This document shows positions 1 through 64,000 of a DNA stretch of 64,000 nt, piece by piece. Below the pieces are notes generated by a model. The model was not told the DNA's origin. It worked only from the letters and a program-made list of their open reading frames with translations, and made no database searches. Position numbers and translations under genes: made by a program. How positions within the stretch are numbered: position 1 is the first letter of the stretch; each line of letters starts with the position of its first letter. This stretch comes from Psychroflexus lacisalsi (lineage in GTDB: Bacteria > Bacteroidota > Bacteroidia > Flavobacteriales > Flavobacteriaceae), in contig NZ_JAIQYZ010000001.1 of assembly GCF_020164495.1 (NCBI RefSeq), positions 558,001-622,000 of the forward strand, written 5' to 3'.

Positions 1-207
1 GTTATAGATTTGGCATCCGAAGTAAAATTGGAAACAATCTCAGAAAAAGGTAAGAATCCAATCATTAAATTATCGTCATTTGACAAACAACTTGTTTCAC
101 AAGTAGCTGCTAAAATTCGTTCATTTAGACGACCTGAGCCTTACAAAGGAAAAGGTATCAGATACGTAGGTGAATATATAAGAAGAAAAGCAGGTAAATC
201 AGCTTAA
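1..207 (+). CDS. rplF: 50S ribosomal protein L6, C-terminal part
   Basis: The reading frame is open from base 1 and ends at a TAA at 205-207, so this is the last 68 codons of a gene that starts upstream of the window. The C-terminal [13 protein letters not shown] block is the L6 signature that contacts 23S rRNA near the sarcin-ricin loop. The next gene, rplR, begins two bases after the stop, as expected in the spc part of the ribosomal superoperon. The TTG at position 10 is an internal leucine codon, not a start. Confidence 0.95.
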
Positions 208-209
208 TT

Positions 210-566
210 ATGGGATTTTCTAAAGAAAAAAGAAGACTTAAAATACGCAAGCGTGTAAGAAAAACAATTACAGGTACACCGGGTAAGCCAAGGCTATCCG
301 TGTTTAGAAGTAATAACGAAATCTATGCGCAATTGATTGATGATGTTAATGGAGTTACATTAGCTTCAGCATCTTCAAGAGATAAAGATATTGATGTAAC
401 TAACAAAACGAAGTCTGAGGCTTCAATTATTGTTGGTGAAACTATTGCAAAAAAAGCATTAGAAAAAAAAATTGACTCAATCTCTTTTGATAGAAGTGGT
501 TATTTATATCACGGTAGAGTAAAATCATTAGCCGAAGGTGCTCGTAAAGGAGGCTTAAAATTTTAA
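210..566 (+). CDS. rplR: 50S ribosomal protein L18
   Basis: This 118-residue protein has the usual L18 length and layout: a basic N-terminus ([14 protein letters not shown]), then [20 protein letters not shown], ending in the typical [10 protein letters not shown]18 binds 5S rRNA and helps fix it in the central protuberance of the large subunit. It sits between rplF and rpsE with gaps of two and three bases, so it is cotranscribed and probably translated with them. Confidence 0.97.
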
Positions 567-569
567 TAT

Positions 570-1094
570 ATGTATCAAGATTATAAAAATGTTGAAACAG
601 TAAAACCAGGTGGACTCGATCTTAAAGATCGTCTAGTTGGAGTTCAACGTGTTACGAAAGTTACAAAAGGTGGTAGAGCATTTGGTTTTTCTGCTATTGT
701 TGTTGTAGGTGATGAAAACGGTGTTGTAGGACATGGTTTAGGTAAATCTAAAGAGGTTGCTGATGCTATTTCGAAAGCTGTTGAAGATGCTAAGAAAAAC
801 TTAGTAAGAATTCCATTACACAAATCTACATTGCCACATGAGCAGTTAGGTAAGTATGGTGGAGCGAGAGTTTTCTTATTACCTGCATCTGAAGGTACTG
901 GTGTCATCGCTGGTGGACCAACTCGTATGGTATTGGAATCTGTTGGTGTGCATGATGTACTTTCTAAAAATCAAGGTTCATCTAACCCACACAACATGGT
1001 TAAAGCAACTTTTGATGCCCTTTTAAAGTTAAGAGGAGCAGAACAAATTGCTAAGCAAAGAGGAATTACCCTCGAGAAATTATTTAATGGTTAA
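570..1094 (+). CDS. rpsE: 30S ribosomal protein S5
   Basis: At 174 residues the protein shows the N-terminal double-stranded RNA-binding half of S5 ([20 protein letters not shown], about residues 36-55) and the C-terminal S5 fold with [15 protein letters not shown] near residue 110. S5 lies at the mRNA entry side of the small subunit and contributes to decoding accuracy. The stop is ten bases before the rpmD start. Confidence 0.97.
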
Positions 1095-1104
1095 GACCCT
1101 TATT

Positions 1105-1287
1105 ATGGCTAAAATTAAAGTTACTAAAACCAAGAGCGCTATAAAGCGTCCCAAAAACCAAAAGCTTACTTTAGAAGCAATGGGTTTGAGAAAAATCGGC
1201 CAATCTAATGAGTTTGAAGTTTCTGACTCATTGATGGGTATGATTAATAAAGTGAAACATTTAGTTTCTGTACAAGAAATAAACTAA
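1105..1287 (+). CDS. rpmD: 50S ribosomal protein L30
   Basis: The 60-residue protein starting MAKIKVTKTKSAIKRPKNQK matches bacterial L30, a small large-subunit protein. The frame is open further upstream to 1048, overlapping rpsE, but that extension is not conserved in L30 and the ATG at 1105 lies just after the rpsE stop, so I chose it. The conserved block is LTLEAMGLRKIGQ, about residues 23-35. It lies between rpsE and rplO as in other spc operons. Confidence 0.95.
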   Translation: MAKIKVTKTKSAIKRPKNQKLTLEAMGLRKIGQSNEFEVSDSLMGMINKVKHLVSVQEIN

Positions 1288-1291
1288 TATT

Positions 1292-1744
1292 ATGGAATTA
1301 CACAATTTAAAACCTGCCACAGGTTCCGTTAAAACCACAACCAAAAGACTCGGTAGAGGTGAGGCAACTGGTAATGGAGGAACTGCCGGTAGAGGACATA
1401 AAGGTGCCAAGTCCCGTTCTGGTTATTCTAGAAAAATAGGATTTGAAGGTGGTCAGATGCCTTTGCAAAGACGTGTTCCTAAATTTGGATTTACTAATCC
1501 TAACAGAGTTGAATATCAGGCTATCAATTTAGATCGTTTACAAGAATTAGTAGACCACAAATTGATTTCTGATACTGTTGATTTTGGTACTTTACATGCG
1601 ATGGATCAAGTCAATAAAAACTTACCTCTTAAAATTTTAGGTAGAGGTGAATTGAAAGCAAAATTGAAAGTTTCTGCACACAAATTTTCCGCTTCAGCTA
1701 AATCTGCAATTGAAGCAGCTGGTGGAGAAGCTATCACTATTTAA
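1292..1744 (+). CDS. rplO: 50S ribosomal protein L15
   Basis: The 150-residue sequence opens with the L15 N-terminal signature (MELHNLKPATGSVKTTTKRL, then glycine/arginine-rich residues) and has FEGGQMPLQRRVPKFGF in the middle. L15 is an assembly protein of the large subunit that threads an extended basic tail into 23S rRNA. It starts four bases after rpmD and precedes secY by eleven bases. Confidence 0.97.
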   Translation: MELHNLKPATGSVKTTTKRLGRGEATGNGGTAGRGHKGAKSRSGYSRKIGFEGGQMPLQRRVPKFGFTNPNRVEYQAINLDRLQELVDHKLISDTVDFGTLHAMDQVNKNLPLKILGRGELKAKLKVSAHKFSASAKSAIEAAGGEAITI

Positions 1745-1755
1745 CTAATCACCTT

Positions 1756-3096
1756 ATGAAGTTTTTTGAAACATTAAAGAATATTTGGAAAATTGAAGAA
1801 TTAAAAAATAGAATTCTTCTCACCTTAGGTTTATTGTTGGTTTATCGATTTGGTGCCCAAATCGTTCTACCTGGTATTGACGCAGCTCAATTAGCTAGTT
1901 TGTCATCTCAAACTGATGGTGGAATTCTTGGTTTATTGAACGCTTTTACAGGTGGTGCTTTTTCCAATGCTTCAGTATTTGCATTAGGAATAATGCCTTA
2001 TATATCAGCTTCGATTGTTGTACAATTGATGACAATAGCTATTCCTTATCTTCAAAAACTTCAAAAAGAAGGTGATAGTGGAAGGAAAAAGATTACCCAA
2101 ATTACGAGATGGTTAACCATTGCTATTACCTTAGTACAAGGTCCTGGTTATATTATTAATTTGTATAATATTTTGCCATCGTCGGCATTTTTAATGGATA
2201 GCACTTTCACGTTTGTGGCTTCATCTGTTATTATTCTTACTACAGGTTGTATTTTTGCAATGTGGCTAGGTGAGAAGATAACCGATAAAGGAATTGGCAA
2301 CGGAATCTCCTTGTTGATAATGGTGGGTATCATAGCTACATTGCCACAGGCTTTTATTCAGGAATTTATTTCTAGAGTCACTGAATCTAATGGTGGATTA
2401 ATTTTAATTCTTATTGAATTAGTAATTTGGTTCGTTATTATTTTAGCATCTGTAATGTTAGTAAGAGCTGTAAGGCAGATACCTGTACAATATGCTAGAA
2501 AAAATGCTTCAGGTAAGTATGAAAAAGCTTCTGTTGGTGGTGCTAGACAGTTTATTCCCTTAAGATTAAATGCTTCTGGTGTTATGCCAATTATATTTGC
2601 TCAGGCAATCATGTTTATCCCTGCTGCTGTTGCCGGATTGTCCGACACTGAAATGGCACAAGGTATTACAGCTGCTTTTCAAGACATGTTTGGTTTTTGG
2701 TACAATTTAGTTTTTGGTATTTTGATAATAGTATTTACTTATTTTTATACAGCCATTACAGTACCAACTAATAAAATGGCAGAAGACTTAAAAAGAAGTG
2801 GTGGTTTTGTTCCTGGTATTAGACCTGGATCCGAAACGTCCGAATATTTGGATAGAATTATGTCACAAATCACATTGCCAGGTTCAGTATTTTTAGCAAT
2901 CATTGCGGTTTTTCCAGCGATTGTAGTTTCACTTTTAAGTGTGCAACAAGGATGGGCTTTGTTTTTTGGAGGTACTTCTTTATTGATTATGGTAGGTGTA
3001 GCGATAGATACTATTCAGCAAGTAAATTCTTTCTTATTGAATAGACATTACGATGGATTAATGAAATCCGGAAAAAATAGAAAAGCAGTAGCATAA
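1756..3096 (+). CDS. secY: Preprotein translocase subunit SecY
   Basis: This 446-residue polytopic membrane protein is the channel of the Sec translocon. The SecY hallmarks are visible: the plug-region start after helix 1 ([20 protein letters not shown]), the [14 protein letters not shown] segment, the [11 protein letters not shown] motif and the cytoplasmic loop [20 protein letters not shown]. Ten membrane helices are expected. Its place inside the ribosomal operon, after rplO, is the standard bacterial position; secG is encoded separately at 15870-16202. Confidence 0.97.
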
Positions 3097-3098
3097 TT

Positions 3099-3314
3099 AT
3101 GGCAAAACAACCCTCAATAGAACAAGACGGAACTATTATTGAAGCATTGTCAAACGCAATGTTTCGAGTAGAACTTGAAAATGAGCACATAGTAACTGCT
3201 CATATATCTGGTAAGATGAGAATGCACTATATTAAACTTTTACCAGGGGATAAAGTAAAATTAGAAATGAGTCCTTATGATTTATCTAAGGCTCGTATAA
3301 CCTATAGATATTAA
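3099..3314 (+). CDS. infA: Translation initiation factor IF-1
   Basis: The 71-residue protein is a single S1/OB-fold domain with the IF-1 motifs [20 protein letters not shown] and [21 protein letters not shown]-1 blocks the ribosomal A site during initiation. The start codon lies two bases after the secY stop. In many Bacteroidetes infA is found here, between secY and rpmJ. Confidence 0.97.
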
Positions 3315-3319
3315 TTACT

Positions 3320-3436
3320 ATGAAAGTAAGAGCATCAATAAAAAAGAGAAGTGCTGACTGTAAGATCGTTCGTAGAAAAGGACGTCTTTATGTCATCAAC
3401 AAAAAGAATCCTAAATTTAAACAAAGACAAGGATAA
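3320..3436 (+). CDS. rpmJ: 50S ribosomal protein L36, zinc-ligand-poor form
   Basis: A 38-codon frame encodes [20 protein letters not shown] and ends in KFKQRQG, the diagnostic termini of L36. L36 is a small 23S rRNA-binding protein of the large subunit. The classical form holds zinc with Cys11, Cys14, Cys27 and His33; here these positions are Ser, Cys, Asn and Phe, so three of four ligands are absent and zinc is unlikely to be bound. The gene lies five bases after infA and two before rpsM. Confidence 0.96.
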
Positions 3437-3438
3437 TT

Positions 3439-3813
3439 ATGGCTAGAATTGCAGGTGTAGATATACCAAAACAAAAACGCGGAGTTATAGCTTTAACTTA
3501 TATCTTCGGAATCGGTAAGAGTAGATCTCAAAAAATACTTAGTGAAGCCGGTGTAGACGAAAGTATCAAAGTTTCTGATTGGAATGATGATCAAATCGGA
3601 AAGATTAGAGAAGCTGTCGGTAAATTCACAATAGAAGGTGAGTTAAGATCTGAAGTTCAAATAAACATTAAGAGATTAATGGATATTGGTTGCTACAGAG
3701 GAATAAGACATAGATCTGGACTTCCATTGAGAGGACAAAGAACTAAAAACAACTCCCGTACTAGAAAAGGAAGAAGAAAAACAGTTGCTAATAAGAAAAA
3801 GGTAACTAAATAA
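3439..3813 (+). CDS. rpsM: 30S ribosomal protein S13
   Basis: The 124-residue protein begins [20 protein letters not shown] and has the helix-turn motif [14 protein letters not shown] and the C-terminal basic tail [20 protein letters not shown] that reaches toward the P-site tRNA. S13 forms intersubunit bridges at the head of the 30S particle. It starts two bases after rpmJ and is followed by rpsK after an eight-base gap. Confidence 0.97.
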
Positions 3814-3821
3814 TAATTAAA

Positions 3822-4205
3822 ATGGCAAAGTCAACAACAAAAAAGCGTAAAGTAGTTGTAGATGCATATGGCGAAGCTCATATTTCTGCCTCTTTCAATA
3901 ATATCATTGTTTCTTTAACAAACAAGAATGGTGATATTATTTCTTGGTCATCTTCAGGTAAGATGGGCTTTAGAGGTAGTAAAAAGAACACTCCTTATGC
4001 TGCACAATTATCTGCTGAAGATGCAAGTAAAGTTGCACACGAAGCAGGATTGCGTAAAGTAAAAGTATATGTAAAAGGTCCAGGTAACGGAAGAGAGTCT
4101 GCAATCAGATCTTTACATAATTCCGGTATTGAAGTTACAGAGATTATTGATGTAACACCTATACCTCATAATGGATGTAGACCTCCAAAGCGTAGAAGAG
4201 TCTAA
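3822..4205 (+). CDS. rpsK: 30S ribosomal protein S11
   Basis: At 127 residues, this has the S11 features [20 protein letters not shown], the GMRGSKK-like stretch (here [14 protein letters not shown]) and the C-terminal [19 protein letters not shown]11 lies on the platform of the 30S subunit beside the mRNA exit. A 76-base spacer without an obvious terminator separates it from rpsD. Confidence 0.97.
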
Positions 4206-4281
4206 TTAATATAAATCAATCATTACTATTATCGAAGGATAAGACCTTAATTCATAATAGAGAAATAATAAATACATAACA

Positions 4282-4887
4282 ATGGCAAGATATACCGGTC
4301 CTAAAACCAAAATAGCTAGAAAATTTGGAGAATCCATTTTTGGAGACGACAAATCTTTCGAAAAAAGAAATTATCCTCCTGGACAGCATGGAAATAACAG
4401 AAGAAGAGGCAAGAAGTCTGAGTACGCTGTTCAGCTTATGGAGAAGCAAAAAGCAAAATATACTTATGGTATTCTAGAAAAGCAATTCCGTAATATGTTT
4501 AAAAAAGCAACCAGATCTCAAGGTATTACTGGTGAGATTCTACTTCAATTATGTGAATCTAGATTAGATAACGTAGCTTATCGTCTAGGTATTGCACCTT
4601 CAAGGAGTGCTGCAAGACAACTGGTTTCTCATAAGCATATTACTGTAAATGGCGAGTTAGTTAACATACCATCTTACCAAGTTAAACCAAATGATGTTGT
4701 TGGAATAAGAGAGAAATCAAAATCTCTTAATGTAATCCAAGAATCTCTTTCAAATAGCAAATCTGTTCATGAATGGATGACCTGGAATAGCGAGAAAATG
4801 CAAGGTACCCTTGTAAATATTCCTGAAAGATCTCAGATTCCTGAAAAAATCAATGAGCAATTCATCGTTGAATTATACTCTAAATAA
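4282..4887 (+). CDS. rpsD: 30S ribosomal protein S4
   Basis: The 201-residue protein starts [17 protein letters not shown] and has an S4 RNA-binding domain at about residues 92-155 ([20 protein letters not shown], then [14 protein letters not shown]). S4 nucleates assembly of the 30S body. The N-terminal zinc-binding cysteines of some S4 proteins are absent, so this is the cysteine-free form. In some bacteria S4 represses its own operon; nothing in the 76-base leader lets me test that here. Confidence 0.97.
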
Positions 4888-4908
4888 TAACTGACAACAC
4901 TCAAATTT

Positions 4909-5901
4909 ATGGCATTATTTAATTTTCAAAAGCCCGATAAGGTGATCATGATCGATTCTACCGATTTTGAGGGCACTTTCGAATTTAGACCATTAGAACC
5001 TGGTTACGGTCTAACAGTAGGAAACGCTTTACGTAGAGTCTTGTTATCATCTTTAGAAGGTTTTGCTATCACATCTGTAAGAATCGAAGGTGTTGATCAT
5101 GAATTCTCTACAATTGAAGGAGTTGTTGAAGATATTACTGAAATCATCTTAAATCTAAAGCAAATCAGATTCAAAAAAAGAGCTGAAGATGTAGATAACG
5201 AGACCGTTTCTATTTCTTTCTCTGGTAATGAAAAAATGACTGCTGGAGATTTTCAAAAATACCTTACAGGTTTTGATATTTTAAATCCAGATCTTGAAAT
5301 TTGTACAATGGACAAGAAAGTATCTCTCAACCTTGAACTTACTGTTCAAAAAGGTAGAGGGTATGTTCCAGCTGAAGAAAATAAAACCTCTAAAGCGCCT
5401 ATAGGTACAATTTTTACTGATTCTGTTTTTACTCCAATTAAAAACGTAAAGTATAGCATAGAAAACTTTAGGGTTGAGCAAAAGACTGACTACGAAAAAT
5501 TGATTTTCGAAATTAGCAGTGATGGTTCAATTCATCCTAAAGATGCACTTACAGAAGCTGCAAAAACTCTTATTCATCACTTTATGTTATTTTCAGATGA
5601 GAGAATAACACTAGAAACTGAAGAAATGTCTCAAGCTGAGACTTACGATGAAGAGTCTCTAGATATGAGACAATTACTTAAGTCTAAGTTAGTTGATTTA
5701 GATTTATCAGTAAGAGCACTTAATTGCTTGAAAGCTGCTGAAGTAGAAACTTTAGGTGATTTAGTATCTCATAATAAAAGTGATTTAATGAAGTTTAGAA
5801 ACTTCGGTAAAAAATCGCTTACTGAATTAGAAGAACTTGTAGAAAATAAAGGTCTTGACTTTGGAATGGATCTTTCAAAATATAAACTTGACAAAGACTA
5901 A
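4909..5901 (+). CDS. rpoA: DNA-directed RNA polymerase subunit alpha
   Basis: The 330-residue protein has the alpha N-terminal dimerisation domain ([20 protein letters not shown] at about residues 24-43, [15 protein letters not shown]) and the C-terminal domain with [19 protein letters not shown] and [14 protein letters not shown], which binds UP elements and activators. It scaffolds polymerase assembly in the cytoplasm. It is 21 bases downstream of rpsD and 28 bases upstream of rplQ. Confidence 0.97.
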
Positions 5902-5929
5902 CTTTTGTTAAGCTCAAAATACATTAATC

Positions 5930-6412
5930 ATGAGACATAGAAAGAAATTTAATCACTTAGGGAGAACATCCTCACATAGAAAAGCAATGCTTTCTAATAT
6001 GGCTTGTTCCTTAATTGAGCATAAAAGAATAAACACTACAGTGGCTAAGGCTAAAGCCCTTAGAACATTTGTAGAGCCATTAATCACTAAATCTAAATTA
6101 GATACAACTCATAATCGTCGTTTGGTTTTTTCTAAACTAAAAGATAAATATATGGTTGCAGAACTTTTTAGAGAGGTTGCTCCTAAAGTTGGAGAGCGTC
6201 CAGGTGGATACACTCGTATCATTAAGTTGGGAAACAGACTTGGAGATGCTGCTGAAATGGCAATGATAGAACTTGTTGACTTTAATGATGTATATACACC
6301 AGGTAAGAAACAAGCTAAGAAGAAATCAACTAGAAGAGCTGGTAAAAAAGTGAAAGTAGAGGACCAAGCAGAAACTTCAAACGATTCTGAAACTAAAACT
6401 GATGAGGCTTAA
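5930..6412 (+). CDS. rplQ: 50S ribosomal protein L17
   Basis: The first 120 or so residues are L17 ([20 protein letters not shown], then the [20 protein letters not shown] core). It lies near the exit tunnel of the large subunit. The total is 160 residues; the last 40 form a lysine-rich then acidic, probably disordered tail, a length extension common in Bacteroidetes. It is the last gene of the ribosomal run and is followed by a strong terminator. Confidence 0.96.
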
Positions 6413-6437
6413 TACACATCACATATTTAATTCAATC

Positions 6438-6473
6438 AAAAGGATAAACTTTAATTAGTTTATCCTTTTTTTA
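6438..6473 (+). terminator. Rho-independent terminator after rplQ
   Basis: A 13-bp stem (6438-6450 pairing with 6457-6469) with a six-base TTAATT loop is followed by a T tract. It sits 26 bases after the rplQ stop and would end the ribosomal superoperon. The carA start codon lies only 12 bases beyond it, so carA either relies on read-through or on a promoter overlapping this hairpin. Confidence 0.85.
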
Positions 6474-6484
6474 TATCTACACCT

Positions 6485-7603
6485 ATGAAGTATAACTTAA
6501 AAACACCCGCAGTATTATTGCTTGCCGATGGAACTGTCTTTCATGGCAAGACCACTAAACCTTTTACTACCAATCGTACGGGGGAAATTTGTTTTAATAC
6601 TGGTATGACTGGTTATCAAGAGATATTTACAGATCCATCTTATTTCGGCCAAATCATGGTTACTACCAATGCACATATTGGTAACTACGGTGTAAATTCA
6701 GACGAAAGTGAATCGGATTCGGTCAAAATTTCTGGTTTGATTTGTAAAAACTTTTCATTTACACCTTCCAGGGTAAATTCTGATCAAACTCTTGAAGACT
6801 TTCTAAAAGACGCACATTTACCTGTTATTTTTGATGTCGACACCAGAGCTCTGGTATCTCATATTAGAAAGCATGGTGCAATGAATGCAATTATGTCTAC
6901 AGATATTAATAACATCTCTGAATTACAAAATGAGTTATCTCAGCATCCTTCTATGAAAGGACTCGAATTGGCTTCTAAGGTTTCTACAAAAGAGCCATAT
7001 TCACTTGGAGATAAACTTTCTGATCACAAAGTAGCTGTTCTTGACCTTGGTACTAAGAAGAACATCCTAAGAAGGCTCACCGAAAGAGGTGCTTTTGTAA
7101 AAGTCTTCCCTTACGATTCTACTTTCGAAGATCTTATGGACTGGAATCCTGATGGCGTTCTTATTTCTAATGGCCCCGGAGATCCTGTACCTTTGGCTAC
7201 AGCTATTGAACTAGCAAAAAAGTGTATTAAAAATGAAGTTCCTATTTTTGGGATATGTTTAGGTCATCAAATTATTGCACTTGCTATGGATATCCCTACG
7301 CTCAAAATGCATAATGGACATCGAGGCATCAACCACCCTATACAGAATCTCAAAACAGGTAAAAGTGAGATAACCTCTCAAAATCATGGATTTACCATTG
7401 ATAAAGATTCTACTGTTAATAATTCGAAAGTTGAAATTTCACATATTCATTTGAATGATAAATCAGTAGCAGGGATACGAGTTAAAAACAAGCCTTGTTT
7501 TTCAGTGCAGTACCATCCAGAAGCTGGTCCTGGACCAAACGATGCCACTTACCTCTTCGATGAATTTTTTGATATGATGTCTAAACAAAAAGTTGAAGCA
7601 TAA
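6485..7603 (+). CDS. carA: Carbamoyl-phosphate synthase small (glutaminase) subunit
   Basis: The 372-residue protein supplies ammonia from glutamine for carbamoyl phosphate, the precursor of arginine and pyrimidines; the large subunit carB is not in the window. The N-terminal CPSase domain (TGEICFNTGMTGYQEIFTDP) precedes a class I glutamine amidotransferase domain with nucleophile Cys258 in FGICLGHQ, the QNHGF motif, and the His-Glu pair in VQYHPEAGPGP. The order rplQ-carA is, to my knowledge, common in Flavobacteriaceae. Confidence 0.97.
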   Translation: MKYNLKTPAVLLLADGTVFHGKTTKPFTTNRTGEICFNTGMTGYQEIFTDPSYFGQIMVTTNAHIGNYGVNSDESESDSVKISGLICKNFSFTPSRVNSDQTLEDFLKDAHLPVIFDVDTRALVSHIRKHGAMNAIMSTDINNISELQNELSQHPSMKGLELASKVSTKEPYSLGDKLSDHKVAVLDLGTKKNILRRLTERGAFVKVFPYDSTFEDLMDWNPDGVLISNGPGDPVPLATAIELAKKCIKNEVPIFGICLGHQIIALAMDIPTLKMHNGHRGINHPIQNLKTGKSEITSQNHGFTIDKDSTVNNSKVEISHIHLNDKSVAGIRVKNKPCFSVQYHPEAGPGPNDATYLFDEFFDMMSKQKVEA

Positions 7604-7631
7604 AAAAAAGTGGGCAAACGCCCACTTTTTT
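7602..7631. terminator. Bidirectional terminator between carA and the FAS1 gene
   Basis: GTGGGC (7610-7615) pairs with GCCCAC (7620-7625) around an AAAC loop, flanked by an A tract on the left and a T tract on the right. The symmetrical A/T arms allow it to act in both directions, ending carA on the plus strand and the FAS1 gene on the minus strand. Confidence 0.88.
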
Positions 7632-7649
7632 ATTTTATTTTGAAATTTA

Positions 7650-8195
7650 TTACGGTAATAATACTGTATCAATAACATGAATCACTCCATTAGATTGATT
7701 AACGTCTGCAATAGTTACAGTAGCAACATTGCCCTTAGAGTCTTTAATTTTTACATTTTTACCATCTAACATTGCTGTAAGAGTTCCACCACTCAATGTC
7801 TGCAGCTCTGCTTTTCCATCACCTTTTTTAATAGCCGCAACAACATCTTCAGCATTGAATTTACCTGCAATGACATGGTATGTTAATACCGTTTGAAGTT
7901 GTTTTTTGTTTTCTGGCTTCAAAAGCGACTCAACAGTACCTTCTGGGAGATTTCCAAAAGCCGCATTAGTAGGAGCAAATACTGTAAATGGACCGTCACT
8001 TGATAGAGTTTCAACAAGTTCTGCAGCTTTAACCGCGGCTACCAAAGTCGTGTGATCTTTGGAATTTAAGGCATTTTCAACAATGTTTTTCGTGGGATAC
8101 ATTTCTGCTCCACCAACCATTTTGTTTTGAGCGTAAGAAAGAGTTGTTACTAAAACACTCATAACTAAGACTAATTGTAATTTTAAATTTTTCAT
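7650..8195 (-). CDS. Secreted fasciclin (FAS1) domain protein
   Basis: The 181-residue protein has a Sec signal peptide (about residues 1-22, ending SYA-QN) and one FAS1 domain at about 38-181, with the two typical conserved blocks: GPFTVFAPTNAAFGNLP and TYHVIAGKF, and the terminal GVIHVIDTVLLP. FAS1 domains are adhesion modules found in the periplasm or outside the cell; the ligand here is unknown. It is a single-gene unit, convergent with carA and divergent from eno. Confidence 0.93.
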   Translation of the reverse strand: MKNLKLQLVLVMSVLVTTLSYAQNKMVGGAEMYPTKNIVENALNSKDHTTLVAAVKAAELVETLSSDGPFTVFAPTNAAFGNLPEGTVESLLKPENKKQLQTVLTYHVIAGKFNAEDVVAAIKKGDGKAELQTLSGGTLTAMLDGKNVKIKDSKGNVATVTIADVNQSNGVIHVIDTVLLP

Positions 8196-8369
8196 GACAT
8201 TTTTTTATATGTTATTTAAATGTACGTAAGAAAAAGCCCTTTGGTTTTTTTACTTTCATAATTTAACTTCACATTGTATGTGATTAATATTCAAATTTAA
8301 TCTAGTCTTTTAAATTAACTATATCGTTTTAGCTAGTCGTGCTCATCCATACATAACCTTAAAATCGAT

Positions 8370-8397
8370 TTGAATAAGCTTTTATTTCGTAAATTGC
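8370..8397 (+). promoter_or_regulatory. Candidate Bacteroidetes-type promoter of eno
   Basis: A TTG at 8370-8372 is followed after 17 bases by TAAATTG at 8390-8396, an imperfect match to the Bacteroidetes -33 TTG / -7 TAnnTTTG pattern. The eno ATG follows 23 bases later. The call rests on pattern similarity only, because AT-rich DNA gives many such matches. Confidence 0.35.
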
Positions 8398-8419
8398 AAC
8401 AAATCAAAAATTAAATAAA

Positions 8420-9712
8420 ATGAGTGCAATTTTAGACATACACGCGAGACAAATATTCGATTCAAGAGGTAATCCAGCCTTGGAAGTAGACGTTATTACA
8501 GAAACTGGAACTCTAGGAAGATTTGCAGTTCCATCCGGAGCTTCCACAGGAGTTCATGAGGCTGTAGAACTCAGAGATGGAGGAGTTGATTATATGGGAA
8601 AAGGGGTTTCTAAAGCCGCGGAAAACGTGAATACTACAATTGCAAACGCTTTACTTGGGATTTCAGTTTTTGAACAATCTGAAATTGATCAAATCATGAT
8701 TGATTTGGATGGAACTGATAATAAATCTAAACTTGGCGCAAATGCCATTTTAGGCGTTTCTCTGGCGGCTGCTAAAGCTGCTGCAAATGAACTAAATTTA
8801 CCTTTATACAGATATATAGGTGGTGTTTCTACAAACACACTTCCTGTACCAATGATGAACATCATTAATGGAGGCTCCCACAGTGATGCTCCTATCGCTT
8901 TTCAAGAATTTATGGTGATGCCAGTAAAGGCAGATAACTTTACTCATGCTCTGAAGATGGGAACTGAAATTTTCCACAACCTTAAAAAGGTTTTAAAAGA
9001 AAGAAATTTAAGCACCGCTGTTGGTGATGAAGGTGGTTTTGCACCGAAGCTAGAAGGGACTGAAGATGCTTTGGATTCTATTAAACTCGCAGTAGAAAAC
9101 GCAGGTTATAAATTTGGAGATGAAGTGATGATCGCCCTTGATTGTGCTGCAGCAGAATTCTATGAAGATGGGAAATACAACTACAAGAAATTTGAAGGTG
9201 ATTCTGCCAAAACCATGTCTTCTGAAGAACAAGCAAGCTATCTAGCTGAACTTTCTGAAAAATATCCAATAATTTCTATTGAAGATGGAATGGATGAGGA
9301 TGATTGGGATGGATGGAAAATATTAACCGAAAAAATCGGTGATAAAGTCCAGCTTGTTGGTGATGATCTTTTTGTAACTAATGTGAAACGTTTACAAAAG
9401 GGTATTACAAATAATATAGCAAATTCTATCTTGATTAAAGTGAACCAAATTGGTACTCTTACTGAAACTATTGCAGCTGTAAATCTTGCTCATAATGCGG
9501 GTTACACTTCAGTGATGTCACACAGATCTGGTGAAACCGAAGATAATACAATTGCAGATTTAGCAGTAGCTTTATCCACAGGTCAGATTAAAACAGGTTC
9601 AGCCTCTAGAAGTGATCGTATGGCCAAATACAATCAATTAATTAGAATAGAAGAGGAGCTTGGAGATAATGCTTATTTTCCAAAAATGAAGGCTTTCAAA
9701 ATAAAAAAATAA
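8420..9712 (+). CDS. eno: Enolase
   Basis: At 430 residues it has normal enolase length and catalyses 2-phosphoglycerate to phosphoenolpyruvate in glycolysis. Visible signatures are the N-terminal [17 protein letters not shown], the catalytic loop [19 protein letters not shown], the metal ligands in [15 protein letters not shown] and VGDDLFVTN, and [17 protein letters not shown] with [11 protein letters not shown]. The gene stands alone with its own upstream region and is followed by gltA after 186 bases. Confidence 0.98.
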
Positions 9713-9852
9713 TCCATTAACCAAACTTAGGTTTTAAATGAAAACGACTTAAGAATTTCAAAAAATTTATTTAATGATTTGAAGCTTAAATTGATGTCAT
9801 GAAAGGCATCGCAACTCTGAAATAGCTTCACATACATTTAATAAGCTAAATT

Positions 9853-9882
9853 TTGTAATTGTTTTTATTAAACTTATTTTGC
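9853..9882 (+). promoter_or_regulatory. Candidate Bacteroidetes-type promoter of gltA
   Basis: TTG at 9853-9855 and TATTTTG at 9875-9881 are separated by 19 bases, close to the Bacteroidetes consensus spacing, and the gltA ATG follows 17 bases after the -7-like element. A very short leader would result. Pattern match only. Confidence 0.35.
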
Positions 9883-9898
9883 ATAAAAAATATTTAAA

Positions 9899-11185
9899 AT
9901 GTCAGATAAAGCAGAATTAATTTTAGACGGGAAAAAGATTGAACTCCCGATAATTACAGGTAGCGAGAATGAAAAAGCCATTGATATAAGTTCTCTTAGA
10001 GCTTCCACTGGTTATATCACTCTTGATAGAGGCTTTAAAAACACAGGATCAACCTCCAGTGATATAACTTACCTGAATGGTGAGAAAGGTATATTAAGGT
10101 ATAGAGGGTATTCAATAGAAGATTTAGCTGAGAATGCAAGCTTCTTGGAAGTTTCCTATTTGTTAATTTACGGCGAATTACCAACAGCGAATGTTCTAGA
10201 ATCCTATAAAAAGGAAATTACATATCATACGTTAATACATGAAGATATTAAAAACATTATTGATGGTTTCCCATCAAATTCTCATCCGATGGGAGTTTTA
10301 TGTTCTCTTGTATCGTCGTTAACAGCTTTTTATCCTGAATCTTTAGATCCTAATAGATCTGCTGCAGAAGTAGATCAAACTATCATGAGATTGATTGCCA
10401 AAATGCCTACTATGGCAGCATGGGCTTTTAAAAACAAAGTAGGTCATAAGGCGAATTACCCTGACAATAATTTAGATTATCCTTCTAACTTTTTGAAGAT
10501 GATGTTTGCTGTACCTTCAGAAGAGTATCACGTGGATCCAGTTATTTCCAAAGCACTTGATAAGTTATTAATTTTACACGCAGATCATGAGCAAAATTGT
10601 TCTACTGCCACTGTAAGAGTTGTTGGATCTTCTCACGCGAGTTTATATGCTTCAATTTCTGCAGGTATTAGTGCACTTTGGGGGCCATTACATGGAGGAG
10701 CAAATCAAGCTGTTATAGAAATGCTTGAAGCTATTCAAGCCGATGGTGGTGATGTAAATAAATTCATGGCTAAAGCTAAAGATAAAGATGATCCATTCAG
10801 ACTAATGGGATTTGGTCATAGAGTTTACAAGAATTTTGATCCAAGAGCAAAAATCATCAAAAAAGCAGCCGATGATGTCTTAGAAAAATTGGGTATTGAT
10901 GATCCAATTTTGGAAATCGCCAAAGGACTTGAGGAGGTAGCTTTAAATGATGATTATTTCATTGAAAGAAAGCTTTATCCGAATGTTGATTTCTACTCTG
11001 GAATTATATACAGAGCTCTTGGAATACCAACATCAATGTTTACAGTAATGTTCGCTCTTGGAAGACTTCCAGGATGGATCGCACAGTGGAAAGAAATGCG
11101 TCTTGCCAATGAACCTATTGGTAGACCAAGACAAGTATATACTGGGAAAACACACAGAGAATTTAAACCCCTGGATAAAAGATAA
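9899..11185 (+). CDS. gltA: Citrate synthase (type II)
   Basis: The 428-residue protein condenses oxaloacetate and acetyl-CoA at the entry to the TCA cycle. It shows the Gram-negative type II pattern: a beta-rich N-terminal domain (about residues 1-60, TGYITLDRGF), catalytic histidines in HADHEQNCSTATVR and in GPLHGGANQAV, GFGHRVYKNFDPRAK, and the catalytic aspartate in YPNVDFYSGIIY. It precedes the azurin-like gene by 24 bases; whether they share a message is not clear. Confidence 0.97.
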   Translation: MSDKAELILDGKKIELPIITGSENEKAIDISSLRASTGYITLDRGFKNTGSTSSDITYLNGEKGILRYRGYSIEDLAENASFLEVSYLLIYGELPTANVLESYKKEITYHTLIHEDIKNIIDGFPSNSHPMGVLCSLVSSLTAFYPESLDPNRSAAEVDQTIMRLIAKMPTMAAWAFKNKVGHKANYPDNNLDYPSNFLKMMFAVPSEEYHVDPVISKALDKLLILHADHEQNCSTATVRVVGSSHASLYASISAGISALWGPLHGGANQAVIEMLEAIQADGGDVNKFMAKAKDKDDPFRLMGFGHRVYKNFDPRAKIIKKAADDVLEKLGIDDPILEIAKGLEEVALNDDYFIERKLYPNVDFYSGIIYRALGIPTSMFTVMFALGRLPGWIAQWKEMRLANEPIGRPRQVYTGKTHREFKPLDKR

Positions 11186-11209
11186 TTAAGTGAATTTTAA
11201 AAATATATA

Positions 11210-11719
11210 ATGAAAAAGATTTTAATGTTATTGCTTTCAACAACACTACTTATAAGTTGTGGTGGTGATGGTAAAAAAGAAGAGAAAAAAGAGAATTCTA
11301 TAAAATTAAATACTCAAGAAAAGCCTAAAGAAGAAAAAGAAGAAGGCGTAACTAGGATTTATTTAACTGGTAGCGACCAAATGAAATTCAATAAGAATGA
11401 AATTGTAGTCAATGCTGGTGATAAGGTTATACTTACTTTTGAACACGTTGGAAAGCTTCCTAAAGAGACTATGGGGCATAATTTTGTTCTATTAAAAGAA
11501 GGCACCAATGTCCAGGAGTTTGGTCAAGAAGCCCTAGAATTTAAGGAGAACGATTATCTTCCTGAAGGTTCAGACGCCATTATCACGCATACTAAAATGC
11601 TCGGTGGGGGTGAAAAAACTGAAATTACCTTTGAAGCTCCCGCTAAAGGGAATTACGATTATATCTGTAGTTTTCCTGGTCATGTTGCCTTAATGAATGG
11701 GGTTTTAACTGTAAAGTAA
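11210..11719 (+). CDS. Azurin-like cupredoxin lipoprotein
   Basis: The 169-residue protein has a lipoprotein signal with lipobox LISC (Cys17), then a charged K/E linker to about residue 46, then an azurin-type cupredoxin domain. The type 1 copper ligands are all present: His90 in MGHNFV, Cys153 in YICSFPGH, His158, and Met162. It should act as a membrane-tethered single-electron carrier in the periplasm; the redox partner is not identifiable here. It lies 24 bases after gltA and ends at a strong terminator. Confidence 0.94.
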   Translation: MKKILMLLLSTTLLISCGGDGKKEEKKENSIKLNTQEKPKEEKEEGVTRIYLTGSDQMKFNKNEIVVNAGDKVILTFEHVGKLPKETMGHNFVLLKEGTNVQEFGQEALEFKENDYLPEGSDAIITHTKMLGGGEKTEITFEAPAKGNYDYICSFPGHVALMNGVLTVK

Positions 11720-11742
11720 ATTTACTAGTCAAACAGTAAATT

Positions 11743-11776
11743 AAAAGCCTTTCAGATTTTTCTGAAAGGCTTTTTT
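11743..11776 (+). terminator. Rho-independent terminator after the azurin gene
   Basis: A 14-bp perfect stem (11743-11756 with 11761-11774) closes a TTTT loop and ends in a T tract, 23 bases after the azurin stop. It is one of the strongest terminators in the window. Confidence 0.92.
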
Positions 11777-11910
11777 CATGACTTGAAGTTTACTCTGAAG
11801 TAGCTTAAATCAGTTATTAAATCAATTGGCTCCAATAGAACTTAGAGCAACTTCTTTAAATTTATAAAAACAAGGCTATTGATTTATCATTAAAGTCAGC
11901 TTAATCATTT

Positions 11911-11949
11911 AAAAAAAATACTTCTGAAAAATTAATTTTTCAGAAGTAT
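11911..11949 (-). terminator. Terminator of the S10 peptidase gene
   Basis: A perfect 16-bp inverted repeat (11918-11933 with 11934-11949) is followed, on the minus strand, by a run of eight T residues (complement of 11911-11918). It lies about 50 bases beyond the S10 peptidase stop codon. The stem has no spacer, so the physical loop is formed by the innermost A/T pairs. Confidence 0.85.
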
Positions 11950-11997
11950 AATTAAACATTATCAGTTTGATTTTAACTTTCTAAAGTAAATGAAAGC

Positions 11998-13485
11998 CTA
12001 GTATTTGATTGGAGCATTGTCTTTTGGTAGACTGTTACTAATAAATTCTCTAATGTCATCATTTGCATTTTTTAAATCCTCCTTTCTTAGATACATCATA
12101 TGACCGCTTTCATAAGTTTTAAAGTGAAGACGGTCTTTCATCTTTCCACTTTCATCAATATGCCACATGGTATACTTTGCATTGAAATAGGTGGTAGCTC
12201 CATCAAACAGTCCAGATTGAATTAAGACTTGCATACTAGGGTTTTGCGCCATAGCTTGTCTCAAACCCCTACCTGTGTTGTTATTCGATCTATCCCATGG
12301 ACGAACATCTCCAAACATATTGTATTTCAAATCTGTTTTATAGTTGAGTTCGTTTTTTAAATAATCGTTTATTGCTGGTGTGAACGATTGTAACCAGGAA
12401 GTTAATTCTGAATTATAATCAGGGCGTGTTCCTGCCTCTTTTGCATCTAATCCCATGTATCTTGAATCTAGTCGACCTACAGTAAACCCATCATCAATTT
12501 TTAGAGTTTTCCAAAAAGCATTAAAGGGGAGTTCTAAATTATTTTGGAGATATACTTTCTCTTCTATACCAGAATAATAAGACATCTTTTTTACAATTTC
12601 CATCTTTTTTTCTGTATCCAAAAATCCACCCATCGTGAGTGCTGGTATTAGTTCTTGAATAGTGAAGCTTTCAACTTCATCCAGCATATCTAAAACAGGT
12701 TTGTTTTGTAATTCTGGAGCTAGTTTATTATGATACCAGGCAGCTGCAGCAAAATAAGGAAGTCTATTTGCTACTTCTATAGGTCCTTCTCTTTTTATAC
12801 CAAGTTCAGTTGGCGATACTAATATAACGCCATTGATATACATCCAATGTGAATTTTGTAGCTCATTAGACAGTCCGGAAACTCTAGGTGTTCCATAGCT
12901 TTCACCAATAAGGTATTTTGGAGCAAGCCACTTGTCTTTTCTGCTTACAAATGTATTGATCCATTCGGCTAAATATTTAATATCTGGATTTACTCCGAAA
13001 AATGTTTTTCTATCAAACTTTCCATTTTCGTCTAGTATAGGTCTTGAGTGTCCAGTATTAACAGGATTGACATAAACAATATCTGCTACGTCCAAAATGC
13101 TATGAGGGTTTTCTTTGTAGCCGTAGGGTTGTACTGGAAACCCTTCATCACTTATATTTAAAATTCTAGGCCCTGTGTAGGCTAAATGCATCCAAACTGA
13201 AGCAGAACCAGGTCCGCCGTTAAATGATATGACTAAAGGGCGCTCTTTGTAAGTCTTGGAGCTTTGATCTCCTCTGCTATAATAAGTAAATTGCAAACCA
13301 GCTATAGGTTCACCTTGTTCATTCCAAACAGGCTGCATGCCAGTTTCTGCGGTGTAATTTAATTTTTTACCATTGATGGTAACCTCATGATTCGTTATTA
13401 CGGTTTCATCAGCTTTGAACTCTACAGATTGAGAGAAGACGTGTGATGATGCAAAGATGAGGAGTAGTGTTACTATTTTTTTCAT
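11998..13485 (-). CDS. Secreted serine carboxypeptidase-like protein (peptidase S10)
   Basis: The 495-residue protein has an N-terminal signal peptide (about residues 1-18, HVFSQS) and an alpha/beta-hydrolase domain of the S10 family. The oxyanion-hole motif SFNGGPGSASVWMHL (about residues 87-101) and nucleophile Ser196 in GESYG are clear; the acid and base are probably in SGLFDGATTYF and the His of YESGHMMY. The family removes C-terminal residues from peptides, so a role in peptide scavenging outside the cytoplasm is likely. It is a single-gene unit. Confidence 0.92.
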   Translation of the reverse strand: MKKIVTLLLIFASSHVFSQSVEFKADETVITNHEVTINGKKLNYTAETGMQPVWNEQGEPIAGLQFTYYSRGDQSSKTYKERPLVISFNGGPGSASVWMHLAYTGPRILNISDEGFPVQPYGYKENPHSILDVADIVYVNPVNTGHSRPILDENGKFDRKTFFGVNPDIKYLAEWINTFVSRKDKWLAPKYLIGESYGTPRVSGLSNELQNSHWMYINGVILVSPTELGIKREGPIEVANRLPYFAAAAWYHNKLAPELQNKPVLDMLDEVESFTIQELIPALTMGGFLDTEKKMEIVKKMSYYSGIEEKVYLQNNLELPFNAFWKTLKIDDGFTVGRLDSRYMGLDAKEAGTRPDYNSELTSWLQSFTPAINDYLKNELNYKTDLKYNMFGDVRPWDRSNNNTGRGLRQAMAQNPSMQVLIQSGLFDGATTYFNAKYTMWHIDESGKMKDRLHFKTYESGHMMYLRKEDLKNANDDIREFISNSLPKDNAPIKY

Positions 13486-13571
13486 GTGTTTAAATTTTTC
13501 CTAAATATAAGAAGCTATTTAATACTTTCGAGTCTTTAGAGTAACTGACTATTTTTTTAGAGAAATTTAAT

Positions 13572-13739
13572 GAGCTCATGCGGATGGAATTTTTTTCTAG
13601 CCCAGATTGTAGCGATATCCCGCAAATGCTATTATGTTTGAGGTGTTGAGCTAGTGGAGCTTGCCTTTTGCAAGATTTTCTAGCGATTTATACCTCACAT
13701 GATAGCGTGAGGAATACGAGCGGAAAGCTGGATGAGCTC
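13572..13739. ncRNA. Structured intergenic element, possibly a Flavobacteria repeat RNA
   Basis: The 315-base gap between the S10 peptidase and groEL holds a stretch more GC-rich than other gaps. Its ends form an inverted repeat (GAGCTCAT 13572-13579 with ATGAGCTC 13732-13739). Inside are a nested hairpin (GCTAG 13650-13654 with CTAGC 13680-13684, enclosing CTTGC 13660-13664 with GCAAG 13670-13674) and a second hairpin (CCTCAC 13693-13698 with GTGAGG 13707-13712). The segments around CTAGCCCAGATTGTAGCGAT and CGGAAAGCTGGA look like an intergenic repeat I know from flavobacterial genomes, perhaps the Flavo-1 motif; I cannot confirm that or the transcribed strand. Confidence 0.45.
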
Positions 13740-13744
13740 CAAAT

Positions 13745-13776
13745 GAAAAAGCCGTTTCTAATGAAAGAAACGGCTT
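13745..13776 (-). terminator. Terminator of groES-groEL
   Basis: AAGCCGTTTCT and AGAAACGGCTT form an 11-bp stem around a short loop, with a T tract on the minus-strand 3' side. It begins about 25 bases after the groEL stop and would end the chaperonin operon. Confidence 0.88.
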
Positions 13777-13800
13777 AATATAAATTCTGTATGGGTGATT

Positions 13801-15447
<1,647 letters not shown>

Positions 15448-15461
15448 TTAGTTATTATATT

Positions 15462-15737
15462 TTATACGATCGCTAAGATATCATCTTCTCTCATGATGAG
15501 GTAATCTTTGTCATCATGCTTCAGCTCAGTTCCTGAAAATTTTCCATAAAGAACGACATCTCCAACTTTAACTGTCATATCATGATCTTTTTTACCATTT
15601 CCAACTGCTACAACCTTACCACGTTGTGGTTTTTCTTTAGCGGTTTCAGGAATAATGATTCCAGAAGCTGTTTTAGTTTCTGCGGCTTGAGGCTCTACAA
15701 GCACTCTATCTGCCAATGGTTTAATGTTTACTGCCAT
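15462..15737 (-). CDS. groS: 10 kDa co-chaperonin GroES
   Basis: The 91-residue protein is of standard length, with [20 protein letters not shown] including the mobile loop (SGIIIPE) and the roof region. It caps the GroEL ring. It leads the groES-groEL operon. The 130-base upstream region shows no CIRCE inverted repeat; a TTGACA hexamer is present on the minus strand at 15801-15806, without a convincing -7 element at the right distance. Confidence 0.97.
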
Positions 15738-15810
15738 TATAAATAAGTTTTAAGTTTAGTTTATATTAAATAGTCTAAAAGTGTGCCACTGGCTTCAGCC
15801 TGTCAAACAC

Positions 15811-15847
15811 TAAAAAAAAATGCCAACTTGTCATAAGCTGGCATTTT
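15811..15847 (-). terminator. Terminator after secG
   Basis: AATGCCA and TGGCATT pair, extended by CTT/AAG across one mismatch, and the minus-strand 3' side carries a run of nine T residues (complement of 15812-15820). It closes the miaB-to-secG operon before the groES promoter region. Confidence 0.82.
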
Positions 15848-15869
15848 AAATCTTGTATATAACCTTGTA

Positions 15870-16202
15870 TTATTCTTGTTCCACAGGGGGTAGATTGTTC
15901 TGTTGTTGAGTATTTTCTACAGGAGTTTGGTTTTCATCAAGTAGTTTTGAGTCTTGTCCAGTTCTATTGCTGATGATAGTTACATTAGATAGTAAAATCA
16001 GTATCAAAAGTAGTGTAGCAAGTGCCCAAGTACTCTTGTCTAAAAAATCAGAAGTCTGTTTAACTCCACCAACTTGTTGAGAGCCACCGCCACCAAAAGA
16101 GGAAGATAATCCACCACCTTTAGGGTTTTGAACCATAATAACGACGATTAGTAAAAAAGCTACAATAACAATTAAAATTAAAAATATGGAAAATGTACTC
16201 AT
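15870..16202 (-). CDS. secG: Preprotein translocase subunit SecG
   Basis: The 110-residue protein has two membrane helices (about residues 5-25 and 55-78) linked by the glycine-rich GGGLSSSFGGGGSQQVGG loop, the SecG signature, and a hydrophilic C-terminal tail rich in Gln, Asn and Glu. SecG assists SecYEG-SecA translocation. Its ATG shares a base with the previous stop (TAATG), so translation is probably coupled to the upstream gene. Confidence 0.93.
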   Translation of the reverse strand: MSTFSIFLILIVIVAFLLIVVIMVQNPKGGGLSSSFGGGGSQQVGGVKQTSDFLDKSTWALATLLLILILLSNVTIISNRTGQDSKLLDENQTPVENTQQQNNLPPVEQE

Positions 16203-16969
16203 TATTTATTTTCTTTAAATCTTTCTATTTCTTGAATTTGGTCTGCAAAGAAAGAACTTTTTTCGGGATTATTCAAAATTAATATCTTAAATGCTTGAAT
16301 TGCCTTATCGTATCGTTTTTGTTCCATGTAAACTCTTGCCAGAGTCTCTGTCATTAGGCTAGATGATGGTTCGTGCCTCGCATTTATTTTATCTGAACTC
16401 TCATAAGATTTGGTGGGGACAATTTTGGGATTATTCTTGATGAATTCGTCTATCACCTGAAATTGAGGATTAGCTACGAATATTTCCTGAGTATCCTCTT
16501 TTTCTTTTAAGGGTTCAATTTGTGTTAATTTCAACCACTCTTTGAAAGAACGAGTCTCTGAAGAATTAAACTCTAAAGGTTTTCCGGTTTTCTCTGGCTG
16601 CTTAGTCTCCTTTTCAATAAAAAGATCGGGATCGTTTATTTGGCTAGCAACTTCCTCATTGATTTCGAATTCACTACTTTCTTTAGAATGTTGAATCAGT
16701 AAATCAATCTTGTTGGCGATCTCGAGTTGATGAAATTCCTTGGAAGTGATATAGTCGAAAAGTACAGCTCTATCCTGTGTTCTTGCTGCCGTTTCTTTTA
16801 AAAATCTGTTATAATTAAAACTTCCAGAATGCTTTAGAAGTTTCAATTTTAAGGCATAAAGAGGTTGGAAGTATGGATATTTATCAATCGTCTCATCGAT
16901 TAAACTTAAGGTTTTAGTCTCAAATTTAATTGGCGTCTTGATGAGGTTGAGTAAACTATCCTTTTCCAT
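16202..16969 (-). CDS. TPR-like protein of unknown function, secG operon
   Basis: I chose the ATG at 16969 (MEKDSLLNLIKTPIKFETKT, 255 residues) because it overlaps the lptE stop as TAATG; an in-frame ATG six bases upstream is also possible. There is no signal peptide or membrane helix, so it is likely cytoplasmic. The C-terminus (about 205-250, TETLARVYMEQKRYDKAIQA) looks like a tetratricopeptide repeat, and the middle is charged and low in complexity. The conserved place between lptE and secG suggests a link to envelope biogenesis, but the function is unknown. Confidence 0.8.
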   Translation of the reverse strand: MEKDSLLNLIKTPIKFETKTLSLIDETIDKYPYFQPLYALKLKLLKHSGSFNYNRFLKETAARTQDRAVLFDYITSKEFHQLEIANKIDLLIQHSKESSEFEINEEVASQINDPDLFIEKETKQPEKTGKPLEFNSSETRSFKEWLKLTQIEPLKEKEDTQEIFVANPQFQVIDEFIKNNPKIVPTKSYESSDKINARHEPSSSLMTETLARVYMEQKRYDKAIQAFKILILNNPEKSSFFADQIQEIERFKENK

Positions 16970-17469
16970 TACCAATTGGTTAGTGAGGCGTTAAAAACAT
17001 CTTGTGTGATTCTTGTAAATATTTCATCGATGGCTTCTTCTTTTTGAGCACCAGTCAATTGTGCATTACCATCAAAGTCAAAGTAAAAAGAAAACCTTTG
17101 TTCAAAATCCTTTTCTGGATCTAAAGTGTTGTAAAATCTAACGTTCACTTCTATAGTAAGTCTATTCTGCGCTGCTCTACTATCTGCTGTTGCAGTCATA
17201 GGTGCTATATAATACCTTATAATTTCACCCTCGTATATCAAATCTCCGTTGGTGTTTACCAAACTAAGTTTGGTTTGATTTAGAATTAAATCTTGCAATT
17301 GTAGGGTGAAATCTCTGTCAATTCCTGGTTCAACAAGCTGAGCTGTATTTTGAAAAAAGTTAACTTGATAAGTTTCTGCATTTCCAGTATCTGCACCTGT
17401 GAATGAATAATACCCGCATGACTGCAAAATCAAAATCGATAATAGGGCGATTAAATATTTTATCTTCAT
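16969..17469 (-). CDS. lptE: LPS-assembly lipoprotein LptE
   Basis: The 166-residue protein has a lipobox ILQSC (Cys18) followed by GYYSFTGA, and matches the LptE family layout of Bacteroidetes (QLQDLILNQTKLSLVNTNGD, then beta strands with INVR-like NVRFYNT). LptE plugs the LptD beta-barrel that inserts lipopolysaccharide in the outer membrane. Both junctions are TAATG overlaps, one with the sigma-54 activator gene and one with the TPR-like gene. The assignment rests on pattern and context, not on an alignment. Confidence 0.82.
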   Translation of the reverse strand: MKIKYLIALLSILILQSCGYYSFTGADTGNAETYQVNFFQNTAQLVEPGIDRDFTLQLQDLILNQTKLSLVNTNGDLIYEGEIIRYYIAPMTATADSRAAQNRLTIEVNVRFYNTLDPEKDFEQRFSFYFDFDGNAQLTGAQKEEAIDEIFTRITQDVFNASLTNW

Positions 17470-18743
17470 TATAAATCGTATTGCTTAATCTTTCTGTATA
17501 AAGTTCTTTCACTTATTCCTAGTTCATCGGCAGCTGGTTTTCGTTTACCATGATGACGATCAAGTGATTTTTTTATGAGTTCAACTTCTTTATCTTGTAG
17601 TGATAATGTCTCTTCTTCCTCAATATCTTCTGCATAATCATAAGGATCTTCAATTTTTTGATCCATTTCCCTGTTTCTTTTTTGATTTGGAAACTGCAGA
17701 ATTTCTAATTGCTCCTCATGAGTCTCGTCTTTAAATTCTTTTTTTGAATCAGATTCCCCGTAAACTTTCTTGATTAAGTTGATATTGTCCTCCTTAAACT
17801 TCTCATCATTATCTCTTTCCATGAGTTCCATAGTGAGTTTTTTCAAGTCATTTAAGTCACCTTTCATATCAAAAAGCACTTTATAAAGAATTTCTCTTTC
17901 ATTGCTGAAATCACCTTTGCTACTGCTTTTTTCTTTTGAGATTACCGAAGGTAAGCTTGTGCTTTTAGGCAAATAGTGATTCAAAGTATCTTCATCAACT
18001 TCCCTGCTGGTCTCTAAGACCGAAATTTGTTCAGTTACATTTTTTAGTTGTCTAATATTACCAGGCCATCTGCAATTTTCGAGGGCTTTTATAGCTCTGT
18101 CAGTAAGTCTTATGGTAGGCATTTTATACTTCAAAGCGAAGTCTGAGGCGAATTTTCTGAATAACAAATGAATATCACCACGTCTTTCTCTTAATGGGGA
18201 TAAATTAATTTCAACTGTATTTAATCTATAATATAAATCTTCTCTAAATTTATTATTCTTAATTGCCTCGATCATGTCTACATTGGTTGCAGCAACAATT
18301 CTCACACTTGATTTTTGAACTTTAGAAGATCCTACCTTTATGAACTCACCTGTCTCCAAAACTCTAAGTAATCTCACTTGAGTGGTCAAGGGTAATTCTC
18401 CTACTTCATCAAGAAATATAGTTCCGCCGTCGGCCTCTTTAAAGTAACCGTCTCTGGCTTGGTTTGCTCCAGTAAATGCACCTTTTTCGTGACCAAATAA
18501 TTCACTATCTATAGTGCCTTCTGGTATGGCGCCGCAGTTGACAGCAATATATTTTGCGTGTTTTCTGTGAGATAAGGCATGTATGATTTTTGGTAAACTT
18601 TCTTTACCTACACCACTTTCTCCTGTTACCAAAACAGAAATATCTGTTGGTGCAACACGTATGGATTTTTCTATTGCTCTATTAAGACTGGGATCGTTTC
18701 CTATAATTTCAAATCGCTGTTTGACAGCTTGTGGTGATTCCAT
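17469..18743 (-). CDS. Sigma-54-dependent transcriptional activator without receiver domain
   Basis: The 424-residue protein begins directly with the AAA+ domain: Walker A GESGVGKE (41-48), GAFTGA loop that touches sigma-54 (88-93), Walker B GTIFLDE (107-113) and the arginine-finger region FREDLYYRLN. A long charged linker (about 270-380) leads to a Fis-type helix-turn-helix (RKPAADELGISERTLYRKIK). No N-terminal response-regulator or sensor domain is present, so control must come from partner binding or expression level. It lies 14 bases after miaB and is translationally coupled to lptE. Confidence 0.93.
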   Translation of the reverse strand: MESPQAVKQRFEIIGNDPSLNRAIEKSIRVAPTDISVLVTGESGVGKESLPKIIHALSHRKHAKYIAVNCGAIPEGTIDSELFGHEKGAFTGANQARDGYFKEADGGTIFLDEVGELPLTTQVRLLRVLETGEFIKVGSSKVQKSSVRIVAATNVDMIEAIKNNKFREDLYYRLNTVEINLSPLRERRGDIHLLFRKFASDFALKYKMPTIRLTDRAIKALENCRWPGNIRQLKNVTEQISVLETSREVDEDTLNHYLPKSTSLPSVISKEKSSSKGDFSNEREILYKVLFDMKGDLNDLKKLTMELMERDNDEKFKEDNINLIKKVYGESDSKKEFKDETHEEQLEILQFPNQKRNREMDQKIEDPYDYAEDIEEEETLSLQDKEVELIKKSLDRHHGKRKPAADELGISERTLYRKIKQYDL

Positions 18744-18757
18744 ATTCTGAATTTAAT

Positions 18758-20215
18758 TTAGGATAAAGTGGATTGCATTGGGCCATAATCTAAGGCTTCG
18801 CCTATCAATGTAGCACTTGTGCAATCCTTCATTTTTACTAGGACATAGTCGCCAACTTTGTAGTTTTCTTTTGGAAAAACAACCGTTGTATTCTGCGTAT
18901 TCCTACCACTCCATTGAAGATTTGATTTTTTTGATTCTTTTTCGATTAATACTTCTTCAATCTTTCCGAGGTGTTTTTCTGTAGTCAACCGTGAATGTTC
19001 CTGTTGTAGGTCTATAATCTCCTGAAGCCTTCTCTTTTTGGTCGACTCTGGAATATCGTCTTCAAACTTTTTAGCCCCCAGCGTTCCTGGGCGTTCAGAA
19101 TAAGCGAACATATATCCGAAATCATATTTGACATACTTCATTAGTGATAACGTATCTTGATGATCCTCTTCAGTTTCTGTCGGGAAACCTGTAATCATGT
19201 CTTGAGAAATGCCACAGTCGGGAATAATGGATCTTATATCATCAATCAGTTTGAAGTATTCTTCCCGAGTATGCAAGCGATTCATCTTCTTTAAAATTCT
19301 ATCACTACCACTTTGTACCGGTAAATGTATATAGTCACAAATATTACGATGTTTTACCATGACCTTTATCACATCAAGAGTCATATCTTGTGGATTGGAC
19401 GTTGAAAACCGAATGCGCATCCCCGGTTGGGCTTTAGCAACCATATCCAGCAAATGAGCAAAATGAACTGCTGTTGCTTTTTGCATATCAGTTGCATTTT
19501 TAAAATCCTTTTTCAGTCCACCACCATACCACAGGTAACTGTCAACGTTTTGTCCGAGTAAAGTGATTTCTTTATAGCCTCTAGACCATAAATTATTTAC
19601 TTCGTCTAAAATACTTTTTGGATCACGGCTTCTTTCCCTACCACGTGTAAATGGAACCACACAGAATGTACACATATTATCGCAACCTCTTGTGATGGAA
19701 ACAAAAGCTGAAACGCCATTGCTTTGTAATCTTACGGGCGAAATATCTCCATAAGTTTCTTCTTTGGAAAGAATTACATTAATAGCATCTCTGCCGTTTT
19801 CAACTTCTTCCAATAAATTTGGCAAGTCTTTATAAGCATCTGGACCAACAACGAGATCCACAATTTTTTCTTCTTCTAGAAATTTATGTTTCAACCGCTC
19901 TGCCATGCAACCTAAAACTCCAACCTTCATAGAAGGATTATCCTTTTTGACGGCATTGAATTTTTCAAGGCGCTTTCTCACGGTTTGCTCTGCTTTATCT
20001 CTTATTGAGCAAGTATTTACAAGAACTAAATCTGCTTCAGCCAGTTCTTTTGTCGTGTTATAGCCCTGTTTATCTAAAATAGAAGCTACAATTTCGCTAT
20101 CGCTAAAGTTCATAGCGCATCCATAACTTTCAATGTAAAGTTTCTTTGAATTGCTTTTTTTCTCTTCCTTAACCAGGGTTTGTCCCTGTAGAGTTTCATC
20201 AATAATCTTCTCCAT
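18758..20215 (-). CDS. miaB: tRNA-2-methylthio-N6-dimethylallyladenosine synthase
   Basis: The 485-residue radical-SAM methylthiotransferase modifies A37 of tRNAs reading UNN codons. The N-terminal UPF0004 domain carries cluster cysteines Cys33, Cys69 and Cys103; the radical-SAM cluster is Cys178, Cys182 and Cys185 in CDNMCTFC; a TRAM domain occupies about residues 410-475. It is the first gene of the miaB-to-secG minus-strand operon and faces topA across a 189-base divergent intergenic region. Confidence 0.96.
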   Translation of the reverse strand: MEKIIDETLQGQTLVKEEKKSNSKKLYIESYGCAMNFSDSEIVASILDKQGYNTTKELAEADLVLVNTCSIRDKAEQTVRKRLEKFNAVKKDNPSMKVGVLGCMAERLKHKFLEEEKIVDLVVGPDAYKDLPNLLEEVENGRDAINVILSKEETYGDISPVRLQSNGVSAFVSITRGCDNMCTFCVVPFTRGRERSRDPKSILDEVNNLWSRGYKEITLLGQNVDSYLWYGGGLKKDFKNATDMQKATAVHFAHLLDMVAKAQPGMRIRFSTSNPQDMTLDVIKVMVKHRNICDYIHLPVQSGSDRILKKMNRLHTREEYFKLIDDIRSIIPDCGISQDMITGFPTETEEDHQDTLSLMKYVKYDFGYMFAYSERPGTLGAKKFEDDIPESTKKRRLQEIIDLQQEHSRLTTEKHLGKIEEVLIEKESKKSNLQWSGRNTQNTTVVFPKENYKVGDYVLVKMKDCTSATLIGEALDYGPMQSTLS

Positions 20216-20404
20216 GTAAAGCTGTAAATTTTCGCAAAGATACGTGATCTGTATTTACTGACAAACTGTCATTTTGTTGTTTTTGGGAATCTCTATTTTT
20301 TATCTAGAAAAGCAAACTTGAAGTAGCTATTATGACTACTTTACTGATGTTCTTAAATTGAAATCCAAAAAATCGTATACTTTTGCAATATAAATTATAA
20401 CTAA

Positions 20405-22987
20405 ATGGCCAAAAATCTAGTAATTGTTGAGTCTCCTGCGAAAGCTAAGACTATAGAGAAATTTTTAGGGAAAGATTATAAAGTAGCCTCGAGTTTTGGA
20501 CACATTGCCGATTTGCCTTCAAAGGAACTAGGTGTAGATGTAGATAATGACTTTAAACCCAAATATGTTGTAAACAGCGATAAAAAGGACGTGGTAAGAA
20601 AACTTACCAAGATGGCAAAGGAATCTGAAACGGTATGGCTTGCAAGTGATGAAGATAGAGAGGGGGAAGCTATAGCCTGGCACCTGTCGGATGAGCTAAA
20701 AATTGACAAAGAAAAAACCAAACGTATTGTTTTTTCTGAAATTACTGAATCTGCCATTAAAAACGCAATTTTAAATCCCAGAGAAATTGATTATAACCTG
20801 GTAAACGCTCAAAAGGCTAGGAGAGTCTTAGACCGTTTAGTAGGCTACGAACTTTCTCCTATATTATGGCGAAAAGTAAAAGGCGGATTGTCTGCAGGAA
20901 GAGTTCAGTCGGTTTCTGTAAGATTAATAGTTGAACGCGAACGTGAGATTCTGGATTTTAATCCAGAAGTATTTTATAGAGTTGATGCAGAGTTTAAAAC
21001 AGAAAAAGGATCTAGTTTTAAAGCTAAGCTTCCTAAAAACTTAAGTTCTCAAAAGGAGGTAGAAACATTCCTCGAAGCTCAGAAGCAGGCCAGTTTTGAG
21101 GTAAGTGATCTTACCCAAAAGCCAGCAAAAAAATCTCCTGCGCCACCATTTACAACATCAACTTTACAACAGGAAGCGGCTAGAAAGCTTTACTTTTCGG
21201 TAAGTAAAACAATGAACATGGCTCAGCGTCTCTACGAAGCTGGTCATATTACGTATATGAGAACAGATAGTGTAAATCTATCTAATCAGGCAAAACAAAG
21301 TGCCGAAGACGAAATCAAAAGTGCGTATGGTAATAAATACCACAAAGCGCGTAATTATAAAGGTAAGTCCAAAGGTGCTCAGGAAGCTCACGAAGCGATA
21401 AGACCAACTAATTTTGCGGTTCATCAAATCGATGCTGAACGTGACCAGCAAAGACTTTACGAGTTGATCTGGAAACGCGGAATTGCTTCGCAAATGAGTG
21501 ATGCAGCTTTAGAAAGAACAAACGTTAGAATTTCTTCAGATAAAGATGAAAGAGAATTTTCAGCCAATGGTGAGGTAGTCAAATTTGACGGGTTCCTTAA
21601 AGTATATCTGGAAGGAAAAGACGAAGAAGATGAAGAACAAAGCGGATTGCTGCCAGCAATGAACGTGGGAGAGTCTTTACAGAATCAATTCATTCAGGCG
21701 ACAGAACGTTATACAAGACCGCCTTCAAGATATACCGAAGCTTCTTTAGTGAAAAAATTGGAAGAGCTCGGCATTGGTAGACCATCAACTTACGCTCCGA
21801 CAATTTCTACCATTCAGAATAGAAAGTATATTGAAAAAGGAAATGTGGATGGAACAGAGCGTGAATATGTTCAATATACCTTCAAAAACGATAAAATAAA
21901 GACGGAAACCCTTTCAGAAAAAGTTGGAAGTGATAAAGGAAAACTGGTCCCAACAGACGTAGGAATGGTTGTGACAGACTTTCTTGTAAAGCATTTCAAG
22001 AGCATATTGGATTATAATTTTACAGCTAAACTCGAGCAGGATTTTGATGAGGTAGCAGAAGGAAATGCCAAGTGGACTAAGGTGATGAGTGATTTTTATA
22101 TTCATTTTCATCCAACTGTTTTAGATGTTGCAGAAAATGCGGAGAGAGAAGTCGGTGAGAGAGTTCTTGGTAAAGATCCTGAAACAGGAAAGCCAGTAAG
22201 TGCCCGCTTAGGGAAATTTGGACCTATGGTTCAAATTGGTTCTGTAGAAGATGATGAAAAGCCAAGATTTGCAAGTTTAAAGCCAAGTCAGACTTTAAAT
22301 TCTGTGACTTACGAAGAAGCAATGGACCTGTTTAAGCTTCCAAAGCAACTTGGGGAGTATGAGGGTGAGGAAGTTGAAGCTAATATTGGTCGTTATGGCC
22401 CGTATGTGCGTTTTGGTAAAAAATTCGTTTCTCTTGAAAAAGGGGAAGATCCTTTGGATGTCTCCTATGACAGGGCTATTGAATTAATTAAAGCAAAGGA
22501 AAAAGCTGAAGAACCCATTTATTACTATCAGGACAAAGGAGTACAAAAAGGTGTCGGTCGTTTTGGTCCTTTTTTAAAGTGGGATGGCATGTTCATTAAT
22601 GTGAACAAAAAATACGATTTTGATAATTTAAGTGAAGATGACATTGTCGAGTTGATCGAGGATAAAATTCAGAAGGAAAAAGATAAACTCATCCATCACT
22701 GGGATAAAGAAGGTATAAAGCTAGAGAAAGCAAGATGGGGAAGGTATAAATTGTCTAAAGGAAAAACAAAAGTTGAACTCCCAAAGACAACTGATGCTGA
22801 AGGAATGGCACTAGATGAAGCTCAAGCAATTCTGGAAAAAAACACAAAGACGAAGAAGAAACCAGCTAAAAAGAAAGCTGCAACCAAAGCTAAGAAAGCA
22901 CCTGCTAAAAAGAAAACAACTTCTAAAGCAAAAAAGCCTGCTGCTAAAAAATCTACAAGCACAAAATCTAAGTCAAAAAAATCCTAA
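20405..22987 (+). CDS. topA: DNA topoisomerase I
   Basis: The 860-residue type IA topoisomerase relaxes negative supercoils. It has the TOPRIM domain (VIVESPAKAKTIEKFLG, DEDREGEAIAWHL) and the catalytic tyrosine at residue 284 in GHITYMRTDS. In place of zinc-finger cysteines the C-terminal third has repeats of the topoisomerase C-terminal type (GKFGPMVQIG, GRYGPYVRFG, GRFGPFLKWD, RWGRYKLSKG), then a lysine/alanine tail of about 50 residues that probably binds DNA non-specifically. Nine bases separate it from the arginase-like gene. Confidence 0.97.
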   Translation: MAKNLVIVESPAKAKTIEKFLGKDYKVASSFGHIADLPSKELGVDVDNDFKPKYVVNSDKKDVVRKLTKMAKESETVWLASDEDREGEAIAWHLSDELKIDKEKTKRIVFSEITESAIKNAILNPREIDYNLVNAQKARRVLDRLVGYELSPILWRKVKGGLSAGRVQSVSVRLIVEREREILDFNPEVFYRVDAEFKTEKGSSFKAKLPKNLSSQKEVETFLEAQKQASFEVSDLTQKPAKKSPAPPFTTSTLQQEAARKLYFSVSKTMNMAQRLYEAGHITYMRTDSVNLSNQAKQSAEDEIKSAYGNKYHKARNYKGKSKGAQEAHEAIRPTNFAVHQIDAERDQQRLYELIWKRGIASQMSDAALERTNVRISSDKDEREFSANGEVVKFDGFLKVYLEGKDEEDEEQSGLLPAMNVGESLQNQFIQATERYTRPPSRYTEASLVKKLEELGIGRPSTYAPTISTIQNRKYIEKGNVDGTEREYVQYTFKNDKIKTETLSEKVGSDKGKLVPTDVGMVVTDFLVKHFKSILDYNFTAKLEQDFDEVAEGNAKWTKVMSDFYIHFHPTVLDVAENAEREVGERVLGKDPETGKPVSARLGKFGPMVQIGSVEDDEKPRFASLKPSQTLNSVTYEEAMDLFKLPKQLGEYEGEEVEANIGRYGPYVRFGKKFVSLEKGEDPLDVSYDRAIELIKAKEKAEEPIYYYQDKGVQKGVGRFGPFLKWDGMFINVNKKYDFDNLSEDDIVELIEDKIQKEKDKLIHHWDKEGIKLEKARWGRYKLSKGKTKVELPKTTDAEGMALDEAQAILEKNTKTKKKPAKKKAATKAKKAPAKKKTTSKAKKPAAKKSTSTKSKSKKS

Positions 22988-22996
22988 CCGAAGTAA

Positions 22997-24151
22997 ATGG
23001 TATTTGAATATTTAGAACCCGTAAGTGAAGAATTACAGGAAAGTGTCCAATCTTTTTCAAACCAAACTTTATCCAATTTCGTAAGTTTCTATAACGGCGA
23101 TGAGGAGATAAGTTTAGAAAATATTCAGCTAGCTATAATTTGTGTAAAAGATTCTCGTAATAGTAATTATGAGGATAAATCAGATTTCTATTTTGATGAT
23201 ATAAGAACTCAGCTTTACAATATGTATGTAGGTAATTGGAAGCTGAATATATTAGATTTAGGAGATATTTTAGAAGGTGATGAGGTGTCAGATACAGCCT
23301 ATGTTCTAAAAACAATTCTTAATCGACTTTATCAGAAATCAGTTATTCCAATTATCTTGGGGGGTAGTCAGGATTTTACTTTTTATCAATATAGGGCTTA
23401 TGATGGTGTGAAGTATATGGTTAATCTTACTAGTGCAGATCATAAATTTGATCTGGGCAATTCAGATCTACCTATGGATGGGCAATCTTATGTTGGTAAA
23501 ATGATCATTGATGAGCCTTACAACCTTTTTAATTATTGCAATTTGGGTTATCAAACTTTTTTGTCTCCTCAGGAAGAAATTGATTTGATGGAAAAGCTTT
23601 TTTTTGAAACCCTTAGGTTAGGAGAGCTGAAGCAAGATTTTACAAGAGCTGAGCCAGTTTTGAGAGACACTGATTTATTTAGTGTTGATATTTATTGTGT
23701 TAAATCTTCAGAAATTGCTGACTCAAGTCATAAAAATATTAATGGATTCAGTACATTTGATTTGTGCAAGTTGTCAAGATATGCAGGGATGAGTGACAAA
23801 TTGAGTTCTTTTGGTATTTATGAGTTGCAAGCGATGAAAAAGTCTGAAAGCCTTATTCATTTGATTTCTCAAATGTTATGGTATTTCTTGGAAGGTTTTA
23901 GCTTGAGGTTAAATGAAAAAGTATCGGAGAATAATTCCAGCTTTTTGAAATATAATGTTCCTATTCAAGATGAAATTTTGGTTTTTATAAAAAGTGAAGT
24001 TTCAGGCCGATGGTGGATCAAAATTCCAAATGGAAATAATAATGAACATAAACCCTCGTTATTAGCATGTGATAAACAAGATTATTTGGATGCCATTTCT
24101 TCTACAATACCAGATAGATGGCTGAAAGCCAAATATAAAAACAGTATATAA
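22997..24151 (+). CDS. Arginase-fold protein with degenerate metal site
   Basis: The 384-residue protein resembles the ureohydrolase family (arginase, agmatinase, formimidoylglutamase): IIPIILGGSQDFT, VNLTSADHKFDLG and FSVDIYCV line up with the three metal motifs GGDHS, DAHxD and SxDxD. Relative to the canonical ligands His, Asp, His, Asp, Asp, Asp, this protein has Gln125, Asp148, Lys150, Asp152, Asp231 and Tyr233, so three are lost and hydrolase activity is doubtful. It lies between topA and gldK; homologues in flavobacteria are often annotated formimidoylglutamase. A structural or regulatory role linked to gliding is possible but unproven. Confidence 0.8.
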   Translation: MVFEYLEPVSEELQESVQSFSNQTLSNFVSFYNGDEEISLENIQLAIICVKDSRNSNYEDKSDFYFDDIRTQLYNMYVGNWKLNILDLGDILEGDEVSDTAYVLKTILNRLYQKSVIPIILGGSQDFTFYQYRAYDGVKYMVNLTSADHKFDLGNSDLPMDGQSYVGKMIIDEPYNLFNYCNLGYQTFLSPQEEIDLMEKLFFETLRLGELKQDFTRAEPVLRDTDLFSVDIYCVKSSEIADSSHKNINGFSTFDLCKLSRYAGMSDKLSSFGIYELQAMKKSESLIHLISQMLWYFLEGFSLRLNEKVSENNSSFLKYNVPIQDEILVFIKSEVSGRWWIKIPNGNNNEHKPSLLACDKQDYLDAISSTIPDRWLKAKYKNSI

Positions 24152-24225
24152 TAATAAATAATTTAATTGTTGTTAAGAAAAAAATTGTTTATTTGTACAC
24201 GAGATTTGAATTTAATCAATAAATT

Positions 24226-25584
24226 ATGAAATTTTATTTTGCATCTTCTAAGGTTTTTTATGTCGCATTGCTAGCCTTTCTAGTGATGAGTTGTGGAAAA
24301 AGCGATAAAGGCCAGCTTGTTGGAGTAGAAGGAAAGAAGTGGTATCCTGAAAAACCATACGGTATGGTTTTAGTTAAAGGAGGCTCTTTTATCATGGGTA
24401 AATCTGACGATGATTTGGCAGGTGTTCAAAATGCTCCTCCCAAGACGGTAACAGTTCCTTCTTATTACATGGATGAAACTGAAATTACAAATTCAGAGTA
24501 CAGACAATTCGTAGAGAGAGTAAGGGATTCCGTTATCAGGCAAAAATTGGCGGAAGCTGCAGAGTTATCTGGAGATGCCGATGGAAATGAGGAAGGTATA
24601 CAGAGGTATGCTTTTAAGAACGCAGGCAATGATGATGAAGAGGAATTAAGTCCTTACGAAGAATTCTCAAAGCATTATGATCCCTTAGATCAAGCTTTAA
24701 ACTGGAATCCAAAGATTATATGGGATCCGGCTCAATATCCTGATGAAGATTATGTTTACGTCATGGATGAATTTTATTTATCCAACGACCAGTCTTACAA
24801 TGGTAGACGTATGCTGGATGTCACCCAATTTAAGTATAGCTACAAAACGATGGATATTGATGCTGCCGCCAGAAAAAAAGGTGAGCGTACCGATTTTATC
24901 ACAGAACAAGAAGTTATGGTATATCCAGACACAACCGTTTGGATAAAAGATTTCAACTATTCTTATAATGAACCAATGCACAATGATTATTTCTCTCATA
25001 CTGCCTACGATAACTATCCAGTAGTCGGTGTGACATGGGGGCAAGCAAAAGCTTTCGCTAACTGGAGAACTAAATATCTGAATGATTTCAGGAAAAAGAA
25101 AAAGGAAGCAAATGTTAACTTTTTCAGACTTCCATCCGAAGCAGAGTGGGAATACGCTGCAAGAGGAGGTATAGAAGGAGGTACATATCCATGGGGTGGT
25201 CCATATGCGAAGGACGATAGAGCTTGTTTTTTAGCCAATTTCAAACCTTTCAGAGGAGATTATGCAGCAGATGAAGCGCTTTATACTGTAGAAGCAGATG
25301 CTTACGAGCCAAATGATTACGGTTTGTACAATATGTCTGGTAATGTTGCTGAATGGGTTAATACTTCTTACGATCCGGCTTCTTATGAGTACATTTCTTC
25401 GATGAGTCCCAATGTATATAATAGTGACAATATGCGTAAAGTAGTAAGAGGTGGTTCATGGAAAGATGTAAGCTACTATTTACAGGTGAGTACCAGAGAT
25501 TACGAATATTCAGATTCAGCTAGAAGCTATGTAGGATTCAGGACAGTTCAAGACTTCCTAGGCAACTCTTTAAACTTAAATTAA
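24226..25584 (+). CDS. gldK: Gliding motility / type IX secretion lipoprotein GldK
   Basis: The 452-residue lipoprotein (lipobox LVMSC, Cys23) has a formylglycine-generating-enzyme-like fold: GMVLVKGGSFIMGKSDDD, DETEITNSEYRQFV, RLPSEAEWEYAARGG, YNMSGNVAEWVN and VRGGSWKD. GldK (PorK) forms the outer-membrane-associated periplasmic ring of the type IX secretion system together with GldN. The enzymatic function of the fold is not thought to be retained. It heads the gldKLMN cluster 74 bases after the arginase-like gene. Confidence 0.97.
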   Translation: MKFYFASSKVFYVALLAFLVMSCGKSDKGQLVGVEGKKWYPEKPYGMVLVKGGSFIMGKSDDDLAGVQNAPPKTVTVPSYYMDETEITNSEYRQFVERVRDSVIRQKLAEAAELSGDADGNEEGIQRYAFKNAGNDDEEELSPYEEFSKHYDPLDQALNWNPKIIWDPAQYPDEDYVYVMDEFYLSNDQSYNGRRMLDVTQFKYSYKTMDIDAAARKKGERTDFITEQEVMVYPDTTVWIKDFNYSYNEPMHNDYFSHTAYDNYPVVGVTWGQAKAFANWRTKYLNDFRKKKKEANVNFFRLPSEAEWEYAARGGIEGGTYPWGGPYAKDDRACFLANFKPFRGDYAADEALYTVEADAYEPNDYGLYNMSGNVAEWVNTSYDPASYEYISSMSPNVYNSDNMRKVVRGGSWKDVSYYLQVSTRDYEYSDSARSYVGFRTVQDFLGNSLNLN

Positions 25585-25606
25585 CCAAACAATCAAACTT
25601 TAAATT

Positions 25607-26257
25607 ATGGCAAAATCAAACAACAGAAAGAAAATAATGAGCATGGTCTACGGCCTTGGTGCAGCAATCGTCATCATTGGTGCTCTTTTTAAAATCCAAC
25701 ACATATCAATAGGTCCTATAACTGGTGGTTTAATGCTGACTATAGGTCTTATTACCGAAGCTGTTATATTTACAATTTCAGCATTTGAACCAGTAGAGAA
25801 AGATCTTGATTGGTCAAAAGTTTATCCAGAGCTTGCTGGATTCGAAACTACTTCTCAAAAAATGAAAAATGATTTGGAAGAGGAAAGCGGTCTTCTATCT
25901 CAAAAGCTTGATAATATGCTTAAAGAGGCTAAAATCGATTCTAAACTTATGGAAAGTTTAGGGGAGAGCATCAAAAACTTTGAAGGAGCTGCACGTAATA
26001 TTAAGCCAACAGCAGATTCTATGGAATCTCAAAGAAAATACAGTGAAGAACTTACCCTTGCTGCTACTCATATGGAATCTTTAAATAATTTATATAAAGT
26101 TCAAGTAGAGTCTGCTTCTAAACAAGCCGAAGCTAATCAAGCTGTAGCTGACAATGCAGGTAAATTAAGAGAGCAAATGGAATCCCTGACTGCAAATTTA
26201 GATTCTCTTAACGGTGTCTACGGTGGAATGCTAACAGCAATGAGACCTAAAGCTTAA
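25607..26257 (+). CDS. gldL: Type IX secretion motor protein GldL
   Basis: The 216-residue inner-membrane protein has two helices (about residues 13-30 and 36-58) and a long cytoplasmic coiled-coil tail. With GldM it forms the proton-driven motor that powers gliding and type IX secretion. Glu51 in helix 2 (LITEAVIF) probably corresponds to the functionally important membrane glutamate described in Flavobacterium johnsoniae GldL. It is 22 bases after gldK and 26 bases before gldM. Confidence 0.96.
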   Translation: MAKSNNRKKIMSMVYGLGAAIVIIGALFKIQHISIGPITGGLMLTIGLITEAVIFTISAFEPVEKDLDWSKVYPELAGFETTSQKMKNDLEEESGLLSQKLDNMLKEAKIDSKLMESLGESIKNFEGAARNIKPTADSMESQRKYSEELTLAATHMESLNNLYKVQVESASKQAEANQAVADNAGKLREQMESLTANLDSLNGVYGGMLTAMRPKA

Positions 26258-26283
26258 TTTTATAATTTCTTAAAAGAAAAACT

Positions 26284-27861
26284 ATGGCTGGAGGAAAAGA
26301 AACACCAAGGCAGAAAATGATCAATATGATGTATTTAGTCTTCATTGCAATGTTAGCTCTGAATATGTCCAAAGAAGTTCTATCTGCCTTCGGAACTATT
26401 AATGAATCCCTAGAAGATACCAATTTAAAATTTGAGGAGAAAAATGACGCTGCTCTAGCAGGACTATCAGTTAAGGCATCTGAATCACCAGATCAATTTG
26501 CAGCGGTTCTGGTAAAAGCAGATATGGTTTCTAAAGCTACATCTGATTTGTTCTCTTATTACAGTGGACTGAAAGAGGGAATGTATAAGTCTGTAGACGA
26601 TCCAAAAGATTATGAAACAATGGATAAAACTGCTTATACAGATGAATTATTTGTAAAAGGTGAAAAACTTACACCAGCTGGTGAAGAATTTTTGACTAAC
26701 ATGAGATTTTACAAAGATCAAATGAATCAAATTTTAGGAGAAGATGCTAAATATGCGGTTTTTTTATCTACTATCAATGAGAAATTTAGCGGAGATCCAG
26801 TTAACCCTGATTCAGGTTTTGAAGGTGCAGAAGTTAATTATGTAAGACATCACTTTGTCGGTTATCCTTTAATATCTTCAATTACAAAAGTAACAGCTCT
26901 ACAAAATGATTTAAAAGTTCTCGAGAACGAAATTTTATCTTCTATGCTTTCAGGTCAATTGACACAGATTGCCTCCATGGATAATTACTCAACTTTATTA
27001 AATCAGGATAGAAGCGCATATTATCAAGGCAATAAATTTGATGGATCTATTGTATTGGGACGTACTGATAATTCAACTGTTCCAAATGAGGTGAAATTAA
27101 CATTAGATGGAAGACCGTTGGTTAAAGACAGGGACTATACTCTTGAAGGTGGTCAAGTAAAACTTAATGTTGATGCCGGTAGTGCCGGTGACCACAAAAT
27201 TAGTGGTGTACTTATTTTTAAACAAAATGGTAAAGAAATTGAAGTTCCTGTCAATCAATCATTTTCGGTTATTCCAAAGCCAAACCAGGCCATTGTTTCT
27301 GCTGATAAAATGAATGTGGTCTACAGAGGAATTCAAAACCCTATAACAGTATCTATGCCAGGAGTGCCTAGCAATAAGATTAATGCAAGTGCTACACCAG
27401 CCTCATTGAGAAAGGTCAACGGTACTAATTATGTTGTAACCCCTACAACTGGAAATGAGCTTAAAATAAACGTAACTGGCGAAATTGATGGCGAAAAAAT
27501 AAGCTCTCCTCCTGTAACTTTTAGAATCAAAAGTTTACCTAGACCTACTCCTACAGTGAGAGGGCAGGTTCAAGAGGGAGGAGCTATACAAATGCCGAAA
27601 AATGCATTGAAAGTTTCACCTATCGGAGCAGCTTTTGAAAACTTCGATTTTGATATCACACCAGTAGTTAAGCGTTTTACTATTAGTATACCTGGACAGC
27701 CTTCTGTGGTTGTTAACGGAAGTAAGCTAGACACTAGAGCTCAAGGTCTGTTAGATCTAGCAAGAGCTGGAGATATAGTACAAATTTTTGATATCAAAGC
27801 CGATGTACCAGGCGTCAACGTTAAGAATATGCCTGCACTGTTGGTTCAAATAACAAACTAA
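26284..27861 (+). CDS. gldM: Type IX secretion motor protein GldM
   Basis: The 525-residue protein has a short cytoplasmic N-terminus (MAGGKETPRQKMINMMYLVF) running into one membrane helix, then a large periplasmic part built from successive domains ending in VNVKNMPALLVQITN. GldM dimers span the periplasm and transmit motion from the GldL motor to the GldK/GldN ring. Length and layout are typical. It overlaps no neighbour and is six bases from gldN. Confidence 0.97.
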   Translation: MAGGKETPRQKMINMMYLVFIAMLALNMSKEVLSAFGTINESLEDTNLKFEEKNDAALAGLSVKASESPDQFAAVLVKADMVSKATSDLFSYYSGLKEGMYKSVDDPKDYETMDKTAYTDELFVKGEKLTPAGEEFLTNMRFYKDQMNQILGEDAKYAVFLSTINEKFSGDPVNPDSGFEGAEVNYVRHHFVGYPLISSITKVTALQNDLKVLENEILSSMLSGQLTQIASMDNYSTLLNQDRSAYYQGNKFDGSIVLGRTDNSTVPNEVKLTLDGRPLVKDRDYTLEGGQVKLNVDAGSAGDHKISGVLIFKQNGKEIEVPVNQSFSVIPKPNQAIVSADKMNVVYRGIQNPITVSMPGVPSNKINASATPASLRKVNGTNYVVTPTTGNELKINVTGEIDGEKISSPPVTFRIKSLPRPTPTVRGQVQEGGAIQMPKNALKVSPIGAAFENFDFDITPVVKRFTISIPGQPSVVVNGSKLDTRAQGLLDLARAGDIVQIFDIKADVPGVNVKNMPALLVQITN

Positions 27862-27867
27862 ATTAAG

Positions 27868-28893
27868 ATGATGATGTATTCTAATTTTAAAGTATTTATG
27901 TGTTCGGTTTTAGCACTATGTGGAAGTTTCGCTGTTGCTCAATCGAATATCTTAAATGCATCCAAGCCTTCACAAGTTGGTGTGTTGACAGAAGATCAGA
28001 AAATTGCAGATGATGATAAACCTCTTGAATATGGTTACATCGGCGATAGAGATATTCTTTGGTCTAAGGTTGTTTGGGAAAAAATTGATTTAAAGCAGAA
28101 AATTAATTTTCCTTTGCTTTATCCAACTCAAGACGATTCTTTTTCCAAAAACAGGCGTTCTCTTTACAGAGTTCTTTTAGATGCAATTGAAGAAGGAGCA
28201 AAAGATTCTACTTCTACAGAAGCCATAACTGAAGTCTACTCTACAAGTTATTTTAACAAAAAGAAGTCTTACGAGGAAATCCTTGGATCTACAAAATCTG
28301 TTTTTCTTCCCGATGTTGCCTTAGATATACTTGGTCAATACGGTGTTACCGGAACAGAAAATGTACAAGAATTCGTAAACAGATCCTTAGCTGGAAATTT
28401 GTCTAATTATCAAGACCAATATTCGCAAGAATTGGTTGACCAAATGGAACCTTACTTAATTCCTACTGAAATTACAAGCCGAGATATTTTGGAATATCAT
28501 ATCAAAGGAATGTGGTATTTCGATAAGTTGCAAGGTGAGATGAGGTATAGGTTACTTGGTATTGCTCCAGCTGGATACGATATACAAAGTCAAAATCAAA
28601 GCTTTTCTGGCGAACCAGAAATTATCCCTTACTTTTGGGTTTGGTTCCCTGATGCTAGACAGGTTTTACATGAAGCTAAGGTCTTAAACAATGATAACAG
28701 CTCTATGCCTTTTAGTTTTGATCATCTCTTGAATTCAAGACGCTTCGATGCTGTTATATTTAAAACTCAAAATGTTTACGAGGATAGAGAAGTTGCTGAT
28801 TATATACAAGATAATGCACTGTTGCAGCTTTTAGAGTCCAATAGAATAAAAGAAGAAATAAGAAATTTTGAATTAGACATGTGGAATTACTAA
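27868..28893 (+). CDS. gldN: Gliding motility / type IX secretion protein GldN
   Basis: The 341-residue periplasmic protein has a signal peptide ending near AVAQSN and the GldN core with YIGDRDILWSKVVWEKIDLK near residue 55 and PYFWVWFPDARQVLHEAKVL near 255. It forms the ring with GldK. Three consecutive ATG codons occur at or near the start; I used the first. It is the last gene of the cluster, followed by a short terminator. Confidence 0.96.
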   Translation: MMMYSNFKVFMCSVLALCGSFAVAQSNILNASKPSQVGVLTEDQKIADDDKPLEYGYIGDRDILWSKVVWEKIDLKQKINFPLLYPTQDDSFSKNRRSLYRVLLDAIEEGAKDSTSTEAITEVYSTSYFNKKKSYEEILGSTKSVFLPDVALDILGQYGVTGTENVQEFVNRSLAGNLSNYQDQYSQELVDQMEPYLIPTEITSRDILEYHIKGMWYFDKLQGEMRYRLLGIAPAGYDIQSQNQSFSGEPEIIPYFWVWFPDARQVLHEAKVLNNDNSSMPFSFDHLLNSRRFDAVIFKTQNVYEDREVADYIQDNALLQLLESNRIKEEIRNFELDMWNY

Positions 28894-28919
28894 TTTAGAA
28901 TAGCTTTTCAATCATAATC

Positions 28920-28947
28920 AACCCTTGCAATCTGTGAGGGTTTTTTG
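28920..28947 (+). terminator. Terminator after gldN
   Basis: AACCCT (28920-28925) pairs with AGGGTT (28937-28942) and is followed by TTTT, 26 bases after the gldN stop. The stem is short (six pairs) and the loop long (about 11 bases), so it may be leaky. Confidence 0.7.
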
Positions 28948-29030
28948 TTGCTCATAAATTGTATCAGTTATCAATTGATTTGCTTTAAACTCAATCTTGT
29001 AACACTTTAAAAAATAATATATTTGAACTT

Positions 29031-30110
29031 ATGAAAGATGCATTGATAGTTGGATTTGGTATTGCTGGTTTGTCGGTAGCCAGACAGTTAGAGATAAAGT
29101 CTAAAACATTTGATATTATTTCAGATGAAAGTCAGCAATCTTCAAAGGTAGCGGGAGGAGTTTTAAACCCAGTAGCCCTTAAGCGTTATAACCTGGCATG
29201 GAACGCTGATGTTTTGATGCCTGAAGCTATTCAATTCTACAATTGTTTCAATTTGGGTACTGATGAAAATTATTTTAAAAAAGTCCCTGTTTATAAACTC
29301 TTCTCTTCAGTTGAAGATCAGAATAATTGGATTGTTGCCTCCGATAAACCTAAACTCGAACCGTTTCTCAATTTGAAGATAAATAGTTTAGAATCTTCAG
29401 TTTATTCCAATTATAAAGCTGGAGAAGTACTGCAGTCTCATCTTTTAGATCTCAAAAAGTTGATAAATGATAAAAAATCAAGCTATGTAAAAGCTTCAAA
29501 TTTTATTTCTGAAAGCATCGATTATAACGCGATTGAATTCAGAGATCATAGCTTAAAATATAAGGATAAAGAATACGCCTCTTTAATTTTTTGTGAAGGC
29601 TTCGGAGTCGTCAATAATCCATTTTTTAATTGGTTGCCCATTTATGGTAACAAAGGTGAGTATTTGATTTTTAAATCTAAGGATCTAAAAGCTAATCAGA
29701 AAATTATAAAGTCCAGGAACTTTATAATACCACTTGGTAACGACCTTTATAAGTATGGAGCCACCTATTCGCGTGAAGATCTCGATGACCTTCCAACTAT
29801 AGAGGCGCGGAATGAACTTGAAGCAAAACTGTCTGAAATGTTAGATTGTGATTTTGAAATCATTGATCAACTTGCTGGTGTAAGGCCTACAGTAAGAGAT
29901 CGTAAACCAATACTAGGTGCTCATCCTGAGTATAAAAACATATTTATACTAAATGGTTTTGGGAGTCGAGGGGTTATGGCTGCTCCAAGTCTTTCTAAGA
30001 AATTAATAAATTTGATATTTGAAAAAAAGGAAGTGGATAAAGAAATTAATCTAGACCGCTTTCTGAAGTTTTTTGCTTCGCATTTTTATCGTAGGATAAA
30101 AACATATTAA
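29031..30110 (+). CDS. FAD-dependent oxidoreductase, D-amino acid oxidase family
   Basis: The 359-residue protein has an N-terminal dinucleotide-binding motif (ALIVGFGIAGLSVARQ, residues 4-19), a VAGGVLNPVALKR block where such enzymes bind FAD, and near the C-terminus GVRPTVRDRKPILG and NGFGSRGVMAAPSLS, the second FAD-binding part of the DAO family. The substrate cannot be read from the sequence. It has its own upstream region after the gldN terminator. Its last 65 bases overlap the convergent DUF983 gene. Confidence 0.88.
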   Translation: MKDALIVGFGIAGLSVARQLEIKSKTFDIISDESQQSSKVAGGVLNPVALKRYNLAWNADVLMPEAIQFYNCFNLGTDENYFKKVPVYKLFSSVEDQNNWIVASDKPKLEPFLNLKINSLESSVYSNYKAGEVLQSHLLDLKKLINDKKSSYVKASNFISESIDYNAIEFRDHSLKYKDKEYASLIFCEGFGVVNNPFFNWLPIYGNKGEYLIFKSKDLKANQKIIKSRNFIIPLGNDLYKYGATYSREDLDDLPTIEARNELEAKLSEMLDCDFEIIDQLAGVRPTVRDRKPILGAHPEYKNIFILNGFGSRGVMAAPSLSKKLINLIFEKKEVDKEINLDRFLKFFASHFYRRIKTY

Positions 30111-30447
30111 TCCAGATATTTCTGGCAAGTCTCATGATGACTGGGCCAAGACCTATCAAAACTACGATTATAGACACAAAGGAAGGAATGACTTCTAGGC
30201 CAATGAAGAAGTAAGATGTAATAAATGCCGCTACTGCAAATGCGACGCCAATTCCATAGCTTACATACATGGCTCCATAAAAGAAAGAGGGTTCGATTTT
30301 ATACTTTTGATTGCATTCTGAACAGCGTTCATGCATTTCGTAAATCTTATTGAGCTTGTAAGGGTTGGATTCCTTGTACATATCTCCCTCGTGACACACT
30401 GGACATTTTCCTGTGAAGACACTATGTAATTTTGACCCTTTCAGCAT
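30046..30447 (-). CDS. DUF983 membrane protein with a four-cysteine zinc ribbon
   Basis: The 133-residue protein has Cys15, Cys18, Cys42 and Cys45 in KCPVCHEG and RCSECNQK, a zinc-ribbon pattern, followed by two membrane helices (about residues 58-82 and 87-108). This is the DUF983 layout, of unknown function. The convergent FAD oxidoreductase gene runs 65 bases into its 3' end, so the two C-termini are encoded on opposite strands of the same DNA. Confidence 0.9.
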   Translation of the reverse strand: MLKGSKLHSVFTGKCPVCHEGDMYKESNPYKLNKIYEMHERCSECNQKYKIEPSFFYGAMYVSYGIGVAFAVAAFITSYFFIGLEVIPSFVSIIVVLIGLGPVIMRLARNIWINMFLSYDKNAKQKTSESGLD

Positions 30448-30510
30448 TATGAATAAAATTTAGCTTTGCATTACAAAAATACCAATATTTGCAAAAATTA
30501 CAGGTAACAT

Positions 30511-32421
30511 ATGCTACACATTCATAATCTTTCTATTTCTTTTGGTGGAGAGTATCTTTTTAAGGAGATCAGTTTCAAGCTGAGTGCAGGAAATAGAGTA
30601 GGTCTCATTGGAAAAAACGGCGCAGGGAAGTCGACAATGCTCAAAATTATCTCCGGTGAAATGCCTCTGGATCAGGGTCAAATTGCTAAAGACAAAGAGA
30701 TAAACATTGGCTTTCTGAAGCAGGATATTGATTTTGAAGAGGGTAGGACTGTTCTTGAAGAAGCATATGAAGCCTTTGAAGCTATAAAATCTTTTGAAGC
30801 TAAACTGGATCATATCAATCAGCAATTAGTGGAAAGGACAGATTACGAGAGTGAAGGATACAATCAACTGATGATTGATATGAACGATTATCAACATCAA
30901 TATGAAATATTAGGAGGATATAATTACCAGGGTGAGACTGAAAGAGTCCTGAAAGGTCTTGGATTTACTATTTCAGATTTTGATAAGCAAACAGATACTT
31001 TTTCTGGTGGTTGGAGAATGCGTATTGAGTTGGCAAAATTACTTCTACAAAGCAATGATATTCTGCTCTTGGATGAGCCTACTAACCACCTGGACATAGA
31101 AAGTATACTTTGGCTAGAAAGTTTTTTACAAAATTTCCCTGGGTGTGTGGTGATCGTTTCTCACGATAAGATGTTCTTGGATAATGTAACCAACAGAACT
31201 ATCGAATTATCCTTGGGTCAGATTTATGATTATAATAAGCCTTACTCAAAGTTTAAAGTCCTTAGAGAGGAATTGCGCGAACAACAATTGGCTGCACAAA
31301 AAAATCAGCAAAAAGAAATAGAGCAGACCGAGAAGTTGATTAGTAAATTTAGGGCTAAAGCAAACAAGGCCTCCATGGCACAATCCCTTATCAAAAAACT
31401 AGAGAAGACGGAAATAATTGAAGTGGATGAAGAGGATAACCAGGTGATGAACGTAAAGTTTACCAGTTCCAAAAATCCCGGTAAAGTAGTTATCGAAGCT
31501 GAAGGTTTATCTAAATCATTTGGTGACGATACTGTTTTCAAAGATGTTGATTTCCTGATTGAGAGAAATTCAAAAATTGCCTTTGTTGGTCAAAATGGAC
31601 AAGGAAAATCTACTCTAGCAAAAATCATTGTGGGAGAACTTGAGCACGGCGGAAGTATTAAACTAGGCCACAACGTAGAGATAGGATATTTTGCACAGAA
31701 TCAAGCTGAATACCTCGATGGTAATAAAACTGTTTTAGACACTATGATTGATGCTGCCAATGAAAGCAACAGGAGTCGGGTGCGTGATATTTTAGGTTCT
31801 TTTCTGTTTAGAGGAGATGATGTTACCAAATTTGTAAAAGTGCTTTCTGGAGGGGAGAGAAACCGTCTGGCTTTAGCCAAAATGTCTCTATCTCCTTTCA
31901 ATGTACTGATAATGGATGAGCCTACCAACCACCTGGATATTCAGTCTAAAAACGTTTTAAAATCAGCGCTAAATAACTTTGAAGGTACTTTAATTTTGGT
32001 TTCTCACGATAGAGATTTCCTTCAAGGTCTGGCAGATTCTGTATATGAATTCAGAAACAACACAGTAAAAGAATTTTTAGGAGACATCAACGACTACCTC
32101 AAGTACAGGGAGCTTGAATCGATGAGGGAAGTAGAGAAAAAGGATAAAAAGCAGAAGGAAGCCAAAGAAGAATCTTCAAATAAAAATGATTATGAGTTTC
32201 AAAAGAAACAAAAATCTCTTCAGAATAAACTCAGTGGTATAGAATCCAAGATTTCAAAACTTGAAAAAGAGATCAAGCAAATCGACAAGCAACTTGAGTT
32301 GAAGTATGAAGAAACTATTAGTAAAGAGAATTTCTTTGAAGACTATAATGCCAAAAAACAAAAACTAGAAACATTGATGAAGTCCTGGGAAGACCTTCAG
32401 GTAAAAATGGAAAGTCTTTAA
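30511..32421 (+). CDS. ABC-F family ATPase
   Basis: The 636-residue soluble protein has two ABC cassettes: Walker A GKNGAGKST with FSGGWRMR and LLLDEPTNHLD, and GQNGQGKST with LSGGERNR and LIMDEPTNHLD. A P-site-tRNA-interaction-type linker lies between (about residues 240-320), and a charged coiled coil forms the last 90 residues, as in Uup/YheS-like members. There are no membrane segments. Such proteins act on the ribosome or in DNA-linked processes; the exact subfamily is not settled. Confidence 0.93.
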   Translation: MLHIHNLSISFGGEYLFKEISFKLSAGNRVGLIGKNGAGKSTMLKIISGEMPLDQGQIAKDKEINIGFLKQDIDFEEGRTVLEEAYEAFEAIKSFEAKLDHINQQLVERTDYESEGYNQLMIDMNDYQHQYEILGGYNYQGETERVLKGLGFTISDFDKQTDTFSGGWRMRIELAKLLLQSNDILLLDEPTNHLDIESILWLESFLQNFPGCVVIVSHDKMFLDNVTNRTIELSLGQIYDYNKPYSKFKVLREELREQQLAAQKNQQKEIEQTEKLISKFRAKANKASMAQSLIKKLEKTEIIEVDEEDNQVMNVKFTSSKNPGKVVIEAEGLSKSFGDDTVFKDVDFLIERNSKIAFVGQNGQGKSTLAKIIVGELEHGGSIKLGHNVEIGYFAQNQAEYLDGNKTVLDTMIDAANESNRSRVRDILGSFLFRGDDVTKFVKVLSGGERNRLALAKMSLSPFNVLIMDEPTNHLDIQSKNVLKSALNNFEGTLILVSHDRDFLQGLADSVYEFRNNTVKEFLGDINDYLKYRELESMREVEKKDKKQKEAKEESSNKNDYEFQKKQKSLQNKLSGIESKISKLEKEIKQIDKQLELKYEETISKENFFEDYNAKKQKLETLMKSWEDLQVKMESL

Positions 32422-32487
32422 AATTTTATAATAGAATTAAGAAAATAGGGTTTAACTATCGGGTTTCACTAACGTCTAACAGTCACT

Positions 32488-33657
32488 ATGAGAAAAATTA
32501 TATTATATATATTGGGAGTTATTTTGTTGGTTGGAGCTGTTTTTGGAGCCAAATTTATCATCGATAGCAAGGAAGCCCCAAAATCAGAAATTCGAAAAAC
32601 AGTCAAAACTGTATTCGTGGATACTGTTCAAAATTCTACGGTTCCTATACTTATTCCTGCCAATGGAAATCTTATAGCTAAACATAGAGTGGAACTCTAT
32701 GCTGAGGTTCAAGGTGTTTTTGAGTTTAGCGCAAAGCCTTTTAGAGCCGGACAAGCTTATAAAAAAGGCCAGGCACTGATCAAAATCGACGATTTAGAAT
32801 ATAGAGCTTCTGTGCAGTCTGCAAAGAGTAATCTTTATAATCAAATAACCGCTATCATGCCAGATTTGAGATTGGATTATCCAGAGGTATATACAAAATG
32901 GCAGAAATACCTTAATGCTTTTGACATCGATAGATCGGTGCCATCGCTTCCAGAAGCTGATTCAGAGAAAGAGCGATTCTTTATAAATGGTAGAGGCATT
33001 AATACAGCTTATTATAATGTTAAAAACCTGGAAGAGCGCTTAGTGAAATATAGTATTAACGCTCCTTTTGATGGTGTATTAATTCAAGCGCTGGTAACCG
33101 AAGGTTCTCTTATAAGAAGTGGTCAGATGCTAGGTGAATACATAGATCCCAAAGTCTATGAGCTCCAGGTAGCTATTGCCAAGGACTATGCAGATCTTTT
33201 GGAGGAAGGAGAATCGGTTACACTTACTAATAATAATGAAACTCAGACTTATTCCGGGACAGTTAGTCGAATTAATGCGAGTATCGATCAGGCAACTCAA
33301 ACTGTTAGTATATTTATAGAAGTTAGAGATGCTTCGCTAAAAGAAGGGATGTACCTTAAGGCTAAGGTTGAGGCTAAAAAAGTAGAGAATGCTATCTCAA
33401 TTGACCGCAGTTTGGTCAACGATAAAAATGAGATCTTTGTAGTCAACGATACAATTCTTAGCAGTATAAAAGTTCAGCCAATTTATTTTTCAGACAAGCA
33501 AGCTGTAGTGAAAGGTATTCCGGATGGCGAGGTTATTTTAGCCAAGCAGGTTCCCGGATCATATAATGGTATGCTGGTCGAAATTGTAAGCGATGGTTTG
33601 TCCGCTAGCGAGAAAAAGAAGGACTCTACATCAGTTTCAGAATCCATTGACCAATGA
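32488..33657 (+). CDS. RND efflux periplasmic adaptor subunit
   Basis: The 389-residue protein has one N-terminal membrane anchor or uncleaved signal (about residues 5-22) and the barrel-sandwich/lipoyl halves typical of adaptors (RVELYAEVQGVFEFSAKPFR, INAPFDGVLIQALVTEGSLI). It links the inner-membrane pump to the outer-membrane channel. Its stop overlaps the pump start as ATGA at 33654-33657, which indicates translational coupling. Confidence 0.92.
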   Translation: MRKIILYILGVILLVGAVFGAKFIIDSKEAPKSEIRKTVKTVFVDTVQNSTVPILIPANGNLIAKHRVELYAEVQGVFEFSAKPFRAGQAYKKGQALIKIDDLEYRASVQSAKSNLYNQITAIMPDLRLDYPEVYTKWQKYLNAFDIDRSVPSLPEADSEKERFFINGRGINTAYYNVKNLEERLVKYSINAPFDGVLIQALVTEGSLIRSGQMLGEYIDPKVYELQVAIAKDYADLLEEGESVTLTNNNETQTYSGTVSRINASIDQATQTVSIFIEVRDASLKEGMYLKAKVEAKKVENAISIDRSLVNDKNEIFVVNDTILSSIKVQPIYFSDKQAVVKGIPDGEVILAKQVPGSYNGMLVEIVSDGLSASEKKKDSTSVSESIDQ

Positions 33658-36600
33658 GAAAAATAATATCTTATTTTATAAAATATCATGTAGCGGTCAA
33701 TGTTATGATTTTGGCCTTTATCATTTTTGGTGTTGTAGGAATGTTACGATTACAATCTTCATACTTTCCGTTGATTGAGTCGGAGATTATCAATATTAAC
33801 GTTACCTACCCAGGGGCTGCCCCGGAAGAAATTGAAGAAGGTATTGTTCTCAAGATCGAGGATAACTTAAAGGGACTGGTTGGAGTAGAGCGATTCACTT
33901 CTACATCACGAGAAAACGGCGGGAGCATCACAGTAGAAATAGATCCGGATGAGGATATTGATGTGATGTTGACCGAAGTTAAAAATGCAGTAGATCGGGT
34001 TCCCAATTTCCCCACAGGCATGGAGCCATTGGTAGTCGCTAAGCAAGAAAATATCCGAGAGACTTTCGATTACTTTGTAAGTGTGGAGGGTGTTGATCTT
34101 GCCACATTAAAGCAGATTGCCAGGCAAATGGAATACGATCTTAGAGCTATGGATGGTCTTTCGCAAATTGAAATTTCAGGTTACCCTGAAGAAGAAATTG
34201 AGATTGCTGTAGATGAAAATAACTTACTTGCCTATAACCTTACATTCGCTGAGGTTGCTCAGGCTGTATCTCGAGCCAATATTTTAACTACTGGTGGTAG
34301 TATTAAAACAGATGTTGAGGATTTTCTCATCAGAGCTGACAACCGTTCTTACTATGGAAAGGAATTAAATAATCTGATAGTAAAGTCTCAGCCCGATGGA
34401 ACTAAGGTTACTTTAGAGGATGTAGCTATAATTCGAGATCGATTTTCAGAAACCCCCAATGCTTCCTATATCAATGGAAGGGTAGCGGTAAGTGTCAATA
34501 TTTCAACGACCAATAATGAGGACCTCATGGCTGCTGCCGAAAAAGTGAGGCAGTATGTGAAAGAATTCAATGAAAAGAACGATACTATAGAAATCATCGT
34601 TGAAGATGACCGAAGCATCACCTTAAGCCAGCGTACCAATTTATTAATAGAAAATGGTGCAGTAGGTATATTTTTAGTTTTAGTATTTCTGTCCTTTTTT
34701 CTTAATACGCGTTTGGCTTTTTGGGTCGCCTTCGGGTTGCCAATTTCATTCCTAGGGATGTTTATTTTTGCAAGTGCTTTTGGGGTCACTATTAATGTAC
34801 TATCTCTTTTTGGAATGATAATCGTCATTGGTATTTTGGTTGATGATGGGATTGTCATTTCTGAAAACATATATCAGCATTATGAAATGGGTAAAAAGCC
34901 AGTTCAGGCAGCTATAGATGGCACTATGGAAGTACTTCCTCCAATCATCTCGGCGATCATAACTACGGTATTAGCCTTTTCTACCTTTTTATTCTTAGAT
35001 AGCCGTATTGGCCAGTTTTTTGGCGAAGTAAGTACTGTTGTCATCTTAACTCTTGTAGTTTCCTTAATTGAAGCATTGATCATTTTACCTGCACACATTG
35101 CTCATTCCAAAGCTTTAGTACGAGAAAAAGAAGGCGAAAAAGACAAGACTAAAGGAATTGGTAAGCTTTTCAAAAAGATGAGAAGTGTAAATGTATATGG
35201 AGACAGGGTGATGGTTTTCTTGAGAGATAAGTTTTATGAGCCTGTAGTGAGATTTACAGTTAAAAACCGGTTTATTAGTTTCGCCATTATTACTACCATG
35301 CTTATACTGACCATTGGTTCTATAATGGGAGGAGTAGTAAAGGTAACCTTATTTCCCAGTATCGCCAGTGACAGGGTGAGTATAGACCTTCTTATGCCAG
35401 AAGGGACCAACCCGCAAAAGACAGACAGCATTATCTCCATGGTTGAAGATGCAGCGATGAGAGTAAATGAAGATTTTTCAGCTAGACAAACTGGGAATAA
35501 AGAAGTGGTGCGTAATATCGTAAGGCGAGTAGGGCCAGGTAATAACAAAGCTTCTCTTCGAGTTAACCTCTTACCCGGTGAAGAACGTGACTTTGGATCT
35601 CCAGAAATCACCAATGCCATCAGAGATGAGGTAGGTGAGGTTTACGGAGTGGAGCGCCTTACGTTTGGATCTGGTGGTAATTTTGGTGGCAAGCCTGTTT
35701 CTGTCTCACTGTTGGGAAATAACCTCAACGAGCTTGAACAAGCCAAAGAAGAATTGAAAGCTATTTTAGAGGAAAATTCTACCCTTAAGGATGTTACCGA
35801 TACAGATCCCGATGGAATTAAGGAGATAACGGTTAGCCTTAAAGACGAAGCTTATGCTTTAGGATTGAACCTTGGAGAAGTGATGAGTCAGGTGAGAGCT
35901 GGATTTTTTGGACTTCAGGCACAACGCTTTCAAAGGGGTCAGGATGAAATAAGAGTGTGGGTGAGGTATGATCGTGATAATAGAGAATCCATAAATGATC
36001 TGAATGATATGCGTATTGTCACTCCAGATGGGAATCGAGTCCCTTTTGGTGAAATTGCAAGCTATTCAATTCAGAGAGGAACGGAATCGATAAGCCATTT
36101 GGATGGATTGAGAGAGATACGCGTAGAAGCAGATCTGGAAGATCCTAATGCCAGTGCGACAGATGCTATTGCAAACATTGCTGATAATATTCTGCCAAGC
36201 ATATTATCAAAATACCCTAGTGTTTCAGTTTCTTATGAAGGTCAAAACCGAGAAGCAGATAAGCTGACAGATTCTGCGAAGAAAGTAATGCCTGTAGTTC
36301 TCTTTTTGATCTATGCAGTGATCGCCTTTACTTTTAGAAGTTATAGCCAGCCATTACTATTGATGCTACTCATTCCATTCAGTATTATCGGAGTGGCCTG
36401 GGGGCATTATTTACATGGTTTCCCTGTCAATATTTTATCGCTATTAGGAATTATAGCTCTTGTAGGTATTATGGTTAATGACGGACTAGTGCTCATTGGT
36501 AAATTCAATTCTTACCTCCGGGCTGGCATGGCCTTCGATACAGCTTTAATTGAGGCAGGTAAATCGAGATTTAGAGCGATTTTCCTTACTTCCTTAACCA

Positions 36601-36917
36601 CTATTGCCGGTATAGCACCACTGCTCCTGGAACGAAGCAGACAGGCTCAGTTTCTAAAACCAATGGCTATCTCTATAGCCTACGGTATTTTTATTGCGAC
36701 TTTTTTAACCCTGTTGTTCCTGCCACTTTTACTTTCCCTGACCAATTCAGCTAAGACTAAGTCTAAGTGGTTAATGAGTGGGGAGCACGTTAGTAAAGAG
36801 TCGGTTGAGCGTGCCATAAAAGAACAAGAAGAAGAAGTGCAGCGCCAGGAAGAACTTGATAATGCAAAAAAGCAATCAGAACAGGATCAGAAACAAATTC
36901 AACATCAAGATAAATAA
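33654..36917 (+). CDS. RND efflux transporter, AcrB/MMPL-type permease
   Basis: The 1087-residue protein has the RND organisation: one N-terminal helix, a large periplasmic porter domain (YPGAAPEEIEEGIVLKIED), helices 2-6 with GIFLVLVFLSFFLNTRLAFW and GIVVDDGIVISENI-like GILVDDGIVISENIY, a second periplasmic domain, and helices 8-12 (GIALVGIMVNDGLVLIGKFN). It is a proton-driven exporter; the substrate is unknown. The C-terminus ends in a charged Glu/Gln/Lys tail of about 50 residues. Codon use near here is somewhat richer in G/C than in the ribosomal genes. Confidence 0.94.
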   Translation: MRKIISYFIKYHVAVNVMILAFIIFGVVGMLRLQSSYFPLIESEIININVTYPGAAPEEIEEGIVLKIEDNLKGLVGVERFTSTSRENGGSITVEIDPDEDIDVMLTEVKNAVDRVPNFPTGMEPLVVAKQENIRETFDYFVSVEGVDLATLKQIARQMEYDLRAMDGLSQIEISGYPEEEIEIAVDENNLLAYNLTFAEVAQAVSRANILTTGGSIKTDVEDFLIRADNRSYYGKELNNLIVKSQPDGTKVTLEDVAIIRDRFSETPNASYINGRVAVSVNISTTNNEDLMAAAEKVRQYVKEFNEKNDTIEIIVEDDRSITLSQRTNLLIENGAVGIFLVLVFLSFFLNTRLAFWVAFGLPISFLGMFIFASAFGVTINVLSLFGMIIVIGILVDDGIVISENIYQHYEMGKKPVQAAIDGTMEVLPPIISAIITTVLAFSTFLFLDSRIGQFFGEVSTVVILTLVVSLIEALIILPAHIAHSKALVREKEGEKDKTKGIGKLFKKMRSVNVYGDRVMVFLRDKFYEPVVRFTVKNRFISFAIITTMLILTIGSIMGGVVKVTLFPSIASDRVSIDLLMPEGTNPQKTDSIISMVEDAAMRVNEDFSARQTGNKEVVRNIVRRVGPGNNKASLRVNLLPGEERDFGSPEITNAIRDEVGEVYGVERLTFGSGGNFGGKPVSVSLLGNNLNELEQAKEELKAILEENSTLKDVTDTDPDGIKEITVSLKDEAYALGLNLGEVMSQVRAGFFGLQAQRFQRGQDEIRVWVRYDRDNRESINDLNDMRIVTPDGNRVPFGEIASYSIQRGTESISHLDGLREIRVEADLEDPNASATDAIANIADNILPSILSKYPSVSVSYEGQNREADKLTDSAKKVMPVVLFLIYAVIAFTFRSYSQPLLLMLLIPFSIIGVAWGHYLHGFPVNILSLLGIIALVGIMVNDGLVLIGKFNSYLRAGMAFDTALIEAGKSRFRAIFLTSLTTIAGIAPLLLERSRQAQFLKPMAISIAYGIFIATFLTLLFLPLLLSLTNSAKTKSKWLMSGEHVSKESVERAIKEQEEEVQRQEELDNAKKQSEQDQKQIQHQDK

Positions 36918-36922
36918 CCAGT

Positions 36923-38248
36923 ATGAGAGTATTTTATAAGAGCCTATTTGTGCTTTTGATAATTTTTGGGTGCTGCATTTCTTCAAACGCCCAGGGGGTT
37001 TTGAGTAAGGAAGAAGCCATCACTCAGATGCTGTCCAATAATTTTGGAATTCAGTTAGCAGAAAATCAGGTCGAGATTGCCGATAATAATCAGGGTGTAC
37101 TTAATTCTGGTTACCTTCCGTCACTTACGGGTAACGCTGGAGGTAATTATACTAAAGATGATCAGGACGTTACTTTTCGTGATGGTTCACAAGAGTCGAT
37201 AGTAGGTGCAGAAACTACACGATACAACGCCTCTGTCAATTTCAATTATACTTTATTTGACGGATTAGGCAGATTCTGGAACTACAAAAGCCTGAAAGAG
37301 CAGTACGATCTTACATCTTTAGAAGCCAGACAAACCATCGAAACCACTTTACTGCAATTGTTTACGGTTTATTATGAAGTGGCCCGCCTAACTGAAAATA
37401 AAAAGGTTTTACTACAGACGTATGAAAATACGAAACAACGATTCAAGCGCGCTGAATATAGTTTCGAATACGGTCAGGTTAACAAGCTGGATGTTCTGAA
37501 TGCTGAGGTAGATATTGTAAATGACAGTATTAATCTGATGAACAACCGTCAGCTTCTTGAAAATGCAAAGCGAGATTTAAATGTAGTTATCAACTCGGAA
37601 TTGGAACAGAAGTTTGAAGTGGATACCGTTGTGAGTTTCACCAATCAAATTCAGATTGAAAATTTCGTGAATACGTCAAGTTCGAATAACGTAAGACTGT
37701 TACAGGCTGAAAAAAATATTACAATAAGTGATTATGATTACAAGGCTAGCAAAGCTATTTTTCTTCCTACCATAGGACTTTCAGGATCCTACGGCTGGAA
37801 TGAAGGTAACTTCCCTGTGACCAGTTTTGCAACTTCCAGCACCACTACGGGGGTTTCAGGAGGCCTGAGTTTGACCTGGGATCTGTTTGATGGCGGAAGC
37901 GGCATTACTAGAATGAAAAATGCCAGGATCAATTACGACAATCAACAGCTGATTAAAGCTCAAATTAAGCAGGAAGTCAACCGTGACATATTCAATGCTC
38001 GTGGTAATTACCACACCCGACTGGAAATTCTGAAATTACAGACCCAAAACATATTTACAGCTAAAAACAATTACGAGCGCTCCAGCGAACAGTATAAACT
38101 GGGGCAGATCACTTCAGTTGAGCTTCGCCAGGCTCAGGTTAATTTGCTTAATGCGCAAACCAGCAAAAGTTTGGCTAAGTATAATGCTAAATTAGCTGAA
38201 CTGGAACTGCTGCAATTGACAGGACAGCTCTTAAATGTCGATTTTTAA
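36923..38248 (+). CDS. TolC-family outer membrane efflux protein
   Basis: The 441-residue protein has a signal peptide (about residues 1-23, SSNAQG) and two OEP repeats, each with long helices and strands (GYLPSLTGNAGGNYTKDD and AIFLPTIGLSGSYGWNEG). It should provide the trimeric exit duct for the RND pump encoded six bases upstream. The stop codon overlaps the next start as TAATG. Confidence 0.93.
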   Translation: MRVFYKSLFVLLIIFGCCISSNAQGVLSKEEAITQMLSNNFGIQLAENQVEIADNNQGVLNSGYLPSLTGNAGGNYTKDDQDVTFRDGSQESIVGAETTRYNASVNFNYTLFDGLGRFWNYKSLKEQYDLTSLEARQTIETTLLQLFTVYYEVARLTENKKVLLQTYENTKQRFKRAEYSFEYGQVNKLDVLNAEVDIVNDSINLMNNRQLLENAKRDLNVVINSELEQKFEVDTVVSFTNQIQIENFVNTSSSNNVRLLQAEKNITISDYDYKASKAIFLPTIGLSGSYGWNEGNFPVTSFATSSTTTGVSGGLSLTWDLFDGGSGITRMKNARINYDNQQLIKAQIKQEVNRDIFNARGNYHTRLEILKLQTQNIFTAKNNYERSSEQYKLGQITSVELRQAQVNLLNAQTSKSLAKYNAKLAELELLQLTGQLLNVDF

Positions 38249-38430
38249 TGTTTGAACACTATTTTCAATGCCCTTATTGTTGGGAAGACATCAGTATGCT
38301 ATTAGACCCTTCTGTAAGGAAACAAACATACGTGGAAGACTGTGAAGTTTGTTGTAATCCTATACAACTCACGGTAGCTTTTGAAGCTGAAGAATTGGTT
38401 GAATTTAGAGCGGAAGATATAGAGCAATAA
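38248..38430 (+). CDS. CPXCG family cysteine-rich zinc-ribbon protein
   Basis: The 60-residue protein has Cys8 and Cys11 in CPYC and Cys32, Cys35 and Cys36 in DCEVCCNP, matching the small Cys_rich_CPXG family. A single zinc ribbon without a signal peptide is predicted. Its function is unknown. It is fused by a one-base TAATG overlap to the TolC gene, so it is probably made with the efflux complex. Confidence 0.9.
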   Translation: MFEHYFQCPYCWEDISMLLDPSVRKQTYVEDCEVCCNPIQLTVAFEAEELVEFRAEDIEQ

Positions 38431-38513
38431 AAGTTGAAATTTTATTTTGCAGAATTAATAATTCGGCGTATATTTGCAATCCTATATTTATAACACAGGT
38501 TACAAACATATAT

Positions 38514-38586
<73 letters not shown>

Positions 38587-38593
38587 CTAAGAG

Positions 38594-38622
38594 AAAGCTT
38601 CACAGAAATGTGAGGCTTTTTT
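38594..38622 (+). terminator. Terminator after tRNA-fMet
   Basis: AAGCTTCACA (38595-38604) pairs with TGTGAGGCTT (38609-38618), with one G:T pair, around a GAAA tetraloop, followed by T residues. It starts eight bases after the tRNA. Confidence 0.88.
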
Positions 38623-38957
38623 GTGTAATACACGATGATTTTTAGACTTTGGTCTCTTACAATAGATAAAGACCTATTTTACTAAAAATTTTGATTAGGC
38701 TTAGTCTAACACTCATGAGATGAGCGATGATTTTTTTCAATTCAAGTCACTGAAAAAATCTGAAAAAAAATGAAATGCCTCAAGCTAATCATCGATTAAC
38801 ATATTACTAAACTCAAAACCTTTAATAATATGCACAGAATTATACAAATCTCTTATATGGCTTAAACTCTTGATTGATTAAAAACTGTATTGGTGGATTA
38901 AAATTCAATCACATTGGTTATTAATTATTGAATTCAAAAACGATTAAGACCTTCTTT
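38623..38957. other. Gene-free AT-rich stretch
   Basis: Between the tRNA terminator and the SPFH terminator I see no open reading frame with coding character, no tRNA and no repeat. The sequence is AT-rich with scattered A and T runs. Confidence 0.6.
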
Positions 38958-38995
38958 AAATAAAAGAACCTATCTAGTTAAGTTTAGATAGGTTC
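38958..38995 (-). terminator. Terminator of the SPFH lipoprotein gene
   Basis: GAACCTATCTA (38966-38976) pairs with TAGATAGGTTC (38985-38995) across an eight-base loop; on the minus strand the stem is followed by TTTTATTT. It lies about 35 bases beyond the stop codon of the minus-strand gene. Confidence 0.85.
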
Positions 38996-39030
38996 CAAAG
39001 CTAATTTAAAATTATCGAAATTATTTAACT

Positions 39031-39807
39031 CTAGTTCGTATTCAACATGACAGGAGCTTTGCCGTCAGTAATTATAATTTTGGCATTAGGTGATCTGCTT
39101 AACTCTCTAAAGGCTTCAATGCTTTGAAATTGAATAAGCATAGGGGACAGGCCTTCATTAATGATGGCTTGGGAGTCACGTATACCCTTAGCTTCTGCAC
39201 GTTTTCTGTTTGCCTCCTTTTCTTCCCTTTGAACTAAAAATTCCAATTCTTCAATTTGTTGCTCTGCTCTTAATTTATCTTCAATAGCAGAAGATAATCT
39301 AGAAGGAAGATTTATACTTTTAAGCAGAACAGCTTGGATATCGAATCCTTTACTTACTAATAGTTCATTCATGTCTACCTTTATAGACTCTTCAATTTCG
39401 CTCCTTTTGAGACTATGCATATCTTTTGCGAAGTATTTAGCTGAAATATTTGTAGAGGAAGATCTCAAGGTATTAATCAACACATCCCGTTCAAAGTTTT
39501 TACCAATATCTCGGATAATGTTGGGAGCCTCATTTTTATCGATATTATACAGAACCGATACTTCTGAAACAATTGTCAAACCTTCTTTAGAAGGTAATAA
39601 TAAAGTTTGTTCAACGTTGTTTGTTCTCACCAAAACCCTAAGGTAGGTCGTTGTGATTGGATTGTAGAAGCGAAATCCTTCTTCTACGGGTTCATTACTC
39701 AATTTTCCCAGACGTTGCTTTACTCCAACTTCACCTGGTCTAATGACTGCACAACTGCTTAAAAAGACAGCTGTTAGTGTCAAGCTTAAAAAAGTTTTTA
39801 GTTTCAT
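39031..39807 (-). CDS. SPFH/prohibitin-family lipoprotein
   Basis: I chose the ATG at 39807, giving 258 residues that begin MKLKTFLSLTLTAVFLSSC with a lipobox at Cys19; the frame is open further upstream but that extension is not signal-like. The SPFH domain follows (VIRPGEVGVKQRLGKLSNEP, VSEVSVLYNIDKNEAPNIIR), then a charged coiled coil at about 185-215. Prohibitin-like proteins form membrane-associated rings that control proteases. Being a lipoprotein rather than having a transmembrane anchor is a variation. It is a single-gene unit. Confidence 0.88.
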   Translation of the reverse strand: MKLKTFLSLTLTAVFLSSCAVIRPGEVGVKQRLGKLSNEPVEEGFRFYNPITTTYLRVLVRTNNVEQTLLLPSKEGLTIVSEVSVLYNIDKNEAPNIIRDIGKNFERDVLINTLRSSSTNISAKYFAKDMHSLKRSEIEESIKVDMNELLVSKGFDIQAVLLKSINLPSRLSSAIEDKLRAEQQIEELEFLVQREEKEANRKRAEAKGIRDSQAIINEGLSPMLIQFQSIEAFRELSRSPNAKIIITDGKAPVMLNTN

Positions 39808-40203
39808 TTTTTTATTAAAAGTACAGACATTTTTTATCTTATAATGATAATAAATCAATATTTAAGTAATAATTATAATTATAATTTATTTAAAAGTTGA
39901 TTTAATTGAATTATTAATAATATGTATAAATTTTTTTAATGGTTACCTAATTTCTTTATTTCATTTAAGATCTGTTATTAAATCTTAAAGAATCTCACCT
40001 AGAAAAGAATAAGGTAACTTTTAATATAAATTGCATTTAAAAGCGATTGAATGCAATTCTTAGTTTCATTTGAAAACATAAAATTGAGATCAGATTACTT
40101 AAACCTTAGTCTATTTTATTTTTAATAGTTTGCACCTGACATTAATGCAGTTGAATATTTAGGTGTTGAAAATGATCAATGCTTTTAATACTAACAATAC
40201 AAC
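39808..40203. other. AT-rich divergent intergenic region
   Basis: This 396-base region separates the minus-strand SPFH gene from the plus-strand BCCT gene and must hold both promoters. It is very AT-rich. An AGTTTGC near 40128 could belong to a -7 element of the transporter promoter, but the TTG spacing is not convincing. No small gene is seen. Confidence 0.5.
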
Positions 40204-41718
40204 ATGAAGAACTACACTAATAAATACTTTGACATTTCAAAACCAGTTTTTATTCCTTCCGCTCTTATAACTGTCTTTTTTGTAACCTTCACTATAATCT
40301 TCAACGAACAGGCAGAAGCTGGATTTTCAAGCTTTAGGTCTTATATGTCTGAAAATTTTGGATGGTTTATCAATATAGCTATCAATTATTTTTTGTTTTT
40401 CGTCATTTTTATAGCCTTCAGCCGATTTGGAAAAATAAGGATTGGTGGGAAAAAGGCGCGTCCTGATTTTAACAAATTTTCATGGATTGCCATGTTGTTC
40501 TCTGCAGGAATGGGTATCGGCCTGGTTTATTTTAGTGTAGCAGAACCCATGTTGCATTTTAGCAATCCTATTGAAGCCGGTCTTTCTGGTGTAGAAAAAT
40601 CTAAATTAGCGATGAAGCATACGTTTTTCCATTATGGATTTCATGTATGGGGAATATATACATTGCTTGGCATTGCTTTAGCCTATTTCACATTCAACAA
40701 AAAAGCGCCTTTATCGATCAAATCAACCTTGAAACCACTTTTTGGAAACTACATGAATTCTTTTGTCGGTCACGCTATAGACGTTGTTGCCGTTTTAGCG
40801 ACTTTATTTGGTCTGGCAACCACACTTGGCTTTGGGGCAGTTCAGTTTACAACGGGTATTTCTGAATTGTCAGGATTATCAAATTCTGTGAATCTTCAGA
40901 TTCTATCTATTATTGGAATCACATTAATAGCAACCGTGTCGGTACTTTCAGGACTAAATAAAGGTCTAAAATATTTGAGCAATTTCAATATGATCATCGC
41001 TGGAATTGTATTTCTTTTTGTTTTAATTGTAGGCTCTACTGTTCTCTTGTTTGATGGATTTGTTGAAAGTTTAGGTTTATACCTTACTGATTTTTTTGAA
41101 ATGAGTACCTATAGAAATCAATATGGGGAAGAGGGTAAATGGTTTAAGTCCTGGTCGATGTTTTACTGGGTATGGTGGATCTCGTGGTCGCCATTTGTAG
41201 GAACTTTTATTGCTAGAATTTCCAAAGGAAGAACACTACAAGACATTGCTATTTATGGCCTTTTGGTGCCTTCCTTATTTTCCATGCTTTGGATGTCTGT
41301 ATTAGGTGGAACCGCATCGGATATGCAGCTAAATTCTGTCATAGATTTAGCTCAGGTTGTGGCCGATGACAGCTCTATGGGGTTGTTTAAAATGCTGGAA
41401 AATCTGCCGTATTATAAAATTACTGCAATTTTAAGCATCATTCTGGTAGGAACCTTTTTCATCACTTCGTCTGATAGTGGTTCTTTGGTGGTTGATTTTA
41501 TGACTTCCGGAGGGAAGCTAGACGCTCCAAAAGGTCAGAAGGTGTTTTGGGCATTTATGGAAGGTTCTATTGCTATTGCTCTTCTGATTGGTGGTGGTTT
41601 GTCTGCACTTCAATCTGCATCCATTTCAACCGGTTTTCCGTTTGCTATTATTTTGATTTTTGTAAGTATATCTCTACTTAAGAGTCTTAAACAAGACGAT
41701 CAGTTAAAGAAAAAATAA
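40204..41718 (+). CDS. BCCT-family betaine/choline/carnitine-type transporter
   Basis: The 504-residue protein has 12 predicted membrane helices and the BCCT signatures GMGIGLVYFSVAEP (about residues 101-114) and YWVWWISWSPFVGTFIARIS (about 322-341). Such carriers import compatible solutes, coupled to sodium or protons; the substrate is probably glycine betaine or a similar quaternary amine. The C-terminal cytoplasmic tail is short, so osmosensing of the BetP type is unlikely. It stands alone between two long AT-rich gaps. Confidence 0.93.
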   Translation: MKNYTNKYFDISKPVFIPSALITVFFVTFTIIFNEQAEAGFSSFRSYMSENFGWFINIAINYFLFFVIFIAFSRFGKIRIGGKKARPDFNKFSWIAMLFSAGMGIGLVYFSVAEPMLHFSNPIEAGLSGVEKSKLAMKHTFFHYGFHVWGIYTLLGIALAYFTFNKKAPLSIKSTLKPLFGNYMNSFVGHAIDVVAVLATLFGLATTLGFGAVQFTTGISELSGLSNSVNLQILSIIGITLIATVSVLSGLNKGLKYLSNFNMIIAGIVFLFVLIVGSTVLLFDGFVESLGLYLTDFFEMSTYRNQYGEEGKWFKSWSMFYWVWWISWSPFVGTFIARISKGRTLQDIAIYGLLVPSLFSMLWMSVLGGTASDMQLNSVIDLAQVVADDSSMGLFKMLENLPYYKITAILSIILVGTFFITSSDSGSLVVDFMTSGGKLDAPKGQKVFWAFMEGSIAIALLIGGGLSALQSASISTGFPFAIILIFVSISLLKSLKQDDQLKKK

Positions 41719-42376
41719 TCCGAATCCAGAACTCTTACATAATTTTAAAGATGTCATGCTTTCAATTTTTGTTTGAATCAAACTTAAAAGAAATTTTCGC
41801 CTTTAACCTTAAGGTATTCAAACGATTCTAAACTACTGTTTGCTTAAACAATTCAATTCCTATTTTAAATTATTCTAAAGTCTTTAAAGAATTTATATCA
41901 AATTCAACTTCAGTGTTTTGTAAGTGATCATAATTATTTAGGATGGTTTTTTCTCCACATTTCTATATTAAATAAGGCTAAACTTAAATTCGTTTTCAAT
42001 TGCAATTTATGCTTATAAGCAATATTGAAAGCTATTATCTTTTGAAGTATTATAAAAGCTCTACTTCCTAATTGAATACAATTAAAAAAATAAATTCCTT
42101 AACATTTACCTAATTAACGATTTAAAATATTGATCCTAAAGCCTTTAATGTCATTATTATAAAAAAGCAAGCAATTTATTTATGTTTTATTTAGGAATAA
42201 TTATAACTATTTATTCATTTTTAATGCTGCTCAATTTTAATAAAAATCAATAAGAGTCTACCTTTCAGCACATTAACAATTTGTTAATAACTTTTTGAAA
42301 GCTTGTTTTTTGTTAAATACCTATAAAAAATAAGAGTTAAATCCTAATTTTATCTTAAAATAAATACTATAAAGTT
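41719..42376. other. Long AT-rich gap upstream of the LruC lipoprotein pair
   Basis: This 658-base stretch has no credible gene. It contains a perfect 15-base palindrome, TTAACAATTTGTTAA, at 42273-42287, about 90 bases upstream of the first leader ORF. No tRNA or insertion sequence is seen. Confidence 0.6.
42273..42287. promoter_or_regulatory. Palindrome, candidate operator
   Basis: TTAACAA and TTGTTAA flank a single central T, giving a perfect dyad that could bind a dimeric regulator. It lies 90 bases upstream of the first leader ORF. The same palindrome is not found before the second lipoprotein copy. AT-rich DNA makes chance palindromes likely, so confidence is low. Confidence 0.3.
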
Positions 42377-42457
42377 ATGGAGCCACACATTAGATCACCT
42401 GGAGATTATTATTTGAACAGACGCATTTTATCTAAAAATTTAAATCAAAAACATTAA
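42377..42457 (+). CDS. Short leader ORF 1 upstream of LruC lipoprotein 1
   Basis: An ATG-initiated frame of 26 codons begins MEPHIRSPGDYY and ends with TAA four bases before the lipoprotein ATG. The peptide shares the IRSP motif and a downstream Tyr with the leader ORF of the second copy. Three of the four IRSP codons differ only at the third position between the copies (ATT/ATA, AGA/AGG, CCT/CCA), which argues for selection on the peptide. It may be a translated leader that controls the downstream gene; this is inference. Confidence 0.5.
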   Translation: MEPHIRSPGDYYLNRRILSKNLNQKH

Positions 42458-42461
42458 AATC

Positions 42462-43979
42462 ATGAAAAATTTATTAAAACCTTTCAGTTTACTTTTTGCT
42501 TGCATTGCAATGCTTTTTATGTATTCCTGTCAAGATGAAGAATCCACATCGCAAGAAGAACAAGGTGGTGTTGAATTCCTATTTGATGGTGACAGAGTAA
42601 GTAATGCTAAGTCTGGAATTGCAAATGCTAAAAACGATGCAGAATCCTGTGACATGGCTTTAGCTTCTTATGCTATTATTGAGATGAGCGGAGAAACTTA
42701 TGAGATCGATTTAAAGGCATGGGGCGAAAGCTATAAGACAGATCTTATTGAGCTCGGTCCTGGCACTTATCAAGTGACTAATGTGCAGCTTTTTGATGCC
42801 GATGACCATCCACTTTACGCTACTCCTATGGCAGAAAGTGAATTTGGTCCGTTTGTAAGTCAGGCACTACCTTTCGACGTAACTGTTGAAAATTACAGGA
42901 AAATTGAATATGACCTGGAAGTGTTATGTATCGAAGAATTTACCCCACCACAATTTGGATTTGTTTTCTGGGATGTAACAATCAAAGAAGTCAAAAATCT
43001 ATGTGTATTTGCTAACTTCTGTGAGCCAGATGCTGGACATGCAGTAGCCTCGCTAGAAGCGTTTATCTATCCAAATGAAGAATCTACATCAGATGAAGAT
43101 TTGATCTGGACTGGTTCTGCAGATGGTGATTATGATAGTGAAAATCCAGATAATGAACTACTTTGTTTGAAATTCCCTTATGATCCTAGTATTCCTACTG
43201 AAGATCAATCATTCTACATCGAGCTATTTGTAAATGGTGTATTATTCCAAGGAACTATGCCGCTAGACAGAGTGGATATGATCAATGCAGAAGATGGATA
43301 TCTTCACTTAAATGAAAATTGTGATGGAGATTTTGACATCCTTAGCAACAGTTTCAACATTGCATGGGAGGACCTCAATGGTGATGGAGGGACTAATGAT
43401 TGTGATTACAATGATTTTATTGTAAAGACAACTACTTCTACAGATATAACTACAGGTGACTTAATCTTTGAATTTGAGCCAATAGCTAGAGGTGGAGGTT
43501 ATGATCATGCTTTCAAATTTTGGTTACCAGGTACTGGATACAGCGTAACTGGTGCAAGTTTAGTAGATGATTCATCTGGCAACACAATGATTGAGGTTTA
43601 TCCAGATACACATCAAGCATTTTCCTCAACTAATGATTTTGTAAATACCAAGTGTAATGGTGCAACAGGAACTGGTAATATAGTAACAGTTACTGTTCAA
43701 AACCCACCATCAAATTTCACATACTACTTACTAAATCCTTTCGATGCAAATCTAAATGTGACTGGTGGCGGAAGTACTTATGATCTAACACTAGGGAACC
43801 TTTTCACTTCATCTACGTTTATAAAAGATGGACAGGAAATGAAAAATGGTTTGATTACCACCGGAGACTGGGAATGGGTTGTAGATGGTGTGGACATAAG
43901 AACTGTGTATGGGCCTAATTTTGACAGTAATTTCACTCCAATCAGTAACCTTGGAAGTTTGTGGATGAATTGTCCTTAG
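42462..43979 (+). CDS. LruC-domain surface lipoprotein, copy 1
   Basis: The 505-residue protein has a lipobox MYSC (Cys23) followed by QDEE, an acidic stretch like the surface-export signals known for Bacteroidetes lipoproteins. Residues about 55-285 form a Cys-containing domain shared with copy 2. The C-terminal part has WEDLNGDGGTNDCDYNDFIV followed by FEPIARGGGYDHAFKFWLPG, the pattern of LruC/DUF4842 domains, with an Asp/Asn-rich, possibly calcium-binding, loop. The function is unknown. It is preceded by a leader ORF and followed by hairpins. Confidence 0.8.
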   Translation: MKNLLKPFSLLFACIAMLFMYSCQDEESTSQEEQGGVEFLFDGDRVSNAKSGIANAKNDAESCDMALASYAIIEMSGETYEIDLKAWGESYKTDLIELGPGTYQVTNVQLFDADDHPLYATPMAESEFGPFVSQALPFDVTVENYRKIEYDLEVLCIEEFTPPQFGFVFWDVTIKEVKNLCVFANFCEPDAGHAVASLEAFIYPNEESTSDEDLIWTGSADGDYDSENPDNELLCLKFPYDPSIPTEDQSFYIELFVNGVLFQGTMPLDRVDMINAEDGYLHLNENCDGDFDILSNSFNIAWEDLNGDGGTNDCDYNDFIVKTTTSTDITTGDLIFEFEPIARGGGYDHAFKFWLPGTGYSVTGASLVDDSSGNTMIEVYPDTHQAFSSTNDFVNTKCNGATGTGNIVTVTVQNPPSNFTYYLLNPFDANLNVTGGGSTYDLTLGNLFTSSTFIKDGQEMKNGLITTGDWEWVVDGVDIRTVYGPNFDSNFTPISNLGSLWMNCP

Positions 43980-44039
43980 TAGCAACATGGCTTAAAACTT
44001 TAGTAAAGGCTACTAAAATAGCCAATGCTATGTAATATT

Positions 44040-44065
44040 AAAGGCTGCTTTTGCAGCCTTTTTTT
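44040..44065 (+). terminator. Terminator after LruC lipoprotein 1
   Basis: AAAGGCTGC (44040-44048) pairs with GCAGCCTTT (44053-44061) around TTTT and is followed by a T run. A second imperfect hairpin (GGCTA with TAGCC, around 44008-44023) precedes it. The core GGCTGC / GCAGCC is reused in the terminator of copy 2. Confidence 0.88.
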
Positions 44066-44109
44066 AAATCAAAGTATTCACGTTTATCATAAATAAAAAA
44101 TCAATTGTT

Positions 44110-44202
44110 ATGAATTTACAAATAAGGTCACCAGTTAGAAATTATTCAATCAAACATTTCAAAACAGAAAAATTTAAAACTCAAAATTTAATAAAATCAT
44201 GA
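44110..44202 (+). CDS. Short leader ORF 2 upstream of LruC lipoprotein 2
   Basis: A 30-codon frame starts MNLQIRSPVRNY and its TGA overlaps the ATG of the lipoprotein gene (ATGA at 44199-44202), a classical translational coupling arrangement. The IRSP motif with Tyr four residues later matches leader ORF 1, although the rest of the two peptides has diverged. The peptide is basic. It is likely translated, but no direct evidence exists in the sequence beyond conservation and overlap. Confidence 0.55.
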   Translation: MNLQIRSPVRNYSIKHFKTEKFKTQNLIKS

Positions 44203-45737
44203 ATAATTTATCAAAAAAATTTAATTTACTTATTGCTTGCTTTGCATTGGTATTCTTATATTCTTGTCAAAATGAAGAAGGGGATAGCGTTTCAGAAGAA
44301 GCTAGTGGTGTTGAATTTGTATTATCTGGTCATAGGGTTGCTGACGCTAAGTCTGATGCTAAATCTAGTGATTTAGCTAAAGATGAAGAGGCTTGCGACA
44401 TGGCATTAGCTTCCTACGCTGTGTTGACTATGGGAGGAATAGATTATACTATAGACATGAAAACTTGGGGAAATAGCTATAAAACAGATCTTATAGAACT
44501 AGATCCCGGAACTTATCAAGTGACTAGTTTTGTTCTTTTCAATGGCAACGATGACGAATTATTTGCTACGCCTAAAACAGGTAGTGAGTTTGGTCCTTTT
44601 GTAAGTCAGTCCTTACCATTTGATGTTGTAGTTGAAAACTATAGAAAAATCGAATACGATATCGAAGTACTTTGTGTCGAAGAATTTACCCCACCACAAT
44701 TTGGATTTGTTTTCTGGGATGTTACAATCAAAGAAGTCAAAAATCTATGTGTATTTGCAAACTTCTGTGAGCCAGACGCTGGACATGAGGTCGCTACATT
44801 AGAAGCATTTATCTATCCTAATGAAGAGTCAACTTCCGAAGAAGATCTAATCTGGAGCGGTTCTGCTGACGGTGATTATGATAGTGATAATCCAGATAAT
44901 GAACTACTTTGCTTAAAACTCCCTTACGATCCAAGTATTCCTACAGAAGATCAGTCTTATTACATTGAGTTGTTTGTAAATGGTATATTATTCGAAGGTA
45001 CTATGCCACTAGACAGAGTTGACATGATCAATGCAGAAGATGGATATCTACACTTAAACGAAAACTGTGATGGAGATTTCAATATTTTTAGCAATACTTA
45101 CAATGTAGCATGGGAAGCTCTAAGAGGTGATGATAACCAAAATGACGCTGACTACAATGATTTAATTGTACAAACTAAATCATTTACAGATATTAATACA
45201 GGAGAATTAAACTTCGTCTTTGAGCCGTTAGCGCGTAGTGCAGGATCGGAACTTGGGTTCAAATTTTGGTTGCCTGGAACTGGTTATGTAATTTCAGGAG
45301 ATGCCACCAGCGTTGATACTTCATCTGGTGATACAGAGATAGAGGTCTATCCAAACACAAGACAGGCAGCATTTGGTTCCAATAGTGGTTTTGTAAATGC
45401 TAGATGTAACGATGTAACGGGAAATGGTATTGTGAAAACTGTAAAGGTTGATATTACAAATGCTCCAGACTTTACATATTTTCTCCTAAATCCTTATGAT
45501 GCAAATCTAGGTGTAGATGGTAATGACGGTATATTTGATCTTACCATGGGTAACATGTTCACACCTTCAACTTTCACAAAAGATGGACAAGAAATGAAAA
45601 ATGGTTTAATTACTCCCAAGGATTGGAAATGGGTTGTAGATCGTGTTGATATTAGGACCGTTTATGGACCTAGCTTTGATACTAATTTTGTTCCTGTAAG
45701 CAATTTGGGAAGTTTGTATGAAAGTTGTGGTCTGTAA
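44199..45737 (+). CDS. LruC-domain surface lipoprotein, copy 2
   Basis: The 512-residue paralogue of the preceding lipoprotein has a lipobox LYSC (Cys23) followed by QNEE. The middle region (EEFTPPQFGFVFWDVTIKEV, NLCVFANFCEPDAGH) is identical in copy 1, whereas the N-terminal linker and the C-terminal LruC/DUF4842 part (ADYNDLIV, GFKFWLPGTGY) have diverged moderately. Both end in DVDIRTVYGP-like sequence (here DIRTVYGPSFDTNF). The LruC motif here has lost one Cys present in copy 1 (ADYND against CDYND). Surface display is inferred. Confidence 0.8.
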   Translation: MNNLSKKFNLLIACFALVFLYSCQNEEGDSVSEEASGVEFVLSGHRVADAKSDAKSSDLAKDEEACDMALASYAVLTMGGIDYTIDMKTWGNSYKTDLIELDPGTYQVTSFVLFNGNDDELFATPKTGSEFGPFVSQSLPFDVVVENYRKIEYDIEVLCVEEFTPPQFGFVFWDVTIKEVKNLCVFANFCEPDAGHEVATLEAFIYPNEESTSEEDLIWSGSADGDYDSDNPDNELLCLKLPYDPSIPTEDQSYYIELFVNGILFEGTMPLDRVDMINAEDGYLHLNENCDGDFNIFSNTYNVAWEALRGDDNQNDADYNDLIVQTKSFTDINTGELNFVFEPLARSAGSELGFKFWLPGTGYVISGDATSVDTSSGDTEIEVYPNTRQAAFGSNSGFVNARCNDVTGNGIVKTVKVDITNAPDFTYFLLNPYDANLGVDGNDGIFDLTMGNMFTPSTFTKDGQEMKNGLITPKDWKWVVDRVDIRTVYGPSFDTNFVPVSNLGSLYESCGL

Positions 45738-45765
45738 ACTGAACTGCAATATTTAAATTCAAACT

Positions 45766-45836
45766 TTAGCATAGATTTTAGTAAAATCTCTGCTAAGTAA
45801 TAACAAAGGCTGCTCTCTAGAGCAGCCTTCTTTTTT
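45766..45836 (+). terminator. Hairpin and terminator after LruC lipoprotein 2
   Basis: A first hairpin pairs TTAGC and AGATTTT (45766-45779) with AAAATCT and GCTAA (45783-45796). It is followed by a strong stem, GGCTGCTCT (45808-45816) with AGAGCAGCC (45819-45827), and a T tract. Copy 1 has the same two-hairpin layout, so the 3' region was duplicated with the gene. Confidence 0.85.
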
Positions 45837-46029
45837 ATCTGTGATTCTGAACACAAAATAATTTAGTCTCAACCAGCTTGTATATTGAAAAATAAGTTGA
45901 TAATACCAGTAAAGATTTGAAGTCAATGGATTTAACTGATTATTCAATCTCTTTATGAATTTTAAAAATAGTGTGAAGTTTATTTTTTTCACCGAATGAA
46001 TAAAAAACTTAATTGACACTAAGTGTTTA

Positions 46030-46617
46030 TCAATAATACAATCTAAAATCGAGCAGCTTGCAGAGTTTATAATGTTTTTGGAACATGGTTTCTACGACGT
46101 CTCTGAGATCGTCATTTTCATAAAACAGGCTGAAAAAGGCTCTATCAATTGTAAATGCACTCGACATGCTTTGAGATTGAAAACCATATCCCGATATGGC
46201 TCTTGCGCCAGTCACATCAAGAAAATACTGAGACTCTTCATCTGTAAGATCTAAAACTTTTTTGTTGGAAAAATGTATGACTTTCCCTTTCATTTTACCT
46301 TCAAAAAGCTCAGCTATCTCTTCAATGCTATAGTGGTAATCATTAATCAAAATAGTATTAGAATCACCCGGTAGGACCAGGTAGATAATTTCATAATCTT
46401 TGAAGTTATGGTCATCATATAACAAATAACTCAAGCTTTCTTCGAGTCCTTCCATTGTATCACAAGCTTTGTAAATACTACTTATATCTTGTTTTAACGC
46501 CATATCTTCCAGGATTTTTACCACCTCAGTAGATTGAATGGTGTCTGCATTGTGAACGGCTTCCAGGCAGTAGATAAAATTTTCAACCTGGTTAGACGGT
46601 AAATTTACTTTATTCAT
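46030..46617 (-). CDS. CHAT/caspase-like protein lacking catalytic residues (DUF6642-like)
   Basis: The 195-residue soluble protein resembles a CHAT-type (caspase-like) fold: FIYCLEAVH near the start, YEIIYLVLPGDSNTILI where active members have a His-Gly after the strand, SIEEIAELFEGKMKGKVIHF, and TGARAISGYGFQ. The usual FHG and GSC catalytic motifs read LPG and SNKK, so protease activity is not expected. I link it to DUF6642 from memory of that family, not by search. It is flanked by the LruC pair and the MnmH-SelD gene with no shared operon. Confidence 0.55.
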   Translation of the reverse strand: MNKVNLPSNQVENFIYCLEAVHNADTIQSTEVVKILEDMALKQDISSIYKACDTMEGLEESLSYLLYDDHNFKDYEIIYLVLPGDSNTILINDYHYSIEEIAELFEGKMKGKVIHFSNKKVLDLTDEESQYFLDVTGARAISGYGFQSQSMSSAFTIDRAFFSLFYENDDLRDVVETMFQKHYKLCKLLDFRLYY

Positions 46618-46970
46618 TTATTAAAAATTTGCTATCACCATTATTCAATTACTTAGCTATCCATAATGAGTCCAATTCATTATGAAATATTTTAAAGAGA
46701 AATAGATTAAGATATTTTCAATATAGAATGGACTGCGTGGTCTAGCAAACCATTAATTACATTTTATGAAAATATTTTTAATTCCTCATTTAGGGCTTAT
46801 ATGTATATCTTCAAAGTTCAAAATTTCAACATACCTTTTATTGAATGGATTTTAGATAACTGATTTTTAACAAACCTTTATTCAGTAGTTAGTTGGCATT
46901 CAAATAATAAACTAAAGTGAAAACTTTCATTCATAATTTAAAGGACTATTAATAAACTCTATGTTTGTGT
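46618..46970. other. AT-rich divergent region without a gene
   Basis: This 353-base gap between the CHAT-like gene (minus) and mnmH-selD (plus) must contain both promoters. I see no small coding sequence, tRNA or repeat in it, and no promoter match good enough to list. Confidence 0.5.
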
Positions 46971-49019
46971 ATGGTTAATTTCATAAACATACAAGAAGCT
47001 TTAGAGCTTCAATTACCAATTATCGACGTACGTTCCCCTTCAGAACATGAAAAGGGTCATATTCCAAATTCACATAACATTTCTTTATTCAGCAATGAAG
47101 AGCGGGCACATGTAGGAACTGTCTACAAGCAACAATCCAAAGAGGCAGCTATTGAGTTAGGCTATATCTACGTTAACCCCAAACTTGACTTGTATATCCA
47201 AGAAGCTAAAAAAGTAGCTCCTAAGGGTTCTGTGATTGTTCATTGCTGGAGAGGAGGGATGCGCAGTCAGTCTTTTGCAGAACATTTAATGGTCAATGGG
47301 TTTGATGATGTAAAAGTGATTGAAGGCGGTTACAAAGCTTTTAGAAATTTTGTGTTGAATTATTTCAAAATATCCTTTCCACTTAAGATTATTGGTGGCT
47401 ATACCGGAAGTGGAAAAACAGAAATTCTTCACGATTTGCAAAAACAAGGCGAACAGGTCATAGATCTTGAAGCCCTTGCCAATCACAAAGGTTCTGCTTT
47501 TGGTGGCATTGGCCAAGGCGAACAGCCCAGTGTGGAGCAATTTGAAAATAATTTATATGTCCAGCTTTCTCAGTTAGATTTAAACAGAACCATTTGGCTG
47601 GAGGATGAAAGCCATAATATAGGAAAGGTAATATTGCCCAACTCATTATTTCACCAAATGCAAAATGCTGAGGTGTTATTTTTAGAAATACCTAAAGAAG
47701 AGCGTGCAAAACATTTGGTAGCTGGTTACGCAGATTGTGGGGATGAGTTTTTAAAGGATGGTATTCATAGAATTGAAAAACGTCTTGGAGGGCTTCGAAC
47801 TCAGCAAGCTATAGAGTATCTAAAAGATAAAGATTATCATAATGTTGCTTTGATGACGCTTAATTATTATGACAAATACTATTTATTAGGAATTCAGAAA
47901 AAAACTGCTTCAAAGATAAAAACACTTAAACTGTCTTCAACAAACCATCATAAGAATGCACTACAGATTTTAAAAAACATAAAAGAAATGGAAAATATCA
48001 AACTCACTTCATATAGTCACGGAGCAGGGTGCGGCTGCAAAATATCACCTGCATTGTTGTCAGAGATGTTGCAAACAAATCAGCCACAAGTATTGGATAA
48101 AAATATAATTGTAGGAAACAGCACCCGTGATGATGCTGCCGTTTACGATTTGGGAGATGGTAATGGTATTATTACCACTACAGATTTTTTCATGCCAATA
48201 GTAGATGATCCTTTCACCTTTGGACAAATTGCAGCAACCAATGCCATAAGCGATATTTTTGCTATGGGTGGACAGCCTATTATGTCAATTGCAATTTTTG
48301 GCTGGCCCATCGATAAACTTTCTGCGGAAGTTGCCAGAGAAGTATTAGCTGGCGGACGTGAAGTATGTTCAAGAGTTGGAAGTCCACTGGTAGGCGGACA
48401 TAGTATTGACAGCCCCGAACCGATATTTGGATTGGCGGTTACAGGAAAAATAGATTTAAAACACCTTAAAAGAAATGATTCTGCCACTCAAGGCTGTAAA
48501 CTTTATCTAACCAAACCTTTGGGCGTTGGAATATTATCTACAGCTGGAAAACAAGGAAAAATTGATGAAAAGGATAAAGATATTGCAGCGAAATCCATGA
48601 CCACTCTGAATTCTATAGGTTTTGAACTTGGGAAAATTGAGGGTGTAAAAGCAATGACCGATGTTACTGGCTTTGGACTTTTGGGACACCTGGTTGAAAT
48701 GTGTGAGGGTAGTCGATTATCTGCAGAAGTGAAATTTGATAAAGTTCCTGTATTTGATGAAGTGCATAAATATATTGAGCAAGGATGCATTCCAGGCGGA
48801 ACTTATAGAAATTGGAAAAGTTACGGCCATCATACCAGTTTAAAAGATGAGCGTTACAAAGAAATTCTTTGCGATCCACAGACCAGTGGAGGTCTGCTTA
48901 TTGCTGTTGAAGATGGAGAGCATCTTAAAGTGGAACAGCTGCTCAATGAAAATGGACTTCAAGCTGTTTCGATAGGTGAAATGAAAGCACAGGGGGACAC
49001 TTTAATCAATGTAGTTTAA
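46971..49019 (+). CDS. MnmH-SelD fusion: tRNA 2-selenouridine synthase with selenophosphate synthase
   Basis: One continuous frame of 682 residues joins two enzymes. Residues 1 to about 335 are MnmH (SelU): a rhodanese domain with Cys92 in HCWRGGMRS and a P-loop GYTGSGKT (143-150). Residues 340-682 are SelD, beginning MENIKLTSYSHGAGCGCK with catalytic Cys354 and Lys357 and containing TRDDAAVYDLG and GGHSIDSPEPIFGLAVTG. SelD makes selenophosphate, and MnmH uses it to change 2-thiouridine to 2-selenouridine in tRNA. I chose the ATG at 46971; a TTG two codons upstream is also open. No selA or selB is in the window. Confidence 0.94.
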   Translation: MVNFINIQEALELQLPIIDVRSPSEHEKGHIPNSHNISLFSNEERAHVGTVYKQQSKEAAIELGYIYVNPKLDLYIQEAKKVAPKGSVIVHCWRGGMRSQSFAEHLMVNGFDDVKVIEGGYKAFRNFVLNYFKISFPLKIIGGYTGSGKTEILHDLQKQGEQVIDLEALANHKGSAFGGIGQGEQPSVEQFENNLYVQLSQLDLNRTIWLEDESHNIGKVILPNSLFHQMQNAEVLFLEIPKEERAKHLVAGYADCGDEFLKDGIHRIEKRLGGLRTQQAIEYLKDKDYHNVALMTLNYYDKYYLLGIQKKTASKIKTLKLSSTNHHKNALQILKNIKEMENIKLTSYSHGAGCGCKISPALLSEMLQTNQPQVLDKNIIVGNSTRDDAAVYDLGDGNGIITTTDFFMPIVDDPFTFGQIAATNAISDIFAMGGQPIMSIAIFGWPIDKLSAEVAREVLAGGREVCSRVGSPLVGGHSIDSPEPIFGLAVTGKIDLKHLKRNDSATQGCKLYLTKPLGVGILSTAGKQGKIDEKDKDIAAKSMTTLNSIGFELGKIEGVKAMTDVTGFGLLGHLVEMCEGSRLSAEVKFDKVPVFDEVHKYIEQGCIPGGTYRNWKSYGHHTSLKDERYKEILCDPQTSGGLLIAVEDGEHLKVEQLLNENGLQAVSIGEMKAQGDTLINVV

Positions 49020-49129
49020 GAAGTCGTTCATTTGAATCGTTTAAATACTTATTTAGGTAACTGAAAATAAAAATTATTGATAATTTTAGGATGTCATACC
49101 TATATCCTATTCAATAATAATTTTTATCA

Positions 49130-50784
49130 ATGAACGCATTTCTTGCTATTTTCCTTATTTTATTGACTATAGTTCTGATGGTAGGTTTAAATTGGGGTGC
49201 CAAAAAAGCCCTTCCATTAGCTTTACTGTCTGTCACATTGATCGCGTTTTTTTAATGGGAAATGGATGTACAAAATGTCTTTGGTTATACACTTTTTGGC
49301 TTTTTTAAGGCCTTTGATATTTAGGTAATCATCTTTGGCGCTATTTTAATTTTAAATACCATTAAGCTTTCTGGTGTCATGGCGACTATTAATAATGGAT
49401 TTAAAGGAATTACCACCGACAGACGTGTACAAGCCATTATTATTTGTTCTATGTTTGGCGGTTTTATAGAGGGTGCTGCTGGCTTTGTTACTCCAGCAGC
49501 TTTGGCAGGACCATTATTGGTGGGATTAGGATTTCCGCCCTTAGCAGCAGCTTTGGTAGTTCTTATTTTCAATACTGTTCCTGTTCCTTTTGGGGCGGTT
49601 GGTACGCCATTTTTTGGGGGGATGAGCACATTAGAAGCAAATACAGAGGCTCCTGGTGTTGACCCAGAAACTTTTATGATGGCCCTCACAAAATCGATTG
49701 CATAGCCCAACGCTTTGGCAGGACTTTTTATTCCTATACTAGGCATTACTATTTTGACTAAATTTTTCGGGAAATAAAAATCGTTTAAGCCTGCACTACA
49801 GGCTCTACCTTTTGCATTATTTGCCGGTTTTGCTTTTATGATATCTTATGCCGTAATAGGCTTTTTTTCGGACCTGAATCACCTTCCTCAGTAGGAGCTT
49901 TTATTGGGATGATCATTGTGGTTGTCGCTGCTAAAAAAGGCTTTTTAGTTCCAAAACAACCTTGGGATTTTCCTGTAGAAAGGAAATGGCCGAAAATTTG
50001 GAAATCCAATAGTGATACAGGAGATACCGATCAGGCTAAAATGTCTTTTTTAAAAGCGTGGTATCCCTACTTGCTTATAGCTATTATACATGTCGTCACT
50101 AGAATACCTCCTTTTGGTCTCAAAGATTTTTTGGCCGATCAGCAATTAACATTAAACAATGTCGCAGGCATCGATGGTTTGGATTACATATTGAAATGGG
50201 CGTATTTGCCAGGAACTATTCCTTTTATTTTAGTAGCTCTATTTACGCAGTGGCATCATAAAATGCCTTTGAAAGAAATAAAAAAATCCTGAATACTTAC
50301 GTTTAAACAAGTAAGTGGAGCAGCTATCGCTTTATTCGCTGGCGTGGGTTTGGTACAGCTGATGCTCAACTCTAGAAATAATACTAGTGGTATGGATAGC
50401 ATGCTCACAGAAATGGCATTGGCCACAGCAAATTTTTCAGGTAATTCCTATCCGTTTTTTTCAATTCTTATCGGTATGTTAGGTTCATTTATGTCCGGTT
50501 CTGCGACGGTTTCCAATATGTTATTTATGTCTTTTCAATATGAAACTGCTTCTATTTTGGGCTTTCCTGAACTATTAATATTATCTATGCAAGGTATCGG
50601 TTCTGGAATAGTCAACATGATTAGTGTTAATAATATAGTAGCAGTGGCTGCAACAGTTGGTTGTTTGGGCGATGAAGGTAAAATGATACGAACCAACGCC
50701 ATTTCGGCCTTTATATATTACCTGTTGATTACAGCAATGCTAGGAACAATGATTTACTTAGGTTTTGATCTGTTTTCAGTTTAA
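49130..50784 (+). pseudogene. L-lactate permease (LctP family), nonsense-riddled pseudogene
   Basis: A full-length LctP-like permease can be read from ATG 49130 to TAA 50784 (about 550 codons, the family length) but is broken by five in-frame stops (TAA 49253-49255, TAG 49322-49324, TAG 49703-49705, TAA 49775-49777, TGA 50290-50292) and one frameshift at the T7 run 49862-49868. Between the breaks the protein is well kept, for example [20 protein letters not shown] and GSGIVNMISVNNIVAVAA. All three stop codons are used, so recoding is not a likely rescue. Confidence 0.92.
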
Positions 50785-51010
50785 AATTAAATTGAAAAAT
50801 TAAAACGATCTAGGTTAACCTGAACAATATTTTAAACTCTCAAGACTGTTTCTAAAGTTCACTTTCAGATTTAAAGCTTTCAATTCTGTAAATAACATCC
50901 ATCGTAAGATTTTTTTTATTTGTATTGATTTATATTAAGCTTAAAAATTATTTTCCTTGATTAATTCCAGCACAATTGAAATACTATTTTCTTAACTTTA
51001 AATAAAAAAT

Positions 51011-51793
51011 ATGCCTGAATTACCAGAAGTACATGGTTACAAGACTTATATTGATAGTACCTCACTGCACCAACGTATTATTGCTTTAGATTGCAGGGAT
51101 TCAAGGTTACTAAAGCAGTCCAAATCCTATTTTGAAACTCAATTAATCAATCATGAGTTCAAATCAACTCACCGCATTGGTAAATATTTATTCGTTGAAA
51201 CTACTAGCGAGAAAGTCTTGGTTATTCATTTTGGAATGACCGGTCGGCCTAATTATTACAAAAGCGAAAGTGACCGGCCAAAATTTGGTCATATTCAGTT
51301 ATCTTTTGAAAATGGATATCATTTTGCTTTCGAAAACAAACGAAAATTTGGCTGGTGGGATCTGACGGATTCTATCTCTAATTTTAAAGCAGATCATAAG
51401 CTGAGTGATGATGCCAGAGATTTGTCTTTGGAAAATTTTAAAGTCTCTGTAAGTGCTCGCAAAACGGATATTAAGAAAATCATCATGGATCAAAGCGTTG
51501 CTGCAGGAGTTGGTAATTGGATGGCAGATGAGATTCTTTACCAATCCAGAATTCATCCCACTAGAAGAGTAGATCAAATGACATCTGAAGAAATTGAATC
51601 GGTATTTGATGCTATGAAAAAAGTAATTGAAGTGGCTATTGAAAATGATGCGCATTATCGAGATTTTCCAGAAGATTTCCTGATGCATTTCAGAAAAGAA
51701 GGAGAGACTTGTTTCCATACCGGTGCCGAAATTGAAAAAATAAAAGTTGGAGGAAGAACTACTTATTTTTCTCCAGAATGGCAGAAAAAATAA
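51011..51793 (+). CDS. Fpg/Nei family DNA glycosylase with a zinc-less finger
   Basis: The 260-residue base-excision enzyme starts MPELPEVHGYKTYI with the catalytic Pro2 and Glu3 and has Lys58 in RIGKYL. A helix-two-turn-helix region with AAGVGNWMADEILY follows at about 165-180. The C-terminal finger keeps its shape (VGGRTTYFSPEWQ) but only one of four zinc cysteines remains (Cys234; the others read Thr237, Ser254 and Trp257), which suggests a zinc-less finger as in NEIL1-like enzymes. It removes oxidised bases; the exact lesion preference cannot be read. Confidence 0.92.
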   Translation: MPELPEVHGYKTYIDSTSLHQRIIALDCRDSRLLKQSKSYFETQLINHEFKSTHRIGKYLFVETTSEKVLVIHFGMTGRPNYYKSESDRPKFGHIQLSFENGYHFAFENKRKFGWWDLTDSISNFKADHKLSDDARDLSLENFKVSVSARKTDIKKIIMDQSVAAGVGNWMADEILYQSRIHPTRRVDQMTSEEIESVFDAMKKVIEVAIENDAHYRDFPEDFLMHFRKEGETCFHTGAEIEKIKVGGRTTYFSPEWQKK

Positions 51794-51882
51794 ATTCAGC
51801 ACCAGACAATAGAGCAGTCAAAATTCATGTTGTCGATCAATATAGACTTCAAAAACAGTCTATACGAAAAGGAAATTCATAA
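51778..51882 (+). CDS. Possible 34-residue small ORF overlapping the Fpg 3' end
   Basis: In a different frame from the glycosylase, an ATG at 51778 opens a 34-codon frame, beginning MAEKINSAPDNRAVKIHVVD, that ends with TAA at 51880-51882. It overlaps the last 16 bases of the Fpg gene and the beginning of the following lipoprotein frame. The composition is protein-like (charged, amphipathic), but I recognise no family. It could be a chance ORF. Confidence 0.25.
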   Translation: MAEKINSAPDNRAVKIHVVDQYRLQKQSIRKGNS

Positions 51883-52247
51883 TTACATTGATGCTTTTAT
51901 CGCTAGTAAATTGTGCTCTGGAATCAAGATACAGTTTATCGAATGATGAAAAGATAAATACTGAACTCCTTGGAGAATGGTTTGTTGAGGGAAATAATGA
52001 AGAGAAACTTATTGTCGAGAAACACGGAGCAAAAACCTATAAGCTAATTTTGAAAGTTTCAGATAAAACAGATGAGTTGATTTCTTATTCAAAAACGATT
52101 GAAGGATATCAGGTGATGAATTTGCAAACTGAATTTGAGGCTGATATTATAAATGTTTTTTATGGTTTTGAAATTAATGAGAAAACCTTTGCTTTTCACG
52201 AAGTTGATGACGCTTTAAGAAATGAAGAATTCAAGTCGAAAAGCTGA
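51864..52247 (+). CDS. Small lipoprotein with an ACG at the expected start
   Basis: Read from 51864, the frame gives a textbook lipoprotein signal if the first codon is initiating: KRKFIITLMLLSLVNC with Cys17 as the lipid site. That first codon is ACG, not ATG. The first true ATG is at 51891, which would leave only seven residues before the Cys and no basic n-region. So either ACG is used, the start was lost by T-to-C change, or a shorter unexported protein is made. The mature part (about 110 residues, LLGEWFVEGNNEEKLIVEKH) is of unknown function. A hairpin TATAGACT/AGTCTATA (51841-51864) abuts the start. Confidence 0.6.
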   Translation, partial: TKRKFIITLMLLSLVNCALESRYSLSNDEKINTELLGEWFVEGNNEEKLIVEKHGAKTYKLILKVSDKTDELISYSKTIEGYQVMNLQTEFEADIINVFYGFEINEKTFAFHEVDDALRNEEFKSKS

Positions 52248-52491
52248 ACTTTTTGAATTCTTCAAGCAAAACATTCACAAGGAGAATTTTTTTGTAAATA
52301 AAACAGAATTGCAGAAAAAATGAAACTTTAAATTATTTCATTAATCCAATTGTGAAATTTTATTTTATTCAATAAATCAGTCCCTTTATTATGCCTGCAA
52401 TCACATCTTGAAGTTTCAGATTAACTTTCACTATATTCTTCTGAAAAGTTACTTTATTTGAAAGTCTCAATTTGATATGAAATAAACGTGT

Positions 52492-55041
52492 TTATGTAAC
52501 TTCCTTCCTTAAAACTTCCAATGGAGGTTTATTGATGACGCTCAGGCTGTTGCTAAGTCCTATGACGAGTACAAGTAAAACAATACCAGGAAAAATAATA
52601 AAAATTGGGATGAGTGACGGAACAAAAGGAGATTCAAATACCAGCCAGGCCAATAATTGACTGCTGATGAAAGATAAGGCAACACCAGATAAGCCTCCAA
52701 GGACGCCTAGATACAAGTATTCTAAAGCATTAATGTTTATGATTTGACGGCCTTTGGCTCCGAGTGTTCTTAGTAATACACTTTCTTTAATACGTTGATA
52801 TTTGCTGGTTCGTATGGCACCTAGAAGCACAATAATGCCAATCATAATACTGAAGAAAGCCATGAAATTGATAATCCAGGAAATTTTACCTAACAGCGTT
52901 TCTATGACGTTGAGAATCTGCCTTAAATCAATAATAGATACATTGGGGTATTTTTCTACCAATTCTTGTTGTAAAACAGCAGATTTTTCATCGCCAGGTA
53001 CTTTGGTGGTTAAGACATGAAATTGAGGAGCTTTTTCTAAAAGGCCTTTTGGGAAGACAAGCGAGAAATTGAGCTGCATTCTAGACCAATCTACCTTTCT
53101 AATACTTCCCACAACAGCATCCTGTAAAACGCCTTGAATATTGAAGACCAGCTGATCACCAACTTTAACTTTTGCATCTTCAGCAAAATTTTCACTTATG
53201 GATACGGGAACTGGGTTTAAGTCTTTTGCCTGTGATGTCCAGGTTCCACTTTCGAGGGTTTCTGAGGCAATAAGTGAATCGCGATAGGTCGTGCGGAATT
53301 CATGATTTAAGACCCATCCGTTTACCTGAGATGTGGAATCTTTTCTGATTTCAGCTACTGATTTTCCAGCAATGCTTTGCACACGCATAGTCACTATAGG
53401 AATATCACTCAAAACTGGTAAATCGTATGTGTTTATAGTTTTAGCTAAGTCCTCTCGTTGATTACTTTGCACGTCCAGCAAAATAATATTTGGACTATCC
53501 GTCTCAGATTCTAAAGAAGCCTGTGCCAACAATAAATCTTTGCTGAAATAAAGTGTACTGATTAAAAAAGTTCCAACGCCGATGGCGAGGACAAGTGTTA
53601 AGGTTTGGTTTTGAGGTCTGAAGAGGTTCTGTAAACTCTGTCTGGCTACAAATCCCCAGTTATGCGGAAAATATTTCCTTATAGTTCGCATAAACAGATA
53701 AGCTATGCCTGCCAAAATTGAAAATGTAGCTAAAATCCCACCCACAAAAGCAAGTGAATACTTCCAGTCTTCTAGTAACCAGAGCGAAAACAAAAATATG
53801 AACAGAAAGATGGCTATTGAAACAAAAATAACAGCCTTTCTGGATTTAGTAGAATTTTCCTTTATGACGCGTAAGGCTTGCAATGGTGAAACGTATAGAG
53901 TTCCAATTAAAGGATATAGAGCAAATAAGACTGACATAAGAATTCCAAGTAGAATGCCCATGACGATCACTTGAACCGAAAATGTAAGTTGAACATCAAC
54001 AGGCAATAATCCTTCTAATAGATAGGGGAATAATTGCTGAAGCAGAAGTCCAAGGGCTGTTCCCAAAATACCTCCAATGAATCCCATAAAAGCCACTTGA
54101 ATGAGGTAAATCAAAAAAGTTTGTCTTTTGCTGGCTCCCAGGCATTTTAAAACAGCGACCGCTCGCAATTTTTCTTTTATGTAAATATGAATAGCGCTGG
54201 CTATTCCAACACAGCCTAAAAGCAAAGCAATAAACGCTACTAGATTTAGGAATTTTCCAAAATTTTCGTAGCGACGTCCTAGTCTTTCGCTGGTTGAGGT
54301 ATGGGTATCAAGATCAGCCTCTTCTGAATCGAGAATCGGGTCTAAGTTTTCATCAAGCTTTTCTAAATCTGTATTTGCATCAGCAGTAAAGTAAAATTCA
54401 TAATCTATTCTACTTCCTGTCTGTACCAAGCCTGATTCTTCAATGAAACGATATGGAATAAGCACGGGTGGCGCTACAGAACTGAAAATAGCCGTGCTCC
54501 CTGGAACAGATTTGAGTGCACCAGCAATTGGTAAAGTCACTTTACCAATTTTGATACTGTCTCCAGTTTGGATTCCTAGTTGAAGCATAACGGTAGCATC
54601 CACTAATGCAGAACCCTGATTCTGGTAAGATGTTGCAGCATTTTTCGGCTCTGTTTCCAGTTCCCCGTAAAATGGGAACCCGCCTTTGATTCCTCTTACC
54701 TGCATCAATTTAGTCGCCTTATTCTGTGGAAATGCAGCCATCGATGCAAACTTAATTTCACTGGCTTTAGGGCCACCCAGTGAATCCATAATTTGCAAAA
54801 CCCGCTCATTGGGAGGATCATCGCTATCAATTTTAAAATCTGCACCCATCAAGGCTTTAGATTCTGATGAAATATTGTCTTTTAGCGTCACGCCAAAGGA
54901 TTGTATAGACACCACTGCAGATATACCAAGCACGATGGATGCTATAAAAAGGATCAACTTGTTCCCGCTGGACTTGCCATCTCGCCAGGCCATTTTGAAA
55001 AGCCATTTCAAACCTGGTTTTGAGTTTTTTGTTTTACTCAT
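52492..55041 (-). CDS. ABC transporter permease, FtsX-like (YbbP type)
   Basis: The 849-residue inner-membrane protein has an N-terminal helix after WRDGKSSGNKLILFIASIVL, then two FtsX permease units with three to four helices each (AFIALLLGCVGIASAIHIYI near residue 270 and the C-terminal INFMAFFSIMIGIIVLLGAI), and extracytoplasmic MacB-like domains between. It works with the ATPase whose stop overlaps its start by four bases (ATGA). Pairing with a divergent TesA-like esterase mirrors the ybbA-ybbP-tesA locus of E. coli. The transported substrate is unknown. Confidence 0.92.
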   Translation of the reverse strand: MSKTKNSKPGLKWLFKMAWRDGKSSGNKLILFIASIVLGISAVVSIQSFGVTLKDNISSESKALMGADFKIDSDDPPNERVLQIMDSLGGPKASEIKFASMAAFPQNKATKLMQVRGIKGGFPFYGELETEPKNAATSYQNQGSALVDATVMLQLGIQTGDSIKIGKVTLPIAGALKSVPGSTAIFSSVAPPVLIPYRFIEESGLVQTGSRIDYEFYFTADANTDLEKLDENLDPILDSEEADLDTHTSTSERLGRRYENFGKFLNLVAFIALLLGCVGIASAIHIYIKEKLRAVAVLKCLGASKRQTFLIYLIQVAFMGFIGGILGTALGLLLQQLFPYLLEGLLPVDVQLTFSVQVIVMGILLGILMSVLFALYPLIGTLYVSPLQALRVIKENSTKSRKAVIFVSIAIFLFIFLFSLWLLEDWKYSLAFVGGILATFSILAGIAYLFMRTIRKYFPHNWGFVARQSLQNLFRPQNQTLTLVLAIGVGTFLISTLYFSKDLLLAQASLESETDSPNIILLDVQSNQREDLAKTINTYDLPVLSDIPIVTMRVQSIAGKSVAEIRKDSTSQVNGWVLNHEFRTTYRDSLIASETLESGTWTSQAKDLNPVPVSISENFAEDAKVKVGDQLVFNIQGVLQDAVVGSIRKVDWSRMQLNFSLVFPKGLLEKAPQFHVLTTKVPGDEKSAVLQQELVEKYPNVSIIDLRQILNVIETLLGKISWIINFMAFFSIMIGIIVLLGAIRTSKYQRIKESVLLRTLGAKGRQIININALEYLYLGVLGGLSGVALSFISSQLLAWLVFESPFVPSLIPIFIIFPGIVLLVLVIGLSNSLSVINKPPLEVLRKEVT

Positions 55042-55727
55042 TGCACTTGCTTTTCTCTATTTTCGACAATTTTCCCTCCTTTCAGTCTCAATATATGCTG
55101 CGTTTTATTGGCCAATTCTATATCGTGGGTAACAATGATAAGAGTAGTCCCAGATTCTCTGTTGAGATCAAAAAGCAGCTCTTCCACTTTTTCTCCAGTT
55201 TCAGCATCTAGATTTCCAGTAGGTTCATCTGCAAACAGAATAGAGGGTTTAGTGGAAAAAGCACGTGCCAAAGCCACACGTTGTTGTTCGCCTCCAGAAA
55301 GCTGAGAAGGATAATGGTGAATACGATCTCCTAAACCTACTTTCTCCAGTAGTTCTTTACCTATTTTTAAAGCTTTTTTGTCACCTTGAAGTTCCAAGGG
55401 AACAGCTACATTTTCCAAAGCCGTTAAGGTTGACAATAGTTGAAAATCCTGAAACACAAATCCAATGTGTTTATTTCTAAGCAGCGCACGTTCATCTTCA
55501 TCTAGATTGCTCAATTCACTTCCACATAAGGTTATAGAACCAGAGTCCGGGCTATCAAGTCCCGCGCAAAGCCCAAGCAAAGTTGTCTTTCCACTTCCCG
55601 ATGGACCAACGATAGCAAAAGTTTTCTGTTCTTCTACTTCGAAGTTGATGTCCTGAAGTACTTTTAGATTCTTGGAACCGCTAGAATAGCTTTTCTCAAG
55701 ATGGTAAACGTTTAATATCTTTGCCAT
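55038..55727 (-). CDS. ABC transporter ATP-binding protein, LolD/YbbA type
   Basis: The 229-residue ATPase has Walker A GPSGSGKTTLL (about residues 39-49), a Q-loop in FVFQDFQLLSTLTALENV, signature LSGGEQQRVALARAF and Walker B ILFADEPTGNLD with the H-loop in IIVTHDIEL. The family drives FtsX-like permeases. It is the first gene of the pair and is divergent from the esterase gene, with 75 bases between. Confidence 0.95.
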   Translation of the reverse strand: MAKILNVYHLEKSYSSGSKNLKVLQDINFEVEEQKTFAIVGPSGSGKTTLLGLCAGLDSPDSGSITLCGSELSNLDEDERALLRNKHIGFVFQDFQLLSTLTALENVAVPLELQGDKKALKIGKELLEKVGLGDRIHHYPSQLSGGEQQRVALARAFSTKPSILFADEPTGNLDAETGEKVEELLFDLNRESGTTLIIVTHDIELANKTQHILRLKGGKIVENREKQVQ

Positions 55728-55802
55728 GTGAAATTGAAATTATTGACTTTCTTAAAAAAGAAAACAAAATAAAGAAACAGTTTGGTTATAAACCCCTTTG
55801 TT

Positions 55803-56495
55803 ATGAGAAACTTAAGGCGCTTCGGCGCAATTATTATGGTAGTAATGCTATTTTCCTGTGGAGAAAAAACTGAAAAGCAACCCGAAAACACGCCTTCTAA
55901 AGAAGCAAAAACTGAAACAGAATCTAAAGAAAGCGAGAAAGATGTTATTCTTTTCTTTGGGAACAGCCTCACTGCGGGAATGGGACTAGAACCTTCTGAA
56001 GCTTTTCCTGCATTAATTCAAAACAGACTGGATTCCCTCGGTTATGATTATGAAGTCGTCAATGCCGGATTGAGCGGTGAAACCACAGCTAGTGGAAAAA
56101 ATCGGATTGACTGGGTGCTGAAACAAAATGTAGATATTTTTGTTTTAGAACTGGGTGCTAACGATGGCCTGCGAGGAATACCACTAAAGGAAACTCGCCA
56201 AAACCTTCAGGATATCATCACTATAGTAAAAACTAAAAATCCAGACACTCAAATTGTTCTTGCAGGCATGCAGATTCCGCCTAATATGGGACAGGACTAC
56301 ACTTCAGAATTTAAGAATATTTTCCCTGAACTGGCCGATAAATACGATGTTGGCCTTGTTCCTTTTCTTTTAGAAGGCGTGGCGGGTGATCCAAACCTCA
56401 ACCAACAAGACGGAATTCACCCCACCGCCGAAGGCTACAAGATTGTTAGGGAAAATGTATGGAGTGTTTTGAAAGACTTAATAGATAAAGAATAA
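55803..56495 (+). CDS. GDSL-type esterase lipoprotein (TesA-like)
   Basis: Starting at the ATG at 55803 the protein has 230 residues with a lipoprotein signal (MRNLRRFGAIIMVVMLFSC, Cys19), a charged linker, and a GDSL/SGNH hydrolase domain: Ser55 in FFGNSLTAG (the usual GDSL reads GNSL), Gly in AGLSGET, Asn in ELGANDGL, and Asp/His in DGIHPTAEGY. It should act as an arylesterase or lysophospholipase in the envelope. A TTG 21 bases upstream is also in frame but would disturb the signal. It is divergent from the ABC pair. Confidence 0.9.
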   Translation: MRNLRRFGAIIMVVMLFSCGEKTEKQPENTPSKEAKTETESKESEKDVILFFGNSLTAGMGLEPSEAFPALIQNRLDSLGYDYEVVNAGLSGETTASGKNRIDWVLKQNVDIFVLELGANDGLRGIPLKETRQNLQDIITIVKTKNPDTQIVLAGMQIPPNMGQDYTSEFKNIFPELADKYDVGLVPFLLEGVAGDPNLNQQDGIHPTAEGYKIVRENVWSVLKDLIDKE

Positions 56496-57272
56496 GAAAT
56501 TGCAATTTTTATTTTTCAATAAATCCTTTTGCTGTCTAGTTTGATTTTGATTCCAATACATTAGGAGTTCTACAATACATTGCTTCGTTTCTATAAGTTA
56601 GCTTAATGATTTCAGTTTTGTTAGGAGGTTCAACTGAAAGTGATACGTTGGTTTGGTGTTTTAGATGTCACCTAATTATCGAGATATTATTCTCGTGACA
56701 AGTTTTTGAGATCGCCCGGATTCATCAACAGGATCCGGGTGAGTATAGGTTTATAACTAAGCAAAAAAGCTTTGTGGTATTTTCATTCTATTTCTTAGAG
56801 TCGATTTAAAAAATTATTTCCTCGAGTTTCTTATTAATTCTAATACTTATCAGACTATAACTTTACAAAATTAATCCAATATCATGTTAATCAAGCCCTA
56901 TAATTTCATTCAGAGGGTTTCACAAACATAATTCTTATCAAATTTTAAATTTTCCGAAAATCTTCAGAAGTCATCTTGCCAAGCTGGATATTTAGGTCCA
57001 CGAAAAATATAAAGCAATGTATTGTAGAGCATAAATTTACGATGCGCAAAATCTTCTAAAATAAAATAAGGATGGACTTCCAAATTGTTATTTTGTTAAC
57101 ATTCAGATTCTATTCACAATTAAACTGTAAAGTTTAGAAAAAAATATTATTTTAGGCTTTAATTAAGAATAATAGCAATAGAATCAACTCTTTGCAAGAT
57201 ATGACGCAATTTGAACTTTGTTGCTTTCTTAATTGTTAAACAATTCATTCAATCAAAAAACAGAAGATTTTT
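56496..57272. other. Gene-free gap with inverted repeat and hairpin
   Basis: This 777-base stretch between the esterase and tldD holds no intact gene. It contains a 17-base perfect inverted repeat (56569-56585 with 57012-57028), a GC-rich hairpin CCCGGAT (56715-56721) with ATCCGGG (56733-56739), and a minus-strand coding remnant listed separately. The rest is AT-rich and unremarkable. Confidence 0.6.
56964..57095 (-). pseudogene. Remnant of a minus-strand coding sequence
   Basis: On the minus strand an open frame of 43 codons ends at a TGA (56964-56966) and reads like a genuine protein C-terminus, including LEVHPYFILEDFAHRKF and FRGPKYPAWQDDF. Upstream of it a TAA (57096-57098) closes the frame, and no start or continuation is found, so it looks like the leftover 3' end of a deleted gene. 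I do not recognise the family. One arm of the 17-base inverted repeat lies inside this fragment. Confidence 0.45.
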
Positions 57273-58916
57273 ATGAAAAGAAGAAAGTTTGTTCAATTAA
57301 GCGGAATGGGTGCAGGCGCAGCCATGCTGGTCCCTTCTATGATGATGGGGAGCAGCATCACAGCCGATGCACTTTTGATGCCTGGCATGGATATCCTAAC
57401 CAAAAGGAAACTTGCAGATGTAGCCTTGAACACTGCTAGATCTCTTGGTTCTACCTATGCTGATGCAAGGATAGGTCGATATCTTAACCAGTACGTGTTT
57501 ACGAGAGAAGATAAAGTTCAAAACGTGGTCAATACCGAGTCTTTTGGGATTGGGATTCGTGTCATTGCTAACGGTACCTGGGGGTTTGCTTCCACCAATA
57601 GTGTCACTGAAGACGGAATCATGAAAGCTACGCAACAGGCTGTAGCCATAGCGAAAGCGAATTCTAAAATTCAAAAAGATCCCGTTCAACTGGCACCAGT
57701 CGAATCTCATGGTGAAGTGTCTTGGAAAACTCCAATTAAAAAAGACTTTAAGAGCGTGCCGGTTTCGGAAAAAGTAGATTTACTACTCAGTGCAAATGCA
57801 GCTGCGATGGAAAACGGAGCTAATTTTGTGAATTCTGCCTTGTTTATGGTCAATGAACAAAAGTATTTTGCTTCTACGGAAGGCTCTTATATAGATCAGG
57901 ACATTCATAGGATTTGGCCAACTTTTGGCGTGACGGCCATCGATCGCGGGGCAGGAAAATTTAAATCCCGTCAGGCTATGAGTGCGCCAATGGGAATGGG
58001 GTACGAATATATGGATGGTTTGGAATCTGAAAAACTCGAAGGTCCTTCAGGACTAAGACTTTACCGTAATAGTTATGACATCGTAGAAGATGCGACTTTG
58101 GCAGCCAAGCAGGCTAAGGAAATGCTTACAGCAAAATCTGTGCAGCCTGGAAAATATGATTTAGTTTTAGAACCTAATCATTTAGGCCTCACCATCCATG
58201 AGTCTGTGGGGCATCCACTCGAGCTTGACCGGGTACTTGGTTACGAAGCCAATTATGCCGGAACGAGTTTTGCCACATTAGATAAGTGGAAATCTGGTGA
58301 TTTCAAATATGGAAGTGATATTGTTAACCTTGTTGCAGATAAAACACAGAAACATTCACTTGGAGCTGTCGGTTATGATGATGAAGGGGTGAAAACCAAG
58401 AAATGGGATTTGGTAAGAAATGGTGTGTTGACCAACTATCAGGCTATCCGGGATCAGGTTCATATGATTGATCAAAAAGAATCTCATGGTTGTTGCTATG
58501 CTCAAAGCTGGAATGATGTCCAGTTTCAGCGCATGCCAAATGTTTCCTTAGAAGCAGGTAAAGAAAAATATTCAATCAATGACATGATTAAGAATGTAGA
58601 AAAAGGAATTTACATCGCAGGTCGTGGATCCTATTCTATAGATCAGCAGCGATACAACTTTCAGTTTGGAGGTACTGTATTTTACGAAATCAAAAACGGA
58701 GAAATCGTTGGCATGCTAGACGATGTTGCTTACCAGTCCAACACACAGGAATTCTGGAATTCTTGTACTAAAATTTGTGATGAAAACGACTACCGTATGT
58801 TTGGTTCTTTCTTCGATGGAAAAGGTCAGCCTTCCCAAGTAAGTGCTGTTTCTCATGGAAGTTCTACTTCCAGATTTGACGGAGTCAATGTGATCAATAC
58901 AGGTAGAAGTGTTTAA
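57273..58916 (+). CDS. tldD: TldD-family metallopeptidase subunit with Tat signal
   Basis: The 547-residue protein begins with a twin-arginine signal (MKRRKFVQLSGMGAGAAMLV) and continues as a TldD protein with the metal motif HESVGHPLE (about residues 309-317) and the C-terminal GGTVFYEIKNGEIVGMLDDV. TldD/TldE form a heterodimeric peptidase that degrades unstructured peptides. Most studied TldD proteins are cytoplasmic; the Tat signal predicts export here. It is followed by its partner after 30 bases. Confidence 0.93.
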   Translation: MKRRKFVQLSGMGAGAAMLVPSMMMGSSITADALLMPGMDILTKRKLADVALNTARSLGSTYADARIGRYLNQYVFTREDKVQNVVNTESFGIGIRVIANGTWGFASTNSVTEDGIMKATQQAVAIAKANSKIQKDPVQLAPVESHGEVSWKTPIKKDFKSVPVSEKVDLLLSANAAAMENGANFVNSALFMVNEQKYFASTEGSYIDQDIHRIWPTFGVTAIDRGAGKFKSRQAMSAPMGMGYEYMDGLESEKLEGPSGLRLYRNSYDIVEDATLAAKQAKEMLTAKSVQPGKYDLVLEPNHLGLTIHESVGHPLELDRVLGYEANYAGTSFATLDKWKSGDFKYGSDIVNLVADKTQKHSLGAVGYDDEGVKTKKWDLVRNGVLTNYQAIRDQVHMIDQKESHGCCYAQSWNDVQFQRMPNVSLEAGKEKYSINDMIKNVEKGIYIAGRGSYSIDQQRYNFQFGGTVFYEIKNGEIVGMLDDVAYQSNTQEFWNSCTKICDENDYRMFGSFFDGKGQPSQVSAVSHGSSTSRFDGVNVINTGRSV

Positions 58917-58946
58917 TAATCGGTGAATTAAAAAAGAACTATAGAA

Positions 58947-60260
58947 ATGGCAATATATACCAAAGAAAAAGCAAGGCAAATCATGGAAAAAGCATTGAGC
59001 TTTTCTACTGCAGATGCTTGTGTGATCAATATGGGAGGTAGCGAAAGTGGAAACATTCGTTATGCCCGAAACACGGTTTCCACGTCTGGACACCGTTCTA
59101 ACCAAACCCTTGCTGTAGAAGCTAGTTTTGGGAAGAAATCCGGAACCGCAACGGTAGATGAATTTGATGATGAATCTCTAAAAAGTGTTGTTAAAAGAGC
59201 GGAAGAACTGGCAAAACTATCTCCAGAAAACCCAGAGTTTATGTCTCCGATGTCTCCGCAGGTTTACGATGAGTCTATCACTTTTGTAGAAGCCACAGCG
59301 AATATCAAACCAGAATTTCGTGCAGGGGTTGCTGCCAAAAGCATCAATCCAGCTTCAGAACAAGAAGTAACTGCTGCTGGTTTTTTGGACGATTCATCTG
59401 GATTCAGTGCCATACTGAATTCCAACGGATTATTTGCTTACAATAAATCAACTAATGTTGATTTTACAGTTACTATGAGAACAAACGATGGCACTGGATC
59501 TGGCTGGGTTTCTCGCGACTTCAACGATGTTCGTAAATTCAATCCGGAAGAAGCTGCTAAAGTGGCGATTGATAAAGCTGTAATGTCTCGTGAAGCGAGA
59601 GCCATAGAGCCTGGAAAATATACAGTGATTTTGGAACCTGCTGCATCTGCAGACTTACTTAGAAATATGTCTGGGGCTTTTAATGCGCGCACTGCCGATG
59701 AAGGCCGTAGCTTTATGTCAAAAGACGATGGCACCAAAATGGGACAAAAAATTGTAGATGAACGTGTGAATGTTTGGAGTGATCCTTTACATTCCGAAGT
59801 GCCGACTTCTACCTGGAATGGGGAAGGTATGCCGCTCAAGAAAATGAAATGGATAGAAAACGGAGTTGTCAAAAACCTGGCTTACAGCAGATACTGGGCT
59901 AAGGAGAAAGGAGTAGATCCTGTGCCTTTTCCTTCCAACTTTATAATGGAAGGGGGTGACGCTTCACGCGAGGAACTTATAAAAAGTACTAAAAGAGGAA
60001 TTCTGGTTACAAGATTATGGTACATCAGAAGTGTAGATCCACAGACTTTATTGTACACAGGCCTTACCAGAGACGGAACTTTTTATATTGAAAATGGAGA
60101 AATAAGATATCCTGTGAAAAACTTTAGATTCAATGAAAGCCCATTCATTATGTTGAATAATTTGGAAGCTCTTGGTGAACAAGTAAGAATCAACGGGAAT
60201 TTAATTCCCTACATGAAAGTCAGGGACTTTACATTTACCAGTCTTTCTGACGCAATATAG
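58947..60260 (+). CDS. tldE: TldE/PmbA-family subunit
   Basis: The 437-residue protein has the TldE/PmbA layout: a repeat of the family N-terminal domain (YARNTVSTSGHRSNQTLAVE), a C-terminal domain lacking the HExxxH metal site, and the block FYIENGEIRYPVKNFRFNES. It should pair with TldD to form the active peptidase. Unlike TldD it has no visible signal peptide or Tat motif, so co-export would need a piggy-back mechanism, or the two act apart. Confidence 0.92.
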   Translation: MAIYTKEKARQIMEKALSFSTADACVINMGGSESGNIRYARNTVSTSGHRSNQTLAVEASFGKKSGTATVDEFDDESLKSVVKRAEELAKLSPENPEFMSPMSPQVYDESITFVEATANIKPEFRAGVAAKSINPASEQEVTAAGFLDDSSGFSAILNSNGLFAYNKSTNVDFTVTMRTNDGTGSGWVSRDFNDVRKFNPEEAAKVAIDKAVMSREARAIEPGKYTVILEPAASADLLRNMSGAFNARTADEGRSFMSKDDGTKMGQKIVDERVNVWSDPLHSEVPTSTWNGEGMPLKKMKWIENGVVKNLAYSRYWAKEKGVDPVPFPSNFIMEGGDASREELIKSTKRGILVTRLWYIRSVDPQTLLYTGLTRDGTFYIENGEIRYPVKNFRFNESPFIMLNNLEALGEQVRINGNLIPYMKVRDFTFTSLSDAI

Positions 60261-60278
60261 CTGAAAAATGATATTCAA

Positions 60279-60323
60279 AAAACTGATTGGAGTGACGAGT
60301 TCACTCCAATCAGTTTTCATTTT
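60279..60323 (+). terminator. Terminator after tldE
   Basis: A 17-bp perfect stem (60279-60295 with 60301-60317) closes a five-base CGAGT loop and leads into a T-rich tail. It starts 18 bases after the tldE stop and is the longest terminator stem in the window. Confidence 0.92.
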
Positions 60324-60498
60324 CTATAAATTGTAATACATAAGTTTTATTTGTTTATAAATTAGAGGAGTGATTTTAGTTTGAAATAACACTAAGAGCT
60401 TTCCGAAATTAAGTTTTCAAAAACGCTAAACTTACTTTTGGTAGAATCTTCAATAGTTGCCGTTTTCAACTTTAAAGGTGAACAATACATATAATGCA

Positions 60499-61116
60499 AT
60501 GAGCAGCTTTTTCTTTACTAGACTTCAATACGAATCCGGAGATTGGGATGTGGACCAGCGTATGCCTTCCAATTTGCTTAACTCTCTTGTAGAGTATACC
60601 ACACTGAGAGTAGATACGGTAGAAAATATTGTTTCTTTAAGCAGTGATGAGGTATTCAAATGTCCCTTTTGCTATATCTCAGGACATAAATTGGTACAAT
60701 TTACCGCAAAGGAAAAAGCCAACTTTGAAAAATATGTAAAAAACGGAGGTTTTGTTTTTGCTGATGATTGTAATCATGACATTGATGGACTTTTTGCTAA
60801 ATCTTTTGAGCGTCAAATGGAAGAGATCTTTGGTCCTGCAGAATTATCCAAAATTCCTAACACTCATGAGTTGTACAACGTCTTTTTTGAATTTGAAGAT
60901 GGTCCACCAACTACATCTCAGGAACTGAACGGTTGGGGAGATGATCTGGTGCATGAATACCTAAAAGCTATTGTGATAGATGGTAGAATAGGTGTGTTGT
61001 ACAGTAACAAAGATTATGGCTGCGAATGGGATTATGACTTTAGGAACAAACGATTTTACAAGATAGATAATACCCGATTTGGAGTGAACATCGTGATGTA
61101 TGCACTTACATCTTAA
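60499..61116 (+). CDS. DUF4159 domain protein
   Basis: I chose the ATG at 60499 (MSSFFFTRLQYESGDWDVDQ, 205 residues); the frame is open upstream only through a TTG-initiated stretch of 14 codons. The sequence has the DUF4159 pattern: RLQYESGDWDVDQRMPSNLL, VKNGGFVFADDCNHDID and the C-terminal FGVNIVMYAL, a class I glutamine-amidotransferase-like fold without clear catalytic residues. Many homologues carry a signal peptide; this one does not. It leads the MoxR cluster, 12 bases before the AAA+ gene. Confidence 0.88.
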   Translation: MSSFFFTRLQYESGDWDVDQRMPSNLLNSLVEYTTLRVDTVENIVSLSSDEVFKCPFCYISGHKLVQFTAKEKANFEKYVKNGGFVFADDCNHDIDGLFAKSFERQMEEIFGPAELSKIPNTHELYNVFFEFEDGPPTTSQELNGWGDDLVHEYLKAIVIDGRIGVLYSNKDYGCEWDYDFRNKRFYKIDNTRFGVNIVMYALTS

Positions 61117-61128
61117 ATCAAAAAAAAT

Positions 61129-62130
61129 ATGGATCAGCCACTAGCCGATTTAGACCAGGAAGTCAAAAGACTTACTAAAAAACTCAAAACTCTTAAAGCA
61201 GAAATTGCCAAGGTTATTATAGGTCAGGAAGAAACTGTAGACCAGTTACTCATCACGTTTTTGGCTGGAGGCCATGCCCTTCTTGAAGGTGTGCCTGGCT
61301 TGGCGAAAACACTTATGATTCGAAGTCTTTCAGAGGCGATAGCACTCAAATTTAATCGAATTCAGTTTACGCCAGATTTAATGCCATCAGATATTATTGG
61401 AACAGAAATTCTCGAAGAAGACCATACCACGGGAAGGAAGTTTTTCGAATTCAATAAAGGACCGATTTTCGCAAACATTATTCTTGCAGATGAAATCAAC
61501 AGGACGCCACCCAAAACTCAGGCTGCTCTTCTGGAGGCTATGCAAGAATTTGAAGTGACCTATTCAGGTAAGACTTATAAGCTGGAACGGCCGTTTTTTA
61601 TTTTAGCTACACAAAATCCAATTGAACAGTCAGGCACGTTTACATTGCCAGAAGCACAACAGGATCGTTTCTTGTTTTACATTAAAATAGGTTATCCAAC
61701 CGAAGCAGAAGAGCATCAAATTTTGAAGTATACAACAGGCTCTTTAAAATCTAATATTAAACCTGTACTTACTGGGGCTGAAATTTTGAGGTTACAAGAA
61801 TTAGTGCGAGAAGTTCCAATCAGTGATGAGTTGATTTCTTACGTGAATACATTGATTCGTGCAACTCGACCGGAAACCAGTAAAAGTGAATTTGTAAAAG
61901 AATGGGTAAGCTGGGGGGCTGGACCAAGAGCCGGACAGGCTTTAATTTTAACAGCCAAAGCCAGAGCTTTACTTCAGGGAAGACTGGCCGTAACTCTAAA
62001 AGATCTTGAGCATTGCGCTTATCCTGTTCTGCGGCATAGAGTGATTGTGAATTTTAAATCTGAGGCAGAAAACATTACATCCGATAAGGTAACTTCGGAA
62101 TTATTGGGATCTATATTTCCTTCAAAATAA
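61129..62130 (+). CDS. MoxR-type AAA+ ATPase
   Basis: The 333-residue protein has Walker A GVPGLAKT (about residues 51-58), Walker B IILADEINR, sensor 1 ATQNPIEQSGT and the AAA_3/lid regions (LPEAQQDRFLFYIKIGYP). MoxR proteins work with von Willebrand A-type partners as chaperones for metal or complex assembly. It is followed after nine bases by a DUF58 protein, the standard partner. Confidence 0.95.
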   Translation: MDQPLADLDQEVKRLTKKLKTLKAEIAKVIIGQEETVDQLLITFLAGGHALLEGVPGLAKTLMIRSLSEAIALKFNRIQFTPDLMPSDIIGTEILEEDHTTGRKFFEFNKGPIFANIILADEINRTPPKTQAALLEAMQEFEVTYSGKTYKLERPFFILATQNPIEQSGTFTLPEAQQDRFLFYIKIGYPTEAEEHQILKYTTGSLKSNIKPVLTGAEILRLQELVREVPISDELISYVNTLIRATRPETSKSEFVKEWVSWGAGPRAGQALILTAKARALLQGRLAVTLKDLEHCAYPVLRHRVIVNFKSEAENITSDKVTSELLGSIFPSK

Positions 62131-62139
62131 ATAATTAAA

Positions 62140-63036
62140 GTGAAGCAAGACTATCGGCTATTACTAAAACCAGAAATTATCAATAGTGTAAGTGGCTTGG
62201 CTCTTATTTCTAGAGTTGTTGTAGAGGGACATTTGTCTGGTTTAAACCATAGCCGAAGTTTGGGTTCGGGAATGGAATTTAGCCAGTACCGTGGCTATGA
62301 AGTCGGTGATGATATGCGACTTCTGGATTGGAAAATGCTGGCAAGGTCGGGAAGATACTACATCAAGCAATCTGAGATAGAAACCAATATCTCTGTAAAG
62401 TTTATTCTCGATGCCAGCAAATCTATGCAGCATGAAGAAAAAGGAATGACCAAAATGGATTTTGCTAGAGTTCTAACAGCTTCTTTAGCCTGGCTAGCTC
62501 AATCTCAGGGTGATGCAGTGGGTTTATTTGCTCTGAATGAGCACAATTTATATGCGTTACAAGCACGTGTTCAAAAAAAGTATTTCAAACGTTTACTACA
62601 AGAATTAATCAATATTGAATCTAGAGGGAAATGGCCCAAAGATCCACAAGTTTTTGAGAAATTACACAGTCGAAGTCAAAAGGAACTTATTTTCTTTATT
62701 TCAGATTTACATGAAGAAGCATCGGAGTTGACCAATGTTATTACAAGATTGAAAACTTCCAGAAATGAAGTGGTTGTTCTTCATATTTTAGGTAGTGATG
62801 AATTAGAATTCAATTACAAAGGCGCTCTCACATTTGAGGATTTGGAAACGGGAACCAAACTAGAACTTGATGCAGAAAAAGCGCGTCCTTCGTATTTAAA
62901 ATCTTTAGAGGATTCCATAAAAGCTACCAGAGACATTTTATTAGCCAACGCTATAAGCTATCAACTCTTTCGACTCGATGATCCCATTGGAGAAGCCCTC
63001 CAATTGTTACTAAAAAAACGTACCAACTTGATGTAA
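62140..63036 (+). CDS. DUF58 / vWA-like protein, MoxR partner
   Basis: The 298-residue soluble protein starts at GTG 62140 (MKQDYRLLLKPEIINSVSGL). It has the DUF58 core FSQYRGYEVGDDMRLLDWKM (about residues 47-66) and the MIDAS-like DASKSM motif near residue 90, the metal-dependent adhesion site of vWA-type folds. The start is GTG because no ATG lies in a suitable place before the conserved start. One base separates its stop from the next ATG. Confidence 0.92.
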   Translation: MKQDYRLLLKPEIINSVSGLALISRVVVEGHLSGLNHSRSLGSGMEFSQYRGYEVGDDMRLLDWKMLARSGRYYIKQSEIETNISVKFILDASKSMQHEEKGMTKMDFARVLTASLAWLAQSQGDAVGLFALNEHNLYALQARVQKKYFKRLLQELINIESRGKWPKDPQVFEKLHSRSQKELIFFISDLHEEASELTNVITRLKTSRNEVVVLHILGSDELEFNYKGALTFEDLETGTKLELDAEKARPSYLKSLEDSIKATRDILLANAISYQLFRLDDPIGEALQLLLKKRTNLM

Positions 63037-63037
63037 T

Positions 63038-64000
63038 ATGGTTTTTCTCAATCCTTCATTTTTTTGGGCTCTGCTAGGACTTAGCATTCCTTTGACAATC
63101 CATTTGTGGAGCAGAAAGCAAGGAAAAACTATAAAAGTTGGGAGCATTAAATTTTTGCAAGATTCAGATTCTAAAAGAAGCAGAAGCATCAAATTGAATG
63201 AACTTTGGTTGTTATTACTCAGAATACTGCTCATCACAGTCTTGGTTTTTATCATGTCTGAGCCAAGATGGAATTACAAAACTGAAAAAACACCTATCAC
63301 GTACCTGGTAGAACCTTCATTATTGGGTGTGACAAAATCCAAAACGTTTCTAGACAGTTTAGCTTCGGAGGAGGAGGTAAGATTCTTAAAATCAGATTTT
63401 CCCGCCTATGATTCCGAGTTTTTAGAAACGAAAAATTTAGAAACTCCCTACTACTGGCAATTAGCCAGAGAAATGAAGTCTTTAAAAACAGATAGTATTG
63501 TGGTTTTTACAAATGCATTTTTAAGTGGTTTAAAAGGTAAAAGGCCAGAAATTGACAAAAATATTTATTGGTTCAATCTTAATTCTGATGAATCAAAAAC
63601 TAATCTAGTTGGAGCAATACAAGATAAAAATGAGGTTGAAATTATTTCAGCAATAAGTAAAGCTGAGGTGTTTAAATTTGAAAAAGAAATACAAAGTATA
63701 AATGCTGAAAGTAGAGATTCAATTCTTATAGTTGAAAAGGATACTTTACGGATAAATATGTATTTTGAAGACAAATTTAAAACTGAAAGCAAATATTTAA
63801 AAGCGTCTTTTTTAGCTATATCAAAGTACTTGCGTCATCCTATTGAAATTCTAAATATTAAAAAAGAGGATAATCTTAAGTTGACGTCGAATAATTTATT
63901 GGTTTGGTTGAGCGATGATACTGTTCCAAAAACTGAAGGGAAAGTTTTGAAATTCAAAAAAAATATTTTCGCAAATTCACTCATTGAATCTGCGAATTTT
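63038..64000 (+). CDS. BatA-domain membrane protein, N-terminal part
   Basis: A frame beginning at ATG 63038 is open to the end of the window, giving at least 321 residues. It starts MVFLNPSFFWALLGLSIPLT (first membrane helix), then KVGSIKFLQDSDSKRSRSIK, and a second helix at about 58-77 (LWLLLLRILLITVLVFIMSE), the paired-helix N-terminal domain seen in BatA/aerotolerance-type proteins. The periplasmic remainder is not recognised. The gene follows DUF58 with one base between. The C-terminus lies outside the window. Confidence 0.88.
   Translation, partial: MVFLNPSFFWALLGLSIPLTIHLWSRKQGKTIKVGSIKFLQDSDSKRSRSIKLNELWLLLLRILLITVLVFIMSEPRWNYKTEKTPITYLVEPSLLGVTKSKTFLDSLASEEEVRFLKSDFPAYDSEFLETKNLETPYYWQLAREMKSLKTDSIVVFTNAFLSGLKGKRPEIDKNIYWFNLNSDESKTNLVGAIQDKNEVEIISAISKAEVFKFEKEIQSINAESRDSILIVEKDTLRINMYFEDKFKTESKYLKASFLAISKYLRHPIEILNIKKEDNLKLTSNNLLVWLSDDTVPKTEGKVLKFKKNIFANSLIESANF

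Follow-up and report, generated by a model that had tools for sequence, protein, structure and literature searches.

Each of two tandem lipoprotein genes in the window (the whole 64,000-nucleotide stretch of Psychroflexus lacisalsi DNA that was analyzed) is preceded by a short leader open reading frame that starts Met-x3-Ile-Arg-Ser-Pro, and comparison with relatives gives good support to selection on the leader peptide, essentially on Met1, residues 5 to 8, and their spacing. Leader 1 (MEPHIRSPGDYYLNRRILSKNLNQKH, positions 42377..42457, plus strand as for all features below) has 26 codons, read from the sequence in a frame that its relatives share, and ends four bases before the ATG of lipoprotein gene 1 (42462..43979, 505 amino acids). 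Leader 2 (MNLQIRSPVRNYSIKHFKTEKFKTQNLIKS, 44110..44202) has 30 codons and overlaps, as ATGA, the ATG at 44199 of lipoprotein gene 2 (44199..45737, 512 amino acids). The two genes are tandem paralogs, whose products carry, as judged by eye, the lipoboxes MYSC (copy 1, with a signal peptide) and LYSC (copy 2). Core codons 5 to 8, where besides the ATG the peptide-level selection is seen, read ATT AGA TCA CCT in leader 1 (42389..42400) and ATA AGG TCA CCA in leader 2 (44122..44133), so that three of the four third positions differ while the residues are identical. A sequence-only reading of this DNA had already reported the two frames with their coordinates and lengths, the common start, the silent differences, and the placement of both stops, all of which we confirmed in the window; an M-x3-IR[S/A]P start was also found in the same frame in 10 of 15 close homologs, more than chance would give. 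That reading had also noted a tyrosine at a fixed distance. Tyr12 is indeed common to both window copies, but it is absent as a conserved residue from the relatives.

The 15 close homologs come from eight genomes, seven of the 27 Psychroflexus genomes searched plus Marivirga aurantiaca, with three each in P. lacisalsi (G000) and G001, two each in G008, G024, and Marivirga, and one each in G005, G021, and G025. Named loci of the family are from Psychroflexus longus, P. montanilacus, P. sediminis, P. gondwanensis, P. tropicus, and M. aurantiaca, and some, not all, of the neighboring genes are common to the species compared. The M-x3-IR[S/A]P leader was intact in 10 of these 15, with at least one intact copy in each of the eight genomes; in tandem pairs, it was intact before the first gene in four of four cases and before the second in two of four. 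Its ATG is located 81 to 96 bases upstream of the lipoprotein ATG in the intact rows, which begin MEPHIRSPGDYY.., MNLQIRSPVRNY.., MEPHIRSPENYQ.., MDLQIRSPVRNC.., MKPSIRSPVKL (complete as given), MTARIRSPVKKT.., MKKLIRAPSNKN.., MKPFIRSPVRLS.., and METHIRSPTNKS.. in Psychroflexus and MKPSIRSPDFNV.. in Marivirga. The other five leaders have decayed: that of the third copy of the P. lacisalsi genome is broken (MK-stop-SIRSPK), one has a one-base deletion (MEPHIKSLRIIS), one reads MDLQIT-stop, one lacks the ATG and reads IRAT, and that of Marivirga copy 2 reads MYLAIDSLHFENKK. Since four of these five leader-less copies keep an intact lipoprotein frame, the leader is not needed by every copy. The leader was found before none of the 45 distinct distant homologs checked (40 genes from 42 loci, among them one distant Marivirga paralog, plus five from the genus Marivirga), and a V-K-A-P match at one distant locus (L098) arose by chance, with the start codon missing at the proper place. 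The suggestion that homologous upstream regions would carry an IRSP frame therefore held for the close homologs, in a family narrower than had been proposed.

The earlier claim that selection acts on the peptide and not just on the DNA is well supported by the substitution counts. By parsimony over the ten intact rows, the core codons underwent 2, 0, and 12 changes at codon positions 1, 2, and 3, against 24, 25, and 25 in eight flanking codons of the same rows (Fisher p 0.0004, a value that assumes independent changes). Per site, first and second positions changed 0.25 times in the core and 3.06 times in the flanks, while third positions changed 3.0 and 3.1 times, so that in the core changes at positions 1 and 2 are far rarer than at position 3. 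The parsimony tree was that of the 15 proteins, with open forks resolved by hand, and the ten rows include two pairs of close orthologs (four rows). Because these rows, from few lineages, were picked for carrying the motif, which alone lowers the changes at positions 1 and 2, we added the comparison with the flank rate as well as a count over all 15 rows, decayed ones included, which gave 5, 6, and 22 core changes by codon position. Pairwise differences among the ten intact rows amounted to 18, 0, and 102 in codons 5 to 8, 85, 65, and 69 in codons 2 to 4, and 125, 144, and 151 in codons 9 to 13. At first positions, the core shows just two changes, a silent one from AGA to CGA and one from TCA to GCA that turns Ser into Ala; AGA/AGG/CGA and TCA/TCC/TCT/TCG interchange synonymously. 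All but one of the 15 rows retain the leader ATG itself, though flanking sites changed ca. three times each. Core third positions that drift at the flank rate, next to nearly frozen first and second positions, argue for selection on the peptide. We infer that the leader is translated, and the rest of it, including the Tyr and the stop position, appears to be unconstrained.

The same counts bear on three other explanations. A DNA or RNA element (an operator, part of a promoter, or an RNA-protein site) that reads as IRSP by accident would account for the near-constant distance to the gene and for the commonest DNA form of the core, ATTAGATCACC, but hardly for third positions that change at the flank rate beside near-frozen first and second ones, for an ATG always in frame four codons before the Ile codon, or for the lack of a stable fold at the three loci folded and of an Rfam family at cut-off in the window region scanned. 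We consider it quite unlikely, and it was largely rejected on the codon pattern and the absence of a fold or Rfam match. Functionless shared ancestry, which the tandem paralogy of the window copies might suggest, is scarcely credible, with the flanks near saturation and the core kept in seven Psychroflexus genomes and Marivirga, and is refuted by the core and flank counts. An antisense gene was rejected too, the antisense frames across the core having just 2 to 58 codons in the ten rows.

The end of the leader is far from fixed. Its stop lies at -4, +4, -19, +4, -51, -14, -29, or -34 relative to the lipoprotein ATG and is absent in two of the ten rows, P. tropicus (G005) and Marivirga copy 1, in which the leader continues in frame into the lipoprotein; length ranges accordingly from 11 codons up to no stop at all. 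With a stop anywhere from -51 to +4, or missing, the conserved function can lie neither in a set termination point nor in the ATGA overlap, and no evidence speaks for a role of the leader stop or the overlap in the mechanism. This also weighs on a generic upstream frame of irrelevant sequence, working by termination-reinitiation or translational coupling. The window itself would suit such a frame, with one stop four bases before the lipoprotein ATG and the other overlapping it, and a survey describes leader genes near the main gene as common, with a peak at 11 to 14 bp in Bacteroidetes (PMC4833913). The IRSP leaders resemble these reinitiation leader genes in being short frames near a main gene, also in Bacteroidetes (PMC4833913), but the preferred short stop-to-start distance that defines them is not kept. 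Termination-reinitiation was rejected because the stop position varies between relatives and is absent in two of ten; it would, moreover, leave the peptide-level selection on four codons unexplained, and we regard it as quite improbable. The two rows without a stop, in frame with the lipoprotein, are what speaks for the leader as the N terminus of a longer lipoprotein form, produced directly or by frameshifting. This seems very unlikely, given an intervening stop or another frame in eight of ten rows and lipoproteins with their own start and lipobox, and two in-frame rows in ten would be about what chance predicts.

Searches outside the known loci showed no further leaders among the matches that could be placed. 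A scan of the 27 Psychroflexus genomes for M-x3-IR[S/A]P at the DNA level, with a pattern loose enough to let AGY (Ser) stand for the Arg codon, yielded 47 matches compared with 25 for a reversed-pattern control. Nine of these are intact lipoprotein leaders, one is a pseudogene leader, and 37 are others, 27 of them with Ser at the Arg place or an earlier stop codon; the ten remaining matches, with a true Arg and free of stops, all lie in or antisense to long frames, and none is intergenic. Spacings of M-x2 and M-x4 matched 19 and 18 times, against 11 and 15 times for the controls, which came to 36 loci; each of the 34 that were placed (all except L141 and L167) runs across an open frame of 100 codons or more. 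In 397 family and 395 phylum genomes, the pattern M[K/E]P-x-IR[S/A]P, to which just five of the ten known leaders conform, occurred at six extra places, against 1 and 3 in the controls; each of the six overlaps another gene on one or the other strand, and none is intergenic. As far as searched, the leader would thus be tied to this lipoprotein family alone, and a putative control of the lipoprotein gene by the leader would fit such an exclusive association. A free short peptide acting in trans, as a signal or through a protein partner that recognizes the N-terminal IRSP, would also be selected as a peptide, and the motif does accompany the lipoprotein even into Marivirga. We nevertheless judge it unlikely: the remainder is unconserved, with lengths from 11 codons up to fusion with the lipoprotein frame, the two genomes without a leader stop would release no separate peptide, inspection by eye shows no hydrophobic signal stretch, and no copy remote from the gene was found in the genus, family, and phylum searches.

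The explanation that we prefer, with evenly divided confidence, is a translated leader acting in cis, whose nascent chain slows or arrests the ribosome at or just after codon 8. Initiating at the leader ATG, which precedes that of the lipoprotein by 81 to 96 bases, ribosomes would synthesize fMet-x-x-x-Ile-Arg-Ser/Ala-Pro; near the peptidyl transferase center, I5-R6-S7/A7-P8 would then slow or arrest elongation, alone or together with a ligand. As only residues 5 to 8 are kept while the length varies, the working part would be the first eight codons, and a conserved chain of eight residues ending in I-R-[S/A]-P would have the layout of a start-proximal nascent-chain arrest. The ribosome protects mRNA to about 17 bases downstream, according to one study (PMC6238534), so that one parked with codon 8 in the P site would cover the leader to about base 40 and leave the lipoprotein start accessible. 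Its effect might come from shielding of the mRNA 5' end, or from setting the usage of the downstream start or the continuation of transcription. Residue 9 is variable (V in five intact rows, S, T, G, E, and D once each), for which reason one would not expect a strong intrinsic arrest like those of RAPP or XP(P) motifs, and a weaker pause, or one that requires a ligand, appears more likely. Against the arrest reading stands that residue 9 is never the Pro, Cys, or stop of intrinsic motifs, and against a ligand that the lipoprotein family suggests none.

Several described leaders share parts of this arrangement. ErmDL and ErmBL are also short frames placed right before the gene, with the decisive residues in the first 11 codons; ErmDL stalling with telithromycin strictly depends on Arg6-Leu7-Arg8, a motif dispensable with erythromycin (PMC8298421), and for ErmBL it is the amino acids that matter, not the codons (PMC8274638). 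Arg6-Leu7-Arg8 of ErmDL, as given there, lies at the depth of the IRSP core, and both have Arg at residue 6 (PMC8298421), so that the Erm-type stall geometry would fit a leader with its core at codons 5 to 8. Unlike the Erm leaders, and comparing sequences only, the IRSP leader has the motif IR[S/A]P, a lipoprotein downstream instead of a ribosome methylase, no attenuator hairpins at the three loci folded, and no known ligand. The two NSP/NAP arrest peptides are likewise from Bacteroidota and have Ser/Ala-Pro at the arrest end; the residues that mutation shows to matter include Asn at -3 and Pro at -1 (and Lys at -5), the Ser/Ala not being among those described, and the peptides carry an N-terminal localization signal, lie before secA/secDF, and stall with a stop codon in the A site (PMC10987492). 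The IRSP leader differs from them in having Arg for Asn, S/A-P at codons 7 and 8 followed by sense codons, and a lipoprotein downstream.

With the RAPP-like peptides (ApdA, ApdP, and ApcA) and SecM, the leader shares an Arg-[Ala/Ser]-Pro core, present in all ten intact rows. RxPP motifs (x = Gly, Ala, Ser, or Pro) form part of arrest sequences, and Ser partly replaces Ala in ApdA/ApdP (PMC12992588); a RAPP-like motif alone is insufficient in one paper, while a minimal RxPP is sufficient in another (PMC12992588, PMC10951233), and SP(P) and AP(P) belong to the strong XP(P) pauses (PMC6238534). RSPG in window copy 1 parallels RAPG of ApcA, Gly at residue 9 occurring in copy 1 only, whereas nine of the ten IRSP rows lack the following Pro/Gly of the RAPP-like peptides, whose motif, like that of SecM, comes C-terminally after a long nascent chain. 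ToiL, the uORF of E. coli topAI, also is a regulatory uORF before a non-resistance gene, for which translational repression of topAI and Rho-dependent termination are shown (PMC12121999).

Weak structure and the lack of any Rfam family at cut-off make an erm-like hairpin switch unlikely. Folding of the 5' region at three of the ten loci gave z values of +2.7, -0.1, and +2.0 against shuffles, and in these three neither a stable fold nor an erm-type hairpin hiding the downstream start was found; between window positions 41700 and 46100, no Rfam family reached its cut-off, one weak match, CAESAR (22.3 bits versus 45), overlapping leader 1. Protection of the mRNA end, or an altered flow of transcription or translation, would be more plausible than a hairpin switch. 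Control of mRNA stability via stalling at ermAL1 is one model for the erm leaders (PMC8274638), and for ermB mRNA stability correlates with expression independently of stalling (PMC5118997).

In kind, the IRSP leader is a regulatory leader peptide, and what appears new are its motif, the position of this at codons 5 to 8, the lipoprotein gene as target, and the absence of any RNA switch that could be seen. The conserved leaders of the arrest type known so far belong mainly to genes for antibiotic resistance, amino acids, and protein export. We found no description of an IRSP-type leader before lipoproteins among the open-access papers listed, which is weak evidence of absence. A wider reading is that M-x3-Ile-Arg-Ser/Ala-Pro represents, in Bacteroidota, a new and very short ribosome-arrest module, sensing a small molecule or the state of translation and setting the level of an outer-membrane lipoprotein without an RNA switch; this we put forward tentatively and on the whole regard as doubtful. 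Codon 8 would be the sensing point, where a held ribosome could, for example, cap the mRNA at its 5' end. If true, the module would move between orders along with the gene it controls, nascent-chain control would extend to a new class of genes (Bacteroidota lipoproteins) with a working part only eight residues deep, and such control would be at work in 5' regions where an RNA switch is not found.

The protein tree of the 15 close homologs (rooted by midpoint only) places the two copies of M. aurantiaca, which we take to be a bacterium of another order than Psychroflexus, together within a branch of three Psychroflexus genomes (100/99 support), and of nine other genomes of the genus Marivirga, four lacked any match, and the matches in the other five were weak (E 6.6e-4 to 1.9e-15). 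Nested copies together with none or weak matches in congeners make horizontal transfer the likely origin of the M. aurantiaca tandem pair (L085, L119, L120), and the tree placement also points to a separate duplication in Marivirga. Window copy 2 has 94% protein identity to the P. longus homolog. In a genome from another genus (G033), ten lipoprotein matches were detected, several of them in tandem (L008, L017, L022, L025, L028, L030), and the leader was absent from all the copies examined there.

As for transcription signals in the window, an intrinsic-terminator-like hairpin followed by a T run (44040..44068, stem 44040-44061) lies between lipoprotein gene 1 and leader 2, only ca. 40 bases from the leader 2 ATG (window 44040-44110), and expression of gene 2 may need read-through or a promoter within the hairpin region. 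A sigma-70 promoter scan, with a model that does not cover the promoters of this phylum, gave 23 sites versus 20.0 expected. The terminator scan also detected a hairpin 3' of lipoprotein gene 2 (45806..45829), which sits between converging genes and is terminator-like on both strands (45805-45830), the T tract being weaker on the minus strand.

The lipoproteins had been described as LruC, an assignment that stood only in part. Both copies are below the cut-off of TIGR04456 (LruC, NCBIfam; 24.7 and 17.8 bits versus 36), copy 1 alone is barely above the threshold of Pfam DUF4842 (22.5 versus 22), and copy 2 is barely above that of Pfam DUF4458 (23.6 versus 22.4), so that they would be LruC/DUF4842 proteins only loosely. 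No PDB relatives were detected by sequence and no relatives on viral contigs, and an AlphaFold model from an eight-row alignment was poor (mean pLDDT 49). Copy 1 and its nearest relative (L014/L015 alignment) are near-identical to about residue 300 and clearly more divergent thereafter, a pattern suggestive of recombination or of a domain swap in the C-terminal half. One class of paralogs (L016, L021, and L020) has the first ca. 295 residues in common and a different C-terminal domain, with intact members of 429 and 431 amino acids; all three have decayed leaders, and the class adjoins a conserved set of four genes, presumably of the ExbB/ExbD/TonB type. The third lipoprotein copy of the P. 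lacisalsi genome (G000:C51:102677-103672; L020, 1501-2496) has a TAA inside the signal peptide, and a stop at codon 3 interrupts its leader too, so that leader and gene look as if they had decayed together.
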